Positions 1 to 64,000 of a stretch of DNA of 64,000 bases are shown here, one piece after another. Source of the DNA: Ascidiaceihabitans donghaensis (lineage in GTDB: Bacteria > Pseudomonadota > Alphaproteobacteria > Rhodobacterales > Rhodobacteraceae); contig NZ_OMOR01000001.1 of the NCBI RefSeq assembly GCF_900302465.1, forward strand, positions 310,001 to 374,000, in the 5' to 3' direction. Under the pieces are notes generated by a model. It did no database searches, was not told the DNA's origin, and worked only from the letters and a program-made list of their open reading frames with translations. Positions within the stretch are counted from its first letter, which is position 1, and each line of letters begins with the position of its first letter. The position numbers were made by a program, and so were the translations under genes.

Positions 1-2
1 CT

Positions 3-605
3 AAACCCGTTTCGTTAATCCGTGAACTGGTGCGGCAATCGACTGCCTTGGATGATCTCGTCCTCGACTTCTTCGCTGGCTCAGCCACCACGGCTCAGGC
101 AGTCATGGAACTCAATGCCGAGGATGGAGGTGACCGCCGCTTCATCATGGCGTCGTCAACCGAAGCCACCGAAGATGACCCCGACAAGAACATCTGTCGG
201 GATGTCACCGCCGAACGTGTGAGACGATTGAATGCGTCGGACGACAAGAAATATGCGGACCTTGCAGCGGGCTTTGCTTACCTGCGAACCAAGCAGATCG
301 ACTTTGAGGACCTGGACTATGACCTGAACCCGTCTGATGCTTGGACCTGTTTGGAAGCTTTCCACGGTCTGCCACTTACGCCATACGATGCGGAGCAGTC
401 GTGGAACGTGCATGAGGGCGATGGTGCCACGCTGGTGCTGGTGGATCGATTCGACCTGTCCTTGATCGAATGGCTGCGTCCACGGACTCTGCAAAACGTC
501 CATGTCTACGCTTGGGCACCAGGTCAGATCACGCAGCACCTTGATGGGATGCACATCGATGTATCGCCCGTGCGGGAAACACTTGTGAAAGCCTTTCGCG
601 CATGA
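3..605 (+). CDS. mod: Type III restriction-modification methyltransferase (Mod), C-terminal part, truncated by window edge
   Basis: The reading frame is open from the window edge, so the N-terminus lies outside. The visible part starts at the SAM-binding motif I (LDFFAGSATTAQAVMELN) and continues with the AEDGGDRRF block typical of type III Mod subunits. In this beta-class order motif I follows the catalytic DPPY and the target-recognition domain, which must be upstream. The product is expected to be an adenine-N6 methyltransferase that defines the recognition site for both subunits. Its stop overlaps the start of the next gene by four bases (ATGA), as expected for a translationally coupled mod-res pair. 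Confidence 0.87.
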   Translation, partial: KPVSLIRELVRQSTALDDLVLDFFAGSATTAQAVMELNAEDGGDRRFIMASSTEATEDDPDKNICRDVTAERVRRLNASDDKKYADLAAGFAYLRTKQIDFEDLDYDLNPSDAWTCLEAFHGLPLTPYDAEQSWNVHEGDGATLVLVDRFDLSLIEWLRPRTLQNVHVYAWAPGQITQHLDGMHIDVSPVRETLVKAFRA

Positions 606-3142
606 GTGACCGCTACGCTTTGGCGAGATACCAGACCAATGCGGTCGAAGCTTTGACTGGCGTGGTGACGAAGGTTGCACGGCTTCACGACACAGACCCA
701 GACCAACGCAACCAGATTGCCTTGAAGCAGGGCGTGACACTGCTGCAAAGCCCGACGGGCTCTGGCAAGACCCTGGTGCTGGGGCGAATGCTTGAGGGCC
801 TCAGGGGCGCTTTGAGCCGCCCTACCGTTTGGTTATGGTTTACGCCCTATACGGGCCTAGTTGCTCAGACACGGGACGCACTTACAGAACAAGCAGGCTC
901 ACTTCGGCTGCGTGATGTTGGTAAAGATCGGGAAGCACCTGGCACACATGATGGTGATGTGTTTATCCAGACTTGGAAGACGGTCGCCGCAAACGACGCG
1001 AATGCGAGAAAGGTTAGACGTAAATCTGAGAGCAAGCTTTCGTTGGATGAACTGATTGCTGAATGGCGGTCTAAAGGTTTTTTTGTTGGCGTGGTAATCG
1101 ACGAGGCGCATCTGAATTTTGGGGCCAGTGCCAAGGCCGCAGCAAGATTTTATCTTGATATCTTGCGACCTGATTTCACAATCCTCGCGACTGCAACCCC
1201 CAACGATGACAAGCTAAAGGCATTTAGCACTCAGGCAGGTGTTGACGTGGCCAGCCGTATTGTAATCCCACGTTCTGAAGTCGTCGACGCAGGTCTGAAT
1301 AAAGTCGGCTTGAAGCTGGGTGTGATCCAGTTCCGACCTGGTGATGAAGTTTTGATTGATCATGAACAGGCTACGTTGACTGCGGCGTGGTCCCAGCACC
1401 TTCGGATCAAGGACCAGTTGAATGCTCGTGGTATAACGCTGACACCGCTGCTGTTGGTGCAGGTCGAAGATCAGGCCAAAGGTGAAGATGATCCCGTTGA
1501 GCGGGTCAAGGCAAAGCTGCACGATGTTGGCGTTCCACCATCAGCGATTGCCACCCATACATCAGGTGAACCCGATCCAAACTTCCACACGTTGGCTTAT
1601 GATCCTGACATCGAAGTGCTGGTGTTCAAGGTTGCTGTGGCGACTGGGTTTGATGCCCCCCGTGCCTGGAGCCTGGTATCCGTGCGTCCCAACCGTGGGA
1701 CGGATTTCGGTCTTCAGATTGTTGGACGCATTATGCGGGTGCATCCGTTGGTGCGACCATTCCACAAGCAAGACGAACTTCTCGACTCTGGGTATGTGTT
1801 CCTTACTGATCCAAACATGCAGGTCGGCCTTCAGTCCGCCGTGGACGAGATCAAAGCGGTGCAGGAAAGCATCGAGTTGATCACGGATCGGCTCGATTTC
1901 ATGGATATCGATCCAACGCCTCCTGCGGAAGCGGCTGCAGAACCACGTGAATACCTGCCAGCACCACCTCAGACACAGCAGGAACGCACCACACGCCTTG
2001 AAAGCCTTGTGGCGTCAGGCATGGTCCACGCATCTGTCACGGAACTACCGTTGCAGGCACAAGACGAGGCAATTCAAAAAGGTGAAGCATGGCAAAGTGC
2101 CGTGCAGGTGCCATTGTTCACTGGCTTGCCTGCGTCAGCAGCAGCTACTGCTGACCCTATTCCCGCCAATCCCAACTTGCGAGCCTATCCGTTGAAGCAA
2201 GACCTTGGATTGCCCAAAGCCCTGTGGCGGGAGCTTGCTCCTGATCCAACCAGCATCAATGCCATGATAGACGACATCGCAAAGTCGTTTTGTCAGCGGG
2301 CTGATCTCAAGTCACTGCTGATGAAACGGAAGACAAAAGCCCATCTCAGCTTCGAGGACTTGTTTCGTGAAGTCGTGGCGGAAGGCCGTAGCGATGATGG
2401 TGGCATTGACTTTGGTGTTCGCCTTTCAAACGCAAAGATTGCTGAACGCGCCCAGCTTGCGTTCCAATTCAATGACGCTATCGACATCCGCGCACTCAAG
2501 CGGGCCTTGCTTAACGAACTAAAGTCCATTGTAGAAAACGACGGGTTGGATGTCACGGAAACGGACATGCGTCGTGCGATAGACCTTGCAGGAATGTTGC
2601 AGCCTGAAGCCCTGAAGGAAGCGATCAAAGAAGCGAACGGACGCAATACGCGCCTCGACAACTCAGCCGAAATCCCACTGCAATACTTCGGTCCAGATGG
2701 TTTGGCTCCAGCGAACCGATCAGCCTATGGCGTCTACCCTGCAAGAATGAATCTTGAAGAACGATCCTTTGCCGAATTGCTCGATCAGGACAATTCAGGC
2801 GCAGTGAAGTGGTGGCTGCGTAACCCTGAAAATGAAACGTGGGCGACACGTCTGATGTTGCCTTCGGGAAAACGATTCTTCCCAGACTTCGTGGTAGGTG
2901 TGGTTAATCGGACAAGCAAAGACAGTATTGCCCTTATCGAGATTAAGGACGATGGCAGCACAGGGCGTCTTCAGTCGGATAACAACATCGAAAAGATTAG
3001 GGTTCACCACCGAGAATATCGTAACGTGTTCTGGACCTACCGTTCCGATGGCGTCTGGGTTCGTGCGGCATACGAAGGTAGCTTGCACCGTATCGTCGAT
3101 CAGAAACAGTTCGAGATCGCCGAGATTGTCTTCATCAACTGA
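602..3142 (+). CDS. res: Type III restriction endonuclease subunit (Res), helicase-nuclease
   Basis: This is an 846-residue superfamily 2 helicase fused to a nuclease. Walker A is PTGSGKT at residues 51-57, the DEAH box is at 167-170, motif III is ATATP, and the motif VI-like segment is QIVGRIMRVHP. Near the C-terminus a PD-(D/E)xK core is visible: FPD with Asp762, then Glu780-Ile-Lys782. This is the layout of type III Res subunits, which translocate or slide with ATP and cut next to unmethylated sites with Mod. It overlaps mod by four bases. The key residues are present, so the enzyme looks intact. Confidence 0.9.
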   Translation: MSDRYALARYQTNAVEALTGVVTKVARLHDTDPDQRNQIALKQGVTLLQSPTGSGKTLVLGRMLEGLRGALSRPTVWLWFTPYTGLVAQTRDALTEQAGSLRLRDVGKDREAPGTHDGDVFIQTWKTVAANDANARKVRRKSESKLSLDELIAEWRSKGFFVGVVIDEAHLNFGASAKAAARFYLDILRPDFTILATATPNDDKLKAFSTQAGVDVASRIVIPRSEVVDAGLNKVGLKLGVIQFRPGDEVLIDHEQATLTAAWSQHLRIKDQLNARGITLTPLLLVQVEDQAKGEDDPVERVKAKLHDVGVPPSAIATHTSGEPDPNFHTLAYDPDIEVLVFKVAVATGFDAPRAWSLVSVRPNRGTDFGLQIVGRIMRVHPLVRPFHKQDELLDSGYVFLTDPNMQVGLQSAVDEIKAVQESIELITDRLDFMDIDPTPPAEAAAEPREYLPAPPQTQQERTTRLESLVASGMVHASVTELPLQAQDEAIQKGEAWQSAVQVPLFTGLPASAAATADPIPANPNLRAYPLKQDLGLPKALWRELAPDPTSINAMIDDIAKSFCQRADLKSLLMKRKTKAHLSFEDLFREVVAEGRSDDGGIDFGVRLSNAKIAERAQLAFQFNDAIDIRALKRALLNELKSIVENDGLDVTETDMRRAIDLAGMLQPEALKEAIKEANGRNTRLDNSAEIPLQYFGPDGLAPANRSAYGVYPARMNLEERSFAELLDQDNSGAVKWWLRNPENETWATRLMLPSGKRFFPDFVVGVVNRTSKDSIALIEIKDDGSTGRLQSDNNIEKIRVHHREYRNVFWTYRSDGVWVRAAYEGSLHRIVDQKQFEIAEIVFIN

Positions 3143-3145
3143 CGA

Positions 3146-3565
3146 TCACCCAAGGGCTTTCACCATATCCTCGAATTTCTTCAGATCGACCTCATGCTCT
3201 GCCAGGTCGGCTTCGCTCAGAAATTTGGTTTCAAGACGATACAACGCAATGGTGAGGTCCCCCCGTTGTTGTGGTGACAACGAGATGCCCAGCCTTATTA
3301 CCATTTCATCGAGTTGGACGATGACCTCACGCATCAGGTCCAACTCAAGCTTCTCCCTGGACGTCGCATAACGGAACAACTCGTGCGGCTCGATCTCGAA
3401 GGCTCTGGCAAGTTCCATCATCCGTTCCTGCGTGAGTGATGATGTCCCACGTTCTAGTCGAGATAACTGAGTGACGGATATGTTGAGACGACCTGCTAAC
3501 GTAGCCTGAGACAGGTTTAGTGCCTTGCGAAATCTTGCAATGTTGTTCGGCACCTTGTTGGCCAT
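3146..3565 (-). CDS. XRE-family helix-turn-helix regulator
   Basis: The 139-residue product has an N-terminal Cro/C1-type HTH at about residues 9-62 (NIARFRKALNLSQ, then TQLSRLERG). An unassigned helical C-terminal part is rich in Glu and Leu. It is convergent with res, with 3 bp between the stops, and divergent from the polysaccharide lyase-like gene. The region ahead of its start holds several palindromes built on CGTCAT, which are plausible operators. A role in controlling the restriction system is possible but is not shown by the sequence. It could equally be a silencer of the divergent gene. Confidence 0.82.
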   Translation of the reverse strand: MANKVPNNIARFRKALNLSQATLAGRLNISVTQLSRLERGTSSLTQERMMELARAFEIEPHELFRYATSREKLELDLMREVIVQLDEMVIRLGISLSPQQRGDLTIALYRLETKFLSEADLAEHEVDLKKFEDMVKALG

Positions 3566-3591
3566 CGTGAGCTACCTGCTGTTGTTCGTTT

Positions 3592-3724
3592 GTCATAATC
3601 GCCGATTTTTCCCTGCTAGTAGAGTCACGCCATGTGGCGTATTTGGTCATTTACCGTCATAATATGACGTATTATGTTCGGAACATCCACTTAGTGGCGT
3701 TCTTGACTCAAACCCGTCATGACG
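3592..3724. promoter_or_regulatory. Cluster of CGTCAT-type palindromes between divergent genes
   Basis: GTCATAAT occurs at 3592-3599 and again at 3656-3663. At 3655-3669 there is a perfect 7+1+7 palindrome (arms CGTCATA and TATGACG). It overlaps a second inverted repeat at 3658-3676 (arms CATAATA and TATTATG). A further perfect palindrome, CGTCATGACG, is at 3715-3724, just ahead of the lyase start. Their position between the XRE gene and the divergent lyase gene suggests operators of that regulator. That link is an inference. Confidence 0.5.
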
Positions 3725-3737
3725 AAGGATCGCTCAG

Positions 3738-4550
3738 GTGGTATCTGATTTGGTGAGATTTGGGCCGTTTGCGGCATTCGTCTTGGCTTTGTTGGCGTTA
3801 CCAGCGTCGGCCCAGAACGCCACGAACATCCTTGAGAACACACGCATCGAATCCCCGTTATCGCATGGTGCATCATACCAATTCGCAATGGTAAGCGGCT
3901 TCACCCGTCGTGGTGAAGTGGCACAGCGGTTCGAGATCAGAGATGGTGACTGTGGCCGCAGCAGGGGCTGGGACGACTGTGCCAATGACCGAGGACGGGT
4001 AGAACGGCGAGAACACCCCCTGAACGGCTTCTCTGAGCCTCACGAGGGCATCTGGTATGGCTACTCGATATACATTCCATCCGACTTCGTGAGTCTTGGT
4101 CGTGCCAACACACACCTGTCTCAGGTCAAGGTCGATGGTGAGGCTTTTCCGCTTTGGCAGCTTACGTTCAATGACAGCCCCTACATCCTGTATTCTGACG
4201 ACACCTATTGCAGCCTTGGGTCCATGGCGACATGGCGTGGGCGGTGGAACGATGTCACCGTCTATGCCCACTATGGTGAGGGTGGCGAAGACTTGTATTT
4301 CCAACTCTACCGCAACGATGCCTTGCTCTGTGAACGTCGCAGTCCCTTGATGCCCCCAAGCATGTGGGGTCGCAGCCAACGGATCGGCTTCAAGTATGGC
4401 ATCTACAACTCCTTCGTCAGTCAATATCTGGAGAACCATGATCAACTTCCGACGCATGTCATCCTCTACGATGAGATGCTGGCTGGGTCGCGGCGTGAGG
4501 ACGTAGATGTCAGGATGCGTGAGGCTGCTGGATTGCCGCCAGTTGACTGA
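3738..4550 (+). CDS. Secreted polysaccharide lyase-like protein (heparin lyase I fold)
   Basis: The 270-residue protein begins with a signal peptide (hydrophobic run up to LPASAQN). The mature part carries the WYGYSIYIPSDF-type strand and a basic ERREH segment seen in bacterial polysaccharide lyases of the concanavalin-like jelly-roll group (Pfam Polysacc_lyase type). The start is GTG, with an AAGGA ribosome-binding site 8 bases upstream. The expected role is periplasmic or extracellular depolymerisation of a uronate-containing glycan. The substrate cannot be read from the sequence. Its place beside a restriction system suggests acquired cargo. Confidence 0.65.
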   Translation: MVSDLVRFGPFAAFVLALLALPASAQNATNILENTRIESPLSHGASYQFAMVSGFTRRGEVAQRFEIRDGDCGRSRGWDDCANDRGRVERREHPLNGFSEPHEGIWYGYSIYIPSDFVSLGRANTHLSQVKVDGEAFPLWQLTFNDSPYILYSDDTYCSLGSMATWRGRWNDVTVYAHYGEGGEDLYFQLYRNDALLCERRSPLMPPSMWGRSQRIGFKYGIYNSFVSQYLENHDQLPTHVILYDEMLAGSRREDVDVRMREAAGLPPVD

Positions 4551-4629
4551 ACTCACTCTGGTGATCTCAAGTCAGGCACGTCAGGCGATTTTGGAACGAC
4601 TTTTTCATAGAAACTCAGTCCGACGGGCG

Positions 4630-4932
4630 ATGGGAGCACGGCCCCTAAATATCCCAGAGGCTTACAAACGGAAGGTGATGATGTTGATGACGCAAGAATA
4701 CGAAGCACTACTCGAACCGTATTTGTCTGACGCTTTTGCCGCAGCCGATTGGCCCAGTGGTTTCGCTCCGCGCCTATTGCTGGCGGTGAAGTTGCACAGG
4801 GGTGCTGTTCGGTTACTCAATGCGGAAATGGGCATCAGTGACCCACGGACGAAAAACCCCGATATGGTAAAAATGATGGATCGACACGCCCCTTGTGCCG
4901 AAGTCACTAACTACATCAGGACTAATTTGTGA
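4630..4932 (+). CDS. Small hypothetical protein
   Basis: The frame from 4630 gives 100 residues (MGARPLNIPEAYKRK at the start) with no recognisable domain. The composition is helical and alanine/leucine-rich in the middle. There is no ribosome-binding site ahead of 4630. GGAAGG lies just before the ATG codons at 4678, 4681 and 4687, so the true start may be 4681, which gives 83 residues. It follows the lyase gene on the same strand. Whether it is translated is uncertain. Confidence 0.35.
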   Translation: MGARPLNIPEAYKRKVMMLMTQEYEALLEPYLSDAFAAADWPSGFAPRLLLAVKLHRGAVRLLNAEMGISDPRTKNPDMVKMMDRHAPCAEVTNYIRTNL

Positions 4933-5103
4933 GGCCCTGACCAACCCTGCCTTGTATTCAGACAAACGACACGTGTGCGGCTATGAGGACCGCACGTCGG
5001 CAAGGTGGTCAAAGCCTCAGACAAGGTGACTAGCCAAGTCCTTTAACCCGAAGCTACGTGAGAATTTTTTGGTTTCAAGTCCTGGGTGCGAACTGTTCTC
5101 ACG

Positions 5104-5271
5104 TCATGGCAATTCATGTCCCTCAGCCACATACTCCCGCCACAATGCGTCAACGGCATCGTCAATCAGACTGCCACAAGTCAGCCGCGTATAAGACCTG
5201 AGTTGGTCCAATCGTTCACGGGTGAAGCCCGATACTGAACGCACTGCCAAAGTGTTCTTGGTGTTTTCCAT
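5104..5271 (-). CDS. Small ribbon-helix-helix-like protein
   Basis: Starting at the internal ATG at 5271 gives 55 residues. The pattern is a short strand (LAVRSVSGF), a helix (TRERLDQLRSYT) and a second helix (SLIDDAVDALWREY), as in CopG/Arc-type DNA-binding proteins of plasmids and antitoxins. It is divergent from the 460-residue gene at 5442. Such pairs often form a copy-number or autoregulatory unit on mobile elements. The fold assignment is by pattern only. Confidence 0.5.
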   Translation of the reverse strand: MENTKNTLAVRSVSGFTRERLDQLRSYTRLTCGSLIDDAVDALWREYVAEGHELP

Positions 5272-5441
5272 GCTGATACCTCCACCCATATTTATGCAGA
5301 TGGCGTGTTGAACGACCGAGAAACAGTTATCTGACACCTGTTTCACCTATCACCGTTCCAACCCTATATATGTTGAACAGGTGTAGAACGGTTGATCGAC
5401 AAAGACTCACGATACACCAAGGTGGATTGTGGACTTTGAGC

Positions 5442-6821
5442 ATGAAGAAGCAGAGATTCGTTACCAACACGACGAGCGTCCGAAAGGATGGAAAGTTGGC
5501 GTTCTCACCTCAAGGCCGTGCTATTGCGGACAGACGTATCGACGCGCAAAAACTCAGCCGTATACAGAAGAAGCTAGGAACCGACGATACCTTCAGTGAC
5601 GAGTTCAAGGCGGCTTTCGACCCACAGACGGAATATGGGCAAATCCTGGAACGGGTCCAACTTGAGACCGAACTGGATGCGGCACGTAAGACCATCACTG
5701 CCCTGCGAAAATACCCAGACGATCCGCACTGCCAGCGTATTCTTGATGAGATGTGGGCCAGGCCAACAGCGAGGAAGAAGGACTTCCCTCTATGCCCGAT
5801 CTGGCGTCATGAACGAGAGACCCGTCAGATTTTCGCTGCACAAAGCAGGTATGCGTTCCCACGGGTCACTGAGGAGTTGTATCTGGTCACTATCATCTTC
5901 GACTTCGCTGAGAACCTCGATCAGCTTGAGGAGGCTATGGTAGCTGCTCATAGAGTGATGCAACGTGCCGTGGCCCATATGGGGCGCAAACGCCACGGAG
6001 TGACGATGACAGGCACCCTAGAGTTCGATCTGAAGACCTTTGAGAACCTCACCAACGAACCCAAGTCGATCAGCTTGCTGAAGCAGCTTGGGGTGACTGC
6101 GACTGATGCTGGTGGATGGACCCTAACTGGGCATTTCTTCACCCGTGTTCCCCACAGGGAGGTGCTGGAAGATTGGCTTCGCAAGACCTATCCATCGTCC
6201 ACTCCGAGTTGGCACCGTGTGCAGTTTGACCAAGTGAAGCAGAACAAGAAGCTCCTCGATCACTTGTCGAAGATACTGTCATACGTGAACAAGATGCCGA
6301 TGGCATTGTTCAAGCCTCCGACGCGGAAGACCAAAGGCGGCGAACGTGAGACCGCAGACGAATTGATGCGACGGATGTCTGCGGCGTTCTATGGGGCAAC
6401 CATGAACACGCACGTCGATCAATCTGTCATCGACCTGAATGCAGCCATCGTCCAATGGGCGAAGTTTGTGGATCGGGTAGGACCGAAGCTTCTATATTAC
6501 TCCGTTGAGAGTTCACATGCACAGAAATGGTATTCTGAGTCGGAGATGGATTACATTCGGATGATCGATGCTGACATGACGACGGACGAAGATCGACGTG
6601 GTGGTAAGGGGAAGAAAGATGGTGAACACAAGATCGAACTGCATCGCGATCATGGCCTCCTTCCCCCGTTTGAAGTGCCGCCACACCTGAAGGGCCGAGT
6701 GCGAGACCTGCGTTCAAGGCCTCTGACCTATGATGCTGAGTGGGACTCGATGACTAACTGTTCGGGGATCAATCCTGATACCCACTACCATGACTTTGAT
6801 CGATGGTCGGTGAAGCCATAG
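5442..6821 (+). CDS. Unknown protein, possibly replication-initiator-like
   Basis: The chosen ATG (MKKQRFVTN) gives 459 residues; an upstream in-frame start is possible. No family is recognised with confidence. Residues in the middle show a strand (YLVTIIFDF), a helix, and a strand with an invariant-looking His (LTGHFFTRVP). This is followed by a helix and a Tyr-Lys segment (KILSYVNKMP). That order recalls motifs 2 and 3 of rolling-circle Rep proteins, but the second His of the HUH motif is missing. The C-terminal third is charged. It sits next to a small RHH-like gene and a resolvase gene, which fits a mobile element. The function is unproven. Confidence 0.45.
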   Translation: MKKQRFVTNTTSVRKDGKLAFSPQGRAIADRRIDAQKLSRIQKKLGTDDTFSDEFKAAFDPQTEYGQILERVQLETELDAARKTITALRKYPDDPHCQRILDEMWARPTARKKDFPLCPIWRHERETRQIFAAQSRYAFPRVTEELYLVTIIFDFAENLDQLEEAMVAAHRVMQRAVAHMGRKRHGVTMTGTLEFDLKTFENLTNEPKSISLLKQLGVTATDAGGWTLTGHFFTRVPHREVLEDWLRKTYPSSTPSWHRVQFDQVKQNKKLLDHLSKILSYVNKMPMALFKPPTRKTKGGERETADELMRRMSAAFYGATMNTHVDQSVIDLNAAIVQWAKFVDRVGPKLLYYSVESSHAQKWYSESEMDYIRMIDADMTTDEDRRGGKGKKDGEHKIELHRDHGLLPPFEVPPHLKGRVRDLRSRPLTYDAEWDSMTNCSGINPDTHYHDFDRWSVKP

Positions 6822-6913
6822 GTCATGTTTTGTTGGGGATCAGATGAAGGCCTGTGGGTTCGACTGATGTCCATACTTTGGCTTCGCCGCTGCTTCGCTT
6901 CGCACACTTACTA

Positions 6914-9085
6914 TCAATTGTTCAACGCCGTTATCCCACGGTAGAGATCATGCAAGTGCATCGGGGCCATGTCCAATATCGGTTCAAACATGAATGAGTT
7001 CATATGAATGTTCTCAGGAGTCATAAGTAAGACTTGCTCGAACAATGCCATTGCAACTTCATCGTCGTTTTCACGATCATATTGCTTGATTAGCTTGCTC
7101 GTTTGACGCTTCGCTATCCCGTTGGCGAAGTTCGGATCGGCCAATTTGCTAATGATGAAGCGTTCGGTTGCAAGACGAATACCCATGGATAAGATTACCT
7201 TGTCCAGTAACTCTACCTCGTCGAGCGGCGCATCAATGATATCCCCGCACATAGAGGTGACCTTCACCAAGACTGACTCGTCCCCGCTGTAGCAATCGTT
7301 CGTCATGTTGGGGGAGAGAGTCCCTTGGAAGACCGTTTTGAGGTCATCAAATGTGACTGCATCAGACGCTGCCTTAACATGAAGTAGGTTCGTAAGACTG
7401 GTGAAGGTTTCATTATCGCCACTGTACTCCGCGAGATTTCTCACAAATGGGATGCACCCGACCATGCACTTGGGATCGTCCAATGCACCAGTCCAAGCGC
7501 CAATCGGGTTATCCCCCATTGAATCACCTTGAAAACGTATCTCATTTTCGAAACGACCTGCGATCAGTTTATTCGGATTGAAGACATTAAGCCGCCCCTT
7601 GACGGTTCGATAAAAATCGAAGTTATGGGTAAGAACCATGAGGTGGAAGTGATCCACGCGACTGATATCCTTTAGATATTCAATAATGGCGTATTTGTTT
7701 TTGTAGTCGAACGAGTCCGCAATATCATCGACCACAAGAAGCGTTTCATGCTGGGCGTTCGTCAACGCTTCAACTTCAAAAATGATGTTCAAGATATACA
7801 AAGCTCGGCGTTCACCATTACTCAAAACCTGTGAAAGTTTGTCAGGTGCCATCCGCCTATCGGCGTTACCATCCGTGTCCTTAAAAATAAATTCGATCTG
7901 CGGTCCTTCGATACCCAAAACCGCATCGGCCTTGTTCTTAACACCAACCTTGAACGGGACCGTAAACCTCTTGTTGAACTTAGAAATCACCTTTTCCCAA
8001 TGCGTCAGTTCTGCTTCCGCTTTGACAACGATGCCCTTCAATTTCTCCACGCTTGCGTCATACTCGTCCAACAGGGCAACAAACTCAGATTTCATGGTCG
8101 TAAGGTAACCAATCCAAACCCTGCGTTTTAGCGCGTTGATGTCGTGTAGTTCGGGAACAAGATATGGATGTTCAAGCAAGTGTTCCCTGAACAATTGAAG
8201 CGGTTTAGTACTCAGTTTTCCGTCAACTTTGGCAAACATGTCGCCTAGCGTCTTATCAGTGAGGATGCGTTGTTTCTCGTCTTCGATCTGCGCACCCAAC
8301 TCGGCTTCGTTCGAAATCTCGATGACACCATCACCAGTCTTCAGGGTTACAGTATGACCCCCTCTAAACCAACCGTTGTCCTTTAAGTTCTTAGCAACCA
8401 ACCCCGCATTGGTATGGTTAAATACGCCACGCTTAAAGAACTGCGATTCTTCAAGCAGTTGGTCATAAACTTCTGAATACTGCGAGATCAGTTTTTGAAT
8501 CTCATCGTCATCCAATAGTTCTACAACTTTCGGATCGAACAATACCTTATAGGTTATATCCGAATATTGGGCGTAAGCATCCTTCTTCACCTCTCGTTCA
8601 ACCGTACCTAATGCAGTCAAGAACTCGTTCTGCGGTAGTCCAACAGCAGTAGAAAAGGCTTCTTCAATGCCTTTGGTCATCCCTGCTTTTTTCTTTAACA
8701 CTTTCAGTAGGGCTTCGCGCTTTAGGCCAACGGAGTTAAATACCTCATCGTATTCGGCCTTGAGTTCTTCGCTTGCTAGAAGCGTAGACATCTTTGCGGA
8801 CGAATATTTCTCATTGATCGAGTCCACGACAAACACTGCATCATTAGGTATTTGCTCTCCGTTCTCATCCAACACTTGGAAAGACGATGCTCGTTCAGGG
8901 TATACTAGGTCACTTGGGGCTTGGCCCTTAGAAAAATCCTTGAACGAACGCGCCAGGGAGGTCTTCATCAGTCCGTTCGGAGCATATATTGCTACTGGCA
9001 TGTTGTTGTTTTCGAATGTGAACTCATGATTCAGTGCGGGAATGCCGTAACAATGCTGCATCTTTAGTTGGTATCTTGTTGTCAT
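6914..9085 (-). CDS. ABC-type ATPase with PrrC/RloC-like layout, candidate phage-defence effector
   Basis: This 723-residue protein has an N-terminal P-loop variant (YAPNGLMKTSLARSF, keeping Lys-Thr). A long insertion region follows. After it come a signature-like LSNGERRALY, a Walker B with two aspartates (LLVVDDIADSFDYKNK) and a switch histidine (LTHNFDF). Double-Asp Walker B motifs followed by an SFD loop are typical of the AAA_13 group that includes PrrC and RloC anticodon nucleases. C-terminal to the ATPase, Arg549, Glu553 and His569 form an R-x3-E...H array like the nuclease triad of those proteins. The gene is convergent with the unknown gene at 5442 and lies close to a type III restriction system. 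A defence role is an inference. Confidence 0.6.
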   Translation of the reverse strand: MTTRYQLKMQHCYGIPALNHEFTFENNNMPVAIYAPNGLMKTSLARSFKDFSKGQAPSDLVYPERASSFQVLDENGEQIPNDAVFVVDSINEKYSSAKMSTLLASEELKAEYDEVFNSVGLKREALLKVLKKKAGMTKGIEEAFSTAVGLPQNEFLTALGTVEREVKKDAYAQYSDITYKVLFDPKVVELLDDDEIQKLISQYSEVYDQLLEESQFFKRGVFNHTNAGLVAKNLKDNGWFRGGHTVTLKTGDGVIEISNEAELGAQIEDEKQRILTDKTLGDMFAKVDGKLSTKPLQLFREHLLEHPYLVPELHDINALKRRVWIGYLTTMKSEFVALLDEYDASVEKLKGIVVKAEAELTHWEKVISKFNKRFTVPFKVGVKNKADAVLGIEGPQIEFIFKDTDGNADRRMAPDKLSQVLSNGERRALYILNIIFEVEALTNAQHETLLVVDDIADSFDYKNKYAIIEYLKDISRVDHFHLMVLTHNFDFYRTVKGRLNVFNPNKLIAGRFENEIRFQGDSMGDNPIGAWTGALDDPKCMVGCIPFVRNLAEYSGDNETFTSLTNLLHVKAASDAVTFDDLKTVFQGTLSPNMTNDCYSGDESVLVKVTSMCGDIIDAPLDEVELLDKVILSMGIRLATERFIISKLADPNFANGIAKRQTSKLIKQYDRENDDEVAMALFEQVLLMTPENIHMNSFMFEPILDMAPMHLHDLYRGITALNN

Positions 9086-9264
9086 TGTCGTCCTACCCTT
9101 CGTAGTTACGCAGCTTATGCGTGGAGATCGTGTGCCTCAATGTGCACATGATGGCGCTGTCATCGCACTTATCATTTATCAATGAAATTCAGTAAAACTC
9201 TTAGATGGGAAGGGTCTTTGCGTCCCCACTAATTTGAACTTCATTCAGATGGCCCGAATGTTGC

Positions 9265-9825
9265 TCAACGCGACGCACCTGGCACCCACCTATAAAGTGT
9301 CGGCACTGATACGCCCACCGCAGCAGCGGCATCTTTCACAGGTGTTCCATTTGCAAGCAGTTCACGGACCGCGTTAATTTTATCATCCGTCATTTGCCGT
9401 GGGCGTCCACCGATCCGTCCTTTTGCTCTCGCAGCCTTCAGGCCCGCTTGGGTCCTCTCGATGATCAGGTCTCGTTCAAAGGCTGAGATGGCACCCATCA
9501 CGTGGAACAGCAATCTTCCACCTGGAGTCTTGGTATCGATGGCCTCGGTCAGGCTCTGAAACTCGATCCCGTCGTTGTTCAAACGTTCCATGATCTCGAT
9601 GAGATGTGGAAGGCTGCGGGCAACACGGTCGAGCTTATAGACCACCAGCTTATCGTCTGCACTCGGTCGAAGATATTCCAGCACTTCTGCCAGCACAGGA
9701 CGGTTCTTCTTGGCACCCGAAGCAGTCTCGACGAAAATCTTATCACATCCCGCCGCCTTCAAGGCATTGATCTGGGCGTCGTGGGTTTGGCCATCAGTTG
9801 AGACCCGTGCATATCCAACTTTCAT
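9265..9825 (-). CDS. Serine recombinase of the resolvase/invertase family
   Basis: The start at 9825 gives 186 residues beginning MKVGYARVSTDGQ, with the catalytic serine at position 9. The catalytic domain continues with the KLDRVARS and GRLLFHVMGAISAFERD segments. A C-terminal helix-turn-helix (VKDAAAAVGVSVPTLYRW) recognises DNA. The length is normal for small Tn3-type resolvases and invertases. The enzyme would resolve cointegrates or invert a segment. It sits at the boundary between the defence-like genes and the metal-resistance genes. No transposase or terminal inverted repeats were found beside it. Confidence 0.93.
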   Translation of the reverse strand: MKVGYARVSTDGQTHDAQINALKAAGCDKIFVETASGAKKNRPVLAEVLEYLRPSADDKLVVYKLDRVARSLPHLIEIMERLNNDGIEFQSLTEAIDTKTPGGRLLFHVMGAISAFERDLIIERTQAGLKAARAKGRIGGRPRQMTDDKINAVRELLANGTPVKDAAAAVGVSVPTLYRWVPGASR

Positions 9826-9989
9826 CCCATCCCCTTTCTCAAAACTCATCGACATCATAGCAGGATGACGTGATGGTTTCGATAGGGGGAAATGAGAGAA
9901 TTAATGCATGTGGTTTATGGGCCAGGAGTGCATGTTCAGTCTGAGCAATTGAGAACTCGGATAACGACCGTTTGTGAGAAACGAAGCGG

Positions 9990-10511
9990 TTAGTGTGGCG
10001 ACCGCCCAGTCGCGATCATGAGATGGTGCTGTTGGTGATGCGCACCGATTGTCATCAACCCAAAGAATCCCAGGCCCAGCACTTGGTTCAACTCGTCATC
10101 TGACCCGACCTGAACCAGCATCGATGCGCCATTATCTATTTCCCCAGCGGTGACGGTCCAATCCGATGATCCCTGCAACATCGGGCTATGTGCTAACACC
10201 ATGCGTCTGATGGACGATGCTACCACATCATCTCCCGTGACTGTGAACGTCACACTCAACTCATCGTCCTTTCGCTCAACCGATGCCCTCGTCGTTACGT
10301 TGTCCATATCCACGAGGTGATCACGCAGAGCTTTGATATCGACCTGCGCCCAATCCGTGTTTGGATCATCACGCAGCAGGGTGACGATCTCAGCAATCGC
10401 CGCGAACTGTGACTGACCCGTTTCATTAGGTGTCCCCGACGTATCCGCATGTTGTGCCATAGCACCCGATGCGACGAACATCATGGCTGCTGATAAAAGA
10501 CCTAGTTTCAT
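9990..10511 (-). CDS. Secreted hypothetical protein
   Basis: The 173-residue product has a clear signal peptide (MKLGLLSAAMMFVASGAMAQ). The mature region has an alternating-strand pattern and a histidine-rich end (GAHHQQHHLMIATG) that could bind metal. No family is recognised. It is divergent from the Crp/Fnr-family regulator, with about 64 bp between the starts, so it may be a target of that regulator. The metal-resistance neighbourhood makes a periplasmic metal-binding role possible, but this is only inferred. Confidence 0.65.
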   Translation of the reverse strand: MKLGLLSAAMMFVASGAMAQHADTSGTPNETGQSQFAAIAEIVTLLRDDPNTDWAQVDIKALRDHLVDMDNVTTRASVERKDDELSVTFTVTGDDVVASSIRRMVLAHSPMLQGSSDWTVTAGEIDNGASMLVQVGSDDELNQVLGLGFFGLMTIGAHHQQHHLMIATGRSPH

Positions 10512-10562
10512 TGAACACTCCTATTTCTTGATCATCCTAGCCAACTCCACACTGATACTTTA

Positions 10563-10574
10563 TGATCTGGATCA
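10563..10574. promoter_or_regulatory. FNR/CRP-family box ahead of the regulator gene
   Basis: TGATCTGGATCA matches the TGAT-N4-ATCA core bound by FNR-type regulators. It ends one base before the ATG of the Crp/Fnr gene, so binding there would block its own transcription. It also lies within the promoter region of the divergent secreted protein gene. Confidence 0.5.
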
Positions 10575-10575
10575 T

Positions 10576-11166
10576 ATGTTTTCTGATGATCCCTTCTCCC
10601 ATCTGCCCAGGACTGCGTGTCGCACAATTGAAATGCGGAAGGGGGACGTGCTGTTTCGCCAGGATCAGACAACATCGGGACTTTATCGTGTCGTCTCTGG
10701 GTGCGTGACGTTGCAACGAACTGGACTGGGTGGCGATACTTTGGCCTTGCACAGGGCATTGTCGGGCGGGCTGTTTGCTGAGGCTTCAGTCTTCTCAGAG
10801 ACCTACCATTGCGATGCGATTTGCACTGAAGCTGGGAGCGTCACGAAGATCGCAAAGGCAGATGTCAAAGCCACATTGCAATCCAATCCAGAGTTCTCCG
10901 AAAGCTTCACAAGGTTGCTGGCTGTCCAGGTTCAACATTACCGCGCACATATCGAGTTGCTGGCAATCCCATCGGCCAAGGACCGCATCTTGGCGGCTGT
11001 TCAGGCAGGCTACTTCAATGCAACGATCACCGAGTTGGCGACCCGCATCGACCTCAGTCACGAAGCCTGCTACCGCGCACTGCGGGCATTGTGTGATGAC
11101 GGTCGTGTGGTTCAAACGGGACGTGGACAGTACAGCCTAGCGCAATCATTCAGATCAATTGACTGA
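10576..11166 (+). CDS. Crp/Fnr-family transcriptional regulator
   Basis: The ATG at 10576 gives 196 residues. The N-terminal half is a cyclic-nucleotide-binding-type beta barrel (MRKGDVLFRQDQTTSGLYRV, then GGLFAEASVF). A long dimerisation helix and a C-terminal winged helix (ITELATRIDLSHEACYRALR) follow. There is no N-terminal cysteine cluster, so it is not an oxygen-sensing FNR. The signal is unknown. It faces away from the secreted His-rich protein gene and is convergent with the MerR-type gene, 7 bp apart. Confidence 0.85.
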   Translation: MFSDDPFSHLPRTACRTIEMRKGDVLFRQDQTTSGLYRVVSGCVTLQRTGLGGDTLALHRALSGGLFAEASVFSETYHCDAICTEAGSVTKIAKADVKATLQSNPEFSESFTRLLAVQVQHYRAHIELLAIPSAKDRILAAVQAGYFNATITELATRIDLSHEACYRALRALCDDGRVVQTGRGQYSLAQSFRSID

Positions 11167-11173
11167 TAGTCAG

Positions 11174-11581
11174 TTAAAGTGGCACCGTCGGAGCTTCACT
11201 CATCAAGCTGTCCAGCATCGGGCATGAAGATGTCCCCTCATCACAACTCGCAGACAGGCTCTGTAAGCCCGCACGAAGTCGTTCAAGACTATCAATCTTT
11301 GCATTGATCGCTACTAGTTGGTCTTCGGCCATGCTCTTCACTTCCTTACAAGAACGGCCTTGCTCGTCGTTCAGTGAAAGCAACGTTTGAATGATCGACA
11401 TCGGAAACCCAAGATCACGGGAACGCTTTACGAAACGCAACTTTGCGATTTCATCAGCGGTATACAGGCGTCGCCCTGCCGCCGAGCGATCAGGTTTCGG
11501 AACAAGCCCCTCACGTTCGTAATAACGGATCGTCTCAATGTGGACGCCGCTCTTCTGCGAAGCTTTCCCGATGGTAAACAT
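11174..11581 (-). CDS. merR: MerR-family metal-responsive regulator next to merF
   Basis: The ATG at 11581 gives 135 residues beginning MFTIGKASQKSGV. The N-terminal winged helix (IETIRYYEREGLV) and the long coiled-coil helix are standard. Three cysteines are placed as in metal sensors of this family: one in RSCKEV, one 35 residues later in ASCDEG, and one 7 residues on in SSCPML. Spacing of 35 and 7 is closer to CadR than to classical MerR (35 and 9), so the metal could be mercury or a divalent soft metal. Divergence from merF supports mercury. It should bind the promoter at 11587-11617. Confidence 0.85.
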   Translation of the reverse strand: MFTIGKASQKSGVHIETIRYYEREGLVPKPDRSAAGRRLYTADEIAKLRFVKRSRDLGFPMSIIQTLLSLNDEQGRSCKEVKSMAEDQLVAINAKIDSLERLRAGLQSLSASCDEGTSSCPMLDSLMSEAPTVPL

Positions 11582-11586
11582 TTCTC

Positions 11587-11617
11587 TTGCTCCTGTAGTT
11601 GCTACAGGAGCTATGAC
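11587..11617 (+). promoter_or_regulatory. MerR-type promoter/operator of merF
   Basis: TTGCTC (11587-11592) and TATGAC (11612-11617) are separated by exactly 19 bp, the overlong spacer that MerR-family activators untwist. A perfect 10-bp inverted repeat (arms GCTCCTGTAG and CTACAGGAGC, 3-bp centre) spans 11589-11611. The divergent merR start is at 11581, so the same site would autoregulate merR. Confidence 0.88.
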
Positions 11618-11688
11618 TGGATGGCGGGTGCCAATGCAAATCAAACTCTGGCGATAACCGCACAGTCGGGACGACGAGGGATAGCAAT

Positions 11689-11895
11689 ATGAAAAATAAA
11701 ATGCTGGCATTTGGCATTGGGGGAACGCTGCTTGCTGCGCTGTGTTGCTTTACGCCGTTGCTGCCAATCGTTTTGACCGCACTCGGTCTTACTGGGTTAT
11801 TGGGTGTGCTGTATAACGACGCAGTTTTGCTGCCAATTCTGGCAGGGTTTCTTATTCTTACGTGGTACGCGATATGGCAACGACGGAAACAGTAG
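11689..11895 (+). CDS. merF: Mercuric ion transporter MerF
   Basis: The 68-residue protein has two transmembrane helices. The first carries the paired cysteines ALCCFTPLLP, the mercury-transfer motif of MerF/MerT. MerF brings Hg(II) across the inner membrane for reduction in the cytosol. The gene lies directly downstream of the MerR-type promoter, and the next gene overlaps its end. No merA, merT or merP is present in the window, so the detoxifying reductase must be elsewhere or missing. Confidence 0.88.
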   Translation: MKNKMLAFGIGGTLLAALCCFTPLLPIVLTALGLTGLLGVLYNDAVLLPILAGFLILTWYAIWQRRKQ

Positions 11896-12098
11896 TTGTT
11901 CTTGAGTCCACACTGACCTGCCCCGACTGTGGGCATGTCGAAACTGAAATGATGCCAACAGATGCGTGTCAGTGGTTTTATGAATGCAAGTCATGCCAAA
12001 CTGTACTCAAGCCACTGAGCGGTGACTGCTGCGTTTACTGTTCATATGCAACGGTTCCTTGCCCCCCGATACAAGAGGGCAAGTCCTGTTGTGGATGA
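11874..12098 (+). CDS. GDCCVxC-domain small protein of mercury operons
   Basis: The start at 11874 overlaps the end of merF and gives 74 residues. It has CPDCGH near the N-terminus, CKSCQ in the middle, the family motif GDCCVYCSYATVPCPP, and a terminal SCCG. Eleven cysteines in so short a chain point to metal or Hg(II) binding. Proteins of this type are repeatedly found in mercury-resistance loci, but no biochemical role is established. It ends 18 bp from the convergent copper operon. Confidence 0.85.
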   Translation: MATTETVVVLESTLTCPDCGHVETEMMPTDACQWFYECKSCQTVLKPLSGDCCVYCSYATVPCPPIQEGKSCCG

Positions 12099-12116
12099 AA
12101 CGACTCCACTGAATTG

Positions 12117-12542
12117 TTAGTGGGGAAGGTTCCTGCTGGCTTGGACATCGCGTTCCCGCTCAGACCAAGTTGATCTGATGTAGGCGAGGATATCCCATAT
12201 CTCATCATCGGTGAGTGTTTCACCAAATGCGGGCATTCCGCTGTTGAACCCAGTGACACCCCTAACCTCCAATGCAGCAGTGCCACCGAGCTTGGTATAT
12301 TCGAACAGCAGTTCATCATCATGGTGCCACGTGTGACCTGTCCCGTCATGCGGCGGGGCTGGAAGCACACCATTGGCGTTCGGGGATTGCCAGTTCGGCT
12401 GTCCCTCAAGGTTGGCACCGTGGCACGATGCGCAGTTGTCTGCATACAGGCTTTGACCCGCAACGATGTCACGGTGATTCCAGTTATGATCAGCGGCAAC
12501 TGGGGATGCCAAAGACAGCAAGATTGGGATCATCCACCTCAT
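12117..12542 (-). CDS. Periplasmic c-type cytochrome, copper operon
   Basis: The start at 12542 gives 141 residues with a signal peptide ([17 protein letters not shown]). One haem site, CASCH, and a distal methionine ([21 protein letters not shown]) show a small class I cytochrome c. Its ATG overlaps the stop of the multicopper oxidase gene (ATGA), so the two are translated together. It is the last gene of the copper operon. It is a plausible electron acceptor for, or partner of, the oxidase, though that is inferred from position. Confidence 0.87.
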
Positions 12543-13849
12543 GCCACGTTCACCCATGTGCGCATCCCGCCAACGGCATGGCTGAGCATGTGGCAGTGCA
12601 GCAGCCAACGACCAGGGTTATCGAAGACACAGATCACATCACGGCTTTCACCTGCGTTTACCAGAGTTGTGTCTCGCAGATCGCCCAAGGCCCCACTCTC
12701 ATCAACCTCGTAGAAGTGGTGACCATGCAGGTGGATGCCGTGCGGGAACGAGGTGTCGTTTACAAATGTGATCCGCACAGTCTCGCCATTTTGGAATGAT
12801 CCGAACGGGTCGCCTTGTAGGTCCGAAACGTTGTTGAAGGCCCAGATATTGTCGCCATCGTGGCGACCGCCCATTGCACCACCCATCATCGTCAACGTCA
12901 GATGTTGCGTGGGATCAGTAGGTGTTGGCAGATTGGGCGGTGACAGAGCCATGATCGGCCCATCCACCCTATCCGTATTTGTGCCACTCACAGCCAGATC
13001 AGCCAACTGATATGGTCCCTGACGGGTCAGCATATCAAACCCAACGGGGCCAGTGACATCAACGATCAAGTCTGCCCGTTGTGCGGGTGCGAGGGTAAGC
13101 TCGGCCATAGGACGTGGCTCCGATAGAGCCATGCCATCCAAGGCCACAACCAACCCGCTGACGCCGCTTACCGTTACAGGAAAAATGCGATTCGTCGCTG
13201 CATTGATCAACCGAAACCTAACCCTATCCCCAGTCTTCACCTGATCTTGGGACAGGAACGCACGGGCGAAATTTCCCATGTAACCACCGTGGGCGACACT
13301 GTGCATGTCGGTGAACTCATCGGATAGGCTGCCATCTTCTTGCATCTGCCAATCCGCCATCAGCACGGTGATGTCGTGATCGATATCTGGGGGTGTTTCG
13401 TCCTCAACTATCAACGCGCCCATCATGCCACGTGCGACTTGTTCATGAGAAATGTAATGGGAATGATACCAATAAGTGCCTTCGTCTGGCGGGACAAAGC
13501 TATAGGTTTTGGTTTCGGAGGGTTCGATCAACTCTTGCGTCAACATCGGCACACCATCCATCTGGTTTTCCAACCTGATGCCGTGCCAATGCACAGCGGT
13601 GCCTTCTTCAAGACCGTTCTCAACATCGATGTTGACACGCTCACCACGACGCACCCGCAGTTCGGGACCTGGCATTGATCCGTTGAAGCCCAGCATGGAT
13701 GTCACACCACTTCCATCTGGTAGGATTTGTTGTATTACCGCTTCAGCCCTCAATCGCACCGTATCTTGGGCTGCAAAGCTCGGTAAGGGCATGATCGCTG
13801 TGGCTGAGACGGAAGCTAAAAAGTGTCGTCTGTTCATGTGGTGCCTCAT
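12539..13849 (-). CDS. Multicopper oxidase, copper-resistance type, Tat-exported
   Basis: The 436-residue enzyme starts at 13849 (ATGA overlap with copD) or at the internal ATG 13837. The Tat signal is [15 protein letters not shown]. All copper-binding blocks are present: [18 protein letters not shown] and HCHMLSH. The length and three-cupredoxin pattern match the CopA/CueO-like oxidases that convert Cu(I) to less toxic Cu(II) in the periplasm. A glycine/methionine-rich segment ([13 protein letters not shown]) may bind copper. It is the fourth gene of the CueR-type operon. Confidence 0.92.
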
Positions 13850-14694
13850 GTTGGCAAAGTCAGATTTGTTGTGAGAACAGCGGTCATTCCCAGCACTGCA
13901 AGAATGACCAACCATTCGACTGATATCGACTTGGAGAGATGGCTTGCGGCTGTTGGATCACCTGAACGAAGCGCAGGAATGAACCGAAGTTTGTTCGCAG
14001 CGGCCAACCCAAGAAGCAGACCGACCAGCAGCACCTTGATGATCAATGCCTGCCCGTATCCAGTTCCTAAAAGCGCAGAGAATGAACCAACTAACTCGTA
14101 GCCCATGTAGCCACCTGCGATGATCAACAAAGGGACTGTAACGGTGGCAACATTGCCAAACCGATGCCCGACATCCGCAGCCGACGCATAAGTGGCTGAC
14201 GATGATGCCAGTCGTTTCAACGGCGTTAGAACTCCGATCCACAGGGCAACGGTCAGCAGGTGCAATGTCAAAGCAATGTCGAGCAGGGTCGTGTCACGGC
14301 CAGAGACATGTCCAACATGATCGAATGACCAGATCGCAATGATACCACCTAACACCGACACCCAAGCTCCGACGCGGACCATGAACAGGCCAGTGATCAA
14401 CAGACTAAGCCCCACCAAACGTAACAGCAATGCCGTTCCGACAGGTGTAGTCCAAAGAAGGCCCAGCATCTCTGGATCAGTCATACCGCTGAGATCACCC
14501 GTCAGGTTGGCTCCGCGTAATGAGAAGGCAAGGATGGTCGCCGCCAACCCTAGAACAGCGAATGCTGCGGCCAAACCACGTGTGCGATCTAGCCGAAACA
14601 TCAGCGTCGCCATGACAGTGCCAGCCGCAGTCATCACGCCAAGGTAGAGGGCAAATTTTGTGACGATGGCCGCCAGACCGAACGCATCAGGCAT
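13846..14694 (-). CDS. copD: CopD-family inner-membrane copper protein
   Basis: The 282-residue protein is strongly hydrophobic, with about eight membrane segments. It starts MPDAFGLAAIVTKFALYLG and has the YcnJ/CopD domain near the C-terminus. CopD works with periplasmic CopC in copper uptake or delivery. The gene starts 2 bp after copC and overlaps the oxidase gene, consistent with one operon. Confidence 0.87.
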   Translation of the reverse strand: MPDAFGLAAIVTKFALYLGVMTAAGTVMATLMFRLDRTRGLAAAFAVLGLAATILAFSLRGANLTGDLSGMTDPEMLGLLWTTPVGTALLLRLVGLSLLITGLFMVRVGAWVSVLGGIIAIWSFDHVGHVSGRDTTLLDIALTLHLLTVALWIGVLTPLKRLASSSATYASAADVGHRFGNVATVTVPLLIIAGGYMGYELVGSFSALLGTGYGQALIIKVLLVGLLLGLAAANKLRFIPALRSGDPTAASHLSKSISVEWLVILAVLGMTAVLTTNLTLPT

Positions 14695-14696
14695 CG

Positions 14697-15038
14697 TTAT
14701 TCGACAGTGAAGCTGAAGCTACCGTTCAGGGCATGGCCATCGACACCCAGCCCACGCCATTCGATCACATAGGTTCCTGCTCCCATGTCGTGCATTGGCA
14801 AGGCAAACTCCTGTGTGAACGCCGTTTGTTCGCCAAGGTCCATGTCCATACTGTGGGTGTCGGCATGTGTGATCGCGACCCGCGTCAGGCGGATGTCACC
14901 TTTGAAGTTCATCAAGACTTCGGTCGGCATCTCTGTGACGATGGCCTCGTTAGCTGGTGTCGTTGCGTCTAGGGGCGAGTGTGCCATCGCACCTGTCGCC
15001 CAAATCCCGATCATGCCTGCGAGTAGAATAGCTTTCAT
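14697..15038 (-). CDS. copC: Periplasmic copper-binding protein CopC
   Basis: The 113-residue product has a signal peptide ending in AMAHSP. The mature N-terminal His is the first Cu(II) ligand in CopC proteins. It has the one-domain beta-sandwich typical of the family (ANEAIVTEMPTEVLMNFKG, GTYVIEWRGLGVDGHALNG). The terminal DGHALNG block holds another copper-site histidine. It is the second gene of the operon and is followed directly by copD. Confidence 0.93.
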   Translation of the reverse strand: MKAILLAGMIGIWATGAMAHSPLDATTPANEAIVTEMPTEVLMNFKGDIRLTRVAITHADTHSMDMDLGEQTAFTQEFALPMHDMGAGTYVIEWRGLGVDGHALNGSFSFTVE

Positions 15039-15065
15039 TGTTGTTTCCAGTCTTGTTGTTGGAGA

Positions 15066-15503
15066 TCAGTTGATCCCGTTGGCACGTTGCAGTTCTCGAA
15101 TGTAGGCAATGATCATGGTGACATCGCCCCGTGTTACACCCTCAACTGGCGGCATGTCGCCAAACGGCCAGTGGTGGCCCCTAACGCCCATGGCAGCAGC
15201 CCTTTGGAAGGCTTCATCACCGTGATGGCTTGGCTCATAGATAACGTGGACCAGCGGCGGTGCGACGCCATCTTGGCCCGCCGCATTCGCCCCGTGGCAA
15301 GCCGCGCATTTGGCTTCATAGGCGAGTTGCCCGATCTGGGCATTCTGGGACAGCGTGTTAGGCAGCAGGACATTTGCAAGAACTCCGTCTTCCATGACGA
15401 TAGCAGCGTCTGTCGTTGTGGTGTGCGGTACTGTGGTGGGCCACATCGCGTAGCCCACACCACCTGCAACCAAAATAGCAGCAATAGCGATAGTCGATTT
15501 CAT
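15066..15503 (-). CDS. Membrane-anchored or periplasmic c-type cytochrome, first gene of copper operon
   Basis: From the ATG at 15503 the protein has 145 residues. A GTG at 15512 is an alternative start. An N-terminal hydrophobic segment (IAIAAILVAGGVGYAMW) is followed by a single haem motif, CAACHG, and a histidine/methionine-rich loop (GVRGHHWPFGDMPPVEGVT). It is the promoter-proximal gene of the copper operon and sits just below the CueR-type promoter at 15535-15565. Two distinct cytochromes c in one copper operon is noteworthy. Confidence 0.87.
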   Translation of the reverse strand: MKSTIAIAAILVAGGVGYAMWPTTVPHTTTTDAAIVMEDGVLANVLLPNTLSQNAQIGQLAYEAKCAACHGANAAGQDGVAPPLVHVIYEPSHHGDEAFQRAAAMGVRGHHWPFGDMPPVEGVTRGDVTMIIAYIRELQRANGIN

Positions 15504-15534
15504 TGAAGGCACTGATCCTCATGTCTTTTTGTTA

Positions 15535-15565
15535 CCGCTAAGCCTTCCAGTTGGTGGAGGGTCAA
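15535..15565 (-). promoter_or_regulatory. CueR-type promoter of the copper operon
   Basis: On the minus strand TTGACC (15560-15565) and TAGCGG (15535-15540) are separated by 19 bp. The spacer contains CTCCACCAACTGGAAGG, close to the ACCTTCC...GGAAGGT dyad of CueR sites. The layout matches the glutaredoxin promoter at 16394-16424, so one regulator probably controls both. Confidence 0.82.
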
Positions 15566-15576
15566 ATGTTAAGTGA

Positions 15577-16326
15577 TCACAGCTTCGAGAGCATCCAGAT
15601 CGCCATACCGATCATCATCAGGTTCTCGGTGAGCGAAACGAAACCCAGTGGAACTTTACTGTCACCGCCTACGCAAGCGCACTTAAGTTCGCGTTTGTCG
15701 ATGTAGACCGCCTTGAACACACTGATCGCGCCGATGCTTGCAACGAACAACGCGGCTGGTGCAGACAACCATGTGAGAACGCCCACCATCATGAGCAGCC
15801 CTGCACCCGTTTCGACAAACGGATAGATATATCCGTATCGAACCCAACGTTGAGCAAGCAGGTCGTAGTTCAGGAACATGGTGGCGAACCGTTCAACATC
15901 TTGCAGTTTCTGGAGGCCCAACAAGACCATTGAAATCGAAATAAACAACTCAACCGTCCGCCCAGTGAACATGGTGCCAAGGATGAGCCAGGTGACCGCG
16001 ACAGCCATCAACGCAGCAACCGTGAACAAGGCAACCACAGGCTTGTAGGTCGTGGCATCTTCAGCCTTGGTAGTTTTTCCAAAGTATGCATTCAGATCAT
16101 CGAAGCCACCGATGCGTTCTTCACCAATAAACGTCTGTGGCGTCGTCTTCACATCATGCTTGGCTTTGAATGCATCAACCTCGTCACGGCTGGTGAGGTG
16201 GCGATCATCAACTTTGAAGCCCTGACGTTCCAGCAAGTCTTTCGACTTCAATCCGTACGGACACATGTGATCGGTCATCACCATCCGATAGAGGGTCGCA
16301 GTTTTGGTGGTGGTATCTTTGGGCAT
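15577..16326 (-). CDS. Glutaredoxin-MauE/DoxX-like membrane fusion protein
   Basis: The ATG at 16326 gives 249 residues and has GGAAAG at the right distance. Residues 1-85 are a glutaredoxin/thioredoxin fold with the active-site-like DHMCPYGLKSKDLL (a single Cys-Pro-Tyr, not CPYC) and the cis-Pro segment TTPQTFIG. The rest has four membrane helices of the MauE/DoxX type and a CACVGG cysteine pair near the end. Such proteins are thought to move reducing equivalents across the membrane or assist copper/disulfide handling. It lies under its own CueR-type promoter, divergent from the regulator. Confidence 0.78.
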   Translation of the reverse strand: MPKDTTTKTATLYRMVMTDHMCPYGLKSKDLLERQGFKVDDRHLTSRDEVDAFKAKHDVKTTPQTFIGEERIGGFDDLNAYFGKTTKAEDATTYKPVVALFTVAALMAVAVTWLILGTMFTGRTVELFISISMVLLGLQKLQDVERFATMFLNYDLLAQRWVRYGYIYPFVETGAGLLMMVGVLTWLSAPAALFVASIGAISVFKAVYIDKRELKCACVGGDSKVPLGFVSLTENLMMIGMAIWMLSKL

Positions 16327-16393
16327 GGTCATACTTTCCTTACACAGGTGCGGCCATCCATTCGAACGGCACCCTTGAAACTCATTCACCAGC

Positions 16394-16424
16394 AACCTAA
16401 TCTCTCCAGTAACTGGAAGGTCAA
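16394..16424 (-). promoter_or_regulatory. CueR-type promoter of the glutaredoxin-MauE gene
   Basis: On the minus strand TTGACC (16419-16424), a 19-bp spacer and TAGGTT (16394-16399) form a MerR-family promoter. The spacer carries the palindrome TCCAGT-T-ACTGGA. It lies between the glutaredoxin gene and the divergent CueR-like gene, which starts at 16437. Confidence 0.87.
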
Positions 16425-16436
16425 GAGGTAAGTCCT

Positions 16437-16820
16437 GTGAATATTTCGGCTGCATCAAAGGCTGCGGGTCTCCCCGTCAAAACCGTGCGTTACTACGCTG
16501 ACATCGGCCTTGTTCAGGCTCCGTCACGTTCTGATGCAGGATATCGCACCTATGACGATGCTTCTGTGAGAAAGCTCGTGTTCATCCGAAGATCACGCGA
16601 GTTTGGCTTCACCATCGAAGAGTGCCGTGAACTCCTCGGACTATACCAGGATCAGGACCGCACCAGCGCAGAAGTGAAACGCATCGCATCCAAGCGTTTG
16701 GAAGAGATCGAAGAGAAGCAACGTGAACTTCAATCGCTTCATGATGAGTTAGCTCACCTGGTGACATCTTGCCGTGGTGATCATCGCCCCGATTGTCCGA
16801 TCATCGATTATCTCGGTTAA
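16437..16820 (+). CDS. cueR: CueR-like copper-responsive MerR regulator
   Basis: The start is GTG at 16437, with AGAGG upstream, giving 127 residues. The winged helix starts MNISAASKAAGLPVKTVRYY. The C-terminal metal loop has two cysteines eight residues apart (SCRGDHRPDCPII), matching the Cu(I)-binding pair of CueR. The serine-type residue that replaces the third MerR cysteine is also CueR-like. It should act on the promoters at 15535-15565 and 16394-16424. No copper P-type ATPase, the usual CueR target, is in the window. Confidence 0.9.
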   Translation: MNISAASKAAGLPVKTVRYYADIGLVQAPSRSDAGYRTYDDASVRKLVFIRRSREFGFTIEECRELLGLYQDQDRTSAEVKRIASKRLEEIEEKQRELQSLHDELAHLVTSCRGDHRPDCPIIDYLG

Positions 16821-16887
16821 CCGTTGATCTCAGCCAAAGCCTTTGGGTCTTGGATGAGCGCACAATGATCAACGTGTCCCATACGCT

Positions 16888-17439
16888 TCATAGGAACCTC
16901 CTGACCTTGGTAGCATAATCGGCATATTGCTCACCGTAGGTCCGTCTCAACCAAGGCTCTTCCGCAAATGGGGCGACGATCAGAACCGATACTGACACCA
17001 ACCCGATCACGAATGCCGAAGGCGATGCTGACATCATGACCCACCCCAAAACGATCATGATGTCGGATACATATTGCGGGTTGCGGGAATACCGATACAG
17101 ACCTGACGTTCTCAGGTTACCTGGCGCACCACCAGTTTGATCGACGCCAAATTTCAAAACTTCCGACCACACACCCAGATTGCCAAGGACGATCAACATC
17201 CCTCCCAAACCGTATCTGATTGCAGCTGGAATGGTCCAAGAACCCCACTCCATGACACCAACAACGATCATGGTGCCAAACAGGGTGAACGTTGGCACCC
17301 ACACCAAGATCGGTGTCAGTGCCGTATACTCTTTTGGCGGCCACAGTCGGCGGTCAGGACAAACGATGGACCAGACAATCGCAGCCAAGGTCCCGAACGC
17401 AATAACGATCCCCATGTTGGTAAGCAGAACGACCATCAT
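16888..17439 (-). CDS. Isoprenylcysteine carboxyl methyltransferase-like membrane protein
   Basis: The 183-residue protein has about five membrane helices and the ICMT/phospholipid methyltransferase signature near the C-terminus (GLYRYSRNPQYVSD, then EEPWLRRTYGEQYADY). These residues bind S-adenosylmethionine. Bacterial members have mostly unknown substrates and often sit beside cation transporter genes, as here. Its start overlaps the end of the CDF gene by four bases. Confidence 0.85.
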   Translation of the reverse strand: MMVVLLTNMGIVIAFGTLAAIVWSIVCPDRRLWPPKEYTALTPILVWVPTFTLFGTMIVVGVMEWGSWTIPAAIRYGLGGMLIVLGNLGVWSEVLKFGVDQTGGAPGNLRTSGLYRYSRNPQYVSDIMIVLGWVMMSASPSAFVIGLVSVSVLIVAPFAEEPWLRRTYGEQYADYATKVRRFL

Positions 17440-18071
17440 GTTGCCCCGTGGATGTGCTGCATCGCATCACGTCGTTCCTGCAACGCTTGACGCACGATCT
17501 GGAACGCCGACGAAAGGAACAACGTCGCCATGATCCCCGCAACGATCAGGTCTGGCCAACCTGTCGCGGTTCCCCAGACACCGATGGCGGCAAAGACAAC
17601 CGCCACATTGCCGATGGCATCGTTGCGTGAACACAGCCAGACCGATCTGACGTTGGCATCTCCGTCCTTGTATCGAACCAGCAGGAGGACACTGGCCAGG
17701 TTTGTTGCCATTGCCATAACACCTACGACCCCCATGATGCCCGCTTCAGGCACTCCAACGTAGAATACGCGGTAAAGGGTCGAGCCGAAGACCCAAAGCC
17801 CCATCAAGAATAGGCTCAGTCCCTTTGCCAATGCAGCATTCGTGCGCACCTGTATTGACGCACCAATGACTGCCAATGAAATGCTGTAGGTCAGGGCATC
17901 GCCTAAGAAGTCCAACGCATCGGCCTGAAGGGCCTGAGATTTGGCGTAGTGACCCGCCGACATCTCGACCACAAACATAGTGGCGTTCAGGGCGATGACG
18001 ATCCATAGGCGGCGTTTGTAATCAGCCGAGACGCCTTCGAACTTCGCATCATGTCCACAGCAACCCGACAT
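17436..18071 (-). CDS. Cation diffusion facilitator-like heavy metal transporter
   Basis: The 211-residue protein has six predicted membrane helices. The N-terminus carries a possible metal-binding motif, MSGCCGHD. Acidic residues in helix 2 (DALDFLGDALTYS) and polar residues in helix 5 (SRNDAIGNVAVVF) fit the transport site of CDF exporters. It lacks the long cytoplasmic C-terminal domain of typical CDFs, so it is a short form. Likely substrates are zinc, cadmium, lead or cobalt. It overlaps the transglutaminase-like gene by one base and is co-regulated with it. Confidence 0.85.
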   Translation of the reverse strand: MSGCCGHDAKFEGVSADYKRRLWIVIALNATMFVVEMSAGHYAKSQALQADALDFLGDALTYSISLAVIGASIQVRTNAALAKGLSLFLMGLWVFGSTLYRVFYVGVPEAGIMGVVGVMAMATNLASVLLLVRYKDGDANVRSVWLCSRNDAIGNVAVVFAAIGVWGTATGWPDLIVAGIMATLFLSSAFQIVRQALQERRDAMQHIHGAT

Positions 18072-18841
18072 TACACAGCCTCCTTCACATTAGCCTGTTG
18101 AGGGGGCAATGCAGTTGTGGGACCGTTAGGGATGGTCGGCACTAGGCCACGACGTAGGCGTTCCACACGTGCGTTCATCCAGTGGCGGATCACGAGTCGA
18201 TACAGCAATCCTTTGATGCCACGCAGTTGCCGATGTTCCGCATAAAAAGCGTCTGGTGATGCGAACGTCCCCAAGTTGGCGTTGATCCCCGTTCTTTGAA
18301 TGTAGGTGTCCTGCCCAGACCATCTAACATCAGGGGCTTGGAGGTTGTCCGTGCCAGCACCATAGGCACAGATGCTATCCTGATCGGGGAAAGCTCTTTG
18401 CAGTGCATTCAGCACGGCATTATCGAGGATGAAGCCCTCAAGGGTGACCCACCTCCCGTCCAATAAGACTTCCACCCAAGAGTGCAGGATGTTGGTCGGC
18501 GCAAGGGGGTAGACGATTTCGGGAACGATACCACGTTGTAGGGACTTGTGGATCGTGAAACCATGGAAGCGGCATGGCAAATCCATGGCCCGCAGCAATG
18601 CCATTAGTAGCGTGGTCTTTGTATTGCACTGACCGTAACCATCTCGCAGCACGTCAGAGGCTGTCAGCGTGTCGTCGCTGTTATAGCCAAATGCTATTTC
18701 ATTCCTGACAAACTCATATGCAGCTTCTGCCCGTTCAGCGAGTTCAAGTTTGGACCACCCACGATCTGCAATCAGTGACTGGATCGGGCCTGATGAGTAA
18801 TTGAGGAGTGGGGTCTCCTGGGTCATTGGATCAGAGGACAT
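18071..18841 (-). CDS. Transglutaminase-like cysteine protease-fold protein
   Basis: The start at 18841 (MSSDPMTQE) is chosen because a start at 18868 would lie ahead of the expected transcription start of the promoter at 18871-18901. The 256-residue protein has the catalytic triad blocks in order: GYGQCNTK (Cys), HSWVEVLLDGRW (His) and LEGFILDN (acidic). There is no signal peptide, so it should be cytosolic. It is the first gene of a metal-regulated operon with a CDF transporter and a membrane methyltransferase. Its role in metal resistance is unknown. Confidence 0.83.
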   Translation of the reverse strand: MSSDPMTQETPLLNYSSGPIQSLIADRGWSKLELAERAEAAYEFVRNEIAFGYNSDDTLTASDVLRDGYGQCNTKTTLLMALLRAMDLPCRFHGFTIHKSLQRGIVPEIVYPLAPTNILHSWVEVLLDGRWVTLEGFILDNAVLNALQRAFPDQDSICAYGAGTDNLQAPDVRWSGQDTYIQRTGINANLGTFASPDAFYAEHRQLRGIKGLLYRLVIRHWMNARVERLRRGLVPTIPNGPTTALPPQQANVKEAV

Positions 18842-18870
18842 ACGAATCGCCTTTTCTTTGTGTCCCATCC

Positions 18871-18901
18871 TATCTACAACCTCTAGTCACTAGAGCTTCA
18901 A
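18871..18901 (-). promoter_or_regulatory. MerR-family promoter of the transglutaminase-CDF-methyltransferase operon
   Basis: On the minus strand TTGAAG (18896-18901) and TAGATA (18871-18876) are 19 bp apart. The spacer holds the palindrome CTCTAGT-G-ACTAGAG. The adjacent divergent MerR-type regulator starting at 18914 is the obvious ligand. Confidence 0.86.
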
Positions 18902-18913
18902 GAGGTAAATCGC

Positions 18914-19330
18914 ATGTTTTCTATCGGGCAATTGTCAAAGCAGACGGGTGTGAAAGTCCCTACCATTCGGTACTATGAACAGGTTGGATTGCTGGTGTCC
19001 GCAGGTCGCACCGAAGGAAATCAACGACGGTATGACAAAGATGGTCTGGAGCGGCTGGGATTCATCAGACATGCCCGTGACCTTGGATTCTCCATCGAAG
19101 CCATCAGCGCGTTGATTGATCTACAGCAGCATCCTGACCGCTCCTGCCAAGAGGCCACGCTGATCGCCCAGCATCAACTGACCGATGTGCGTGAGAAGCT
19201 GCTAAGGCTCAAGGCACTGGAATCCGAACTGGTTCGCATCGCCGACGGATGTGATGGGGAGGGAAATTCAGAGGAATGCTATGTTCTGGCATCATTGGCC
19301 GACCATCAACACTGTCGTGGTGAACATTGA
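18914..19330 (+). CDS. MerR-family Pb/Cd/Zn-responsive regulator
   Basis: The 138-residue regulator starts MFSIGQLSKQTGVKVPTIRYY, with AGAGG upstream. It has a cysteine in DRSCQEA and then two cysteines nine residues apart (DGCDGEGNSEECYV). A histidine-rich end follows (DHQHCRGEH). This pattern resembles PbrR, CadR and ZntR rather than MerR or CueR. It is divergent from, and probably controls, the transglutaminase-CDF operon. Confidence 0.87.
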   Translation: MFSIGQLSKQTGVKVPTIRYYEQVGLLVSAGRTEGNQRRYDKDGLERLGFIRHARDLGFSIEAISALIDLQQHPDRSCQEATLIAQHQLTDVREKLLRLKALESELVRIADGCDGEGNSEECYVLASLADHQHCRGEH

Positions 19331-19354
19331 TGCAATTTGGCAAAATTCGCTTCG

Positions 19355-19470
19355 TTGTTAGTTAGACTTCCAAAATGATAATCATTCGCTTTCGGTAGTG
19401 ACGAACTCCCGCAACCAATATTACTGATTTAGATCAGCACGTTACAAGCCGCCTTCGGGTGGCTCTTTTC
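19355..19470 (+). ncRNA. Candidate short RNA with Fur-box-like promoter and intrinsic terminator
   Basis: This lies in a 248-bp convergent intergenic region with no coding gene. TTGTTA (19355-19360) and GATAAT (19377-19382) have a 16-bp spacer. The -10 is covered by AATGATAATCATT (19374-19386), which matches the centre of the classical Fur box. A strong terminator ends at about 19470. A transcript from about 19389 would be about 80 nt, the size of RyhB-type RNAs. An FNR-type palindrome (CTGATTTAGATCAG) lies inside it at 19424-19437. The terminator could instead serve the upstream MerR gene. Confidence 0.4.
19447..19470 (+). terminator. Rho-independent terminator
   Basis: The stem AGCCGCC / GGTGGCT has a TTCG tetraloop and one G-T pair, and is followed by CTTTT. 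It lies 117 bp after the MerR-type gene, in the direction of the plus strand. Confidence 0.8.
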
Positions 19471-19578
19471 GTTGGTGGTGGTGCCGGTTCTAAAGAGATG
19501 TGCAGATACGAGTCCTGTGGCAGGGAAAATTCAAGATTTCGTATTTTTCGCTATTGGCCATCAGTTACAGGCAAGCGA

Positions 19579-20637
19579 TCACGCGCCCATTCGTTTTCGC
19601 AGCAACCAGACAAAGAACACGCCGCCGATTAAGCCGGTAACTATTCCGATTGGCATGTCATCTGGTGCCATAACTGTCCTTGCAATGATGTCAGCCCAAA
19701 CAAGAAAAACAGCACCACAAAGTGCAGAGATAGGAAGGAGGCGTTGGTAATCACCACCCACCAGCATGCGGACGATGTGTGGAATCATCAGGCCGACGAA
19801 GCCTATTATGCCAGAGAACGCCACCATGACCCCTGTGATCAAAGCGCCAATGACAAAAATGGTCAGCCTGAAACGCGCAACCGGGATGCCAAGTGTCGTG
19901 GCGGTTTCATCCCCTATTGTCATCGCGTTCAGTGTACCTGATTTCAGCCATAGGTATGTTCCGCACAAAAGCAGGACGACGGCCGGATACATCAACTGAT
20001 TCCATTGGGCCAGGCCAAGGCCGCCTAACATCCAAAACACCACGGTATGGGCAGCTTTCGGATCGCCAAGAAAGATCAATACGTTTGCGGCTGACATCAC
20101 GATAAATGACACGGCCACGCCCGCCAGAACCAGCCGGTCGGCGCTGGTGGCGGATGCAAATTGTGAGACTGCAAGTACAATCAATGTCGCCGCCAAAGAG
20201 CCGAGGAATGCGAACAACGGGACAGTCAAAAGGCCAATGAACAGCCCGGTGTGTAGCAGGGCCAATATCGCCCCGAAAGCTCCGCCTGCCGAAATGCCAA
20301 GCAGGTGTGGATCTGCCAGCGGGTTCCGTGTCACGGCTTGAAGGCTTGCGCCGACCATTGCGAGACCCGCGCCCACCAAACAGGCAAGGATGGCCCTTGG
20401 TAGGCGGATTTTCCAAACGATAGCCTCCCGACCTTTGGACCAGTCTTGCGTGATTGTGTCCGGAGCAATCTTGTTGACCAGAATGCTCCAGACGGTTTCA
20501 AGCGGGACAGCCACGGCCCCGACGCTGACTGCAATCGACAACGACCCGAACAACGCCACAACACCCAAGAGGGCAATGATCCGAAGACCTCTGGCTTTTG
20601 GGGGATGTGTGTTGATTGCAGCTTGCGTCATGCGCAA
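19579..20637 (-). CDS. FecCD/BtuC-type ABC transporter permease, cobalamin-type operon
   Basis: The 352-residue permease has the roughly ten-helix BtuC/FecCD pattern and the characteristic blocks LVGAGLAMVGASLQAVTRNPLADPHLLGISAGGAFGA (in part) and GIIGFVGLMIPHIVRML. It is the last gene of an operon that begins with a cobalamin riboswitch, DUF1636, an ATPase and a binding protein. Family resemblance alone would suggest iron-siderophore transport. The riboswitch argues for cobalamin, cobinamide or another corrinoid. It starts immediately after the binding-protein stop. Confidence 0.9.
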   Translation of the reverse strand: MRMTQAAINTHPPKARGLRIIALLGVVALFGSLSIAVSVGAVAVPLETVWSILVNKIAPDTITQDWSKGREAIVWKIRLPRAILACLVGAGLAMVGASLQAVTRNPLADPHLLGISAGGAFGAILALLHTGLFIGLLTVPLFAFLGSLAATLIVLAVSQFASATSADRLVLAGVAVSFIVMSAANVLIFLGDPKAAHTVVFWMLGGLGLAQWNQLMYPAVVLLLCGTYLWLKSGTLNAMTIGDETATTLGIPVARFRLTIFVIGALITGVMVAFSGIIGFVGLMIPHIVRMLVGGDYQRLLPISALCGAVFLVWADIIARTVMAPDDMPIGIVTGLIGGVFFVWLLRKRMGA

Positions 20638-21573
20638 TCATTCAGCCCGAAACGCGGCAGCAAGAGTTTTGACGGCCTCGATGTTGCGTGGCCCGGGGGT
20701 CGCTTCCACATATTCCAGCACCACGAACCGCTTGTTCCTTACGGCGTCAATGTCGGCAAAAGCGGGGTTGGACATCATGAATTCAATCTTTTGATCGGCG
20801 GTGACTTCGCCGTAGTTTACGATCACGACGATTTCGGGATTGCGATCAACCACCGCCTCCCAACCGACGGTGGCCCAACTTTTGTCCAGATCATTCATGA
20901 TGTTGGTGCCGCCTGCAGCTTCAATCAGCGCGTTGGGCATAGCGAATTGGCCTGCTGTAAACGGCACATCTTCGCCGCTGTCATAGACAAAAACCCGTGG
21001 GGCCGTTTCCAGCGCCGACTGTTCATCCAGAAATGCCGCCAATTCGGATTGATATCCTTCAATCAGGGTTTCGGCGCGGACTGATACGCCAAAGATCGCA
21101 CCCAGATTGCGCAGGTCGTTGTACATGTCATCCATAGAAGCGGCATCTTTTGGGCCAACGTGGATGCAGCTTTCGGTCAATTCATAAACCGCGATGCCAA
21201 AGGGGGCTAGCGTCTGTGGTGTGACCTCGCCGCCGACACGCATGCCATAGTTCCAACCCGCAAAGAAAAAGTCGGCATCAGCGCCGATCAGGACTTCTTT
21301 TGCGGGGTATTTGGATGACAGTTCAGGAAGCGCTTCGACGCCCATTGTCATTTTGTCGTCCAGCGTCTTCCAGCCTGAAATGCCCGTGTAGCCGACCATA
21401 TGGTCCTGCAGTTTAAGCGCCAGCATCATTTCTGTCAGGTTCACATCGTTGGATATTGCCGCCTTTGGTGGCGTTGCAAATGTGACAGTGCGGTCGCAGC
21501 TTTGCACCGTGGTTTGGGCCATGGCAGTGCTTGCCAGGGAAAGGGCCGTCAAAGCGGTAAAGGCGAGTTTCAT
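20638..21573 (-). CDS. Periplasmic binding protein of the FepB/BtuF class
   Basis: The ATG at 21573 gives 311 residues with a signal peptide ending STAMAQ. The Fe/B12-type binding fold is shown by the two-lobe pattern (CDRTVTFATPPKAAIS..., VLIGADADFFFAGWNYGM, VFVYDSGEDVPFTAGQ, VGWEAVVDRNPEIVVIVNYG). Ligand assignment rests on the riboswitch-controlled operon and is corrinoid by inference. It lies between the ATPase gene and the permease gene. Confidence 0.87.
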   Translation of the reverse strand: MKLAFTALTALSLASTAMAQTTVQSCDRTVTFATPPKAAISNDVNLTEMMLALKLQDHMVGYTGISGWKTLDDKMTMGVEALPELSSKYPAKEVLIGADADFFFAGWNYGMRVGGEVTPQTLAPFGIAVYELTESCIHVGPKDAASMDDMYNDLRNLGAIFGVSVRAETLIEGYQSELAAFLDEQSALETAPRVFVYDSGEDVPFTAGQFAMPNALIEAAGGTNIMNDLDKSWATVGWEAVVDRNPEIVVIVNYGEVTADQKIEFMMSNPAFADIDAVRNKRFVVLEYVEATPGPRNIEAVKTLAAAFRAE

Positions 21574-21586
21574 GTTTGGGGGTCTT

Positions 21587-22369
21587 TCATTCGGGAAGGC
21601 TAAAGGAAAAGTGGGACGCGCCACTCAGGCTGAGATGTTCGCGCTGTGCGACGACCTGAAACGTGTCCGTCACAAGCTGATCAGAAAGTAAAGCCTGTGG
21701 GGGGCCGAAGCCTTGCGGGTATCCGTCTTTAAGGATCAACACATCATCACAGACGCGGGCGGCCATGTTGAGATCATGCAAAGATACGACAATGGTCAGA
21801 CCCAGTTTTTGAATCAACGCAATGACTTCAAGCTGATGGCGCACATCGAGGTGGTTTGTAGGTTCATCAAGAATCAGAACCTGTGGTTCCTGTGCCAAGG
21901 CCCGCGCAACCATGACTCTTTGTCTTTCACCCCCCGATAAGGTGCTGAAATCACGATGGGCCAACTCAAGAAGGTTGAGTTGCTCAAGGACGCCATCCAC
22001 GACGTTTTCATCTTTCTTGCCAGCTGCGGCAAACCCTGACCGGTATGGCGTTCTGCCCAAGCGGACGATCTCTCGTACCGTTAGGTCAAATGCGGACGCC
22101 TGTTCTTGCAGCACGGCGGCGATCCGTGTTGCCGCGTCACGCGCAGTCAGTGACCAAATGTCTTGGCCACCGACCAGCACCTGACCCGTTTGAGGTTTTT
22201 GAAAGCGATATAGCAAACGTAGCAGAGTAGATTTGCCAGCGCCGTTTGGACCGACAACGCCCAACACGCGCCCAGCAGAAATGGTGAAGGTCGTAGAATG
22301 CAGAACGGGTTGGGGTGATTTGGCGGGTGTCCAACTGACATCCCGCACCGCAAGATCTGCGGCCTTCAT
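21587..22369 (-). CDS. ABC transporter ATPase of the FecE/BtuD class
   Basis: The 260-residue protein has Walker A (GPNGAGKST), the signature LSGGERQRVMVARAL, Walker B with catalytic Glu (VLILDEPTNHLD) and the switch His (VVSLHDLN). All are canonical. It overlaps the DUF1636 gene by four bases (ATGA) and is followed by the binding protein and permease. It powers the corrinoid-type importer. Confidence 0.93.
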   Translation of the reverse strand: MKAADLAVRDVSWTPAKSPQPVLHSTTFTISAGRVLGVVGPNGAGKSTLLRLLYRFQKPQTGQVLVGGQDIWSLTARDAATRIAAVLQEQASAFDLTVREIVRLGRTPYRSGFAAAGKKDENVVDGVLEQLNLLELAHRDFSTLSGGERQRVMVARALAQEPQVLILDEPTNHLDVRHQLEVIALIQKLGLTIVVSLHDLNMAARVCDDVLILKDGYPQGFGPPQALLSDQLVTDTFQVVAQREHLSLSGASHFSFSLPE

Positions 22370-22773
22370 GATGCGCGAACATCATTGGCTTCGACCGCAA
22401 TTATCGCGGCTGGCACACGTGCCAAAGTTGACGTGCGCAGTTTGCCAGGCCGATCCAGAGACGAACACCATCCATCATGTAGATGGGCATATTGGGTGGC
22501 AAAACTGACAAGATCATCCACATCCACGGCAGGATCAATGTCGCCAAACAGATAGGTCGCTTTGCGACTGCCGTGATAGGCAACCGTACAGGGCCTGTCA
22601 CAGCCAGCCATGCAGGCAACGCCCGAAATTTCAAAATCGTCCGTGATTGTGTCCCCTGCGTTTTGGATCGCTGTTCGAATCTTTTCGATCAGTTCATAGC
22701 CGGGCCGACATTCAGTGCCTTTGTGTCGGCACGATGTGCAAATCGTTATTTTATGGGTGTGCTCTTTGTTCAT
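22366..22773 (-). CDS. DUF1636 metal-binding protein, cobalamin operon
   Basis: The 135-residue protein has CTSCRHKGTECRPGYEL near the N-terminus and CMAGCDRPCTVAYHG in the middle, both cysteine-rich. This is a thioredoxin-like ferredoxin pattern assigned to DUF1636, often found in cobalamin loci. It is the first gene behind the riboswitch. Its ribosome-binding site (GGAGGGCG) overlaps a hairpin at 22782-22795, which could mediate translational control. The biochemical role is unknown. Confidence 0.87.
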   Translation of the reverse strand: MNKEHTHKITICTSCRHKGTECRPGYELIEKIRTAIQNAGDTITDDFEISGVACMAGCDRPCTVAYHGSRKATYLFGDIDPAVDVDDLVSFATQYAHLHDGWCSSLDRPGKLRTSTLARVPAAIIAVEANDVRAS

Positions 22774-22781
22774 ATCGCCCT

Positions 22782-22795
22782 CCGCGATGACGCGG
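22782..22795 (-). promoter_or_regulatory. Hairpin over the DUF1636 ribosome-binding site
   Basis: On the minus strand, CCGCG-TCAT-CGCGG forms a stem whose 3' arm runs into the Shine-Dalgarno sequence GGAGGG, just before the ATG at 22773. This is a plausible sequestrator for translational riboswitch control. No U-tract follows, so it is not an intrinsic terminator. Confidence 0.5.
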
Positions 22796-22904
22796 GGTGC
22801 AGGGCAGATACATAGTCAGGTCAGGGAAATCCCGTGCCGCCATCATAACCTCCGAACCAGACTCCCCGTCTGGGTTGAGTTGCATTAACGGCACCAAAGC
22901 GCCG

Positions 22905-23085
22905 CTTGATGGCAGGTCTCCTGACTTGCGGATCAGCGTTTCCCCGAACCTTCCCAAACCCTACAGGCCCAGTGGTTTTTATCGAGGTCACTCACCGCTC
23001 ACAGTTGCGGGGGCAGTTACGGATTTGGCGCTGTTTAGCTTGGCCTCACCGTATTCCCTTTTCATTTCAGGCGCGTGTAAGACGA
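22905..23085 (-). promoter_or_regulatory. Cobalamin riboswitch
   Basis: Read on the minus strand, the region has the conserved cobalamin aptamer blocks in order: an ACGGTGAGGCC region, the GCAACTGTGAGCGG segment, AACCACTGGGCC, TTTGGGAAGG, and the B12 box AAGTCAGGAGACCTGCC at 22911-22928. It leads the DUF1636-ABC transporter operon. Adenosylcobalamin binding is expected to lower expression. The outer boundaries are approximate. Confidence 0.93.
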
Positions 23086-23209
23086 CTGGAAACCATCTTC
23101 TTCATCCTTGCGATAGTCACGTTCCAAGGTCAATCCAAATGAAGGCACATTGCTTTCATAAAGCGACATCAAGACGTGAACGGGGCGCGTGGATTGCCAC
23201 TGATATGGA

Positions 23210-24511
23210 TCAGGTCAGGGTTTTCAGGGTCTCTAACACAGTTTTCGCATCGGTCTCGGGATTGACGATACAAAGCCTGAAAACCATCTCGCCGCGCCAT
23301 TTTGTCGGCAAACACAGCAGGGCACCGGAACGGCGGTGCTCTTCGGCCCATCGGACCATGGCGTCCTCGGACATGTGTGACGGACGGAACAGAACCACGG
23401 ACAATTGCGGTCCAAGCAGCAGATCCAGCCCTTCTATGCGTTCGATACCCTGCGCAATGTCGCGTGCAATCGATATCGTTGTCGCGATCGCATCGCCGTA
23501 AGCTTGGGTGCCATGCGTGGCCAAAGAATACCAGAACGGCAGCCCACGGGCGCGACGCGTCAAGTGCAGCGCATAGTCGGAAGGGTTCCAGTGCGTTTTG
23601 TCCACAGTATCAAGATAGACCGCGCTTTGGCCGTGGGCGTTGGCGGCATCCGCGGCGTTGCGGTAGATCAATGCACAGCTGTCGTAGGGTGCAAACAGCC
23701 ATTTGTGCGGATCAACGATCAGGCTGTGCGCCCGGTCAATTCCGTCGAATATCGGTCGCGTTTCAGGATCTGCAATGGCTGCAAGGCCGTAAGCCCCGTC
23801 AAGATGCAACCAAAGGTCACGTGCCTCGGCAAGGTCAGCCAACCCCTGAATGTCATCAACCGCGCCGCTGTTGGTTGCGCCTGCGTTGGCGACGATTGCA
23901 AAGACATTTGGTTGCCATGCATCGCGCGCAGCCTGCGCATTCATCCGTCCTGTGGCGTCCGCTGCGACCGGAATCACATCGACGTCCATCACACTGGCCG
24001 CCGCCTCAATAGAACTATGCGCCTCAGCCGAACACAGAATGGCCCAACGGTCAGGGCGGGCGCAGCGTCTGGATTTCCAATCGCGGGCCGCGTGCAAAGC
24101 GCACAGGTTTCCAAGCGTTCCGCCCGCTACAAAAACACCACCGGCTTGCGCGTCCCAGCCGGCCAATTCTGCCAGCCAGTCCAGCGCTTGGTTTTCGGCG
24201 TGAATGGCCCCCGCACCACCATCCCAATTGCCTGCAAAAATACCTGCCGCCCCAAGAGCTGCATCAAAACTAAGCGACGCTTGGCTGGGGGCCGAGGCCA
24301 CAAAGCTTAGCGATGTCGGGTGCCCGAAAGGACGTGTTGAGGGCACAATCGTATCGGTGAACAGGCCAAAAGCGGCCTCTGCACCGATCCCGTCTGGCGT
24401 GATCGAACCGCCCAGAATTGGCTCAAGGACCGCGTTGCTTTGCGCCCCATGTTTGGGGTCTTGTCCACCCAGAATGCGCGTGCGCGTCCATGTCAGGATG
24501 TCCGTCACCAT
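23210..24511 (-). CDS. PLP-dependent group II decarboxylase
   Basis: The start at 24511 gives 433 residues beginning MVTDILTWTRTRILGG. The PLP-binding lysine is in VDPHKWLFAPYD, the conserved His of the cofactor stack is in AEAHSSIEAA, and the Asp is in LWLHLDGAYG. The family covers aromatic amino acid, glutamate and diaminobutyrate decarboxylases; the substrate cannot be decided here. The gene follows the dimethylamine dehydrogenase-like gene by 26 bp. That suggests a joint catabolic route in which an amino acid-derived amine is made or consumed. Confidence 0.85.
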   Translation of the reverse strand: MVTDILTWTRTRILGGQDPKHGAQSNAVLEPILGGSITPDGIGAEAAFGLFTDTIVPSTRPFGHPTSLSFVASAPSQASLSFDAALGAAGIFAGNWDGGAGAIHAENQALDWLAELAGWDAQAGGVFVAGGTLGNLCALHAARDWKSRRCARPDRWAILCSAEAHSSIEAAASVMDVDVIPVAADATGRMNAQAARDAWQPNVFAIVANAGATNSGAVDDIQGLADLAEARDLWLHLDGAYGLAAIADPETRPIFDGIDRAHSLIVDPHKWLFAPYDSCALIYRNAADAANAHGQSAVYLDTVDKTHWNPSDYALHLTRRARGLPFWYSLATHGTQAYGDAIATTISIARDIAQGIERIEGLDLLLGPQLSVVLFRPSHMSEDAMVRWAEEHRRSGALLCLPTKWRGEMVFRLCIVNPETDAKTVLETLKTLT

Positions 24512-24537
24512 TGACGTGGGAAAGGGAAATGCAGTTT

Positions 24538-26607
24538 TCAATCTACGGCCAACTCTGTGATTTCTCGGCGAAATGGCAGCGCGTCGCCGATGTCTTCCCC
24601 ATCCAGTTCCCGCGCATAGCGGTGGCCTGCGTAAGTGGCCCAAGCAATCGGCCCCGGTGCATTCGCATCGCCAATCAGTTTGACTGATTTGATACCCGCG
24701 TCGGCCCATTCTGCCTCGCGCGTTTTCAGGTCGTTATAGACGGCGTTGTTTTCCAAGCGCGAGGACACAAGCAGAATCCCGTCACATTCCAGCGGACGGG
24801 TTTGGTCGGTGAACATGCAATTGGTCACAACATGATCCGATGCGATTTCGACCACGCCGCGGTTCAGTTCAATCTGCACGCCCATCTCAGCCAAACGGCG
24901 ATGGATTTCATGTTGTTCAAGCGTGTTGAGCGTCCATTCACTGACGTAAGCGGCGGGGGTGACCAAAGTGACGGTACAGCCTTTCTGGATCAGTAGTTCT
25001 GCCATGACGCCGCCCATATAATAGTGGTCATCGTCATAGATCACCACATGCCCGCTTGGGGATGCGCCGTCCATCAGATCATCTGGCGTGAACAGTGGCA
25101 TTGCGACGTCCGTCGGAAACGGGACCACATGTTGGCGCGAAACACCGTCGCGGCGCCACTGCGATCCTGTGGCGATACAGACGTTTTCAAAGCCGAACTC
25201 AAGGATGCTATCTGCATCGAGTTCACTGTCGAAATAGCGTTCCACATTTGGCTTTTGGCTGATCTGGTATTCACGGTAATCGGCCACGCGACCCCAAGCG
25301 CTAAGCCCAGGAAGCATGCGCTCGCGCGCGACGCGGCCCCCTAAAACGGTGCCCGCTTCGGCCAATGCGACGTCATAGCCGCGCATCGCAGCCGCGCGTG
25401 TTGCTTCAAGTCCCGCAGGTCCAGCACCCACCACCAACACATTGGAACTGTTGCCTTTTGTGTTCATTCGTTCGGGGTGCCACCCTTTGCGCCATTCTTC
25501 CATGAACGTCGGGTTTTGGGTGCAGCGGCTGATCGACATGGTCATGTCACCGGTCACACATATGTTGCAGCCGATACATTCGCGGATGTCGTCGATGCGG
25601 CCCTCTTCGATCTTTTTGGGCAAAAACGGATCTGCAATTGACGGACGTGCGCAGCCGATGAAATCAAGCGTGCCTGTCTTGATCATTTTTGCCATCACAT
25701 CGGGGCTGGTGAAGCGACCAACGCCGACAATGGGCTTGTCCGTCAGCGCGTGGATGCCTTGAACCAGCGCATGCTGTGCCGCCTCTTCCTTAAAGCGCGA
25801 CGGGCCGGAACATTCTTCCCATGTGCCCTGTGCCAAATCCCAAAGGTCAGGCAGGTTGCGGTTCATATCGACAAATTCGCGCACCTCGGCGTTGGAAAAT
25901 CCAAGCTGCCCGATGGTTTCGTCCAAAGACACCCGCAAGGTGATTCCCATGGTATCGCCCACCGCATCGCGCACATCGGCGATGACCTCGTTCACAAACC
26001 GTGCGCGGTTTTCAAGGCTGCCACCGTATTCATCCGTCCGGTGGTTGGTGGCGCGGCTGAGGAAGTGTTGGAAAATTCCGAATCCATGCGCGCCATAAAG
26101 GCAAATCAGATCAAAGCCTGCGTTCCGGGATCGCTTTGCGGCATTCACGAACCACCGGCGCAGATCGCGGATGTCTGTCTTGTCTAGGGCACGCGCCTGA
26201 ACCGGATCATTGGTGAAGGTGCGGATGGGCTGGGCAGAGACCGCCAAGGGGACTTCTTTGGTGTAAAGGTTCGGGCCGTTCACGCCGGAATACGCCAGTT
26301 GAATTCCCGCAAGTGCGCCATGCGATTTCATGGCGTCTGACATCTTGCGCAACATGGGGATGTCTTTGTCTTCCCACAGGCGCAATTCGATGAACGGTGT
26401 GATTTCGGAGGTGTGGTGCATCTCGCATTGTTCGGTGAAAATCACACCCCAACCGCCTTCGGCTTTGGACCCGCGCATCGCGGCCGCCGCAGACGGATCG
26501 CGATATCCGCCACCGTTGCAATGGGGCACCTGATAAAACCGGTTTTTGGCGGTGACAGGCCCAATGTCCATCGGCTCAAATAGGATGTCGTAGCGGGGAT
26601 CACGCAC
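24538..26607 (-). CDS. Dimethylamine/trimethylamine dehydrogenase-family iron-sulfur flavoprotein
   Basis: The GTG start has AGGAG upstream and gives 689 residues. The N-terminal half is an Old-Yellow-Enzyme-type FMN barrel. Cys30 (YQVPHC) corresponds to the cysteine that covalently holds FMN in trimethylamine dehydrogenase. Tyr-Gly-Ala-His (the Y169/H172 pair) is kept. A 4Fe-4S cluster is formed by Cys344, Cys347, Cys350 and a later Cys. The C-terminal half has a nucleotide fold (VLVVGAGPAGLEA). The substrate bowl differs: Gln60 as in dimethylamine dehydrogenase, Asp354 in place of the third aromatic residue, and Cys where Asp267 would be. It oxidatively demethylates or deaminates some amine other than trimethylamine. 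Confidence 0.88.
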   Translation of the reverse strand: MRDPRYDILFEPMDIGPVTAKNRFYQVPHCNGGGYRDPSAAAAMRGSKAEGGWGVIFTEQCEMHHTSEITPFIELRLWEDKDIPMLRKMSDAMKSHGALAGIQLAYSGVNGPNLYTKEVPLAVSAQPIRTFTNDPVQARALDKTDIRDLRRWFVNAAKRSRNAGFDLICLYGAHGFGIFQHFLSRATNHRTDEYGGSLENRARFVNEVIADVRDAVGDTMGITLRVSLDETIGQLGFSNAEVREFVDMNRNLPDLWDLAQGTWEECSGPSRFKEEAAQHALVQGIHALTDKPIVGVGRFTSPDVMAKMIKTGTLDFIGCARPSIADPFLPKKIEEGRIDDIRECIGCNICVTGDMTMSISRCTQNPTFMEEWRKGWHPERMNTKGNSSNVLVVGAGPAGLEATRAAAMRGYDVALAEAGTVLGGRVARERMLPGLSAWGRVADYREYQISQKPNVERYFDSELDADSILEFGFENVCIATGSQWRRDGVSRQHVVPFPTDVAMPLFTPDDLMDGASPSGHVVIYDDDHYYMGGVMAELLIQKGCTVTLVTPAAYVSEWTLNTLEQHEIHRRLAEMGVQIELNRGVVEIASDHVVTNCMFTDQTRPLECDGILLVSSRLENNAVYNDLKTREAEWADAGIKSVKLIGDANAPGPIAWATYAGHRYARELDGEDIGDALPFRREITELAVD

Positions 26608-26658
26608 GGTGAGGCTCCTGTTGGAAAGCTGCTGTGTTTGCAGTCGTGACAGAATAAT

Positions 26659-26698
26659 GGCTTAGGCTAAAGTCGCAGTTATGGAATCACGGCTTAGG
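26659..26698. promoter_or_regulatory. Repeated GGCTTAGG motif in dehydrogenase promoter
   Basis: GGCTTAGG occurs at 26659-26666 and 26691-26698, 32 bp apart, between the LysR gene and the dehydrogenase gene. The same 8-mer (as CCTAAGCC) is at 30282-30289 in the monooxygenase/potA promoter region. It is a candidate binding site for the LysR regulator at 26714. Confidence 0.45.
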
Positions 26699-26713
26699 GT
26701 GGGCTTAAGTCTT

Positions 26714-27643
26714 TTACGACGCAGGGACACCGGGGTATCCCCATTTCGAGATCGACTGCGTTGCGTGATCAATGAAGGCATCCACGGATAAAACCGACCG
26801 TGCGCCGTGCGGGATCACGAACCCCAATCGCATAGGGCGGTGTGTGCCTTCCAATGGAATAAACCGCAATTCGCGCCCGTCAGGCGACAGGTCGGAATGG
26901 GGCCGGATGTTGGCCATGGAAAATCCGAAACCATTGGCCACCAATGACCGCATTACCGCCATATCGCGAGTCCGTTCCACGATTTTCGGGGCGACAGATG
27001 CCTGTTCAAAAATGCTAAGGAAATAGGTGCTGCTGATCGGCAGATCGAGCAAAACCATTGGATGATCCGCCAACATTTTGACCGAGACGGATTTGTGGTC
27101 TGCCAAAGGATGATACCCCGACACGACCGCATACAACGGCAGTGAGCGAACAGGGATGAACTCCAGATCAGGCGGAATTTCCAGATCATACGTTAAGGCC
27201 ACGTCAATTTCAGCGCATCTGAGCTTTTCGATCAGTGTCTCTTGGTCACATTCAAATTGCGAAACCTGTACGTCGGAATGAGCGTCTTGAAACCTGCGCC
27301 GGATTGCGGGCAACAACACCTGCACAAACGTCAAAAGGCAGCCGACATTCAGCGGGCCTTGCACGTTGCCCGATATGGTGCCCGCAAGCCGATTAAGACC
27401 TTCGGCCTCGTTCAGAACCCTGCGTGCCTGATCCATGAATTGCCGGCCTGCCTGCGTCAGGCTTAGGCCGTGGGCGTGTTTGCGTACAAAAAGCGGCAGG
27501 CCAAATTCAGCCTCTAACTGGGTGATCGCAGCCGAGATCGAGGGCGAAGACACGTTCACCATCGCACTTGCTTGCGCAATGGACCCCTGTTCGCCGACAG
27601 AGACGAAGTATTCCAATTGCCGCAATGTGAACCGTGATGCCAT
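26714..27643 (-). CDS. LysR-family transcriptional regulator
   Basis: The 309-residue protein has the N-terminal winged HTH (LRQLEYFVSVGEQGSIAQAS, SSPSISAAITQLE) and the two-lobe effector domain (DVALTYDLEIPPD, NGFGFSMANIR). It sits between the DUF1028 gene and the dehydrogenase gene on the same strand. Its effector is probably an amine intermediate of the pathway, by context only. Confidence 0.92.
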   Translation of the reverse strand: MASRFTLRQLEYFVSVGEQGSIAQASAMVNVSSPSISAAITQLEAEFGLPLFVRKHAHGLSLTQAGRQFMDQARRVLNEAEGLNRLAGTISGNVQGPLNVGCLLTFVQVLLPAIRRRFQDAHSDVQVSQFECDQETLIEKLRCAEIDVALTYDLEIPPDLEFIPVRSLPLYAVVSGYHPLADHKSVSVKMLADHPMVLLDLPISSTYFLSIFEQASVAPKIVERTRDMAVMRSLVANGFGFSMANIRPHSDLSPDGRELRFIPLEGTHRPMRLGFVIPHGARSVLSVDAFIDHATQSISKWGYPGVPAS

Positions 27644-27748
27644 TAATCCAACATGCCTGAACCGCAGGCAGGATCAAGCTGAATAAGGGGCCACATAAAT
27701 GGGGCCGGTGTGTAGATCTGCAAAAGCGGTGGCGCGATAAGAAAGGTC

Positions 27749-28423
27749 CTATTCGTCACCGGGGACGCCATAAGAAGGCGCCTCGCGAGGGTCAATTGCG
27801 CGTTGCACATAGGCGTCCAGTTGGGGCTTGTAGATTTCCCAAGCCGTTGCGACATTTTCGATTGGACAGGTTTCTGTCCAATCGCAGCGCAAATCCGCCA
27901 CGGGCCACGCGACCTTGTCCACTAACAGCATTCCAGCGGAATGAAGCGGCCCCGCTTCGCCACCCTGTGCCAGCCCCGCACGCATCGCGGCAATCAGGCG
28001 ATCTCCAAGATGCCCCGTGGACGCAAGAAACCCGTCCACAACCGCCTGCGGCACACCGTCGTTGGCCAACATGTTGCCGCCAGACGCCACATCCTGCGCT
28101 TGCGCTTGTGTCCAAATGCCAAGGGAATTCGGGCCGGAATGGATGGCTGTGGCGCCTGTTTTATCGACCGCCAGGACCTGACGGTATTCGATGAACTTTC
28201 CTTGCGATTGTACGGCTGCGATGGCCTCTGGCGCAGTCATCCCTTCGGCCATCAGATCAAGCGCCAATGGCCCCAGCGTTGGGTCCGTCACATTCTGTGA
28301 GGCGACGGCGCCAACGCCTGCGCGGGCATAGGCACATCGTGCCGCAACGGCAGGGGAAGAGGATGAAATCGCCAGACCAAACATGCCAGTCTCGGCGCAG
28401 CGTGCAACGAGGGAAAAGGTCAT
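27749..28423 (-). CDS. DUF1028 Ntn-hydrolase-like protein
   Basis: The 224-residue protein starts MTFSLVARCAETGMFGLAISSSSPAVAARC, which defines the DUF1028 family. The fold is predicted to resemble N-terminal nucleophile hydrolases, but the activity is not established. Its start overlaps the ridA stop by four bases (ATGA), so it is translated with RidA. DUF1028 genes often accompany amine, amino acid or pyrimidine catabolism genes; here the neighbours are a RidA and a flavin monooxygenase. Confidence 0.87.
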   Translation of the reverse strand: MTFSLVARCAETGMFGLAISSSSPAVAARCAYARAGVGAVASQNVTDPTLGPLALDLMAEGMTAPEAIAAVQSQGKFIEYRQVLAVDKTGATAIHSGPNSLGIWTQAQAQDVASGGNMLANDGVPQAVVDGFLASTGHLGDRLIAAMRAGLAQGGEAGPLHSAGMLLVDKVAWPVADLRCDWTETCPIENVATAWEIYKPQLDAYVQRAIDPREAPSYGVPGDE

Positions 28424-28836
28424 GCGGGGATCACCGCCGTGCCGTCAATTTCGACCAGCCATTCGGGCCGCGCGAGGGCCTGCACAACCAAACCTGTCGA
28501 CACCGGATGCACGCCTTTGATGTATTCCCCCATGGTGCGATAAACGGCTTCGCGGTGGCGCACGTCGGTGATGTAGACCACGACTTTGACAAGGTGCTCC
28601 ATCTCGCCGCCCGCTTCTTCGATCAGCTGTTTGATATTTTGCATGACTTTATGCGTCTGCTCGACTGGATCGTTGCTGGTGATGTTCACTGCGTCATCCA
28701 AATTCTGTGGACATTGGCCACGCAGCCAGACGGTCTTTCCGCCTTCCGTGACAACCGCTTGGCACAGATCATTGTCGAGGTTCTGTTCGGGATAGGTGTC
28801 CGAAGTGTTGAATTTGCGAATGCGGGTATGGGCCAT
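28420..28836 (-). CDS. ridA: RidA/YjgF-family protein
   Basis: The ATG at 28836, with AGGAA upstream, gives 138 residues. The RidA core is visible (VWLRGQCPQNLD, VKVVVYITDVRHREAVY, GLVVQALARPEWLVEIDGTAV). The Arg in LARPEWLVE corresponds to the substrate-binding region. RidA proteins hydrolyse reactive enamine or imine intermediates such as 2-aminoacrylate. In this cluster it may deal with imines released by the amine-oxidising flavoenzymes. It is 16 bp after the monooxygenase gene. Confidence 0.88.
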   Translation of the reverse strand: MAHTRIRKFNTSDTYPEQNLDNDLCQAVVTEGGKTVWLRGQCPQNLDDAVNITSNDPVEQTHKVMQNIKQLIEEAGGEMEHLVKVVVYITDVRHREAVYRTMGEYIKGVHPVSTGLVVQALARPEWLVEIDGTAVIPA

Positions 28837-28852
28837 TTGGACGTTCCTATAG

Positions 28853-30130
28853 TTATTCTGCGGCGGGGCGCACGATTTCAGCGGCACCACGATAATCGGC
28901 GTAGGCGCGTTGAATGCCAATCTGGTCTGCGACAAATTTTGCATCATGCCAGACACCCCAAAGAAAGGTCGATCCACGCCGTGACTGCCACGGCAGACCC
29001 AGAAAATAGACGCCGGGTTCTTTAGATACGCCGCGTTGGTGGATGGGCGCGCCTTTGTCATCAAAGGCATCGACCTTAAGCCAGCCGAAATCCTGTTTGT
29101 ATCCGGTTGCCCAAATGATCGTCGTGATACCCTCTGCCGCCAGATCAAGACTGCCGATGGGATCACTTAGGCTTGCCGGATCAGAGAACACCTCGCGTGC
29201 TTCTGGTTCTGGAGGCAGGTCAAGGCCCATTTGCGTCACGTAAGCATCTGCCGCATCCAACAGATCAAGGTAATTTTCGTCACCCGCTGCAACATTTTCC
29301 TTTAGGTCATCCGCAAATGAAAGCGTGCCGTCCGCATATTTGTCAGTAAGACCAAGAAGCGTCACGCCTTCGTGTCCAAGGCGGCGGAAATCCATGGTGC
29401 GACCTCCATATGCACCACTGACCGAGATCGTCACATGTTCGGTGCCGGGTTCTTGGGCGGCAAGATCCCATAATCCCAAAACACCCAACCACCACACAAA
29501 ATCGCGCCCGCGATAGCGGCGCGGTGGGCGGTCGTGTGGGCCAACGGACAAAAACACGTTGCGCCCCGCCCTGTTCAATTCATCCGCAATCTGCGCCCCG
29601 GACGATCCGGCCCCAACGACCATAACCGCCCCTGCATCAAGTTGGTCGGGGTTGCGGTAGTCGGCGGAATGTATCTGTGTCACCGGCGCGGCAGCTGGGA
29701 CAATCGGTGGGATCACCGGATGTTGAAATGCGCCCGTTGCAGATACGATGCGCGCAGCCTCGATCACGCCATTTGTGGTCTCGACGCGAAATCCGGCACG
29801 ATCGGGCAAGCGTTCGGCCTTGATCACTTCCACACCCGTTCGCACAGGCGCGTCCACCATCGCCGCATATTCTTCGATGTAGTCGGCGACGCGATCTTTG
29901 CCGACGAATTCATCAGGTGCGTTGCCGTTAAATTCCATGTTGGGGAACCGATCGTGCCAGACAGGGCCGTTTGTCACCAAAGCGTCCCACCGCGACGTAC
30001 GCCAGGCCTCGGCGATGCGATCTTTTTCAAGCACTAGAAACGGGACGCCCTGTTTGCCCAGATGTTCACACAGCGCAATTCCCGCTTGCCCCGCCCCAAC
30101 AACAAGCGTGTCTATGGTTTCAACTGGCAT
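28853..30130 (-). CDS. Flavin-containing monooxygenase-like protein
   Basis: The ATG at 30130, preceded by GGGGGGA, gives 425 residues; 30175 is a weaker start. The FAD-binding motif is VVGAGQAGIALCEHLG, and the NADPH-binding motif is VMVVGAGSSGAQIADEL. The ATGYKQDFGW segment is typical of class B flavin monooxygenases. The FMO identity box is only partly matched, so N-oxygenation, S-oxygenation and Baeyer-Villiger activity are all possible. It heads the operon with ridA and DUF1028. Confidence 0.85.
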   Translation of the reverse strand: MPVETIDTLVVGAGQAGIALCEHLGKQGVPFLVLEKDRIAEAWRTSRWDALVTNGPVWHDRFPNMEFNGNAPDEFVGKDRVADYIEEYAAMVDAPVRTGVEVIKAERLPDRAGFRVETTNGVIEAARIVSATGAFQHPVIPPIVPAAAPVTQIHSADYRNPDQLDAGAVMVVGAGSSGAQIADELNRAGRNVFLSVGPHDRPPRRYRGRDFVWWLGVLGLWDLAAQEPGTEHVTISVSGAYGGRTMDFRRLGHEGVTLLGLTDKYADGTLSFADDLKENVAAGDENYLDLLDAADAYVTQMGLDLPPEPEAREVFSDPASLSDPIGSLDLAAEGITTIIWATGYKQDFGWLKVDAFDDKGAPIHQRGVSKEPGVYFLGLPWQSRRGSTFLWGVWHDAKFVADQIGIQRAYADYRGAAEIVRPAAE

Positions 30131-30249
30131 AGGCGTGATCCCCCCGAGCGTGATGTGTTTTGGATGTGGTTTCATCCGCTTGTGTTCCAGTTCTGCCTTT
30201 AGCTGCGCGTGGGGGAAAGAAGTGTCTACATTAGTCCTGATTAGGTCTT

Positions 30250-30289
30250 GGCTAAGTTTTTGTGTGAAAAGGAAGGATTCACCTAAGCC
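30250..30289. promoter_or_regulatory. Motif pair in the monooxygenase/potA intergenic region
   Basis: GGCTAAG at 30250-30256 and CCTAAGCC at 30282-30289 are 32 bp apart. This is the same spacing as the two GGCTTAGG copies ahead of the dehydrogenase gene. It suggests a common regulator for both halves of the amine locus. Confidence 0.4.
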
Positions 30290-30335
30290 CGCCTTCGGCA
30301 GAAACGATTTCTTAACATCCCACGCTTCGTCTTAA

Positions 30336-30373
30336 CCTTTGCCAAGGAACCTGCGGGATGGCTTTGGCAAAGG
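30336..30373. promoter_or_regulatory. Inverted repeat upstream of potA
   Basis: CCTTTGCCAA (30336-30345) and TTGGCAAAGG (30364-30373) are perfect 10-bp inverted arms with an 18-nt loop, 39 bp before the potA ATG. It may be an operator or a leader stem-loop. There is no U-tract. Confidence 0.45.
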
Positions 30374-30412
30374 CTGTGCATGCTGGGTTCCTTACAATGC
30401 TGGGGGACACCA

Positions 30413-31504
30413 ATGCAGGACACTGCGGAAATTGCGGTTGATGTGCGCGGCGCGGTCAAGCGCTACGGAAGTTTCACCGCCCTGCAAAAAATTTCGCTTG
30501 GCATACGGGACAATGAATTTTTCACCCTTTTGGGTCCCTCTGGCTGTGGGAAAACCACACTGCTACGCATGATTGCGGGTTTTGAAGACGTCACAGAAGG
30601 CGGGATTTTTCTGTTTGGCGACGAGATCGCGAAACTGGCGCCAAACCAGCGCCCCGTGAATACGGTGTTTCAGAACTACGCGCTGTTTCCGCATATGACG
30701 ATCCTTGATAACGTGGGGTTCGGCCTTGAGATGAAAGGCGCCTCGCGATCGGATGCGCGTAAACGTGCCGGAGAGATGCTTGAGCTGGTCCAACTGACGC
30801 AATTCGCCCACCGCAAACCGGCGCAACTGTCGGGTGGTCAACAGCAGCGTGTTGCCTTGGCCCGCGCCTTGGCCCCATCCCCCAAAGTTTTGCTGCTGGA
30901 TGAGCCGTTGTCCGCGCTTGATCTGAAGCTGCGCAAGGCCATGCAGATTGAACTGAAACACATTCAACGCGAGACCGGCATTACCTTTATTTTTGTGACC
31001 CACGATCAGGAAGAAGCGCTGACCATGTCCGACAGGATTGCGGTTATGTCTGCGGGTGAATTGCAACAACTTGGCGCACCGCGTGATATTTACGAACACC
31101 CGCGCAACATGTTTGTGGCGGATTTCATCGGCGACACGAACCTTCTGGAGGTGTCCGTCGACAAGATCACCGACGGGCGCGCCCTGTGTTCCATTGGTGG
31201 GGCCAACACGCTGAGCTGCATGGCGGTGGACGGGGTGGATGTGGGTGCAAAAGTGCATTTGTCTGTACGCCCCGAACGGTTGACGCTGTCGGACAGCGCA
31301 CTGTCACCCGAAAGCCTGCCCGGAAAAGTCGTTGAGAATATTTTCATCGGCACCGACATCAATACGATCATCGACCTTGATGATGGCCCGCAGTTTACGA
31401 TCCGCACCTCTAATTCGGACCGTGGCAACAAGCGGATTATCGACATCGGCAGTCCCGCCTTCGTCAATATGGAAGCAGGTGCTGCGCGCCTGTTGGTTGA
31501 TTAA
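30413..31504 (+). CDS. potA: Polyamine ABC transporter ATPase
   Basis: The ATG at 30413, with GGGGGA upstream, gives 363 residues. The ATPase motifs are canonical: GPSGCGKTT, LSGGQQQRVALARAL, LLLDEPLSALD and VTHDQEEALT. A TOBE regulatory domain follows at the C-terminus. It starts a potABCD operon that imports putrescine, spermidine or a related amine. Its stop overlaps the potB start (TAATG). Confidence 0.9.
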   Translation: MQDTAEIAVDVRGAVKRYGSFTALQKISLGIRDNEFFTLLGPSGCGKTTLLRMIAGFEDVTEGGIFLFGDEIAKLAPNQRPVNTVFQNYALFPHMTILDNVGFGLEMKGASRSDARKRAGEMLELVQLTQFAHRKPAQLSGGQQQRVALARALAPSPKVLLLDEPLSALDLKLRKAMQIELKHIQRETGITFIFVTHDQEEALTMSDRIAVMSAGELQQLGAPRDIYEHPRNMFVADFIGDTNLLEVSVDKITDGRALCSIGGANTLSCMAVDGVDVGAKVHLSVRPERLTLSDSALSPESLPGKVVENIFIGTDINTIIDLDDGPQFTIRTSNSDRGNKRIIDIGSPAFVNMEAGAARLLVD

Positions 31505-32430
31505 TGGCAGGGGGTGCTGCATCGGGCGGGTCATCCGCGTCAGATACTTACGCAAAGGCGCGACACTGGTTGCTGTTGCCGTCTTGGGTCGTGCTGGGGG
31601 TCTTTGTCTTTGCACCTGTCTGCGTGATGTTGATCTATTCGTTCCTGACAAAAGAATTTCGTGGCGGCGTCATTTGGGAACCCTCGCTGGCCGCCTATGA
31701 TCAGTTCTTTTTTGACCGCGGGTTGTTTGGCGACAGCGATCCAACCCTCCAATGGACCTATATCAGTATCTTCTGGCGCTCGATCTGGCAGGCGGGTCTT
31801 GCGACAATTCTTTCACTGCTGATCGGATTTCCAACCGCCTATTTTATTGCGACGCGCCCAGAAAAAACCCGTGCCCTATGGGTGTTTTTGATCACAATTC
31901 CTTATTGGGTGAACTTGCTGATCCGCACGGTTTCGATGAAATTCCTGCTGCGCGATGAAGGGCCAATGAACGATTTCCTCATCAGCGCAGGGCTGATCGA
32001 TGACCCGCTGCGCATCATCAACACCAACCTCGCTGTGCAACTGGGACTGTTTTACAGCTATTTGCCGTTTATGGTTCTGCCAATTTACGCCGCCGTTGAG
32101 CGCTATAACTTTACCATGAGCGAGGCCGCCGCAGACCTTTACGCCTCAAAATTCACCACCCTGCGCCGCATCGTTTTGCCTGCTGTGAAACCCGGTGTGA
32201 TTGCGGGCTGCATTCTGGTTTTTGTACCCAGCCTCGGCGCGTTTCTGGCCCCTGATCTATTGGGCGGTGCCAAAACATTCATGATCGGTTCACTGATTGA
32301 AGAGCAGTTCAAAGGCAACGCTGGCAACTGGCCGTTTGGGGCCGCCGCCTCGATGATCCTGCTGACAATGGTAATGGTTGTCCTGTTGCTCTTTGCCCGT
32401 CAGCAACGCCAGGCAGGGGGGCAGGCATGA
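31504..32430 (+). CDS. potB: Polyamine ABC transporter permease PotB
   Basis: The 308-residue permease has six membrane helices and the EAA loop ([25 protein letters not shown]). It carries an N-terminal polar extension ([16 protein letters not shown]). It overlaps potA by one base and potC by four bases, so the genes are translationally coupled. Confidence 0.9.
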
Positions 32431-33233
32431 GCGACAACACAGATGTCAAAACCTACGCGGGCTTCAAAGCGATGACGGTGCTGTGCCTTGTCATCCTTTA
32501 TGCGCCGCTGGCTGTGGTGACGATCTATTCTTTTAACGCCTCTGCCTCGATCACGGTCTGGGAAGGGCTGTCGCTGCGCTGGTATGTCGATGTGTTTGTT
32601 GGGCCGGAAAGCGCCAAATTCCAGAAAGCGGCGATAAATTCGTTCTCGATTGCGATCATCGCGGCCACGGCGGCCACCGCCATCGCGACCGCTGCGGCGA
32701 CTGCGATTGTACGGGGTGGCAAATACAAATTGCGCACGCCCTCGCTGGGATTGATCACGTTGCCGATCATGGTGCCTGAAATCGTGCTGGCTGTGGCGAC
32801 GTTGATTTTCTTCAATTCCGTGGGTTTCACACGCGGCTATATGACGATCCTTGTGGCGCATATCGCGTTTTGCATCCCCTTTGCCTATCTGCCCATTCAA
32901 GCGCGGATGCAGGGGATTGAGGACACCTATGAACATGCTGCGATGGACCTTTATGCGACGCGCGCACAAGCTTTCCGGCGCATTCTTTTACCTTTGATGA
33001 TGCCCGGCATTATCTCGGGGTTTTTGCTGGCGTTCATTGTCAGCCTCGACGATTTCATCATCACCAATTTTGTCAAAGGTGCCGGGATTGAGACCTTGCC
33101 GACGGCGATTTTCGGGTCGGTGAAACAGGGTTTGAAACCCAACATCATGGCTATCTCGACGATGCTGCTGGGCCTCTCAATCGTGATGGTGACGATATCA
33201 TACTTCGTATCAAAAACAGACAATACAAAATGA
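32427..33233 (+). CDS. potC: Polyamine ABC transporter permease PotC
   Basis: The 268-residue permease has six helices and the EAA loop ([25 protein letters not shown]). It pairs with PotB to form the membrane channel. It lies 19 bp ahead of the binding-protein gene. Confidence 0.9.
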
Positions 33234-33252
33234 CAACAAGGGAGCTAAACAC

Positions 33253-34281
33253 ATGAAATACCTAACAACATCCGCTATGGCCTTAGCGCTGATGGCAAAT
33301 GCCGCCGCAGCTGACGGTGATCTGGTGATCTATCACTGGTTTGAATACATGCCAGCGGAACTGCTGGAAAAATTCACAGCTGAAACCGGCATCAACGTGA
33401 CAATGGACACCTACGATTCCAACGAGGCGATGCTTGCCTCGCTGAAAGCCGGCGGCATGGGCACTTATGACGTCGCCGTGCCGGGCGATTACATGGTGGC
33501 GATCATGGCGGGCGAAGGGTTGCTGGATACGATTGCAGACGGCGAGCTGTCCAACAAAGGCAACATCGCAGCTGAATGGGCAGATCCGTCGTTTGATCCG
33601 GGCCGCACACATTCCATTCCCTATCAGTGGGGCTCCACGTCCTTTGCCGTCGATACGGCCGCCTATGATGGTGACATCAACACAACCGACTTGCTGTTCA
33701 ACCCACCAGCCGAACTGGCAGGCAAGATCAACATGCTAGACAGTCAAGGCGAAGTCATGGCGCTTGCCTCGCTGCATATGGGTATTCCGCAATGTTCGTC
33801 AGACCGGGCCCAACTGAGCGCGTTGAACGATATGCTGCAAGGCGCGAAAGCGAACTGGGCGTCGTTTAATTCAGATACAGCGCGCGAAGTGCTTGTGTCC
33901 GGTGACGCATCCGTTGGCATGATCTATGACGGTTTCAGCGCTAAGGCACGCGCAGAACGCGACACGATCAAATACGCCTTCCCGACACAAGGCTATGTCG
34001 TGTGGATGGACAATGTTGTTCTTCTGAACGACGCCCCAAACCGTGAAAACGCGGTAAAGTTCATGGATTTCCTGCTTGAGCCTGAAAACATCTCGGCTGT
34101 GTCCAACTATGCGCGGTATGGCTTGGGCGTGTCGGGCGCGGAGGAATTCCTTGATCCGGCATTGGCCACATTGCCAGAAGCAAATCCGCCTGCCACGGCT
34201 GGCGCTGGTGCGTTTATCGAAGTGTGCGATCAAGAAACCCAAGCGGTTTACGACCAAATCTGGACCAACCTGAAAAACTGA
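33253..34281 (+). CDS. potD: Polyamine-binding periplasmic protein, PotD/PotF class
   Basis: The 342-residue protein has a signal peptide ending NAAAADG. The mature start is VIYHWFEYMPAELLEKF, and YDVAVPGDYMVAIM follows, as in PotD/PotF. Acidic and aromatic residues in the cleft (GYVVWMDNVVLLND) suit a cationic diamine ligand. The exact polyamine is not determinable. The operon partner downstream is an acetylpolyamine amidohydrolase, which hints at acetylated or modified polyamines. Confidence 0.9.
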   Translation: MKYLTTSAMALALMANAAAADGDLVIYHWFEYMPAELLEKFTAETGINVTMDTYDSNEAMLASLKAGGMGTYDVAVPGDYMVAIMAGEGLLDTIADGELSNKGNIAAEWADPSFDPGRTHSIPYQWGSTSFAVDTAAYDGDINTTDLLFNPPAELAGKINMLDSQGEVMALASLHMGIPQCSSDRAQLSALNDMLQGAKANWASFNSDTAREVLVSGDASVGMIYDGFSAKARAERDTIKYAFPTQGYVVWMDNVVLLNDAPNRENAVKFMDFLLEPENISAVSNYARYGLGVSGAEEFLDPALATLPEANPPATAGAGAFIEVCDQETQAVYDQIWTNLKN

Positions 34282-34300
34282 CCGACAGTCGGGTACAATC

Positions 34301-34332
34301 ACGGCGACCTCTCGTGTGGGGTCGCCGTTTTG
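34301..34332 (+). terminator. Terminator or attenuator after potD
   Basis: Perfect 9-bp arms ACGGCGACC and GGTCGCCGT, with a 10-nt loop, are followed by TTTGTT. It lies 19 bp ahead of the amidohydrolase ATG, so it probably lowers rather than separates expression of that gene. Confidence 0.7.
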
Positions 34333-34350
34333 TTATGGGAGACAGGCGAC

Positions 34351-35391
34351 ATGGAAACGATTTTCAGCGAAAAGCACAGGCTTCGAAATTCAAAGACCGA
34401 GCTGTTTGGCGGCGAACTGGTCGAACCGTTCGAGCGCCCGTCGCGTGCGGAATACATCATCGACCGGGTCCGCGCCGTGAACCTTGGCCCGGTATCTGAG
34501 CCCGACGACTTTGGCATGGACCCGATCTTGGCCATTCACGACAAAGGGTTCATCGATTTTTTGCTAACCGCTTGGACCGATTGGCAGGCCGAAGGCTTCA
34601 AAGGCGAAGCAATGCCCACCGTTTGGCCGGCGCGGCGTATGTCGACCCACATTCCAAATCACATCGAAGGGCGTTTGGGCTATTACGCGCTGGCCTGTGA
34701 AACAACCATTTCAGATGGCACATGGGAAGCCGCATACGCCGCGGCGCAGGTGGCGCTGACGGGTGCGGAACGTGTTTCTGCGGGCGCACCTGCGGCCTTT
34801 GCCCTGTGCCGTCCGCCGGGGCATCACGCCGCCATCGATATGTATGGCGGCTACTGCTTTGTGAACAATGCAGCCGTCGCGGCGCAGCATCTGCTGGACA
34901 AAGGCGCTAAACGCATCGCTGTTCTGGACGTGGATTTTCATCACGGCAACGGAACACAGGACATCTTTGACGCCCGCGATGATGTGTTGTTTGTCTCGTT
35001 GCATGGCGACCCGATGGACGCCTTTCCGCATTTTCTGGGTCACGCCGATGAAACGGGAACCGGCAAGGGCGAGAGCTTTACGATCAACTATCCTTTGCCT
35101 CCGAACACCGATTTTGCAACGTGGCGGGCAGCTTTGGCCAAAGCGCTGGTACACATCAAAGATTACGCCCCCGATGCTCTGATTGTCTCGCTTGGGGTGG
35201 ATACATTTGAAACCGACCCGATCAGCTTTTTCAAACTGCAATCAGAGGATTTCAGCACATACGGGGCCGACATCGCGGGCCTTGGGCTGCCGACATTGTT
35301 TGTCATGGAAGGCGGCTATGACATTGAAGAGATCGGCATAAACACAGTGAATGTCTTGCAAGGGTTCGAGCAGGCAAATGGAGGTCGTTGA
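34351..35391 (+). CDS. aphA: Acetylpolyamine amidohydrolase (histone deacetylase family)
   Basis: The ATG at 34351 gives 346 residues. The class II HDAC-like active site is complete: CRPPGHHAA (two catalytic His), GYCFVNNAAVAA, DVDFHHGNGTQ (zinc Asp and His), GVDTFETDP (zinc Asp) and GGYDIEEIG. Such enzymes remove acetyl groups from acetylputrescine, acetylspermidine or similar amines. It follows the polyamine importer, which suggests uptake and deacetylation of acetylated amines as nutrients. Confidence 0.9.
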   Translation: METIFSEKHRLRNSKTELFGGELVEPFERPSRAEYIIDRVRAVNLGPVSEPDDFGMDPILAIHDKGFIDFLLTAWTDWQAEGFKGEAMPTVWPARRMSTHIPNHIEGRLGYYALACETTISDGTWEAAYAAAQVALTGAERVSAGAPAAFALCRPPGHHAAIDMYGGYCFVNNAAVAAQHLLDKGAKRIAVLDVDFHHGNGTQDIFDARDDVLFVSLHGDPMDAFPHFLGHADETGTGKGESFTINYPLPPNTDFATWRAALAKALVHIKDYAPDALIVSLGVDTFETDPISFFKLQSEDFSTYGADIAGLGLPTLFVMEGGYDIEEIGINTVNVLQGFEQANGGR

Positions 35392-35794
35392 AGCCTCAAT
35401 TGCTGATTTGCGCCATGCCTTGGAAACGGGCGCTGCGACATGCGTGGACTTGGTCACGACCTATTTGGATCGCATTGCAAAATATGACCGCGATGGTCCT
35501 TGTTTGAATGCCGTTCCGGTCATGAATCCTGATGCGCTCTGCGATGCAAAGGCCGCCGATGCACGTCGCAGAAACGGCCAGGTGAGCGGCCCGCTTGATG
35601 GCATCCCTTACACCGCAAAAAACAGCTTTAAGGCCAAGGGCATGACGGTTGCCGCAGGCTCCCCCGCCTTTGCCGAATTGGTCGCAACGGACGATGCTTT
35701 TGCCATCGCGCAACTGCGCCGTGCTGGGGCGATCCTGATTGGGCTGACAAACATGCCACCCATGGCAAATGCTGGCATGCAGCGTGGTCTTTAA
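35378..35794 (+). pseudogene. Amidase-signature enzyme, truncated
   Basis: The frame starts within the end of the amidohydrolase gene (MEVVEASIADLRHALETG) and gives 138 residues. It matches the N-terminal third of amidase-signature enzymes and includes the catalytic Lys (GIPYTAKNSFK). The frame stops right after NAGMQRGL, where intact members continue with YGRAESP and the Ser-cis-Ser-Lys catalytic region. Normal length is about 450-550 residues. The break at about 35793 suggests a deletion or insertion. The remnant cannot be active by itself. Confidence 0.8.
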
Positions 35795-35991
35795 GTGCAT
35801 AAAAGTTGGCCGACGCACCGGGTTCAAGGGCTTGGTAGGTGAAAATTGACAGGCACCAAAATTCTTTACTAAAAAAGTCGGGTTGACATGTCTTATGAAA
35901 TTACTCAGGTATTGGCGCAGACCCAATTCGCGGCCACCTAGCTCAAGTGCCATGGCTTCCGCTTGCATTTTTCTTATCGTTAGGACGCACC

Positions 35992-37254
35992 ATGAAACCC
36001 GTTTATCTGTCAACTTCCGTGCTGTGTTTGGCATTGGCCACCCCCGCGTTTGCAACTGATAAAACCGAAGTTCTGCAAACATACGCCGATATTGCCGCGG
36101 CCAAATACGCGGACAGTCTTATGACCGCGCAGACCTTACAAGACGCGGTAAACGCATTGGTGGCAAACCCGTCAGCTGAGGCGTTGCAAGCCGCCAAGTC
36201 AGCGTGGCTGTCGGCGCGGGTGCCTTATCAGCAGACCGAAGTGTATCGTTTTGGCAATCCAATCGTGGATGATTGGGAAGGCAAGGTGAACGCATGGCCG
36301 CTGGATGAAGGTTTGATCGACTACGTAGACGCGTCCTATGGCGGGCCATCTGACGAAAATGAACTTGCTGCACTGAATGTTGTGGCCAACCCGAAGTTTT
36401 CTTTGTCGGGCAAGACAATCGATGCCAGCGACATCACACCAGCTTTGCTGGCTGAAACACTGCATGAGGCTGACGGGATCGAGGCCAATGTCGCAACCGG
36501 TTACCACGCGATTGAATTTATGCTGTGGGGTCAGGACTTGAATGGGCATGGCGCCGGTGCTGGCAACCGTCCTTGGACAGATTACGCAAAGGGCGACGCA
36601 TGCACCCACGACAACTGCGACCGCCGCGCGGATTATCTGGTGGCTGCCGCACAGCTGTTGGTGTCCGATCTGGAATGGATGGCAGCGCAATGGGCAGATG
36701 CGGGTGCGGCGCGTGCCGACCTGACTGCGAATGTCGACGCCGGTTTGGCCGCGATTTTGACGGGCATGGGGTCACTGTCGTATGGTGAGCAAGCAGGCGA
36801 ACGCATGCGTCTTGGCCTGATGCTGAATGACCCCGAAGAAGAACATTCCTGTTTTGCCGACAACACCCACAATGACCACTATTATGACGGGTTGGGCGTG
36901 CAGAACGTATATGTGGGCGAATACGTCCGCGTTGATGGCACATTGGTGTCAGGTCCATCCCTGGCGGATCTGGTTCTGGCTGCAGACCCCGCGCTTGATG
37001 CCGAAATGCAAGGAAAATTGTCGACCACGATGATGTCCTTGGGACGCATAAAAACGGCGGCTGAAGCTGGATTTGCCTACGACCAGATGTTGGAACGTGG
37101 CAATACGGCAGGCGACGCGTTGGTGATGGGCGGTGTGAACGGATTGATTGATCAAACGCGCAGCATCGAAAGGGTGGTCACGGCACTGGGCCTTGATCAG
37201 ATCGCTTTTGAGGGCTCCGACAGTTTGGATGATCCCGAAGCTGTGTTCCAATAA
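35992..37254 (+). CDS. Imelysin-family periplasmic iron protein, first copy
   Basis: The ATG at 35992 gives 420 residues with a signal peptide ending PAFATD. The GxHxxE motif of the imelysin family is present as GYHAIE (His172, Glu175). A cysteine-containing insert (KGDACTHDNCDRRADY) is also seen in other long members. Imelysins are iron-regulated periplasmic proteins thought to bind iron. It opens a four-gene cluster with a di-haem oxidoreductase, a second imelysin and a DUF1513 protein. Confidence 0.9.
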   Translation: MKPVYLSTSVLCLALATPAFATDKTEVLQTYADIAAAKYADSLMTAQTLQDAVNALVANPSAEALQAAKSAWLSARVPYQQTEVYRFGNPIVDDWEGKVNAWPLDEGLIDYVDASYGGPSDENELAALNVVANPKFSLSGKTIDASDITPALLAETLHEADGIEANVATGYHAIEFMLWGQDLNGHGAGAGNRPWTDYAKGDACTHDNCDRRADYLVAAAQLLVSDLEWMAAQWADAGAARADLTANVDAGLAAILTGMGSLSYGEQAGERMRLGLMLNDPEEEHSCFADNTHNDHYYDGLGVQNVYVGEYVRVDGTLVSGPSLADLVLAADPALDAEMQGKLSTTMMSLGRIKTAAEAGFAYDQMLERGNTAGDALVMGGVNGLIDQTRSIERVVTALGLDQIAFEGSDSLDDPEAVFQ

Positions 37255-37287
37255 CGCATTTGGCCTGACAGCAAGGCACGAAAGATC

Positions 37288-38871
37288 ATGTTAAAATTTG
37301 CACTTCCTTTGCATTTGACCCTGCGCAGTTTTGCGTGGGGGCTGTCTTGTGTGGTTGTGGGCGCGGGTGCTTATGCAGACAAACCCGCAGCACCGCCTGT
37401 TTGGACGCTTGGTGATCCGCATCTGGACGTGGTTCCGCGCACGCCGCAAGAAGCCAAGCGCATTTCCGATGTCACCGCAATGCCTACAGATTTTTCCGTG
37501 CCGCACCGCTTTGAAGAAAAGTCTGCAGGTGCTGCCACCGTGCGTGTGGCCAATTCGGCAGATGCGTTTTCGCGCCCATCGGGCAACATCACCTTTGAAG
37601 ACGAGTTGAATTTCAAGGTCGGCAATGGTCTGTTCCGCAAGCTTTGGGTGTCTGCGCCGGCCTCCACGTTGGCCTCTGACGGCTTGGGACCGCTATATAA
37701 CGCGCGGTCCTGTCAGCGGTGCCACATCAAAGACGGGCGCGGTCATCCGCCTGAACAAGACGACGACAACGCGATTTCGATATTTCTAAGGGTGTCTATC
37801 CCCGCCTCGGCCACCGCAATCGACACCGTGAAAGCAGCTGAGATCGCAGGCTACATCGCCACCGCACCTGATCCGACCTATGGCTCGCAATTGCAGGATT
37901 TTGCTGTGCAAGGCCACGCGTCAGAATACCGTTTGGATGTACAGTACACGGAACGGGCGATTGCGTTGGCCGGGGGGGCAACTGCGTCGCTGCGCCATCC
38001 TGAATACAAGGCTGCTGATCTTGGCTATGGTCCGTTGCACCGGGATGCAATGCTAAGTCCGCGTGTGGCCCCGCAGATGATCGGACTTGGTCTGCTTGAG
38101 GCGATACCGGCTGCGGACATTCTTGCACAAGCGGACCCGGACGACGCCGACGGCGACGGTATATCGGGCCGACCAAATGTCGTGTGGTCTGTTGAATTTG
38201 ACCGACCAATGTTGGGGCGGTTTGGCTTGAAGGCGGGCAGCCCGACAGTCAAAGAACAATCAGCAGCGGCCTTTGCGGGGGACATCGGGATTTCATCGCC
38301 CCTGTTTCCGGCAGGCGCAGGGGAATGCACCGATGCACAGACTGCTTGCCAAACTGCCGTACATGGCGATGGCGACAACAGAGGCACTGAAATTGACGCT
38401 GAAGGCCTTGAACTTGTCAGCTTTTACAGCCGCAATCTTGGGGTGCCTGCCCGTCGTGATGTGGGGGGCGTAGACGTTCTGCGCGGCAAACAAGTGTTCC
38501 ATGCAACGGGGTGTGCTGCGTGTCATACACCCAGCTTTGTGACGCACCGCTTGCGCGACCAACCCGAACAAAGTTTCCAGTTGATCTGGCCCTACACCGA
38601 CATGTTGCTGCATGACATGGGGCCGGATCTGGCCGACAATCGCCCCGAAGCCCGCGCCACCGGCCGTGAATGGCGCACACCGCCGTTGTGGGGGATCGGG
38701 TTGACGCAGCAAGTCAGCGGCCACAGCTATTTTTTGCACGACGGTCGTGCGAGATCGCTGCTGGAAGCGGTTTTGTGGCACGGTGGTGAGGCGCAAACGC
38801 AGCGCGATGCTGTTGTGGATATGTCGATTGCAGACCGTGCGGCCCTTATCGCTTTTCTGGAGAGCTTATGA
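37288..38871 (+). CDS. Di-haem oxidoreductase of imelysin clusters (DUF1111/thiol oxidoreductase)
   Basis: The 527-residue protein has a signal peptide (up to GAYADKP) and two haem c sites: CQRCH (Cys142, Cys145, His146) and CAACH (Cys409, Cys412, His413). The fold resembles cytochrome c peroxidase-type di-haem proteins. Members sit in imelysin loci and are proposed to handle ferric-ferrous conversion in the periplasm; this is not proven. It overlaps the second imelysin gene by four bases. Confidence 0.88.
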   Translation: MLKFALPLHLTLRSFAWGLSCVVVGAGAYADKPAAPPVWTLGDPHLDVVPRTPQEAKRISDVTAMPTDFSVPHRFEEKSAGAATVRVANSADAFSRPSGNITFEDELNFKVGNGLFRKLWVSAPASTLASDGLGPLYNARSCQRCHIKDGRGHPPEQDDDNAISIFLRVSIPASATAIDTVKAAEIAGYIATAPDPTYGSQLQDFAVQGHASEYRLDVQYTERAIALAGGATASLRHPEYKAADLGYGPLHRDAMLSPRVAPQMIGLGLLEAIPAADILAQADPDDADGDGISGRPNVVWSVEFDRPMLGRFGLKAGSPTVKEQSAAAFAGDIGISSPLFPAGAGECTDAQTACQTAVHGDGDNRGTEIDAEGLELVSFYSRNLGVPARRDVGGVDVLRGKQVFHATGCAACHTPSFVTHRLRDQPEQSFQLIWPYTDMLLHDMGPDLADNRPEARATGREWRTPPLWGIGLTQQVSGHSYFLHDGRARSLLEAVLWHGGEAQTQRDAVVDMSIADRAALIAFLESL

Positions 38872-39884
38872 GACCAACCTACCTAGGTTTTGCACTGCTG
38901 CTTTTGCCTGCGTTGGCGCAGGCTGATGCGCAAAGTGATGCCGTTGAAAACATTTTGGACGATCATATTCTGCCCGGATTTGAACAGCTTGCAGTTACGG
39001 CGCAAAGTCTGACGAACACGGCTGCGGACAACTGTGATCCGACATCGCAAGACCTGAAGGTGGCCTATGGCGCTGCTTTCGACGCGTGGGTGTCTGTCAG
39101 TCATTTACGGTTTGGCCCGACAGAGGTTGATGATCGCGCCTTTGCACTGGCGTTCTGGCCGGACAGCCGTGGGGCGACGCCGCGTGCCTTGTACAGCCTG
39201 ATTGCAGCGCAGGATCCGGTTGTGGCATCCGTTGCAAATTACAGCGAAGTTTCCATTGCCGCCCGTGGGTTCTATGCAATGGAATTCTTGCTGTTTGATG
39301 ATGCGATACGCCGTGCGGGCGATGCGCAGTATCATTGCGCGTTGGTTCAAACCGTAAGCGCGGACATCGCCGCAACAACGCAAAACATCTACGCCGATTG
39401 GCAGTCCGGTTTTGCGCAAGAACTGCGTCAACCCTCAGCCGATGGAACATACCGCAGTACCGCCGAAGTGTTGCAGGAACTGTTCAAGGCGCTGTCCACG
39501 GGACTGCAATTTACATCAGACACAAGGCTTGGACGTCCTTTGGGGTCTTTCGATCGCCCGCGCCCCAAACGGGCCGAAGCGCATCGCTCTGGCAGGTCGG
39601 CGCAGCATGTGATGCTTAGCCTAACCGCACTGCGTGATCTTGCAGCACGTCTGGCAGGTGGTGACGCGGAACTGGCGGCCCGGCTGGACGCACGGTTTCA
39701 GACGGCCTTGTCCCAGTTAGAGGCGTTGAATGACCCTGGCTTTGCATCTGTGGCTGATCCGCAGTCGCGTTTGAAAGTCGAAGTTTTGCAACAATCCGTT
39801 GACGCTATCCGCGCGACCGTGCGCGATGAATTGGGCCCGACTTTGGGGGTGGCGGCAGGTTTCAATGCGCTGGATGGTGACTGA
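38868..39884 (+). CDS. Imelysin-family protein, second copy, altered iron motif
   Basis: The 338-residue protein has a signal peptide ending ALAQAD. It aligns with imelysin through FGPTEVDDRAFALAFWPD and GFYAMEFLLFDD. At the family motif GxHxxE it has Tyr136 instead of His, with Glu139 kept. Such paired short members occur in these loci. The change suggests a binding or scaffold role different from the first copy. The TGATG overlap couples it to the DUF1513 gene. Confidence 0.87.
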   Translation: MRPTYLGFALLLLPALAQADAQSDAVENILDDHILPGFEQLAVTAQSLTNTAADNCDPTSQDLKVAYGAAFDAWVSVSHLRFGPTEVDDRAFALAFWPDSRGATPRALYSLIAAQDPVVASVANYSEVSIAARGFYAMEFLLFDDAIRRAGDAQYHCALVQTVSADIAATTQNIYADWQSGFAQELRQPSADGTYRSTAEVLQELFKALSTGLQFTSDTRLGRPLGSFDRPRPKRAEAHRSGRSAQHVMLSLTALRDLAARLAGGDAELAARLDARFQTALSQLEALNDPGFASVADPQSRLKVEVLQQSVDAIRATVRDELGPTLGVAAGFNALDGD

Positions 39885-40981
39885 TGGTTGATGCGTTTGC
39901 AGGTCGGCGACAGTTCTTGGCAGGGCTTTTGGCCACTGGTTTTATGCCCAAACCGTCGTGGGCCGATGCTGGGTCGCCGAGTTTTTTAGCCGCAGCGGCC
40001 AAGCCTGACGGGTCTTATGTCTTATGCGGCATCTCAGCTGATTTACAGGTGCGGTTTGCGCTGCCCCTGCCGGATCGCGGTCACGCGGCAGCCGCACACC
40101 CCACTCGCCCCGAAGCCGTGGCCTTTGCCCGCCGCCCTGGCACTTTTGCGATCGTGATCGATTGTGCGCAGGGAATAGAACGGGCAGTGCTGTCAGCGCC
40201 TGCGGGGCGCCATTTCTATGGGCACGGCGCATTCTCGGCGGATGGGTCTTTGTTGTTCACGACCGAAAACAATTACGAGGCAGGCGAGGGTCGTATCGGT
40301 GTCTGGGATACGCGGCAGGGGTACAAACGCGTTGATGAATGGGCCAGCGGGGGTGTCGGCCCACACGACATCAAACGTCTGCCCGGCACCGAACGTCTGG
40401 TCGTGGCAAATGGTGGTATTGATACGCATCCCGACAGTGGACGTACCAAATTGAACATTGCCACGATGCAACCTTCACTGACTTACATCGAAAATGGTCG
40501 CGTGGTTCAGGACGTGGCGCTGGGCGAGGCATGGCGTAAAAACTCGATCCGACATCTTGCTGTGGCGTCGGATGGGTCTGTGGCCTTTGGGATGCAATGG
40601 CAAGGGGGTGACGTTGCGCCTGCACTTGTCGGTGTGCACCACCCGGTCAAAGGCTTGCGGATATTGGATGCACCGTCCGATGACGTACGCCGGATGCAAG
40701 GGTATGTTGGCAGTGTTGCCTTTTCAAATGACGGCGCACGTATCGCTGTGACGTCACCCAGAGGGGGCGTGATGCAGGTGTATGACACCAAGGCGTCACG
40801 GTTTTCCCACAACATTGCCGAACCGGATGTCTGCGGGGTCGCGGCGATGGGGCATGGGTTCGCCATGTCGTCGGGTCAGGGGAGTATAAAACACATTGAC
40901 GATCGCACCCCATACACAACGCGCCACACGAATTTACAGTGGGACAACCATTTGGTGCCCGTTGTGGACGCGTCTGTGTAG
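39884..40981 (+). CDS. DUF1513 beta-propeller-like periplasmic protein
   Basis: The 365-residue product starts with a Tat-type signal (GRRQFLAGLLATGFM). The mature part has repeated four-strand blades (GHGAFSADGSLLFTTENNY, SVAFSNDGARIAVTSPRGG) and the EWASGGVGPHDIKRLP block of DUF1513. It is the usual last gene of imelysin/di-haem clusters. Its role in iron uptake is unknown. It is convergent with glpR, about 20 bp away. Confidence 0.87.
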   Translation: MVDAFAGRRQFLAGLLATGFMPKPSWADAGSPSFLAAAAKPDGSYVLCGISADLQVRFALPLPDRGHAAAAHPTRPEAVAFARRPGTFAIVIDCAQGIERAVLSAPAGRHFYGHGAFSADGSLLFTTENNYEAGEGRIGVWDTRQGYKRVDEWASGGVGPHDIKRLPGTERLVVANGGIDTHPDSGRTKLNIATMQPSLTYIENGRVVQDVALGEAWRKNSIRHLAVASDGSVAFGMQWQGGDVAPALVGVHHPVKGLRILDAPSDDVRRMQGYVGSVAFSNDGARIAVTSPRGGVMQVYDTKASRFSHNIAEPDVCGVAAMGHGFAMSSGQGSIKHIDDRTPYTTRHTNLQWDNHLVPVVDASV

Positions 40982-41001
40982 GCTTTGGTTCGAGCTAAGG
41001 T

Positions 41002-41760
41002 TCAGGCGTAGACAATACGCGTGTCAGAGGCATCGCAAAGCTGTTTGCAGGTCTCGGGCAATGGCTTGTCGGTGAAAATCGCTGCCATATCGCCCATGGA
41101 TGCCACGCGCGCAGGCGCTTTTCGTTCGAATTTGGAATGGTCAGCAGCCAAGAACACCTTGTCGCTTTGTTGGATGATGGCCTTACTGATGCCGACCTCT
41201 TGCAGGTCAAAGTCCAGAATATCGCCATCTGCGCGCAAGGCCGAACAGCCAATGACCGCATAGTCAAACCGGAACTGTTCAATGGTTGTTCGGGCGAAAT
41301 CACCGGTCAGGGCCCCGTCGGATTTGCGCATTTGGCCGCCGGTGACTGCGACTTCGATGTCTGGGCTGCTCGACAGGGTGTGGGCGATGTTGATGTTGTT
41401 GGTGAACACAAGTAGGCCCTGATGGTTCAACAGCTCAACGGCGACGGCTTCGGTGGTCGTGCCGATGTTCAAAAAGATTGAGCAATCGTTGGGGATGTGG
41501 CGGGCGCAGGCGCGGGCAATGTCGACTTTGGACGCCTGGTTTAACTGGCGGCGTTCATTGTAGGCGATGTTTACAGTTGTGGATGGCAGGATCGCACCAC
41601 CATGGACGCGTTCAAGCTGCCCGGCATCTGCCATTTCAGTCAAATCGCGGCGGATGGTTTGGGGGGTAACGCCGAAGTAATCCACAAGCCCGTCCACGGT
41701 CACTTTGCCCTCGCGGCGGGCAATTGTCAGAATTTCCGGCTTGCGTATGGTTAACACCAC
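41002..41760 (-). CDS. glpR: DeoR-family repressor GlpR
   Basis: The start is GTG at 41760, seven bases after GGAGG (a TTG at 41763 is the alternative), giving 252 residues. It has a DeoR-type HTH (VDGLVDYFGVTPQTIRRDLTEM) and the sugar-phosphate sensor domain (NIGTTTEAVAVELL, DYAVIGCSALRADGDILDFD). Being divergent from glpD at the head of the glycerol operon identifies it as GlpR, expected to respond to glycerol 3-phosphate. Confidence 0.92.
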   Translation of the reverse strand: MVLTIRKPEILTIARREGKVTVDGLVDYFGVTPQTIRRDLTEMADAGQLERVHGGAILPSTTVNIAYNERRQLNQASKVDIARACARHIPNDCSIFLNIGTTTEAVAVELLNHQGLLVFTNNINIAHTLSSSPDIEVAVTGGQMRKSDGALTGDFARTTIEQFRFDYAVIGCSALRADGDILDFDLQEVGISKAIIQQSDKVFLAADHSKFERKAPARVASMGDMAAIFTDKPLPETCKQLCDASDTRIVYA

Positions 41761-41773
41761 CAATGAACCTCCA

Positions 41774-41927
41774 ATGTTCGTTTGGGGTCATTTTAGCGCG
41801 AAAATTATCCGTGTCACGAATCTTTGCGTAGGTTCGTGTTCGAAAATGTTCGATTTGTTTTCGTGTGCCAACGAAAATAGTATAATGAATTCAATGGGTA
41901 ACTGAAAAACGATCATAAACGAACATT
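41774..41927. promoter_or_regulatory. GlpR operator region and glpD promoter
   Basis: AATGTTCGTTT (41774-41784) has an exact inverted copy at 41917-41927. A near-copy is at 41845-41856, and TGTTCG is at 41837-41842. A 7-bp inverted repeat (TTTTCGT, six bases, ACGAAAA) is at 41858-41877, directly before a perfect -10 TATAAT at 41881-41886. Repressor bound at several sites could loop the region and block both glpR and glpD. Confidence 0.7.
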
Positions 41928-42004
41928 TTTTGCTTCCTTTTTCATGCGTTCCTTGTCACCTTTGCGTTATCGCGGCGGGAGGGCTGCGTGTCGGGAGGGC
42001 TTCA

Positions 42005-43591
42005 ATGGAACCGGATTTCGATCTGCTGATTATTGGCGGCGGCATCAACGGCTGTGGCATTGCGCGTGACGCCACGGGTCGCGGTTTGCGTGTTTGCCTT
42101 GCCGAGATGAACGATCTGGGATCAGCCACGTCTGCCTCTTCGACAAAACTTTTTCACGGCGGCTTGCGATATCTGGAATATTTTGAATTCCGTCTTGTGC
42201 GTGAAGCCTTGATTGAACGCGAAAATCTTTTGCGGGCAATGCCCCATATTTCCTGGCCGATGCGCTTTGTGCTGCCCTACCACGAAAGCATGCGCTTCGA
42301 CATGTCCACGCCCACCTCAAAACTGCTCGGGGCCGTGATGCCATGGATGAAAGGTCGCCGCCCTGCTTGGCTGATCCGGCTGGGCCTGTTTTTATACGAT
42401 AATCTTGGCGGCCGTGAAATTCTGCCCGGCACCACAAATCTTGATTTGCGTGATGCTCCGGAAGGGAACGGTCTGAAGGACCACTTTGAGAAAGCGTACG
42501 AATATTCCGACTGCTGGGTCGAAGATTCGCGCCTTGTCGTGTTGAACGCCAGAGACGCAGAGATACGCGGCGCCGATGTCCGGACACGCACCAAGGTCAT
42601 TGGCGCAGATGTCGAAGACGGTGTTTGGTCAGTTGTTTTGGAAGACAGCGCCACTGGCGTCACTTCCACCGTTACGGCCGCGATGGTTGTGAATGCGGCT
42701 GGCCCTTGGGTTGGTGATGTGCTGCGCGGCACGTTGAAAAGCAACTCGCAAGCCGGTGTGCGGTTGGTGCGCGGCAGCCATATTGTCACGAAAAAGCTGT
42801 TTGACCATGACAAGTGCTACTTCTTCCAAGGCACTGACGGTCGCATCATTTTTGCAATTCCTTACGAAAACGATTTCACCGTTATTGGCACCACGGACAA
42901 TGACCATCCGGATGCGTCTGTGACGCCGGAATGTACGCCCGAAGAACAGGATTATCTGATTAACTTCATCAACGAATACCTTCAGGCGCCGATCAGCGCA
43001 GCCGATGTGGTTTGGACATATTCGGGTGTGCGTCCCTTGTATGACGACGGTGCAAGCAGCGCATCGGCTGCGACCCGCGACTATGTTTTGAAGCTGGACG
43101 AAGGGCGCGGTGCGCCTGCGTTGAACGTCTTTGGCGGCAAGATCACGACCTATCGCTGTCTGGCAGAAAGTGCGCTTGAGAAAATTCAAGAAGTGCTACC
43201 TGTCGATGCCAAACCATGGACCGCCCGCGTGCCTTTGCCCGGCGGTGATTTTCCGGTGGACGGTGTGGACGCATTGATACGGCAAACCAAGGGCAGCTTC
43301 CCTTTTCTGACTGATGCTTGGGCTGCCCGATTGGTTAAGGCCTACGGCACCGAAGCCAAAGATATGTTGGGCGATGCCGCCACGCTAAAAGATTTAGGTA
43401 CGGGTTTCGGGGCTGATTTGTATCAAGCTGAGGTCCAGTGGTTGATTGAAAACGAATATGTCCGCGCCGCTGATGATGTGGTGTGGCGACGTAGCAAACT
43501 TGGGTTGCGCATGACTGCGGCACAAATTTCTACGTTGGACGCATGGATAAAAGGACAGCTGACGGCGTTACAAAACGCTGCGGCTGAATAG
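42005..43591 (+). CDS. glpD: Aerobic glycerol-3-phosphate dehydrogenase
   Basis: The ATG at 42005 gives 528 residues. The FAD-binding motif is LLIIGGGINGCGIARDATGRG, and the family blocks SSTKLFHGGLRYLEY and VVNAAGPWVGDV are present. The C-terminal domain (GVRPLYDDG, VFGGKITTYRCLAE) is complete. The enzyme oxidises glycerol 3-phosphate to dihydroxyacetone phosphate at the inner membrane and feeds electrons to quinone. It is the first gene of the glycerol operon. Confidence 0.95.
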   Translation: MEPDFDLLIIGGGINGCGIARDATGRGLRVCLAEMNDLGSATSASSTKLFHGGLRYLEYFEFRLVREALIERENLLRAMPHISWPMRFVLPYHESMRFDMSTPTSKLLGAVMPWMKGRRPAWLIRLGLFLYDNLGGREILPGTTNLDLRDAPEGNGLKDHFEKAYEYSDCWVEDSRLVVLNARDAEIRGADVRTRTKVIGADVEDGVWSVVLEDSATGVTSTVTAAMVVNAAGPWVGDVLRGTLKSNSQAGVRLVRGSHIVTKKLFDHDKCYFFQGTDGRIIFAIPYENDFTVIGTTDNDHPDASVTPECTPEEQDYLINFINEYLQAPISAADVVWTYSGVRPLYDDGASSASAATRDYVLKLDEGRGAPALNVFGGKITTYRCLAESALEKIQEVLPVDAKPWTARVPLPGGDFPVDGVDALIRQTKGSFPFLTDAWAARLVKAYGTEAKDMLGDAATLKDLGTGFGADLYQAEVQWLIENEYVRAADDVVWRRSKLGLRMTAAQISTLDAWIKGQLTALQNAAAE

Positions 43592-43600
43592 GGGGACGAC

Positions 43601-44689
43601 ATGACGCTGGAACTTAAAGGCGTATCCAAAGTGGTGAACGGGGCAACACATATCCACCCGACCCATTTGACGCTGAACAAAGGGACGATGAACGTCCTTT
43701 TGGGGCCAACTTCTTCTGGCAAGACGTCCCTTATGCGTCTGATGGCGGGCCTTGATGTGCCAACCGAGGGTCAGGTGTTTTGGCAGGGCGAGGACGTCAC
43801 AGGTATGCGCGTGCAGGATCGCAAGGTCGCGATGGTCTACCAGCAATTCATCAATTACCCTTCGATGACCGTCTATGAAAATATCGCATCACCGTTGCGG
43901 CTGATGGGCAAATCACGCAGCGAAATTGATGCAGCAGTCCACAAAGCTGCCGACTTGATGCAGCTGTCTCCGATGTTGCAACGCAAGCCGTTGGAGCTGT
44001 CGGGCGGGCAACAACAACGCTGTGCCTTGGCACGCGCTTTGGTCAAGGACGCAGGGTTGGTTTTGCTGGACGAACCGCTGGCCAATCTGGATTACAAATT
44101 GCGCGAAGAGCTGCGCGTCGAAATCCCCAAGATCTTCGAAGAAGCGGGTTCAATCTTTGTTTATGCAACAACGGAACCCGAAGAAGCGCTTTTGCTTGGG
44201 GGGCATACGGCTGCCCTGTGGGAAGGACGCGTGACGCAGTTTGACCTGACACCAACGGTCTATCGCCGACCGGTAAACGCGACGACCGCGCGGGTTTTCA
44301 GTGACCCGCCGATGAATTTTTTGACAGTTACGAAATCCGGATCTGAAATTTCGTTTGGCGCGGGTCAGACTGTGGCGGCCACCGGATCAATGGCCACGCT
44401 TCATGATGGGACATATACAGCAGGCTTCCGGCCCAACCACGTTGAATTGTCGGCTCAAAGCAGCGGTGCGCTTGAATTCGACACACATCTGATTGTGACA
44501 GAGCTGACGGGGTCCGAGACTTTTGTGCATCTCGATCATCATGGCGAAAAGTGGGTTGGTTTGGTGCATGGCGTGCATGATTTACCATTGGGTGCAGCGT
44601 TGCCGGTCTATCTGGACCCAAGCCACATCTACATCTTTAGCGAAAATGGCGATCTGGTCGCCCCCGCATCCTACGCGCTTGCGGCCTGA
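43601..44689 (+). CDS. glpS: Glycerol ABC transporter ATPase GlpS
   Basis: The 362-residue protein has Walker A (GPTSSGKTS), an intact signature (LSGGQQQRCALARAL) and Walker B with Glu (VLLDEPLANLD). The switch histidine is missing: the segment reads YATTEPEEALL, with Thr191 where His is expected. A TOBE-like C-terminal domain follows. GlpS is paired with GlpT, and the defects of the two are complementary (see the findings). It is 10 bp after glpD. Confidence 0.9.
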   Translation: MTLELKGVSKVVNGATHIHPTHLTLNKGTMNVLLGPTSSGKTSLMRLMAGLDVPTEGQVFWQGEDVTGMRVQDRKVAMVYQQFINYPSMTVYENIASPLRLMGKSRSEIDAAVHKAADLMQLSPMLQRKPLELSGGQQQRCALARALVKDAGLVLLDEPLANLDYKLREELRVEIPKIFEEAGSIFVYATTEPEEALLLGGHTAALWEGRVTQFDLTPTVYRRPVNATTARVFSDPPMNFLTVTKSGSEISFGAGQTVAATGSMATLHDGTYTAGFRPNHVELSAQSSGALEFDTHLIVTELTGSETFVHLDHHGEKWVGLVHGVHDLPLGAALPVYLDPSHIYIFSENGDLVAPASYALAA

Positions 44690-44702
44690 GGGGGACAGAC
44701 AC

Positions 44703-45779
44703 ATGGCAAAAATCACGCTGCAAAATCTGGCACATTCCTACTATCCAAACCCCAAGGGCGAGGACGACTTTGCCCTGAAAGAGTTGAACCACGACTGGGC
44801 GGACGGCGAAGCCTATGCGCTGCTTGGGTCGTCGGGCTGTGGTAAATCAACGCTGCTGAACATCATTTCCGGGCTGTTGCACCCGTCGCAAGGCCGCATT
44901 CTGTTTGATGACAAGGATGTCACACAGGCCTCAACCGCGGACCGCAATATTGCGCAGGTTTTCCAGTTTCCGGTGGTCTACGACACGATGACTGTGCGCG
45001 ACAATCTGGCGTTTCCGCTGAAAAACCGCGGGGCCAGTGCGCAGTACATTCAGGACCGTGTGCAGCAAATCGGCCAAATGATCGGGATGGAGGCTGAGCT
45101 GAACAAGCGCGCCCGCGGTCTGACGGCAGACGCCAAGCAAAAAATATCGCTGGGGCGGGGCATGGTGCGCGAAGACGTGAACGCCTTGTTGTTTGACGAA
45201 CCACTGACGGTAATCGACCCGCATATGAAGTGGGAATTGCGCACGCAGTTGAAATCGCTGCACCACGAATTCGGACACACCATGATCTATGTGACCCACG
45301 ACCAAACAGAAGCGTTGACCTTCGCAGACAAGGTTGTGGTCATGTACGACGGGCGGGTTGTGCAGATCGGCACGCCGCAGGAATTGTTTGAAAAGCCACA
45401 GCATACTTTTGTGGGATACTTCATCGGGTCGCCGGGGATGAATGTCATTCCCGCTGAGATTACGGGAAAAACTGCGTCCGTGCATGGTGCGTCGCTGGAC
45501 CTGAACCGTGGGTATGACGCGTTAAGCGGCAAAGTCGAAATCGGGGTACGCCCTGAATTTGTGACATTGACGGACGGGCCGGGTCTGCCTGTCAGCATCC
45601 GCCGCGTCGAGGACGTGGGCCGCCACAAGATCGTGCGTGCCGACCTGTTTGGCACAGAAATCAACATTGTTGCGGGTGAAAGCACGTCAATCTCGCCCGA
45701 CATGACCAAAGTGGTCTTCGATCCGGCGCAAGTGAACGTTTACGTCGATGATTGGCTTCAAACCGGAAAGGCCGCCTGA
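44703..45779 (+). CDS. glpT: Glycerol ABC transporter ATPase GlpT
   Basis: The ATG at 44703 gives 358 residues. Walker A (GSSGCGKST), Walker B (LLFDEPLTVID) and the switch His (VTHDQTEALT) are intact. The signature is not: residues 140-145 read LTADAK instead of LSGGQ. A TOBE domain is present. The name follows the rhizobial glycerol transporter, not the enterobacterial glycerol-3-phosphate antiporter. Its stop overlaps the glpP start (TGATG). Confidence 0.9.
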   Translation: MAKITLQNLAHSYYPNPKGEDDFALKELNHDWADGEAYALLGSSGCGKSTLLNIISGLLHPSQGRILFDDKDVTQASTADRNIAQVFQFPVVYDTMTVRDNLAFPLKNRGASAQYIQDRVQQIGQMIGMEAELNKRARGLTADAKQKISLGRGMVREDVNALLFDEPLTVIDPHMKWELRTQLKSLHHEFGHTMIYVTHDQTEALTFADKVVVMYDGRVVQIGTPQELFEKPQHTFVGYFIGSPGMNVIPAEITGKTASVHGASLDLNRGYDALSGKVEIGVRPEFVTLTDGPGLPVSIRRVEDVGRHKIVRADLFGTEINIVAGESTSISPDMTKVVFDPAQVNVYVDDWLQTGKAA

Positions 45780-46648
45780 TGGAAAAAACAGTTAACCAAA
45801 AGGCGTGGTTCCTGATCCTTCCAGTCCTTTTGCTGGTCGCCTTTTCCGCCGTCATTCCGCTGATGACGGTCGTCAATTATTCGGTGCAGGACACCTTTGG
45901 GCAGAACGTCTTTTTCTGGGTGGGGCTTGAGTGGTTTTCCGAGATGTTGCAGTCCGAGCGCATGTGGGATGCATTGGGCCGTCAGTTGATGTTCTCGGCG
46001 ATCATCCTGACCATCCAGATTCCTCTGGGCATTTTTGTCGCCCTCAACATGCCCAAAAGTGGCTTTTGGTCCAGCCTGTGTCTGGTGTTGATGTCCTTGC
46101 CGCTGCTGATCCCGTGGAACGTGGTTGGCACCATCTGGCAGATTTTCGGGCGCGTCGATATTGGCCTTTTGGGCTATACGTTGGACACGCTGGGCATTTC
46201 CTACAACTACACGCAAAACACCTTTGCGGCATGGGCCACGATCATCGTGATGGATGTGTGGCATTGGACATCGCTGGTGGCGTTGCTGGCTTTTGCGGGG
46301 CTGAAATCCATCCCCGATGCCTATTATCAGGCTGCCAAGATTGATCAGGCCAGCCGCTGGGCCATCTTTCGCTACATCGAGCTGCCCAAGATGGCAGGGG
46401 TCTTGATGATCGCCATTCTTTTGCGCTTCATGGACAGTTTCATGATCTACACCGAACCTTTCGTGGTCACAGGTGGGGGTCCGGGCAATGCCACGACCCT
46501 GCTGTCGATTGATCTGGTCAAGATGGCTTTGGGCCAGTTTGATCTGGGGCCAGCGGCCGCGTTTTCCATCATGTATTATCTCGTTATCTTGTTGATTTCA
46601 TGGGTGTTCTACACCGTCATGACCAACATGGACAAAAAGGACGGCTAG
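45779..46648 (+). CDS. glpP: Glycerol ABC transporter permease GlpP
   Basis: The 289-residue permease has six membrane helices and an EAA-type loop (DAYYQAAKIDQASRWAIFRYIELPKM). It has the MalF-like arrangement of sugar and polyol transporters. It forms the channel with GlpQ. It starts in the stop codon of glpT. Confidence 0.9.
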   Translation: MEKTVNQKAWFLILPVLLLVAFSAVIPLMTVVNYSVQDTFGQNVFFWVGLEWFSEMLQSERMWDALGRQLMFSAIILTIQIPLGIFVALNMPKSGFWSSLCLVLMSLPLLIPWNVVGTIWQIFGRVDIGLLGYTLDTLGISYNYTQNTFAAWATIIVMDVWHWTSLVALLAFAGLKSIPDAYYQAAKIDQASRWAIFRYIELPKMAGVLMIAILLRFMDSFMIYTEPFVVTGGGPGNATTLLSIDLVKMALGQFDLGPAAAFSIMYYLVILLISWVFYTVMTNMDKKDG

Positions 46649-46651
46649 CGC

Positions 46652-47524
<873 letters not shown>

Positions 47525-47539
47525 GAAAGGGATCAGACA

Positions 47540-47812
47540 ATGGCTTGGATGGCATGGACATGGCCCACCGCGATTTTCTTCATCATCATCGCTTGCATTT
47601 TGACCGTCTTCACGGTGCTGGCGATCAAATACCCTGAAACGCCCCGCAAGGGTGTTTTACGGATCGAGACGACGCGTGGCGATCGTCTTTTCATCACACT
47701 GCTTGGCTCTGCCTTTATCAATTTGGCATGGCTGGGCGTGATTGGCGCAAACCAACCTTTTGCGCTGCTTGTATGCCTTGTTTACGCGGCGGCGGTGTTT
47801 CGCTGGGTGTAG
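47540..47812 (+). CDS. DUF2160 small membrane protein of the glycerol transporter
   Basis: The 90-residue protein starts MAWMAWTWPTAIFFIIIAC and has about three hydrophobic segments with the conserved loop YPETPRKGVLRIETTRGDRL. It is found in glycerol ABC operons between the permeases and the binding protein. It may be an accessory subunit of the membrane complex, but no function is established. Confidence 0.87.
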   Translation: MAWMAWTWPTAIFFIIIACILTVFTVLAIKYPETPRKGVLRIETTRGDRLFITLLGSAFINLAWLGVIGANQPFALLVCLVYAAAVFRWV

Positions 47813-47852
47813 TTGGGCCAACCAAACGACCAATTCCAATAGGGAGGGAATT

Positions 47853-49574
47853 ATGAAGTTTATCTTGAAATCAAGCACAGCACTGACGCTGGGGCTTGGA
47901 ATGACAAGCGGTGCGGCTTTTGCCGACATGGATGCCGCAAAGTCGTTCCTTGACGCAGAAATCGGTGAACTGTCCACGTTATCGCGGGCAGACCAAGAAG
48001 CCGAAATGCAGTTCTTTGTGGATGCTGCCGCACCTTACAAAGACATGGAAATCAAGGTGGTGTCTGAAACCATCGCGACACACCAGTACGAAAGCGAAGT
48101 GCTGGCGCCAGCGTTCGAAGCCATCACTGGTATCAAGGTCACGCATGACTTGATCGGCGAAGGCGATGTTGTGGAAAAGCTGCAAACGCAAATGCAGTCG
48201 GGCGAAAACATCTATGACGCCTATATCAACGACTCTGATCTGATCGGTACACACTGGCGTTACAAGCAAGTGCGCAACCTGACAGACTGGATGGCAGGCG
48301 AAGGCGCATCCGTGACGTTGCCCACGCTGGATATCGCGGACTTTATCGGTACGTCATTCACGACAGGCCCCGATGGCAAGCTGTACCAGCTGCCCACACA
48401 GCAGTTCGCGAACCTGTATTGGTTCCGCTATGACTGGTTCAACGACGACAAAAACAAAGCCGACTTCCAAGCGAAATACGGCTATGATCTGGGCGTTCCG
48501 GTCAACTGGTCTGCTTACGAAGACATCGCGGAATTCTTCACGGGCCGCGACCTGAGCCACCTCGACGTTGAAGGCGAAGTCTTTGGCAACATGGACTACG
48601 GCAAGAAGGACCCGTCTTTGGGTTGGCGTTACACCGACGCGTGGATGTCCATGGCTGGTATGGGTGACGCGGGCGAACCAAACGGTCTGCCAGTCGACGA
48701 GTGGGGCATTCGTGTGAACGAAAATTCACAACCTACCGGATCCTGTGTCGCACGTGGCGGGGCCACAAACGCCCCTGCGGCGGTTTATGCTGTGACCAAA
48801 GCGATTGAATGGCTCGACAAGTATACGCCACCGGCCGCTGCGGGCATGACATTTGGCGAAGCGGGTCCAATCCCGGCGCAAGGCAACATTGCCCAGCAAA
48901 TGTTCTGGTACACAGCCTTCACGGCGGACACTGTGAAACCCGGTTTGCCTGTGATGAATGAAGACGGCACGCCTAAGTGGCGGATGGCACCATCCCCGCA
49001 CGGCGTATACTGGAAAGAGGGCCAGAAAATCGGCTACCAAGACGCCGGTTCCTGGACTTTGATGGAATCCACACCCGTGGATCGCGCCCAAGCCGCTTGG
49101 CTTTATGCGCAGTTTGTTGTGTCCAAAACAGTTGACTTGAAAAAGTCTGATGTGGGTCTGACCTTCATTCGTGAAAGCACCATTGCGTCCGAGCACTTCA
49201 CAGAACGCGCGCCACGTTTGGGTGGTTTGGTGGAATTCTACCGCTCTCCTGCGCGCATCCAGTGGTCGCCAACGGGTACAAACGTGCCTGATTATCCAAA
49301 GCTGGCGCAGCTGTGGTGGCAGAACATCGGCGACGCGATGTCCGGTGCAAAGACCCCTCAGGAAGCACTTGATCAGCTGTGTGCCGATCAGGAAAAAGTT
49401 CTGTCGCGTCTTGAGCGTGCAGGCGTCCAAGGTGATCTTGGTCCAAAGCTGAACGAGGAAATGAGCGCCGAGCACTGGTTCTCACAGCCGGGCGCACCTT
49501 ACGCCAAGCTTGAGAACGAGGACGAAGAGCCAAAAACAGTTGCTTATGACGAGCTGATCAAATCCTGGCAATAA
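47853..49574 (+). CDS. glpV: Glycerol-binding periplasmic protein GlpV
   Basis: The ATG at 47853, preceded by AGGGAGG, gives 573 residues with a signal peptide ending AAFADM. The binding-protein fold of extracellular solute-binding family 1 is seen (IKVVSETIATHQYESEVLAP, YDAYINDSDLIGTHWRYK, LPTQQFANLYWFRYDWF). It is longer than most family members, as is usual for GlpV. It is the substrate receptor for the GlpPQST complex. Confidence 0.9.
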   Translation: MKFILKSSTALTLGLGMTSGAAFADMDAAKSFLDAEIGELSTLSRADQEAEMQFFVDAAAPYKDMEIKVVSETIATHQYESEVLAPAFEAITGIKVTHDLIGEGDVVEKLQTQMQSGENIYDAYINDSDLIGTHWRYKQVRNLTDWMAGEGASVTLPTLDIADFIGTSFTTGPDGKLYQLPTQQFANLYWFRYDWFNDDKNKADFQAKYGYDLGVPVNWSAYEDIAEFFTGRDLSHLDVEGEVFGNMDYGKKDPSLGWRYTDAWMSMAGMGDAGEPNGLPVDEWGIRVNENSQPTGSCVARGGATNAPAAVYAVTKAIEWLDKYTPPAAAGMTFGEAGPIPAQGNIAQQMFWYTAFTADTVKPGLPVMNEDGTPKWRMAPSPHGVYWKEGQKIGYQDAGSWTLMESTPVDRAQAAWLYAQFVVSKTVDLKKSDVGLTFIRESTIASEHFTERAPRLGGLVEFYRSPARIQWSPTGTNVPDYPKLAQLWWQNIGDAMSGAKTPQEALDQLCADQEKVLSRLERAGVQGDLGPKLNEEMSAEHWFSQPGAPYAKLENEDEEPKTVAYDELIKSWQ

Positions 49575-49670
49575 CGTCACTATGAACTGATGTGCGGGGC
49601 GTGATCTACATGCGCCCCGCACCCCAACGACCACGATCTTCCCTGATGGCCAGTGATATGGCACACCTTC

Positions 49671-49700
49671 GGAGGTGGCCCCACGGCTGCCTCCTTTTTT
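49671..49700 (+). terminator. Intrinsic terminator in the glpK leader
   Basis: GGAGGTGGCC and GGCTGCCTCC pair (two wobble pairs) around a CCAC loop and are followed by six T residues. It lies 21 bp before the glpK ATG. It could end the transporter transcript or attenuate glpK. A separate hairpin without a U-tract (arms TGCGGGGCG and CGCCCCGCA, 49593-49621) precedes it. Confidence 0.75.
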
Positions 49701-49721
49701 GCGACCAAACGGAACTTTGCG

Positions 49722-51209
49722 ATGAAATATGTACTGGCAATTGATCAAGGCACCACATCCACGCGGGCGATCATCTTTGATCAAAGTTTGAATGTTATTG
49801 CCACTGCCCAAGAAGAATTCCCGCAGATTTTCCCGCAATCTGGCTGGGTCGAGCATGATCCAAACGACCTATGGAGCACGACAGCAGGCACCTGCCGCGC
49901 CGTCATTGAACGCGCCAACATTGGCGCTGAAAACATTGTGTCCATCGGCATCACCAACCAACGCGAAACCACCATTGTGTGGGACCGCAACACCGGTCAA
50001 CCGTTGCACAACGCGATTGTCTGGCAAGACCGCCGCACCGCTGACTTTTGCAAAGAATTGTCCGCGGCAGGGCACGGTGACATGTTTGCGGATCGCACAG
50101 GATTGCTGCTGGACCCGTATTTCTCCGGTACCAAACTGAAATGGATTTTGGACAACGTTGAAGGCGCACGTGCCAAGGCCCAGAACGGCGATTTGCTGTT
50201 TGGCACCGTCGACACCTATCTGATCTGGAAGCTGACGGGGGGCGCGTCCCACGTGACAGACGCCACCAATGCCGCCCGGACCATGCTGTATGACATCCGT
50301 AAAGGGCGTTGGAGCGAGACGATCTGCGATCTGTTCGACATTCCCATGTCCATGTTGCCGCAGGTCAAAGACAGCGCCGCCGATTTTGGCGAAAGCCGCG
50401 CCGATCTGTTTGGTCGCCCCATCCCGATTTGCGGTGTGGCGGGTGACCAACAGGCCGCGACCATCGGGCAGGCCTGTTTTGAACCGGGCATGATGAAGTC
50501 TACATATGGCACCGGATGTTTTGCGCTTTTGAACACCGGCGATACGCCTGTGAAATCCAACAATCGTTTGCTGACGACCATCGCATATCAATTGGACGGC
50601 AAACCCACTTATGCGTTGGAAGGGTCGATTTTTGTGGCGGGGGCTGTGGTGCAATGGCTGCGCGACGGGTTGAAAATGATCCGTGATGCATCTGAAACGC
50701 AAGGCTTGGCTGAGGGTGCTGATGACACGCAATCAGTCGTGCTTGTGCCTGCGTTTACAGGGCTGGGGGCGCCCTATTGGAACCCGGAATGTCGGGGGGC
50801 CATATATGGGCTAACGCGAAATTCAGGCCCAAATGAATTGGCCAAAGCGGCGTTGGAAAGCGTCGGTTATCAGACGCGTGATTTGCTGGATGCGATGCGT
50901 GCGGATTGGTCCACCGAAGGGGCCACTGCGGTTTTGCGCGTGGACGGGGGCATGAGCGCCTCTGACTGGGCCATGCAGTTTCTGGCCGACATCATCGACG
51001 CGCCTGTGGATCGTCCGCAGGTCTTGGAAACGACAGCGCTGGGGGTGGCCTGGTTGGCGGGGATGAAAGCGGGGATCATGCCCGGCCAACAAGAATTTGC
51101 ACAACAATGGGCGCTGGACCGCCAGTTCACAGCCAATATGGCAGATGACATACGCGACCAAAAATACGCGGACTGGCGGCGGGCTGTGGCGTGCACGCTT
51201 GAGTATTGA
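49722..51209 (+). CDS. glpK: Glycerol kinase
   Basis: The ATG at 49722 gives 495 residues, the normal length. The FGGY-family motifs are complete: [16 protein letters not shown] at the N-terminus, [23 protein letters not shown], and [18 protein letters not shown] near the end. It phosphorylates glycerol to glycerol 3-phosphate, the substrate of GlpD and inducer of GlpR. It follows glpV after 147 bp with a terminator-like stem. Confidence 0.95.
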
Positions 51210-51212
51210 TCG

Positions 51213-52358
51213 ATGATGTCTGCACCGTTTTCCTTCGCCTGTCCCACAAAAGTGCATTTCGGGGTCGGGACCCATCGGGATATTCTGGACTTTCTACCGC
51301 AAAACGCAGCCCGTGTTGTGGTTGTCAAAGGTGCCTCTGACGGGGCATCTGCACCGTTGCGTGCTATCCTGGATACCGGTGAGTTTACTGTTGATATCGT
51401 GACATGCCGGGTTGAGCCGACAGTTGAAACGGTCAATGATGCGCTGGGCCAACTGGGGTCACAGCCAGTAGACTGTGTCGTTGTGTGCGGCGGCGGGTCG
51501 GCGATTGATACCGGAAAGGCGTTGACCTTGGCGCTTGACCGCGGGCGCGCATTATCGGACGCGGATTTTGGACAGTTTCATGCGCATGGACGCGCCATAA
51601 CCCTGATCGTATTGCCCACAACTGCAGGCACCGGCGCCGAAGTGACATCAAATGCGGTTCTTGGATCTGCGCAAACCACCGCCAAGGTCAGTTTGCGCGG
51701 CCCCGCTTTGCAGCCTGACATTGCGATTGTGGACCCGTCCCTCATGCTATCGGCCCCGCGCAAGGTCGCGTTATTTTCAGGTTTGGATGCGGTTGTTCAG
51801 AACATTGAGGCGCATACGTCGTCTGCAGCGACCCCGTTTTCGTGCGCTTTGACGACGCCAGCCGTTGGCGCAAGCATCGCGGCTGTGCGTCAGGTGATGG
51901 AGGCGCCTGATGAAGATGCGTGGACACGCCTTGCCTGGAGCAGCTTGTCCAGCGGGTTGGCCTTGGCGAATGGGGGGTTGGGCGTTGCGCATGGTTTGGC
52001 ATCTGTTCTGGGTGGGGCGTATCAAGCGCCACACGGGGCGCTGTGTGGCAGGCTTTTGGCGCCAACGTTGCGGGCCAATCTGGCATCGGAAGAGGCCAGT
52101 ACAGACATACAAGGTCGGATCAGGTTTTGCATTGACGCGATTGCGCAGGTCTTTGCGCCTGTTGATGTAAGTGACCCGTTGTCGGGGTTTGAGCAATGGG
52201 TGCAAATACAGGGTTTGCCGCGTTTGGCGCATTGGGGGGTGATGGCCAATGACATTCCTGCTTTGGCGCAAGCCGGTGTGCAAGCATCGTCCAGCAAAAA
52301 GAACGCGGTGCCTTTAGGTCCTGCTGATCTTGCGCAAATTCTGGAAGCAGCGCTTTAG
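51213..52358 (+). CDS. Iron-containing alcohol dehydrogenase homologue with altered metal site
   Basis: The 381-residue protein has the group III dehydrogenase pattern: the GGGSAID nucleotide loop, TTAGTGAEVTSNAVL, and the metal domain. Metal ligands Asp192 (GLDAVVQ), His (GVAHGLAS) and His (APHGALCG) are present. The residue four after Asp192, normally His, is Gln196. It begins 3 bp after glpK, so a role with glycerol, dihydroxyacetone or an aldehyde is likely. Metal use may be weakened or different. The stop codons of this gene and phnM overlap by four bases. Confidence 0.82.
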   Translation: MMSAPFSFACPTKVHFGVGTHRDILDFLPQNAARVVVVKGASDGASAPLRAILDTGEFTVDIVTCRVEPTVETVNDALGQLGSQPVDCVVVCGGGSAIDTGKALTLALDRGRALSDADFGQFHAHGRAITLIVLPTTAGTGAEVTSNAVLGSAQTTAKVSLRGPALQPDIAIVDPSLMLSAPRKVALFSGLDAVVQNIEAHTSSAATPFSCALTTPAVGASIAAVRQVMEAPDEDAWTRLAWSSLSSGLALANGGLGVAHGLASVLGGAYQAPHGALCGRLLAPTLRANLASEEASTDIQGRIRFCIDAIAQVFAPVDVSDPLSGFEQWVQIQGLPRLAHWGVMANDIPALAQAGVQASSSKKNAVPLGPADLAQILEAAL

Positions 52359-53512
52359 GCGACCCGAAGGCCCCGGCACCAAACGCCATGGATCAAGGGC
52401 AGCCCGCCATAGACATCAAACATCACAAGATCTGCGCGTGTGTTTAAAGCCAGTGATCCCCTGTCGGACAGGCCGCAGCCCTTTGCGGGATTGCCAGTGA
52501 CTGTAGCCAACCCCGCGGCCATATCGTCCCAAAGCTCTGCCAGTTGCAGCGCGCCTTGCAGCAAAGCGGCTGGAATGTAGTCGGATGACAGAATGTCCAA
52601 ATGGCCCAATTCTGCCAGCTCCAGTGCCGCGACGTTCCCGGAATGTGACCCACCGCGCACCAAGTTCGGGGCGCCCATGATTGTGGCCATTTGTGCGTCT
52701 TTGCTGGCTTTGGCCGCCTCGATGCTTGTGGGGAATTCTGCCAGCGTCACCCCGTTGGCATGGCTGTGCGTCACTTGATCTGCGGTGGTGTCGTCGTGGC
52801 TGGCAAGGGTCGCGCCATAACGTGCTGCCGCGGCAATGGCTGCATCTTCATGTTTGGTGCCAAGTTTTGCCTGTAATCCGTAAAGAAAGTCGATGTAGTC
52901 GCCGAAGTTGTCGCGGGACAGCCCGTTTTTCCCGCACACGTAGTCTTCGAATTTCTTGAGATCGCGGAATTGCCGCTGACCAGGTGTGTGATCCATCAAG
53001 GACACGATACCGATGTGGTCGTCTAGGCCGAATTCCTCCAGCTCTTCCGCGAGTGTTTCAGAACAGAGTTCGGCACGCAAATGGATGTGATGACTGATCC
53101 GCAAGACATTGTCGTCGCGCATGGCCAACAGGTCGTCGGCCATGGAACGGGCGTAGCGTCCGTAGCGCTTTTTGCCGCTGTCTGACACGATGGATCCCAC
53201 GCGAATTGCATCAAAAACGGTCGTAACTCCGCAGCCTGCCATCTCTCGATCATGCCCCAAAATCGCGGCCTTGTGCGGCCAATTGACTTTGGGGCGGGGC
53301 TGCATGTGCCGTTCAAGGTTATCGGTGTGAAGTTCGATCAGGCCGGGCGCTAAGAACCGCCCTTCGCAATCAATTGCAAAGGGTGGGACATGGGTGCCTT
53401 GATGAATATCCACGATTTGCCCGTTTTGGACACGAAGCCCTCCAACAATTACGTCTGTGGGTAATATCAAACGGGCATTGGCAAAGACGATGTCGGTCTG
53501 TGTTGTGGTCAT
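52355..53512 (-). CDS. phnM: Alpha-D-ribose 1-methylphosphonate 5-triphosphate diphosphohydrolase PhnM
   Basis: The 385-residue amidohydrolase-fold enzyme has the PhnM-specific start of the metal site, LAPGLIELHTDNLERHMQPRP. It also has DHTPGQRQF, TLASHDDTTADQV and SSDYIPAALL. In the C-P lyase pathway it removes pyrophosphate from the ribose triphosphate intermediate. No other phn gene is in the window on this side, so it appears to be a single transcription unit. It is convergent with the dehydrogenase gene. Confidence 0.93.
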   Translation of the reverse strand: MTTTQTDIVFANARLILPTDVIVGGLRVQNGQIVDIHQGTHVPPFAIDCEGRFLAPGLIELHTDNLERHMQPRPKVNWPHKAAILGHDREMAGCGVTTVFDAIRVGSIVSDSGKKRYGRYARSMADDLLAMRDDNVLRISHHIHLRAELCSETLAEELEEFGLDDHIGIVSLMDHTPGQRQFRDLKKFEDYVCGKNGLSRDNFGDYIDFLYGLQAKLGTKHEDAAIAAAARYGATLASHDDTTADQVTHSHANGVTLAEFPTSIEAAKASKDAQMATIMGAPNLVRGGSHSGNVAALELAELGHLDILSSDYIPAALLQGALQLAELWDDMAAGLATVTGNPAKGCGLSDRGSLALNTRADLVMFDVYGGLPLIHGVWCRGLRVA

Positions 53513-53541
53513 GCGGCCACCTTATTGTCGGGATGCGAACT

Positions 53542-53564
53542 CTATACAACTAGACAATGTATTC
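53542..53564. promoter_or_regulatory. Possible PhnF-type site upstream of phnM
   Basis: On the minus strand, TTGTCTAG is followed directly by TTGTATAG, an 8-bp direct repeat with one mismatch. It lies about 35-50 bp ahead of the phnM start. A GntR-type regulator such as PhnF would be a natural ligand, but none is encoded nearby. Confidence 0.3.
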
Positions 53565-53650
53565 CGCATGAGGCCACCATTTGCAATTCCTTTTAACAAA
53601 CGGTTTGCAGGTGAGCCTGTGACGCTGACGTTTGATGGTGGCTGCGGGTT

Positions 53651-54589
53651 CTAAGGCGTACCATGAGGGCTGGCATTCTGATGAGTTGGGGCGCCACGCA
53701 AAGGACCGCTTGTGCGCAAAGGCACAAGTTGCTGCAAACGGTCAAACCAGAACGGGGCGCCCAGCATCACAGCCAATGTGCTTAAGATCCAGCCAAATGC
53801 CTTGGCCAGCCAGTCTTGAAGATCGTAATCGCCCAAACAAGCCGTCGTAATGCACCCGTTGCCCGACCACCCCAAGGGATGCGGCATCAAGGTGGAGAAG
53901 GTGTTACTTAATGCTGTTGCATCGACGGTCGGAACAGCGCCGGTTTCGGAAACAGTTGCGTTGGATAAAACCGCTTGCGCCTTTTCGACAACGGCTTGCC
54001 GTAGGGCATCATCTTGCCAGATGGATTTGCTGATCTCCAATGTGTCTGCGTCTGCCATGACCACGATTATGGCCGCAGACAAACCGGACACCACGGTCAG
54101 ATGCCTTTTATAGACGCCCGATGCACGATCCATGACGGCATCGAACCACACTTCGATGCCGCTGTGAAAAAGTTCCAATGTGTTGTCTGCGTCCAAAGCG
54201 ATTTGTTTCAGGACATCTTCCAAGCCGGTGCCTTTGCCCAAGCCTTGCAATAGCTCAGATGGTTTTTGACCCTTGGCATCGCCGGTTTTTGCAAGTGTCG
54301 ACACAAGGGCTTTGGAAAACAAATGTGCTTCGACATAACTGGGCGCGGTTTTGGCGCTGATGTGTTGCGCTGTGCTTTGCCTGCTGAAGGACCGCATCAG
54401 ACCAGAGGCCCAAAAGCCGTCCCGCACTTGGGCGTCATCAAGGATCTTGTTTATTTCGTGAAACAGCACTTTGCCGCGCAACCGCAAAAAACCTGCGATG
54501 GCTTCGTTTATGCTGGTGCTGAGTAGGCTTAGAACCAAATAAACCAGCACAAGACCTATTGTGATGTCGACGATTGGGGGAATGGACAT
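53651..54589 (-). CDS. Unknown inner-membrane protein
   Basis: The 312-residue protein has an N-terminal membrane helix (ITIGLVLVYLVLSLLSTSINEAIAG), a soluble central part with a second hydrophobic stretch (LTVVSGLSAAIIVVMADAD), and a C-terminal helix (WILSTLAVMLGAPFWFD). The ends INEAIAGFLRLRGK and APFWFDRLQQLV look conserved-family-like, but no name can be assigned. Its ATG has GGAG upstream. It lies 74 bp after the haloperoxidase gene on the same strand, with a stem-loop between them. Confidence 0.65.
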   Translation of the reverse strand: MSIPPIVDITIGLVLVYLVLSLLSTSINEAIAGFLRLRGKVLFHEINKILDDAQVRDGFWASGLMRSFSRQSTAQHISAKTAPSYVEAHLFSKALVSTLAKTGDAKGQKPSELLQGLGKGTGLEDVLKQIALDADNTLELFHSGIEVWFDAVMDRASGVYKRHLTVVSGLSAAIIVVMADADTLEISKSIWQDDALRQAVVEKAQAVLSNATVSETGAVPTVDATALSNTFSTLMPHPLGWSGNGCITTACLGDYDLQDWLAKAFGWILSTLAVMLGAPFWFDRLQQLVPLRTSGPLRGAPTHQNASPHGTP

Positions 54590-54622
54590 AAAACAGCTCC
54601 GGAAAAGATCAGAGAAACCAGA

Positions 54623-54649
54623 AAGGCCGGCTCAAATATAGCCAGCCTT
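54623..54649. terminator. Stem-loop between haloperoxidase and membrane-protein genes
   Basis: AAGGCCGGCT and AGCCAGCCTT form a 10-bp stem (one G-T) with a 7-nt loop. On the minus strand it is followed by TCTGGTTTCT, a weak U-tract, 14 bp after the haloperoxidase stop. It is a probable partial terminator. Confidence 0.55.
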
Positions 54650-54663
54650 CCTTTTGGTGTATT

Positions 54664-56727
54664 TTACCGGCCCGGTGTTGGGTCAGCCGCTGTGAGCGTC
54701 CCATCGCTGCGGATTTTGACAGCTTTGACTTTGCCCATTGCACTGGGGTCCGCGCCTGTCAGCAACGCGTCTGGCAATCTGCGTTCCACCAGCAGCGGCA
54801 CTGTCATTTCCACGTTTTCTTCCGCATGATATGCCATCATTTGTTCGCGTAGAATGCCGATGGTGATCGCTTCGCCCAGAAGTGCCGATTCAATATAGTC
54901 GGTGTAGAAATGCACCCCACCGATGTTACGCGCATTCGAGATGTTCCAAATCAGCTTGTTCAGCTCGCCTTCCAGGGTCAGACCTTTTTCCATGGGCAGC
55001 GCCAAAGCATCAATCGTGACGTCTTCGGGGGACGCAGCGCAATCCGGAACCAGGGCTTGGTCCTTGGGCTTCACCAGATACGCTGGTGACTTTGGGTTCT
55101 TGTGATCGGACATGTTGAAAAAGGCTTTTAACAAAGTCACACACGCCCCGGCGACTGTCGCATGCCCCGCGCCATATGCGGGATGCATGGGTGACCCTTC
55201 CGGGAAAGCCATCGGCAGCAGCCACGTTGTATCCCCACAGTTTTTCTCGTTGTGCAGGCGCACTTCGGTCAGGATTTTGTCCAGCGCAGGGTCTGACCCT
55301 TGCGATGTGCCATCACTTGCATATGGATGGGTGTAAGGCGCGATCAGGCTGGCCATTTGGTGGCGGGCCAAGCATTCAGCGGATGTCCCGGTTGCGTCAT
55401 AAGGCGATGTTCCGGGCAAATCGCGGTGCGGGTGGTATTCCGTGAAAACGGTGTGAAACAGGGCAGCGGCTGCTTCCGGGCGCAAACGGCGGTGCACCGT
55501 AAACTTTTGCAAGCGTACCGCTTTTAACGCACGGCTCGACACTTCGGTGACCAACGTCAACAGATGCGGGCCACCAAACAAGGCAAACGGTTCGCGGTTA
55601 TTGCGTGATAAGGCATTGGCAGACGCGCCATGAAATGGGATGCCGGAATCAAAAGCAAACTTTTCATCCAGTAAAATCAACGCTGCATTCAGATATGCCT
55701 GATACAGTTGATCATCGTGCACATATGTGGCCATGTCGCGTAAGCTTGACATTCTACGTCGTGCCCCAGGGATAAATTCCGACGCAAGGGGGCGGACATT
55801 GGCCCCGTTCTGCACGTCGATATAATCGGCCCATTTCATCATGTAATCGGTTTCAGGTTTCGCCACGCGGACCTTTTGGTCGATGCTTTGTGCGCCATAG
55901 GCGATGGTGCCTGATGCGCGCTTTTTCAGGTCTCGTGTGCATCCGCCTGATCCCATAAACATCAATTGCGACAAGAATGGAGTGTGCCAGCTGTCTTCGC
56001 CTTCACCGCGAAATATATTGGATGGTGTCTGTTTTTTACCAAACCGGCGCCGGTCGCGTTGGGCGGCGTCCGCAGTATCGTTGAGCGCGTCGCGGCCTTT
56101 AAACCAGCGTAGGTGGCTAAGTGTGTCTGCAGCGTCTTTGGCCTTGGCATTGCATGAGGTGATCCGTTTGGCTGCGGCAGCAGACAATTTTTTGCCACCC
56201 AAGGTGGTTAACGCACCCACCAGTTCAGTGCTCATTAATGACGCAACGCCCCATTCGCGGCCCAGTGCCATTTGGTAAACCTCCGCAATCTCCGCCGCGA
56301 ATTCTGCTGATCCCGCTTCCGGGGCGGGGGGCATTGTCATGGCGCCAGGGTCGGGGCCCTCAAAGACAAAGGCATGCCCGGCCGTGGGGCTTTCCCACTG
56401 ACGATAAGGCGACCGATCCGCTTCGCAGTCCAGCGCTGCATGTGCGTTTGGATCAACGGTTAAAAAAGGCCCGCGGTGCGGGCTGACGGCGGCAAAAACG
56501 TTGGGATCATGTGTTTGGGTGCCTTTCGCAAAGTCACGATAATCCTGTTCGTTTTTCAGCAATCCGTTTTCACCATGAGACAAGCCTTTGGTGAAATTGA
56601 ACAGGAACGGTTCTTTGGGGTCATTGTTGGGGCGATGCACGGGATGGGGCATGCTTGTCGACAATTTGGTTGCTTTGTTTCGGGTGTGTTTGGCCGCTTT
56701 GTGGCGATTGGGTTCATGATAGGTCAT
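54664..56727 (-). CDS. Vanadium-dependent haloperoxidase, algal/cyanobacterial bromoperoxidase type
   Basis: The 687-residue enzyme starts at the ATG with AGAGGA upstream. The vanadate site is visible: Lys408 and Arg416 (KFTVHRRLRPEA, eight residues apart as in algal enzymes), His522 (HPAYGAGHATVAGA), and Arg600 and His606 (NARNIGGVHF, six apart). The serine that normally precedes Gly-His is Ala520. There is no signal peptide. It would oxidise bromide or iodide with hydrogen peroxide. A perfect palindrome about 130 bp upstream may be its operator. Confidence 0.88.
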   Translation of the reverse strand: MTYHEPNRHKAAKHTRNKATKLSTSMPHPVHRPNNDPKEPFLFNFTKGLSHGENGLLKNEQDYRDFAKGTQTHDPNVFAAVSPHRGPFLTVDPNAHAALDCEADRSPYRQWESPTAGHAFVFEGPDPGAMTMPPAPEAGSAEFAAEIAEVYQMALGREWGVASLMSTELVGALTTLGGKKLSAAAAKRITSCNAKAKDAADTLSHLRWFKGRDALNDTADAAQRDRRRFGKKQTPSNIFRGEGEDSWHTPFLSQLMFMGSGGCTRDLKKRASGTIAYGAQSIDQKVRVAKPETDYMMKWADYIDVQNGANVRPLASEFIPGARRRMSSLRDMATYVHDDQLYQAYLNAALILLDEKFAFDSGIPFHGASANALSRNNREPFALFGGPHLLTLVTEVSSRALKAVRLQKFTVHRRLRPEAAAALFHTVFTEYHPHRDLPGTSPYDATGTSAECLARHQMASLIAPYTHPYASDGTSQGSDPALDKILTEVRLHNEKNCGDTTWLLPMAFPEGSPMHPAYGAGHATVAGACVTLLKAFFNMSDHKNPKSPAYLVKPKDQALVPDCAASPEDVTIDALALPMEKGLTLEGELNKLIWNISNARNIGGVHFYTDYIESALLGEAITIGILREQMMAYHAEENVEMTVPLLVERRLPDALLTGADPSAMGKVKAVKIRSDGTLTAADPTPGR

Positions 56728-56858
56728 TATGAAATCCTCTTGAAAAATTGCTTGATCAACGCCGCCACGCGCTTGGGCACAGTAAAATCTGCGCCGCGCG
56801 TGGCGACTTGGGGAGAATGAAGAGAACGCTCAGATCATCAGCTGCGGGAAGGAAAAGG

Positions 56859-56890
56859 ATCATTTGAACGCAAAAAATTGTTCAAATGAT
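56859..56890. promoter_or_regulatory. Perfect 11-bp inverted repeat upstream of the haloperoxidase gene
   Basis: ATCATTTGAAC (56859-56869) and GTTCAAATGAT (56880-56890) are exact inverted arms with a 10-nt A-rich centre. There is no adjacent U-tract. The position about 130 bp before the haloperoxidase ATG suits a regulator-binding site. Confidence 0.5.
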
Positions 56891-57473
56891 GTACTGGTTA
56901 AAATGCAACTGGTATAAATGATCGTCACGCCGCTTCGGAAGTAAGCACAGCGTGTCGCGCCACCCGTGAGCGGCGCGTCAATCAATCGTTAGCAAAGGGT
57001 TAACGATTTGTTCGAGCTTGAAAATCTAAGATGAAATTGGAACGGCAACCTCTGAAAAACGACTTGGCACGTCTGAGATCTTGCGAGTTGGCTGTTCATG
57101 TGTCCACGTTCGCCCACGGCGGTGTTGCTCTATGTATTGCTTGGAAATTTGAAGCGGTGATTGAGCTTTTCGGCGAAATGCTTAGGCCCGTAAAGCTGCT
57201 GATCATGCCAGCAAAACCTATGGCCGAAAAACATCCGTGACTTGTGTATTAGGAAAACCGCGACGGAGATACACTGTTTGAGCCGTGGATCATAAACATG
57301 AATCTGGTGGGCCAAAGGTATCGACCTTAGCAAGTCAATGAACCGGGTGAGTTGGCCCTGCAAATCTATGCTGGCTTTCTAATTCGTATACCGCTTCAGA
57401 GGCAAAGAGTCGGATGTGTCGGGGTGACACTGGGTCATGTCCATCGGAACAGAAGCTACGCTCCCCGCTGCCG
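56891..57473. other. Stretch without a recognisable gene
   Basis: Apart from the palindrome just before it, I see no supported gene here. Short open frames at 57031-57240 (+) and 57130-57363 (-) lack ribosome-binding sites and family resemblance. The segment separates the haloperoxidase unit from the flagellar operon's 3' end. It may be a decayed insertion. Confidence 0.5.
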
Positions 57474-58577
57474 TTAACGCACGATGAATTCTGCGTGTAA
57501 TGCACCTGCGGCTTTTATGCTTTTTAGAATATCGATCATATCTCTGGGAGATACGCCCAAAGCGTTGAGACCACCTATGACTTCCGACAAAGACGCACCT
57601 GACGGTATTTCTGCTAAACCAATGCCGGGCTCTTCTTCGATGGCTGCATCCGTACGTGGAATAACAACGGTCTCACCCTGCGCAAATGGGTTGGGTTGAA
57701 CCACCAAAGGGGCCTCTTGAATACGTAAAACAAGATTGCCTTGGGACACAGCAACTCGCGATATGCGAACATCTTCGCCCATAACGATCGTGCCCGAACG
57801 TTGATCGACGATAACGCGGGCCTTGCGTTCCGGCTCAACTGAAATGTTTTCAATACGTCCCAACGCGTGCGCGACTGAAATCATACGCGTGCCTTCAATG
57901 TTGAGTGAAACAGTGCCAGAGTCCAACATCAGTGCAACACGACGCCCGAAGTTTTTGTTAATTGCTTCTTCGATGCGTGCAGCTGTCGTAAAGTCCGCAT
58001 CACGCAGTGCAAGACGCACGTCTTCCAAATCCGATAAGTTAAAGTCGATCTCACGCTCGACGCGCGCTCCGGAAGGAATGACACCAGCTGTTGGCACACC
58101 CTGTGTAACCTTGGCGCCGTCGCCTTCCGCAACTGCGCCGCCCGCAATAATCGTGCCTTGGGCCACAGCATAGATCGCCCCGTCCGCCGCATTGAGCGGT
58201 GTCATGATTAAGGTTCCCCCCAACAGGCTTTTGGCATCACCAATCGCAGAGACGGTAACATCCACCTGCCCTCCGGTTCGGGCAAAGGGTGGAAGGCTTG
58301 CAGTCACCAAAACTGCGGCAACGTTCTTTGGTCTGAACTGTTCGCCTGCGACGTTTACCCCCAAGCGTTCCAAAATATTGGACATTATCTCTTCGGTGAA
58401 AGGAGAGTTTCGCAAACCGTCACCGGAGCCGTTCAATCCGACCACCAAGCCGTACCCGACAAGGTCGTTGCCGCGTACGCCGTCGAATTCAACCAGGTCT
58501 TTGATGCGTACTGGTCCCGCAGTCACACTGAAGGCCAGTGCCATCCATACCACAATTGCCATGATGAAGCGGATCAT
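57474..58577 (-). CDS. flgI: Flagellar P-ring protein FlgI
   Basis: The 367-residue protein has a signal peptide (MIRFIMAIVVWMALAFSVTAG). Family blocks include VRIKDLVEFDGVRGNDLVGYGLVVGLNGSGD, LGGTLIMTPL and the C-terminal AAGALHAEFIVR. It forms the periplasmic P ring around the flagellar rod. Its start overlaps flgL by four bases, placing it last in flgE-K-L-I. Confidence 0.95.
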   Translation of the reverse strand: MIRFIMAIVVWMALAFSVTAGPVRIKDLVEFDGVRGNDLVGYGLVVGLNGSGDGLRNSPFTEEIMSNILERLGVNVAGEQFRPKNVAAVLVTASLPPFARTGGQVDVTVSAIGDAKSLLGGTLIMTPLNAADGAIYAVAQGTIIAGGAVAEGDGAKVTQGVPTAGVIPSGARVEREIDFNLSDLEDVRLALRDADFTTAARIEEAINKNFGRRVALMLDSGTVSLNIEGTRMISVAHALGRIENISVEPERKARVIVDQRSGTIVMGEDVRISRVAVSQGNLVLRIQEAPLVVQPNPFAQGETVVIPRTDAAIEEEPGIGLAEIPSGASLSEVIGGLNALGVSPRDMIDILKSIKAAGALHAEFIVR

Positions 58578-59578
58578 AGGAAATTGACCAAAGTTAATTC
58601 CGATGACCGAACGGTGACAGTATATAGACTTTGTAATTGAAATTGGACTTCCTCCAGGCGTGTGGCTGTCTCATAGGGATCTACGCTTAACAAAGCGCCT
58701 TTGGCGTATTCCAAACTCGTGCTTTCTATTGAATTGCGTGTTGCGATGTCATCGATGCGCTCTTCGATAAAGCCGATATTCGCGCGCAACGCTGTCACAT
58801 CGGCGGCATTTGTCATCAACCCGACGCCAGCATCGTTCAACAAGGCCGCACGTTCGGTGAAATCAATCCCCAAAGCCGCGTCGTCTGCCAGGGCCGCGAC
58901 CGCCACGTTTCGTATGACGTCTTTAATTGCCTCATCATTCGCACGTACATCCAATGACAAATCCTCATGCTCTGAGAGGCGAAATGGTGCCATTGCGTCA
59001 CTAGAACCTTGATAAATCACGGCATCAAAACCGGCGGGGTCGGCAAACCATGCGTCGACTGCTGCGAGTTTATCAGTTGGTCCAATTTGACCTGCCATAA
59101 CACTTCTGACGGAGTTCAAAATATCGGTGGATGAGGCAAGAGGTGCCTGATTTGACGCGGTGCCTGAAAAAATACTACGTCCCGCAAGATCAGTGTTCAG
59201 CGTGTTCACTATAGCGCCCAACTGTTCACGGGCTTCTACCGTGACTTGTCTGGATACAGCGTCGATACCGCCTGCAACAACAGACAGAATATTGGTTCCC
59301 AGATCGGTGCTTTGTGTTTGCACCACGTCTAAAGCGCTTTGCATCGCACTGGTGAATTGTGTGGCTTCTGCAGAGGAAGTTTTATAGGCATTCAGGTGCG
59401 ACATACTGGTTTCGATGTCGCTTAAGTAGCTGAAATTCCCGGCTAGTATGCTTTTTATGTCCGCGATTTGACCGCTGGCCAGTTCTTGATTCAATTTGGA
59501 CATTTCAGCCCTTAGGCCGCTTCCTCGTCGCTGCAAAAGATATGAATGGGCGAGATCGCCGATGGAAACACTATTCAT
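58574..59578 (-). CDS. flgL: Hook-filament junction protein FlgL
   Basis: The 334-residue protein has flagellin-like N- and C-terminal helices (LAHSYLLQRRGSGLRAEMSKL, and YETATRLEEVQFQLQSLYTV). Its position between flgK and flgI, two bases after the flgK stop, identifies it as FlgL rather than flagellin. It joins the hook to the filament. Confidence 0.87.
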   Translation of the reverse strand: MNSVSIGDLAHSYLLQRRGSGLRAEMSKLNQELASGQIADIKSILAGNFSYLSDIETSMSHLNAYKTSSAEATQFTSAMQSALDVVQTQSTDLGTNILSVVAGGIDAVSRQVTVEAREQLGAIVNTLNTDLAGRSIFSGTASNQAPLASSTDILNSVRSVMAGQIGPTDKLAAVDAWFADPAGFDAVIYQGSSDAMAPFRLSEHEDLSLDVRANDEAIKDVIRNVAVAALADDAALGIDFTERAALLNDAGVGLMTNAADVTALRANIGFIEERIDDIATRNSIESTSLEYAKGALLSVDPYETATRLEEVQFQLQSLYTVTVRSSELTLVNFL

Positions 59579-59580
59579 CT

Positions 59581-61035
59581 TCAGATCCTCAGAATTGTTT
59601 GCATCATGTCGTCGACTGTTTCGATAATTCGGGCATTTGCTGCATATGCTTGTTCAATTAAAATCAAGCGGCGCAGCTCCTCGTCGCTGTCAACACCATC
59701 AGCCAATTCAAGCTGCGTCAGCTCTTGCAATTGTGTGGACGCGAAGCTGAGTTGCTGGTCCGAATTTTTACGATCGGCCGCCAATGTCGACATCATGGAG
59801 GCAGTTAAGTCGTTCGCGTCATAGCTGCCAGTTCCGAACCCGCCGGATCCCGGGACCCTTGTTGTCTCCAGTGCGTCACCTAAAGACTGAAGCAGGCGTG
59901 CATCGCCTACGTTTCCAGGCGCTGCAGCCCCGATCCCATCCCTAAGTCTCCATGTTTCGCCCCCCTGTTTGGGGTCTACCAGGGCATTTAAAGATATCCG
60001 GTCGGACAGGCCAACTTCATCCAAAGGGTCAAAGGCTGTGCCGCCATCTGTGAAAAGACCTGCCATACCGACCCCAAGCGTCGGGTCCACGGCTGGATCT
60101 TGAAACCGTTCAATCAAGTCCCTTGCGACGGCGTCCAACTTTTCCTGTGCTTGAGGCGCAAGTTCGTCACGAATTGCAAATTGAGCTCCCAATGTCCCGC
60201 CGCGGAGTGACCCACGTTCCGATCCTGTTTGGACGGGGTTATCGTTGACCGTTAGACCTGAAAGCGAACCTGCCGCTTCGGACATGTAGGGGGTCACAAT
60301 GTTGACGGGATCAAAGCCAACCTCTGCGGCGGATCCGTCTAACAGAACGGAGCCCCCTGTGGTGTAAAGTGCGATGGATCCGTATTGGCGTTGAACGGTG
60401 CGTACAGGGACCATTTCGCTAACTTCATCAACAAGTTTTTGGCGGACGTCATGTAAGGCTGCAGCATCTCCACCTTGAGAAAAGGTTGACGTGATCATAC
60501 CGTTGAGATCTTCAAGCTCTTGAAGTGCATCGTTCAGACGTCTGACCTGTGCGTCTATGGATCGGTCTGCTTGCGTGCGGGCGTCCTGAATTTCACTCGC
60601 GGCTACGTTGATTTTGGTTGCCAGATCACGGGCACTGTTGAGGGCAGCACCAAGGCGTTCAGGGGCATCAGGGCGGCTTGATGCAGTGATAAGACTGTTT
60701 CCCAAATCCGCGACCCTTGCGGACAACGAATTCGGGTCATCGGGCGTACCCAGCATCGTTTCCAGCTGATCAAGAAAGCCCGCAGTGGCGCTCCGATTGC
60801 CAAAAGTCGCGCTGGCCAATTGTCGATCCGCCAGTAACACGGGATCGACATTGCGCACGATTCCATCAATGCGCACACCACCGTTGCCTCCCATGATCGA
60901 CGGAGACAATTCCAGCATGCGTTTTGCATATCCCGGTGTCAGTGCGTTTGACAGGTTCGACGACACGACTTCGGCTGCACGCCCCGTTGCACGCAAGCCC
61001 GACATCGCATTGTTTAAAGCGCCACTGATTGTCAT
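59581..61035 (-). CDS. flgK: Hook-associated protein FlgK
   Basis: The 484-residue protein has the rod/hook N-terminal domain (ALNNAMSGLRATGRAAEVVSSNLSN) and the C-terminal helix (LILIEQAYAANARIIETVDDMM). A long central region carries coiled-coil stretches. It is the first hook-filament junction protein. It is followed immediately by flgL. Confidence 0.93.
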   Translation of the reverse strand: MTISGALNNAMSGLRATGRAAEVVSSNLSNALTPGYAKRMLELSPSIMGGNGGVRIDGIVRNVDPVLLADRQLASATFGNRSATAGFLDQLETMLGTPDDPNSLSARVADLGNSLITASSRPDAPERLGAALNSARDLATKINVAASEIQDARTQADRSIDAQVRRLNDALQELEDLNGMITSTFSQGGDAAALHDVRQKLVDEVSEMVPVRTVQRQYGSIALYTTGGSVLLDGSAAEVGFDPVNIVTPYMSEAAGSLSGLTVNDNPVQTGSERGSLRGGTLGAQFAIRDELAPQAQEKLDAVARDLIERFQDPAVDPTLGVGMAGLFTDGGTAFDPLDEVGLSDRISLNALVDPKQGGETWRLRDGIGAAAPGNVGDARLLQSLGDALETTRVPGSGGFGTGSYDANDLTASMMSTLAADRKNSDQQLSFASTQLQELTQLELADGVDSDEELRRLILIEQAYAANARIIETVDDMMQTILRI

Positions 61036-61105
61036 GGATTTCCCTCAATTTGTGCTGACCAGTCAGCTGAGAATGTGAAGGGAGCGGGCGTGATGCCCGC
61101 ACCGT

Positions 61106-62416
61106 TTATCGTTTGATGTTCGTTGTTTCTTGCAGCATTTCATCCACTGTTTGGATGACTTTGGCATTTGAAGAATAGGCCCGTTGTGTTTGGATCATTG
61201 CTGTCAATTCACCTGCAACGTCTGTTGCGGATTCTTCCCTTGCAAAGGAAACCACATCGCCTGTCGGGCCATCACCTGCGTCCCAAAGAAAATACGACCC
61301 GCTTTCTGGTGAGGGCAAATATGTTTGATTGTCGAGCGCGACCATTCCGTTGGGGTTGGGCAAGTCAACCAATGGCACCTGATAGATCGTTCGGGTGATC
61401 CCAGTATCGAAGAATGCGTGGACGTACCCATTCGCATCCACCTCAACACTGGTCATATTGCCGACAGGTGATCCGTCTTTGATGATCGATACCGGCGCGA
61501 AGTCATCAGACACCTGCGTTAACCCGTCGCTTTCGCCAATTTGTCCGATGTTGATTTCCATTGGACCGCCTTCGACGTTCACGATGAAGCTGCCTGTGGC
61601 GGGGTCATATGTGCCACCTACGCCCCCAACGGTCGCCACCGAGGCCAATGTGCCCCCTGATGTGCGCGTGTCGTCGAAGGTCAACGTGTATTCCCCGATT
61701 GTGACGCCAGGCTGCGCGGAATCAGTCAAAGTCATTGTCCATTCGTTGGACGATGCAGTGCCCGAAGGTACAGTTGGGGTAAATGTAACTGCGATGTTTT
61801 CCGATGTGCCAAGATTGTCAAAGTATTCGACAGAGGTTTCCCGAATGTCGCCGACTGCGCCTGGTTCGGTTTCCGTGGCGGGTAGATTGATGCCCAATTG
61901 AATGCGCGTTGTTGGTTCACCCGAGAACTGGTTGACGTTGATTTGGATGGGTTCCAAACCATCTGCTGTATCTCTTGGGTAAAGTGGAACGGACCCATCG
62001 GGCAGTGCTGGCCATCCCAATAAAACCAGGCCGGATTGCGACCGCAAATACCCTTCTGCATCAGTCCGGAAAGATCCGGTTGTCGTCAGAAACATCTGAT
62101 TTGAACCGTTGCCAACCTCGACTTCGGAGGCTTGAGCGACTGGCAACATGCCCCGTCCACGAACAGCCAAATCTGTAGCGTTGGAAGTGGACACCAAAGG
62201 CCCGCGTTCATCAATCAATCTGTGTGCGGTTGCTCGAACACCGCCAGCGGAATACGTGCCACCAGCGGACGAAATAACCATGGACTGGAAATCTGTTGCG
62301 ACCCGTTTGTATCCGTAAGTTGACGAATTTGCGATGTTGTCTGAAATCGACGCAAGCCGCGTCGCATTTGATTGAAGCCCGGCCACACCTGCATTGAGAG
62401 AAGAGGAAATTGTCAT
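61106..62416 (-). CDS. flgE: Flagellar hook protein FlgE
   Basis: The ATG at 62416 gives 436 residues. The N-terminal rod motif is SSLNAGVAGLQSNATRLASISDNIANSSTYGYKR (in part), and the C-terminal helix is AMIQTQRAYSSNAKVIQTVDEML. The central region has the beta-rich hook domains (SVEYFDNLGTSENIAVTF). It polymerises into the flexible hook. It starts the flgE-flgK-flgL-flgI run. Confidence 0.93.
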   Translation of the reverse strand: MTISSSLNAGVAGLQSNATRLASISDNIANSSTYGYKRVATDFQSMVISSAGGTYSAGGVRATAHRLIDERGPLVSTSNATDLAVRGRGMLPVAQASEVEVGNGSNQMFLTTTGSFRTDAEGYLRSQSGLVLLGWPALPDGSVPLYPRDTADGLEPIQINVNQFSGEPTTRIQLGINLPATETEPGAVGDIRETSVEYFDNLGTSENIAVTFTPTVPSGTASSNEWTMTLTDSAQPGVTIGEYTLTFDDTRTSGGTLASVATVGGVGGTYDPATGSFIVNVEGGPMEINIGQIGESDGLTQVSDDFAPVSIIKDGSPVGNMTSVEVDANGYVHAFFDTGITRTIYQVPLVDLPNPNGMVALDNQTYLPSPESGSYFLWDAGDGPTGDVVSFAREESATDVAGELTAMIQTQRAYSSNAKVIQTVDEMLQETTNIKR

Positions 62417-62539
62417 GGAAACGCCTTTCTGCTGCACCACTCTGAATTGAAGCAACTGATAGGCCATGCGATTTAACGCGGAGCTAACATTTAAAATGCG
62501 TTCTATTTATTCCGCTTTTTGTTTGAGACTGCGCAAAGG

Positions 62540-63385
62540 TCATTCGCGCAGCATTACTATTTCCAAACGGTTGTTCCGCAACGCCATTGGATCACGAGAG
62601 ACAGGTTCCCGATCTGCGTGGCCCGTGACACGCTGAATCCGGTTAGCTTTCATGCCGACATCTTCAAGAAGTAGTCGCATTGCCGTGGCCTGTTGGGCCG
62701 ACATGTCCCACACGCGGTTTTCAGCGACGACGATGGGTTTTGCCGGTACGTGGCCGCCAACAGCCACTTCATTCGTTACAGTTTTGGCCATGTCCACAAT
62801 CAATACAGCAAGACTGCGCAACAGTGACGTGGGTTGGTCTGTGCCCGGTTCAAACAATAAACTGTCTTCTCGGGCGAATAGCTCAATAATCAGCCCTTCA
62901 TCTGTGACGCGTGTTGTTATGTGTTTCAGAGCGTTTTCCATCACGGCGCTTTCACCGCCATGCCCCAATAGCAAGGCTTCCATTGTTTCAAATGCCTGAT
63001 TCTCCGCATCGGCATTGGCTGCACCACCTTCTTCGGACATGCCGGAGTCTCCGCGGGCTTGGCCCTGTTCCGTTGGGCGCTGGGCGGTTGCCCCTGTACC
63101 ATTTTGCGGCAAGGTTTCTTCGGAAAACACGCTGCGTCCGCCAAAGGCGCCGTCGCCGCCGCCAGAAATACGGTTGATTGGAATCGTCGGCGAAAAGTAA
63201 TCCGCGATTCCCTTGCGTTGTTTTTCCGTCGTTGCGTTTAACAGCCACATCAACATAAAGAACGCCATCATCGCGGTCACAAAATCCGCATAAGCGACTT
63301 TCCAGGCCCCACCATGGTGCCCGCCGCCTTTGATAACTTTTTTCTTCTTTATGATGATGGGTGCGACATTTGCTTGCGCAGTCAT
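62540..63385 (-). CDS. motB: Flagellar motor stator protein MotB
   Basis: The ATG at 63385 with GAGG upstream gives 281 residues. A Lys/Gly/His-rich N-terminus (IIIKKKKVIKGGGHHGGAW) precedes the single membrane helix with its proton-binding Asp (VAYADFVTAMMAFFMLMWLL). A plug-like region and a C-terminal OmpA-type peptidoglycan-binding domain follow (QRVTGHADREPV, NNRLEIVML). It anchors the stator to the cell wall. motA is not adjacent in this window. Confidence 0.93.
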   Translation of the reverse strand: MTAQANVAPIIIKKKKVIKGGGHHGGAWKVAYADFVTAMMAFFMLMWLLNATTEKQRKGIADYFSPTIPINRISGGGDGAFGGRSVFSEETLPQNGTGATAQRPTEQGQARGDSGMSEEGGAANADAENQAFETMEALLLGHGGESAVMENALKHITTRVTDEGLIIELFAREDSLLFEPGTDQPTSLLRSLAVLIVDMAKTVTNEVAVGGHVPAKPIVVAENRVWDMSAQQATAMRLLLEDVGMKANRIQRVTGHADREPVSRDPMALRNNRLEIVMLRE

Positions 63386-63561
63386 TTCCACCACCTCATT
63401 TTCACCCAAGTGCAGGTGTAGCAGGCAGGTCTTACGCGGCTCTTAACAATTAGAATTGTCATGATCTTGTTGCAGATTTGTGACCGCCTTAAGAAACAAC
63501 ACGACAACTAAGTTCGGATGTCTAAAGGTGCGCCAAGCCATATTAGGAAGTTACATCTGAA

Positions 63562-63608
63562 ATTCAGAAGATATTGATTTCTACAGTTGCATGTCCTATC
63601 TTCTGAAT
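63562..63608. promoter_or_regulatory. Perfect 12-bp inverted repeat upstream of the padR gene
   Basis: ATTCAGAAGATA (63562-63573) and TATCTTCTGAAT (63597-63608) are exact inverted arms with a 23-nt centre. It ends 13 bp before the padR ATG. PadR-family repressors bind long palindromes in their own promoters, so this is a strong operator candidate. Confidence 0.65.
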
Positions 63609-63621
63609 ATCAGGAGATATT

Positions 63622-63969
63622 ATGCAACACGTAAAACTATCTGACAGAGAATTAAAGGTCTTACTGGCTATCCTGCGCTGCGGTGCGGACGCATATGGGC
63701 CGCGCATTGGCCAGAAGCTGGAAGAACACACAGGCGAGCGTCTTTCCTTAGGCGCGTTGCATTCCGCGTTGGAGCGTCTGGAAGACCGCGGCCTTGTTGG
63801 CAGTCATATGGGCGAGGCGACGGCTGTGCGGGGCGGGCGGCGCAAGCGGATGTATGAGGTGAAGGCCGAAGGGCAGATCGCCGTACAGCATGCGGTGTCG
63901 GTGATTGGGCGCATGGCGCAAGGGGTTGTTTCGCCATTAGATGAAGTAAGCGAAGGAGGCGCGATATGA
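63622..63969 (+). CDS. PadR-family transcriptional regulator
   Basis: The 115-residue protein has the PadR winged HTH (VLLAILRCGADAYGPRIGQKL, LGALHSALERLEDRGLV) and the RKRMYEVKAEG wing. The start is preceded by CAGGAGA. It overlaps the next gene by four bases (ATGA). That arrangement is common for a PadR regulator controlling the membrane protein gene behind it. Confidence 0.9.
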   Translation: MQHVKLSDRELKVLLAILRCGADAYGPRIGQKLEEHTGERLSLGALHSALERLEDRGLVGSHMGEATAVRGGRRKRMYEVKAEGQIAVQHAVSVIGRMAQGVVSPLDEVSEGGAI

Positions 63970-64000
63970 GACTGAGATTGCCAGCGCGGATGCGTAAGTA
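63966..64000 (+). CDS. Start of the gene after padR, cut by the window edge
   Basis: Only the first codons are seen (MRLRLPARMRK). It overlaps padR by four bases. The product cannot be identified. PadR-coupled genes of this layout often encode membrane proteins or permeases. Confidence 0.45.
   Translation, partial: MRLRLPARMRK

Follow-up and report, generated by a model that had tools for sequence, protein, structure and literature searches.

Trimethylamine dehydrogenase (TMADH) passes electrons by way of a 4Fe-4S cluster to an electron-transfer flavoprotein (ETF). Histamine dehydrogenases (HDHs) belong to the same family, and solved representatives come from Rhizobium sp. (PDB 6DE6) and Nocardioides simplex (PDB 3K30). 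In the available portion of the study of the Rhizobium enzyme, Gln65, Trp267 and Asp358 are given as pocket residues of N. simplex HDH, and Asp354 as one of Rhizobium HDH (PMC10180351). Nine positions of the latter were mutated: Gln60, Ile69, Phe72, Asn110, Tyr171, Phe176, Trp263, Asp265 and Asp354. As reported there, every active clone was unsubstituted at Tyr171, Phe176, Trp263, Asp265 and Asp354, while Gln60 and Ile69 were intermediate and Phe72 and Asn110 tolerant to substitution. The same text gives rates relative to histamine of 10% for agmatine and 13% for 1,3-diaminopropane with the Rhizobium enzyme, and of 30% for putrescine with that of N. simplex.

The available text of PMC10180351 also equates Asp265 of Rhizobium HDH structurally with N. 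simplex Asp270, and cites work by Tsutsumi et al. in which Tyr180, Gly268 and Asp269 of N. simplex HDH were mutated. The mutations altered redox potential and kinetics as well as substrate inhibition. The wording 'Phe180, Asp269, and Cys269' is taken here as Phe180, Asp268 and Cys269, a Rhizobium-like motif. The cited mutants include an Asp to Cys exchange.

Histamine metabolism of another kind is encoded by the hin genes of Pseudomonas putida U and P. aeruginosa, whose hinFLHG enzymes convert imidazole acetate to aspartate according to the accessible parts of two papers (PMC6467879, PMC8231116). These parts describe P. putida HinF as an FAD monooxygenase (EC 1.14.13.5), HinL as an enamine deaminase, HinH and HinG as amidases and HinD as an aldehyde dehydrogenase (PMC6467879). 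Accessions AWA45229, AWA45230 and AWA45227 belong to P. putida HinF, HinL and HinH, respectively. HinK is a LysR regulator (PMC8231116), HinC an aminotransferase and HinI an aspartate ammonia-lyase (PMC6467879, PMC8231116).

The window analysed here is a 64,000-nucleotide stretch of the Ascidiaceihabitans donghaensis genome (contig NZ_OMOR01000001.1, positions 310,001 to 374,000). One of its genes is best explained as encoding an HDH that belongs to a histamine-to-aspartate pathway. We hold this joint claim to be right with a probability of roughly nine in ten; homology, pocket residues, gene order and co-occurrence are what the analysis shows. The gene and the codons discussed below, which were located by alignment and placed by computation from the reading frame, are as follows.

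24538-26607, reverse strand: probable HDH of the TMADH family, a 689-residue open reading frame with a GTG start
26518-26520, reverse strand: codon of Cys30, to which FMN is expected to be attached
26428-26430, reverse strand: codon of Gln60 (Tyr60 in TMADH, Gln65 in N. simplex HDH)
25810-25821, reverse strand: codons of Trp263-Glu264-Glu265-Cys266
25546-25548, reverse strand: codon of Asp354 (Asp358 in N. simplex HDH)

The best match in a PDB-wide sequence search is 6DE6 (1251.6 bits), which aligns over residues 1-686 and hence the whole length of the protein; 3K30 is second (811 bits). PDB 6L6J, whose partner in the tree is a protein from a Shinella plasmid with the annotation 6-hydroxypseudooxynicotine oxidase, scores 647 bits and lies between 3K30 and TMADH (1DJN, 537 bits). 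Identity is 86% to 6DE6 (382 residues compared) and 56% to 3K30 (376 residues). A tree was built from 58 selected rows, and several of its outer branches are long. In it, the 29-row clade of the window protein includes 6DE6 (support 99) and a 44-row clade of Gln60 proteins includes 3K30 (support 99), although the branch of 3K30 is long and its own placement loose. The protein therefore resembles the characterised HDHs along its whole length and groups with them rather than with TMADH. An NCBIfam search with the enzyme gave no model above its cut-off. A structure prediction made with 25 homologues was set aside, its mean pLDDT being 63.8 with much of the pocket region below 50.

The alignment shows the cofactor and pocket residues that a first-pass annotation of this DNA had listed. 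The Cys expected to carry 6-S-cysteinyl FMN (Cys30), Gln60, the Tyr171-His174 pair, Trp263 (Trp264 of TMADH), Cys266 (opposite Asp267 of TMADH) and Asp354 are all present, as are the four expected 4Fe-4S cysteines at 344, 347, 350 and 362. Compared with 6DE6, the window protein is the same at Cys30, Gln60, Ile69, Phe72, Glu74, Asn110, Tyr171, His174, Phe176, Trp263, Cys266 and Asp354, and differs at residue 265, where it has Glu and 6DE6 has Asp. It thus matches Rhizobium HDH at eight of the nine positions listed as mutated in the available text, 265 being the exception. The residues common to both solved HDHs (Gln60, Ile69, Phe72, Glu74, Asn110, Tyr171, Trp263 and Asp354) are all found in it, whereas 3K30 departs from it in having Asp270 in place of Cys266 and Tyr181 in place of Phe176.

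Among the best 80 of at least 577 homologues from a scan of genome_contigs, Gln60, Ile69, Glu74, Asn110, Tyr171, His174, Phe176, Trp263, Cys266 and Asp354 are each identical in 80 of 80, which excludes a chance occurrence of the pocket residues. Rows outside the Gln60 clade have Glu, Tyr, Leu or Ala at position 60, and never have Phe at 72 or Asn at 110. Asp354 is also found beyond this clade and so is no family mark by itself. Judged from these sequences, the pocket is an ordinary HDH pocket. The earlier suggestion of a 're-made' substrate bowl has to be given up, since 6DE6 and 3K30 have the same one.

Two other early proposals survive in part. Asp354 is present and corresponds to a known HDH pocket residue, but to say that Trp355 has become an Asp is inexact: TMADH Trp355 faces a one-residue gap beside Asp354, and Asp354 itself faces TMADH Glu356. 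That Asp354 lines the pocket is concluded from the published N. simplex and Rhizobium residues, not from the TMADH alignment. The acidic wall does suit a substrate that carries a further basic group, and it fits histamine, which is the expected substrate; agmatine, 1,3-diaminopropane and putrescine are side substrates that known HDHs oxidize more slowly, by the rates available from PMC10180351.

TMADH shares with the window protein its family, Cys30 for FMN, the Tyr-His pair, the 4Fe-4S cysteines and Trp264. Its aromatic bowl of Tyr60, Trp264 and Trp355 is not preserved: Tyr60 and Asp267 are replaced, nothing stands opposite Trp355, and a three-residue insertion before Trp264 is missing. A di- or trimethylamine dehydrogenase with an altered bowl would come from the same family and could have Gln60, which we take to resemble dimethylamine dehydrogenase and which is not diagnostic. 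We consider such an enzyme extremely improbable given the differences from TMADH at 60, 69, 72, 74 and 110, the gap opposite Trp355 and the distance from TMADH in the tree. The first reading of the gene as a TMADH-family dehydrogenase unlikely to act on trimethylamine agrees with this.

The genes that surround the putative HDH gene recall the hin pathway. In the list below, counts refer to 80 related loci at an identity of at least 35%; 16 of these loci are shorter than 20 kb.

23210-24511, reverse strand: PLP-dependent decarboxylase of 433 residues, 26 bases beyond the stop codon of HDH (7 of 80 loci)
26714-27643, reverse strand: LysR-type regulator, candidate HinK-like (Pfam; a LysR gene in 71 of 80)
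27749-28423, reverse strand: DUF1028 protein, candidate HinH-like hydrolase (Pfam; 65 of 80)
28420-28836, reverse strand: RidA-family protein, candidate HinL-like enamine deaminase (Pfam; 66 of 80)
28853-30130, reverse strand: flavin monooxygenase (FMO), candidate HinF-like imidazoleacetate 4-monooxygenase (family search, co-occurrence; 67 of 80)
30380-34281, forward strand: PotABCD-like ABC transporter with ATPase, two permeases and binding protein, candidate histamine importer
34351-35391, forward strand: histone-deacetylase (HDAC)-superfamily protein adjoining the transporter, with the first ATG of the frame chosen by eye as its start (11 of 80)

The monooxygenase, RidA, DUF1028, LysR, HDH and decarboxylase genes run in one direction and the importer is divergent. 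The ATPase and binding protein of the importer were assigned by family search and the permeases by their likeness to annotated relatives. At low similarity, the decarboxylase comes closest in the PDB to 4obu (pyridoxal-dependent decarboxylase) and 2qma (L-2,4-diaminobutyrate decarboxylase); this protein may be a histidine decarboxylase.

Matched by role and order, the cluster shares with the partly available descriptions of the hin pathway a monooxygenase, a RidA enamine deaminase, amidases, an aldehyde dehydrogenase (ALDH) and a LysR regulator. It differs in that HDH replaces the HinC aminotransferase, an ABC importer replaces the HinA permease, and the ALDH and ArgE genes lie outside the window cluster. 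Three of the four kinds of hin-type gene (monooxygenase, enamine deaminase and one amidase) are adjacent in the window and an ArgE-like gene is on contig C2, as matched by role and not by Hin sequences. The gene-by-gene Hin assignments, which follow from operon order and role names, are accordingly those of candidates.

The importer most resembles polyamine importers in the family search, which counts against histamine. An alternative is a polyamine or diamine dehydrogenase that acts on putrescine, agmatine, 1,3-diaminopropane or spermidine through an HDH pocket, its substrates being supplied by the PotABCD-like importer and the adjoining HDAC-like amidohydrolase. The side activities of known HDHs in the available text of PMC10180351 are in keeping with this idea. 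It is nevertheless improbable: the pocket equals that of two histamine dehydrogenases, the HDAC-like gene is present in few of the related loci, and the monooxygenase, RidA and DUF1028 neighbours suit imidazole breakdown. To our knowledge these three have no part in the breakdown of polyamines.

The order seen in related loci is FMO-RidA-DUF1028-(ALDH)-LysR-HDH-(ArgE). An ArgE-like gene is present in 64 of the 80, an ALDH gene in 42, and the importer genes potA, potB, potC and potD in 56, 57, 57 and 47, respectively. Leisingera is one example of a culturable relative whose cluster is complete. Under stricter limits, FMO, RidA, DUF1028, ALDH and ArgE are found together in 32 of 80 loci, and at least four of these five in 54. 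A single stretch of NZ_CP049040.1 carries ETF, aspartate ammonia-lyase, FMO, RidA, DUF1028, ALDH, HDH, argE, LysR, an HpaB-like gene and the importer. The FMO-RidA-DUF1028-argE unit lies about 9 kb from HDH in Ideonella, and is found with no adjoining HDH on one Klebsiella and one Caballeronia plasmid.

Several other arrangements were seen in these loci. HpaB-like flavin-dependent monooxygenases occur in or near the HDH cluster in 10 of 80 (L012, L014, L022, L031, L052 = L097, L055, L058, L070, L079 and L080), and one type of Rieske oxygenase occurs in 13 of 80. On the Klebsiella plasmid (L098, 3822-12498), the FMO-RidA-DUF1028-argE unit adjoins ALDH, GMC oxidoreductase and cytosine-type permease genes. 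The part of the plasmid examined contains no HDH, and its genes may represent a different entry into the same pathway. One fragment of a viral contig is among the matches. All seven loci with the decarboxylase, like the window, show no cluster ALDH (Fisher p 0.005 without the window). We do not claim a link between the two features, as the tree offers only five independent pairs on supported branches and the sign test is not significant (median p 0.5).

Co-occurrence was assessed in 296 genomes of the family, which represent different genera but are related by descent. A close HDH (at least 66% identity), in one case fragmentary, is encoded by 49 of them. Counted at E values up to 1e-120, the monooxygenase accompanies it in 48 of these 49, compared to 37 of the 247 others (Fisher p ~1e-30, for genomes that are not independent by descent), and in 37 of the 49 both genes are on one contig within 12 kb. 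Two observations count against the pathway. Three distant Gln60 members at 55-57% identity (G024, G065 and G290) come from genomes of which only one has the monooxygenase. Within the genus of the window, the gene is found in one of 12 genomes, eight of which are less than 90% complete.

A search for ALDH and ArgE genes beside the window HDH found neither, and this also weighs against the pathway. The nearest relatives in the same genome (50% identical for ALDH, 51% for ArgE) are both on contig C2, which is probably a circular replicon; its ArgE-like gene is split across the ends of the contig. In the region concerned (L106 20-3941 and the end of L105), this gene adjoins another LysR gene and a pair of Rieske oxygenase genes with relatives inside the HDH loci of other genomes. 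Our guess is that N-methylated imidazole compounds may enter by way of these oxygenases. The genome has a single high-identity copy of HDH itself, the other matches being 25-34% identical apart from one short stretch. DUF1028 has a single match, and the monooxygenase is present in a single copy plus a weak 26% match. The ETF alpha gene at C1:3263121 is 79% identical to that of NZ_CP049040.1.

We infer the enzyme's substrate in A. donghaensis, its electron acceptor, and the chemistry and order of the later steps, as follows. Histamine would enter the TMADH-type pocket, where its imidazole end may be held by Gln60, Trp263 and the acidic Asp354 and Glu74 while the primary amine is oxidized at the FMN expected on Cys30. 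Electrons would pass to the 4Fe-4S cluster and from there to the electron-transfer flavoprotein. The predicted products are ammonia and imidazole acetaldehyde, which an aldehyde dehydrogenase would convert to imidazole acetate. The HinF-like monooxygenase would attack the ring of the latter, RidA (HinL-like) and the DUF1028 protein (HinH-like) may process the product, and an ArgE-like deacylase (HinG-like, perhaps the copy encoded on C2) would release aspartate.

At the active-site positions compared, the window protein departs from the Rhizobium enzyme in the region of the third triad residue. Residues 263-266 read W-E-E-C in the window protein, W-E-D-C in Rhizobium HDH, W-E-G-D in N. simplex HDH and W-G-E-D in TMADH, where the stretch ends in Asp267. 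By sequence, Cys266 faces N. simplex Asp270 and residue 265 faces Gly269. The full alignment bears out the early observation of a Cys at the Asp267 position. Cys266 is found in all 98 rows of a Rhizobium-type set (the 80 genome_contigs homologues, 17 further members and the window protein), and these sequences mark it as a subfamily trait. It resembles the Asp to Cys exchange of the N. simplex mutants of Tsutsumi et al., as they are cited in the available text of PMC10180351.

Residue 265 is more variable. It is Asp in 76, Glu in three and His in one of the best 80 of at least 577 homologues, and Asp in 82, Ala in seven, Glu in six and Asn, Gln and His in one each of the 98 rows, with at least ten changes by parsimony on a FastTree tree. 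The His265 reading is that of Roseisalinus antarcticus (L053 10001-12067), which has a stop at codon 6 and represents either a broken gene or a sequence error. The window protein has Glu265 in place of the Asp265 of Rhizobium HDH. This Asp does not define the family because N. simplex HDH has Gly there and its Asp one place later by sequence.

Glu265 does sit where substitution of Asp gave no active clone in the available account of Rhizobium HDH, and this counts against an HDH. One could take it, together with the ALDH and ArgE genes that are not beside HDH, as a sign of decay, the protein being of HDH origin but inactive or drifting. Such decay is quite unlikely. The frame is open from end to end, the remaining residues of the active site and for cofactor binding are intact, and five other rows of the 98 have Glu265 and seven Ala265. 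Moreover, cluster ALDH is unseen in 39 of 80 related loci at an identity of at least 55% (41 of 80 by another filter), some of which end at contig ends.

A ten-row subclade, in which seven members have Ala265 and the other three have Gln, Asn and Glu, respectively, also speaks against decay. All ten genomes retain the monooxygenase somewhere (three readings carry one in-frame stop), in three within about 10.5 kb of HDH and in seven elsewhere. Since all keep this gene, an acid at 265 seems, on sequence grounds, to be dispensable for retention of the HDH gene in such genomes, unlike the mutagenesis result as far as that source was available. In three loci of this subclade that were read with their flanks, monooxygenase, RidA and DUF1028 genes are all missing up to a distance of about 8 kb from HDH, which counts against the pathway. 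A transporter binding protein is present near HDH in these three loci, ALDH in two of them and a carbon-nitrogen hydrolase in one. We tentatively suggest, at somewhat less than even odds, that Rhizobium-type HDHs have moved the triad. Fixed Cys266 would replace TMADH Asp267 while residue 265 was exchanged at least ten times (Asp, Glu, Ala, Asn and Gln), so that a subclade that keeps the monooxygenase mostly lacks an acid at either place and another group would assist amine oxidation.

Two other parts of the window drew attention. The 687-residue protein of 54664-56727 has no Pfam or NCBIfam match, and motifs like those of vanadium haloperoxidases are suspected in it by eye. The segment 35947-40981 looks like an iron-uptake-type cluster, with Imelysin and di-haem oxidoreductase genes followed by what appear by eye to be a second imelysin and a DUF1513-like protein.

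What began as a puzzling pocket can now be given an enzyme name, a likely substrate and a likely pathway: the protein is probably a new HDH of an already known type in a histamine-to-aspartate cluster. The natural variation at 265 makes the role of the third triad residue testable in the HDH class, and the relatives collected here are candidates for histamine test kits, in which HDHs are already used. Two points of interest remain, namely the free variation at 265 next to an invariant Cys266 and the hin pathway in its dehydrogenase form, as seen in Rhodobacterales and their relatives. A literature search turned up no paper on an HDH version of a hin-type cluster among the matches listed, from a library that covers few subscription journals. 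The enzyme probably lets A. donghaensis use histamine as food, and, judging by its distribution, roughly one genus in six of the family (49 of 296 genomes) may degrade histamine by the dehydrogenase route.
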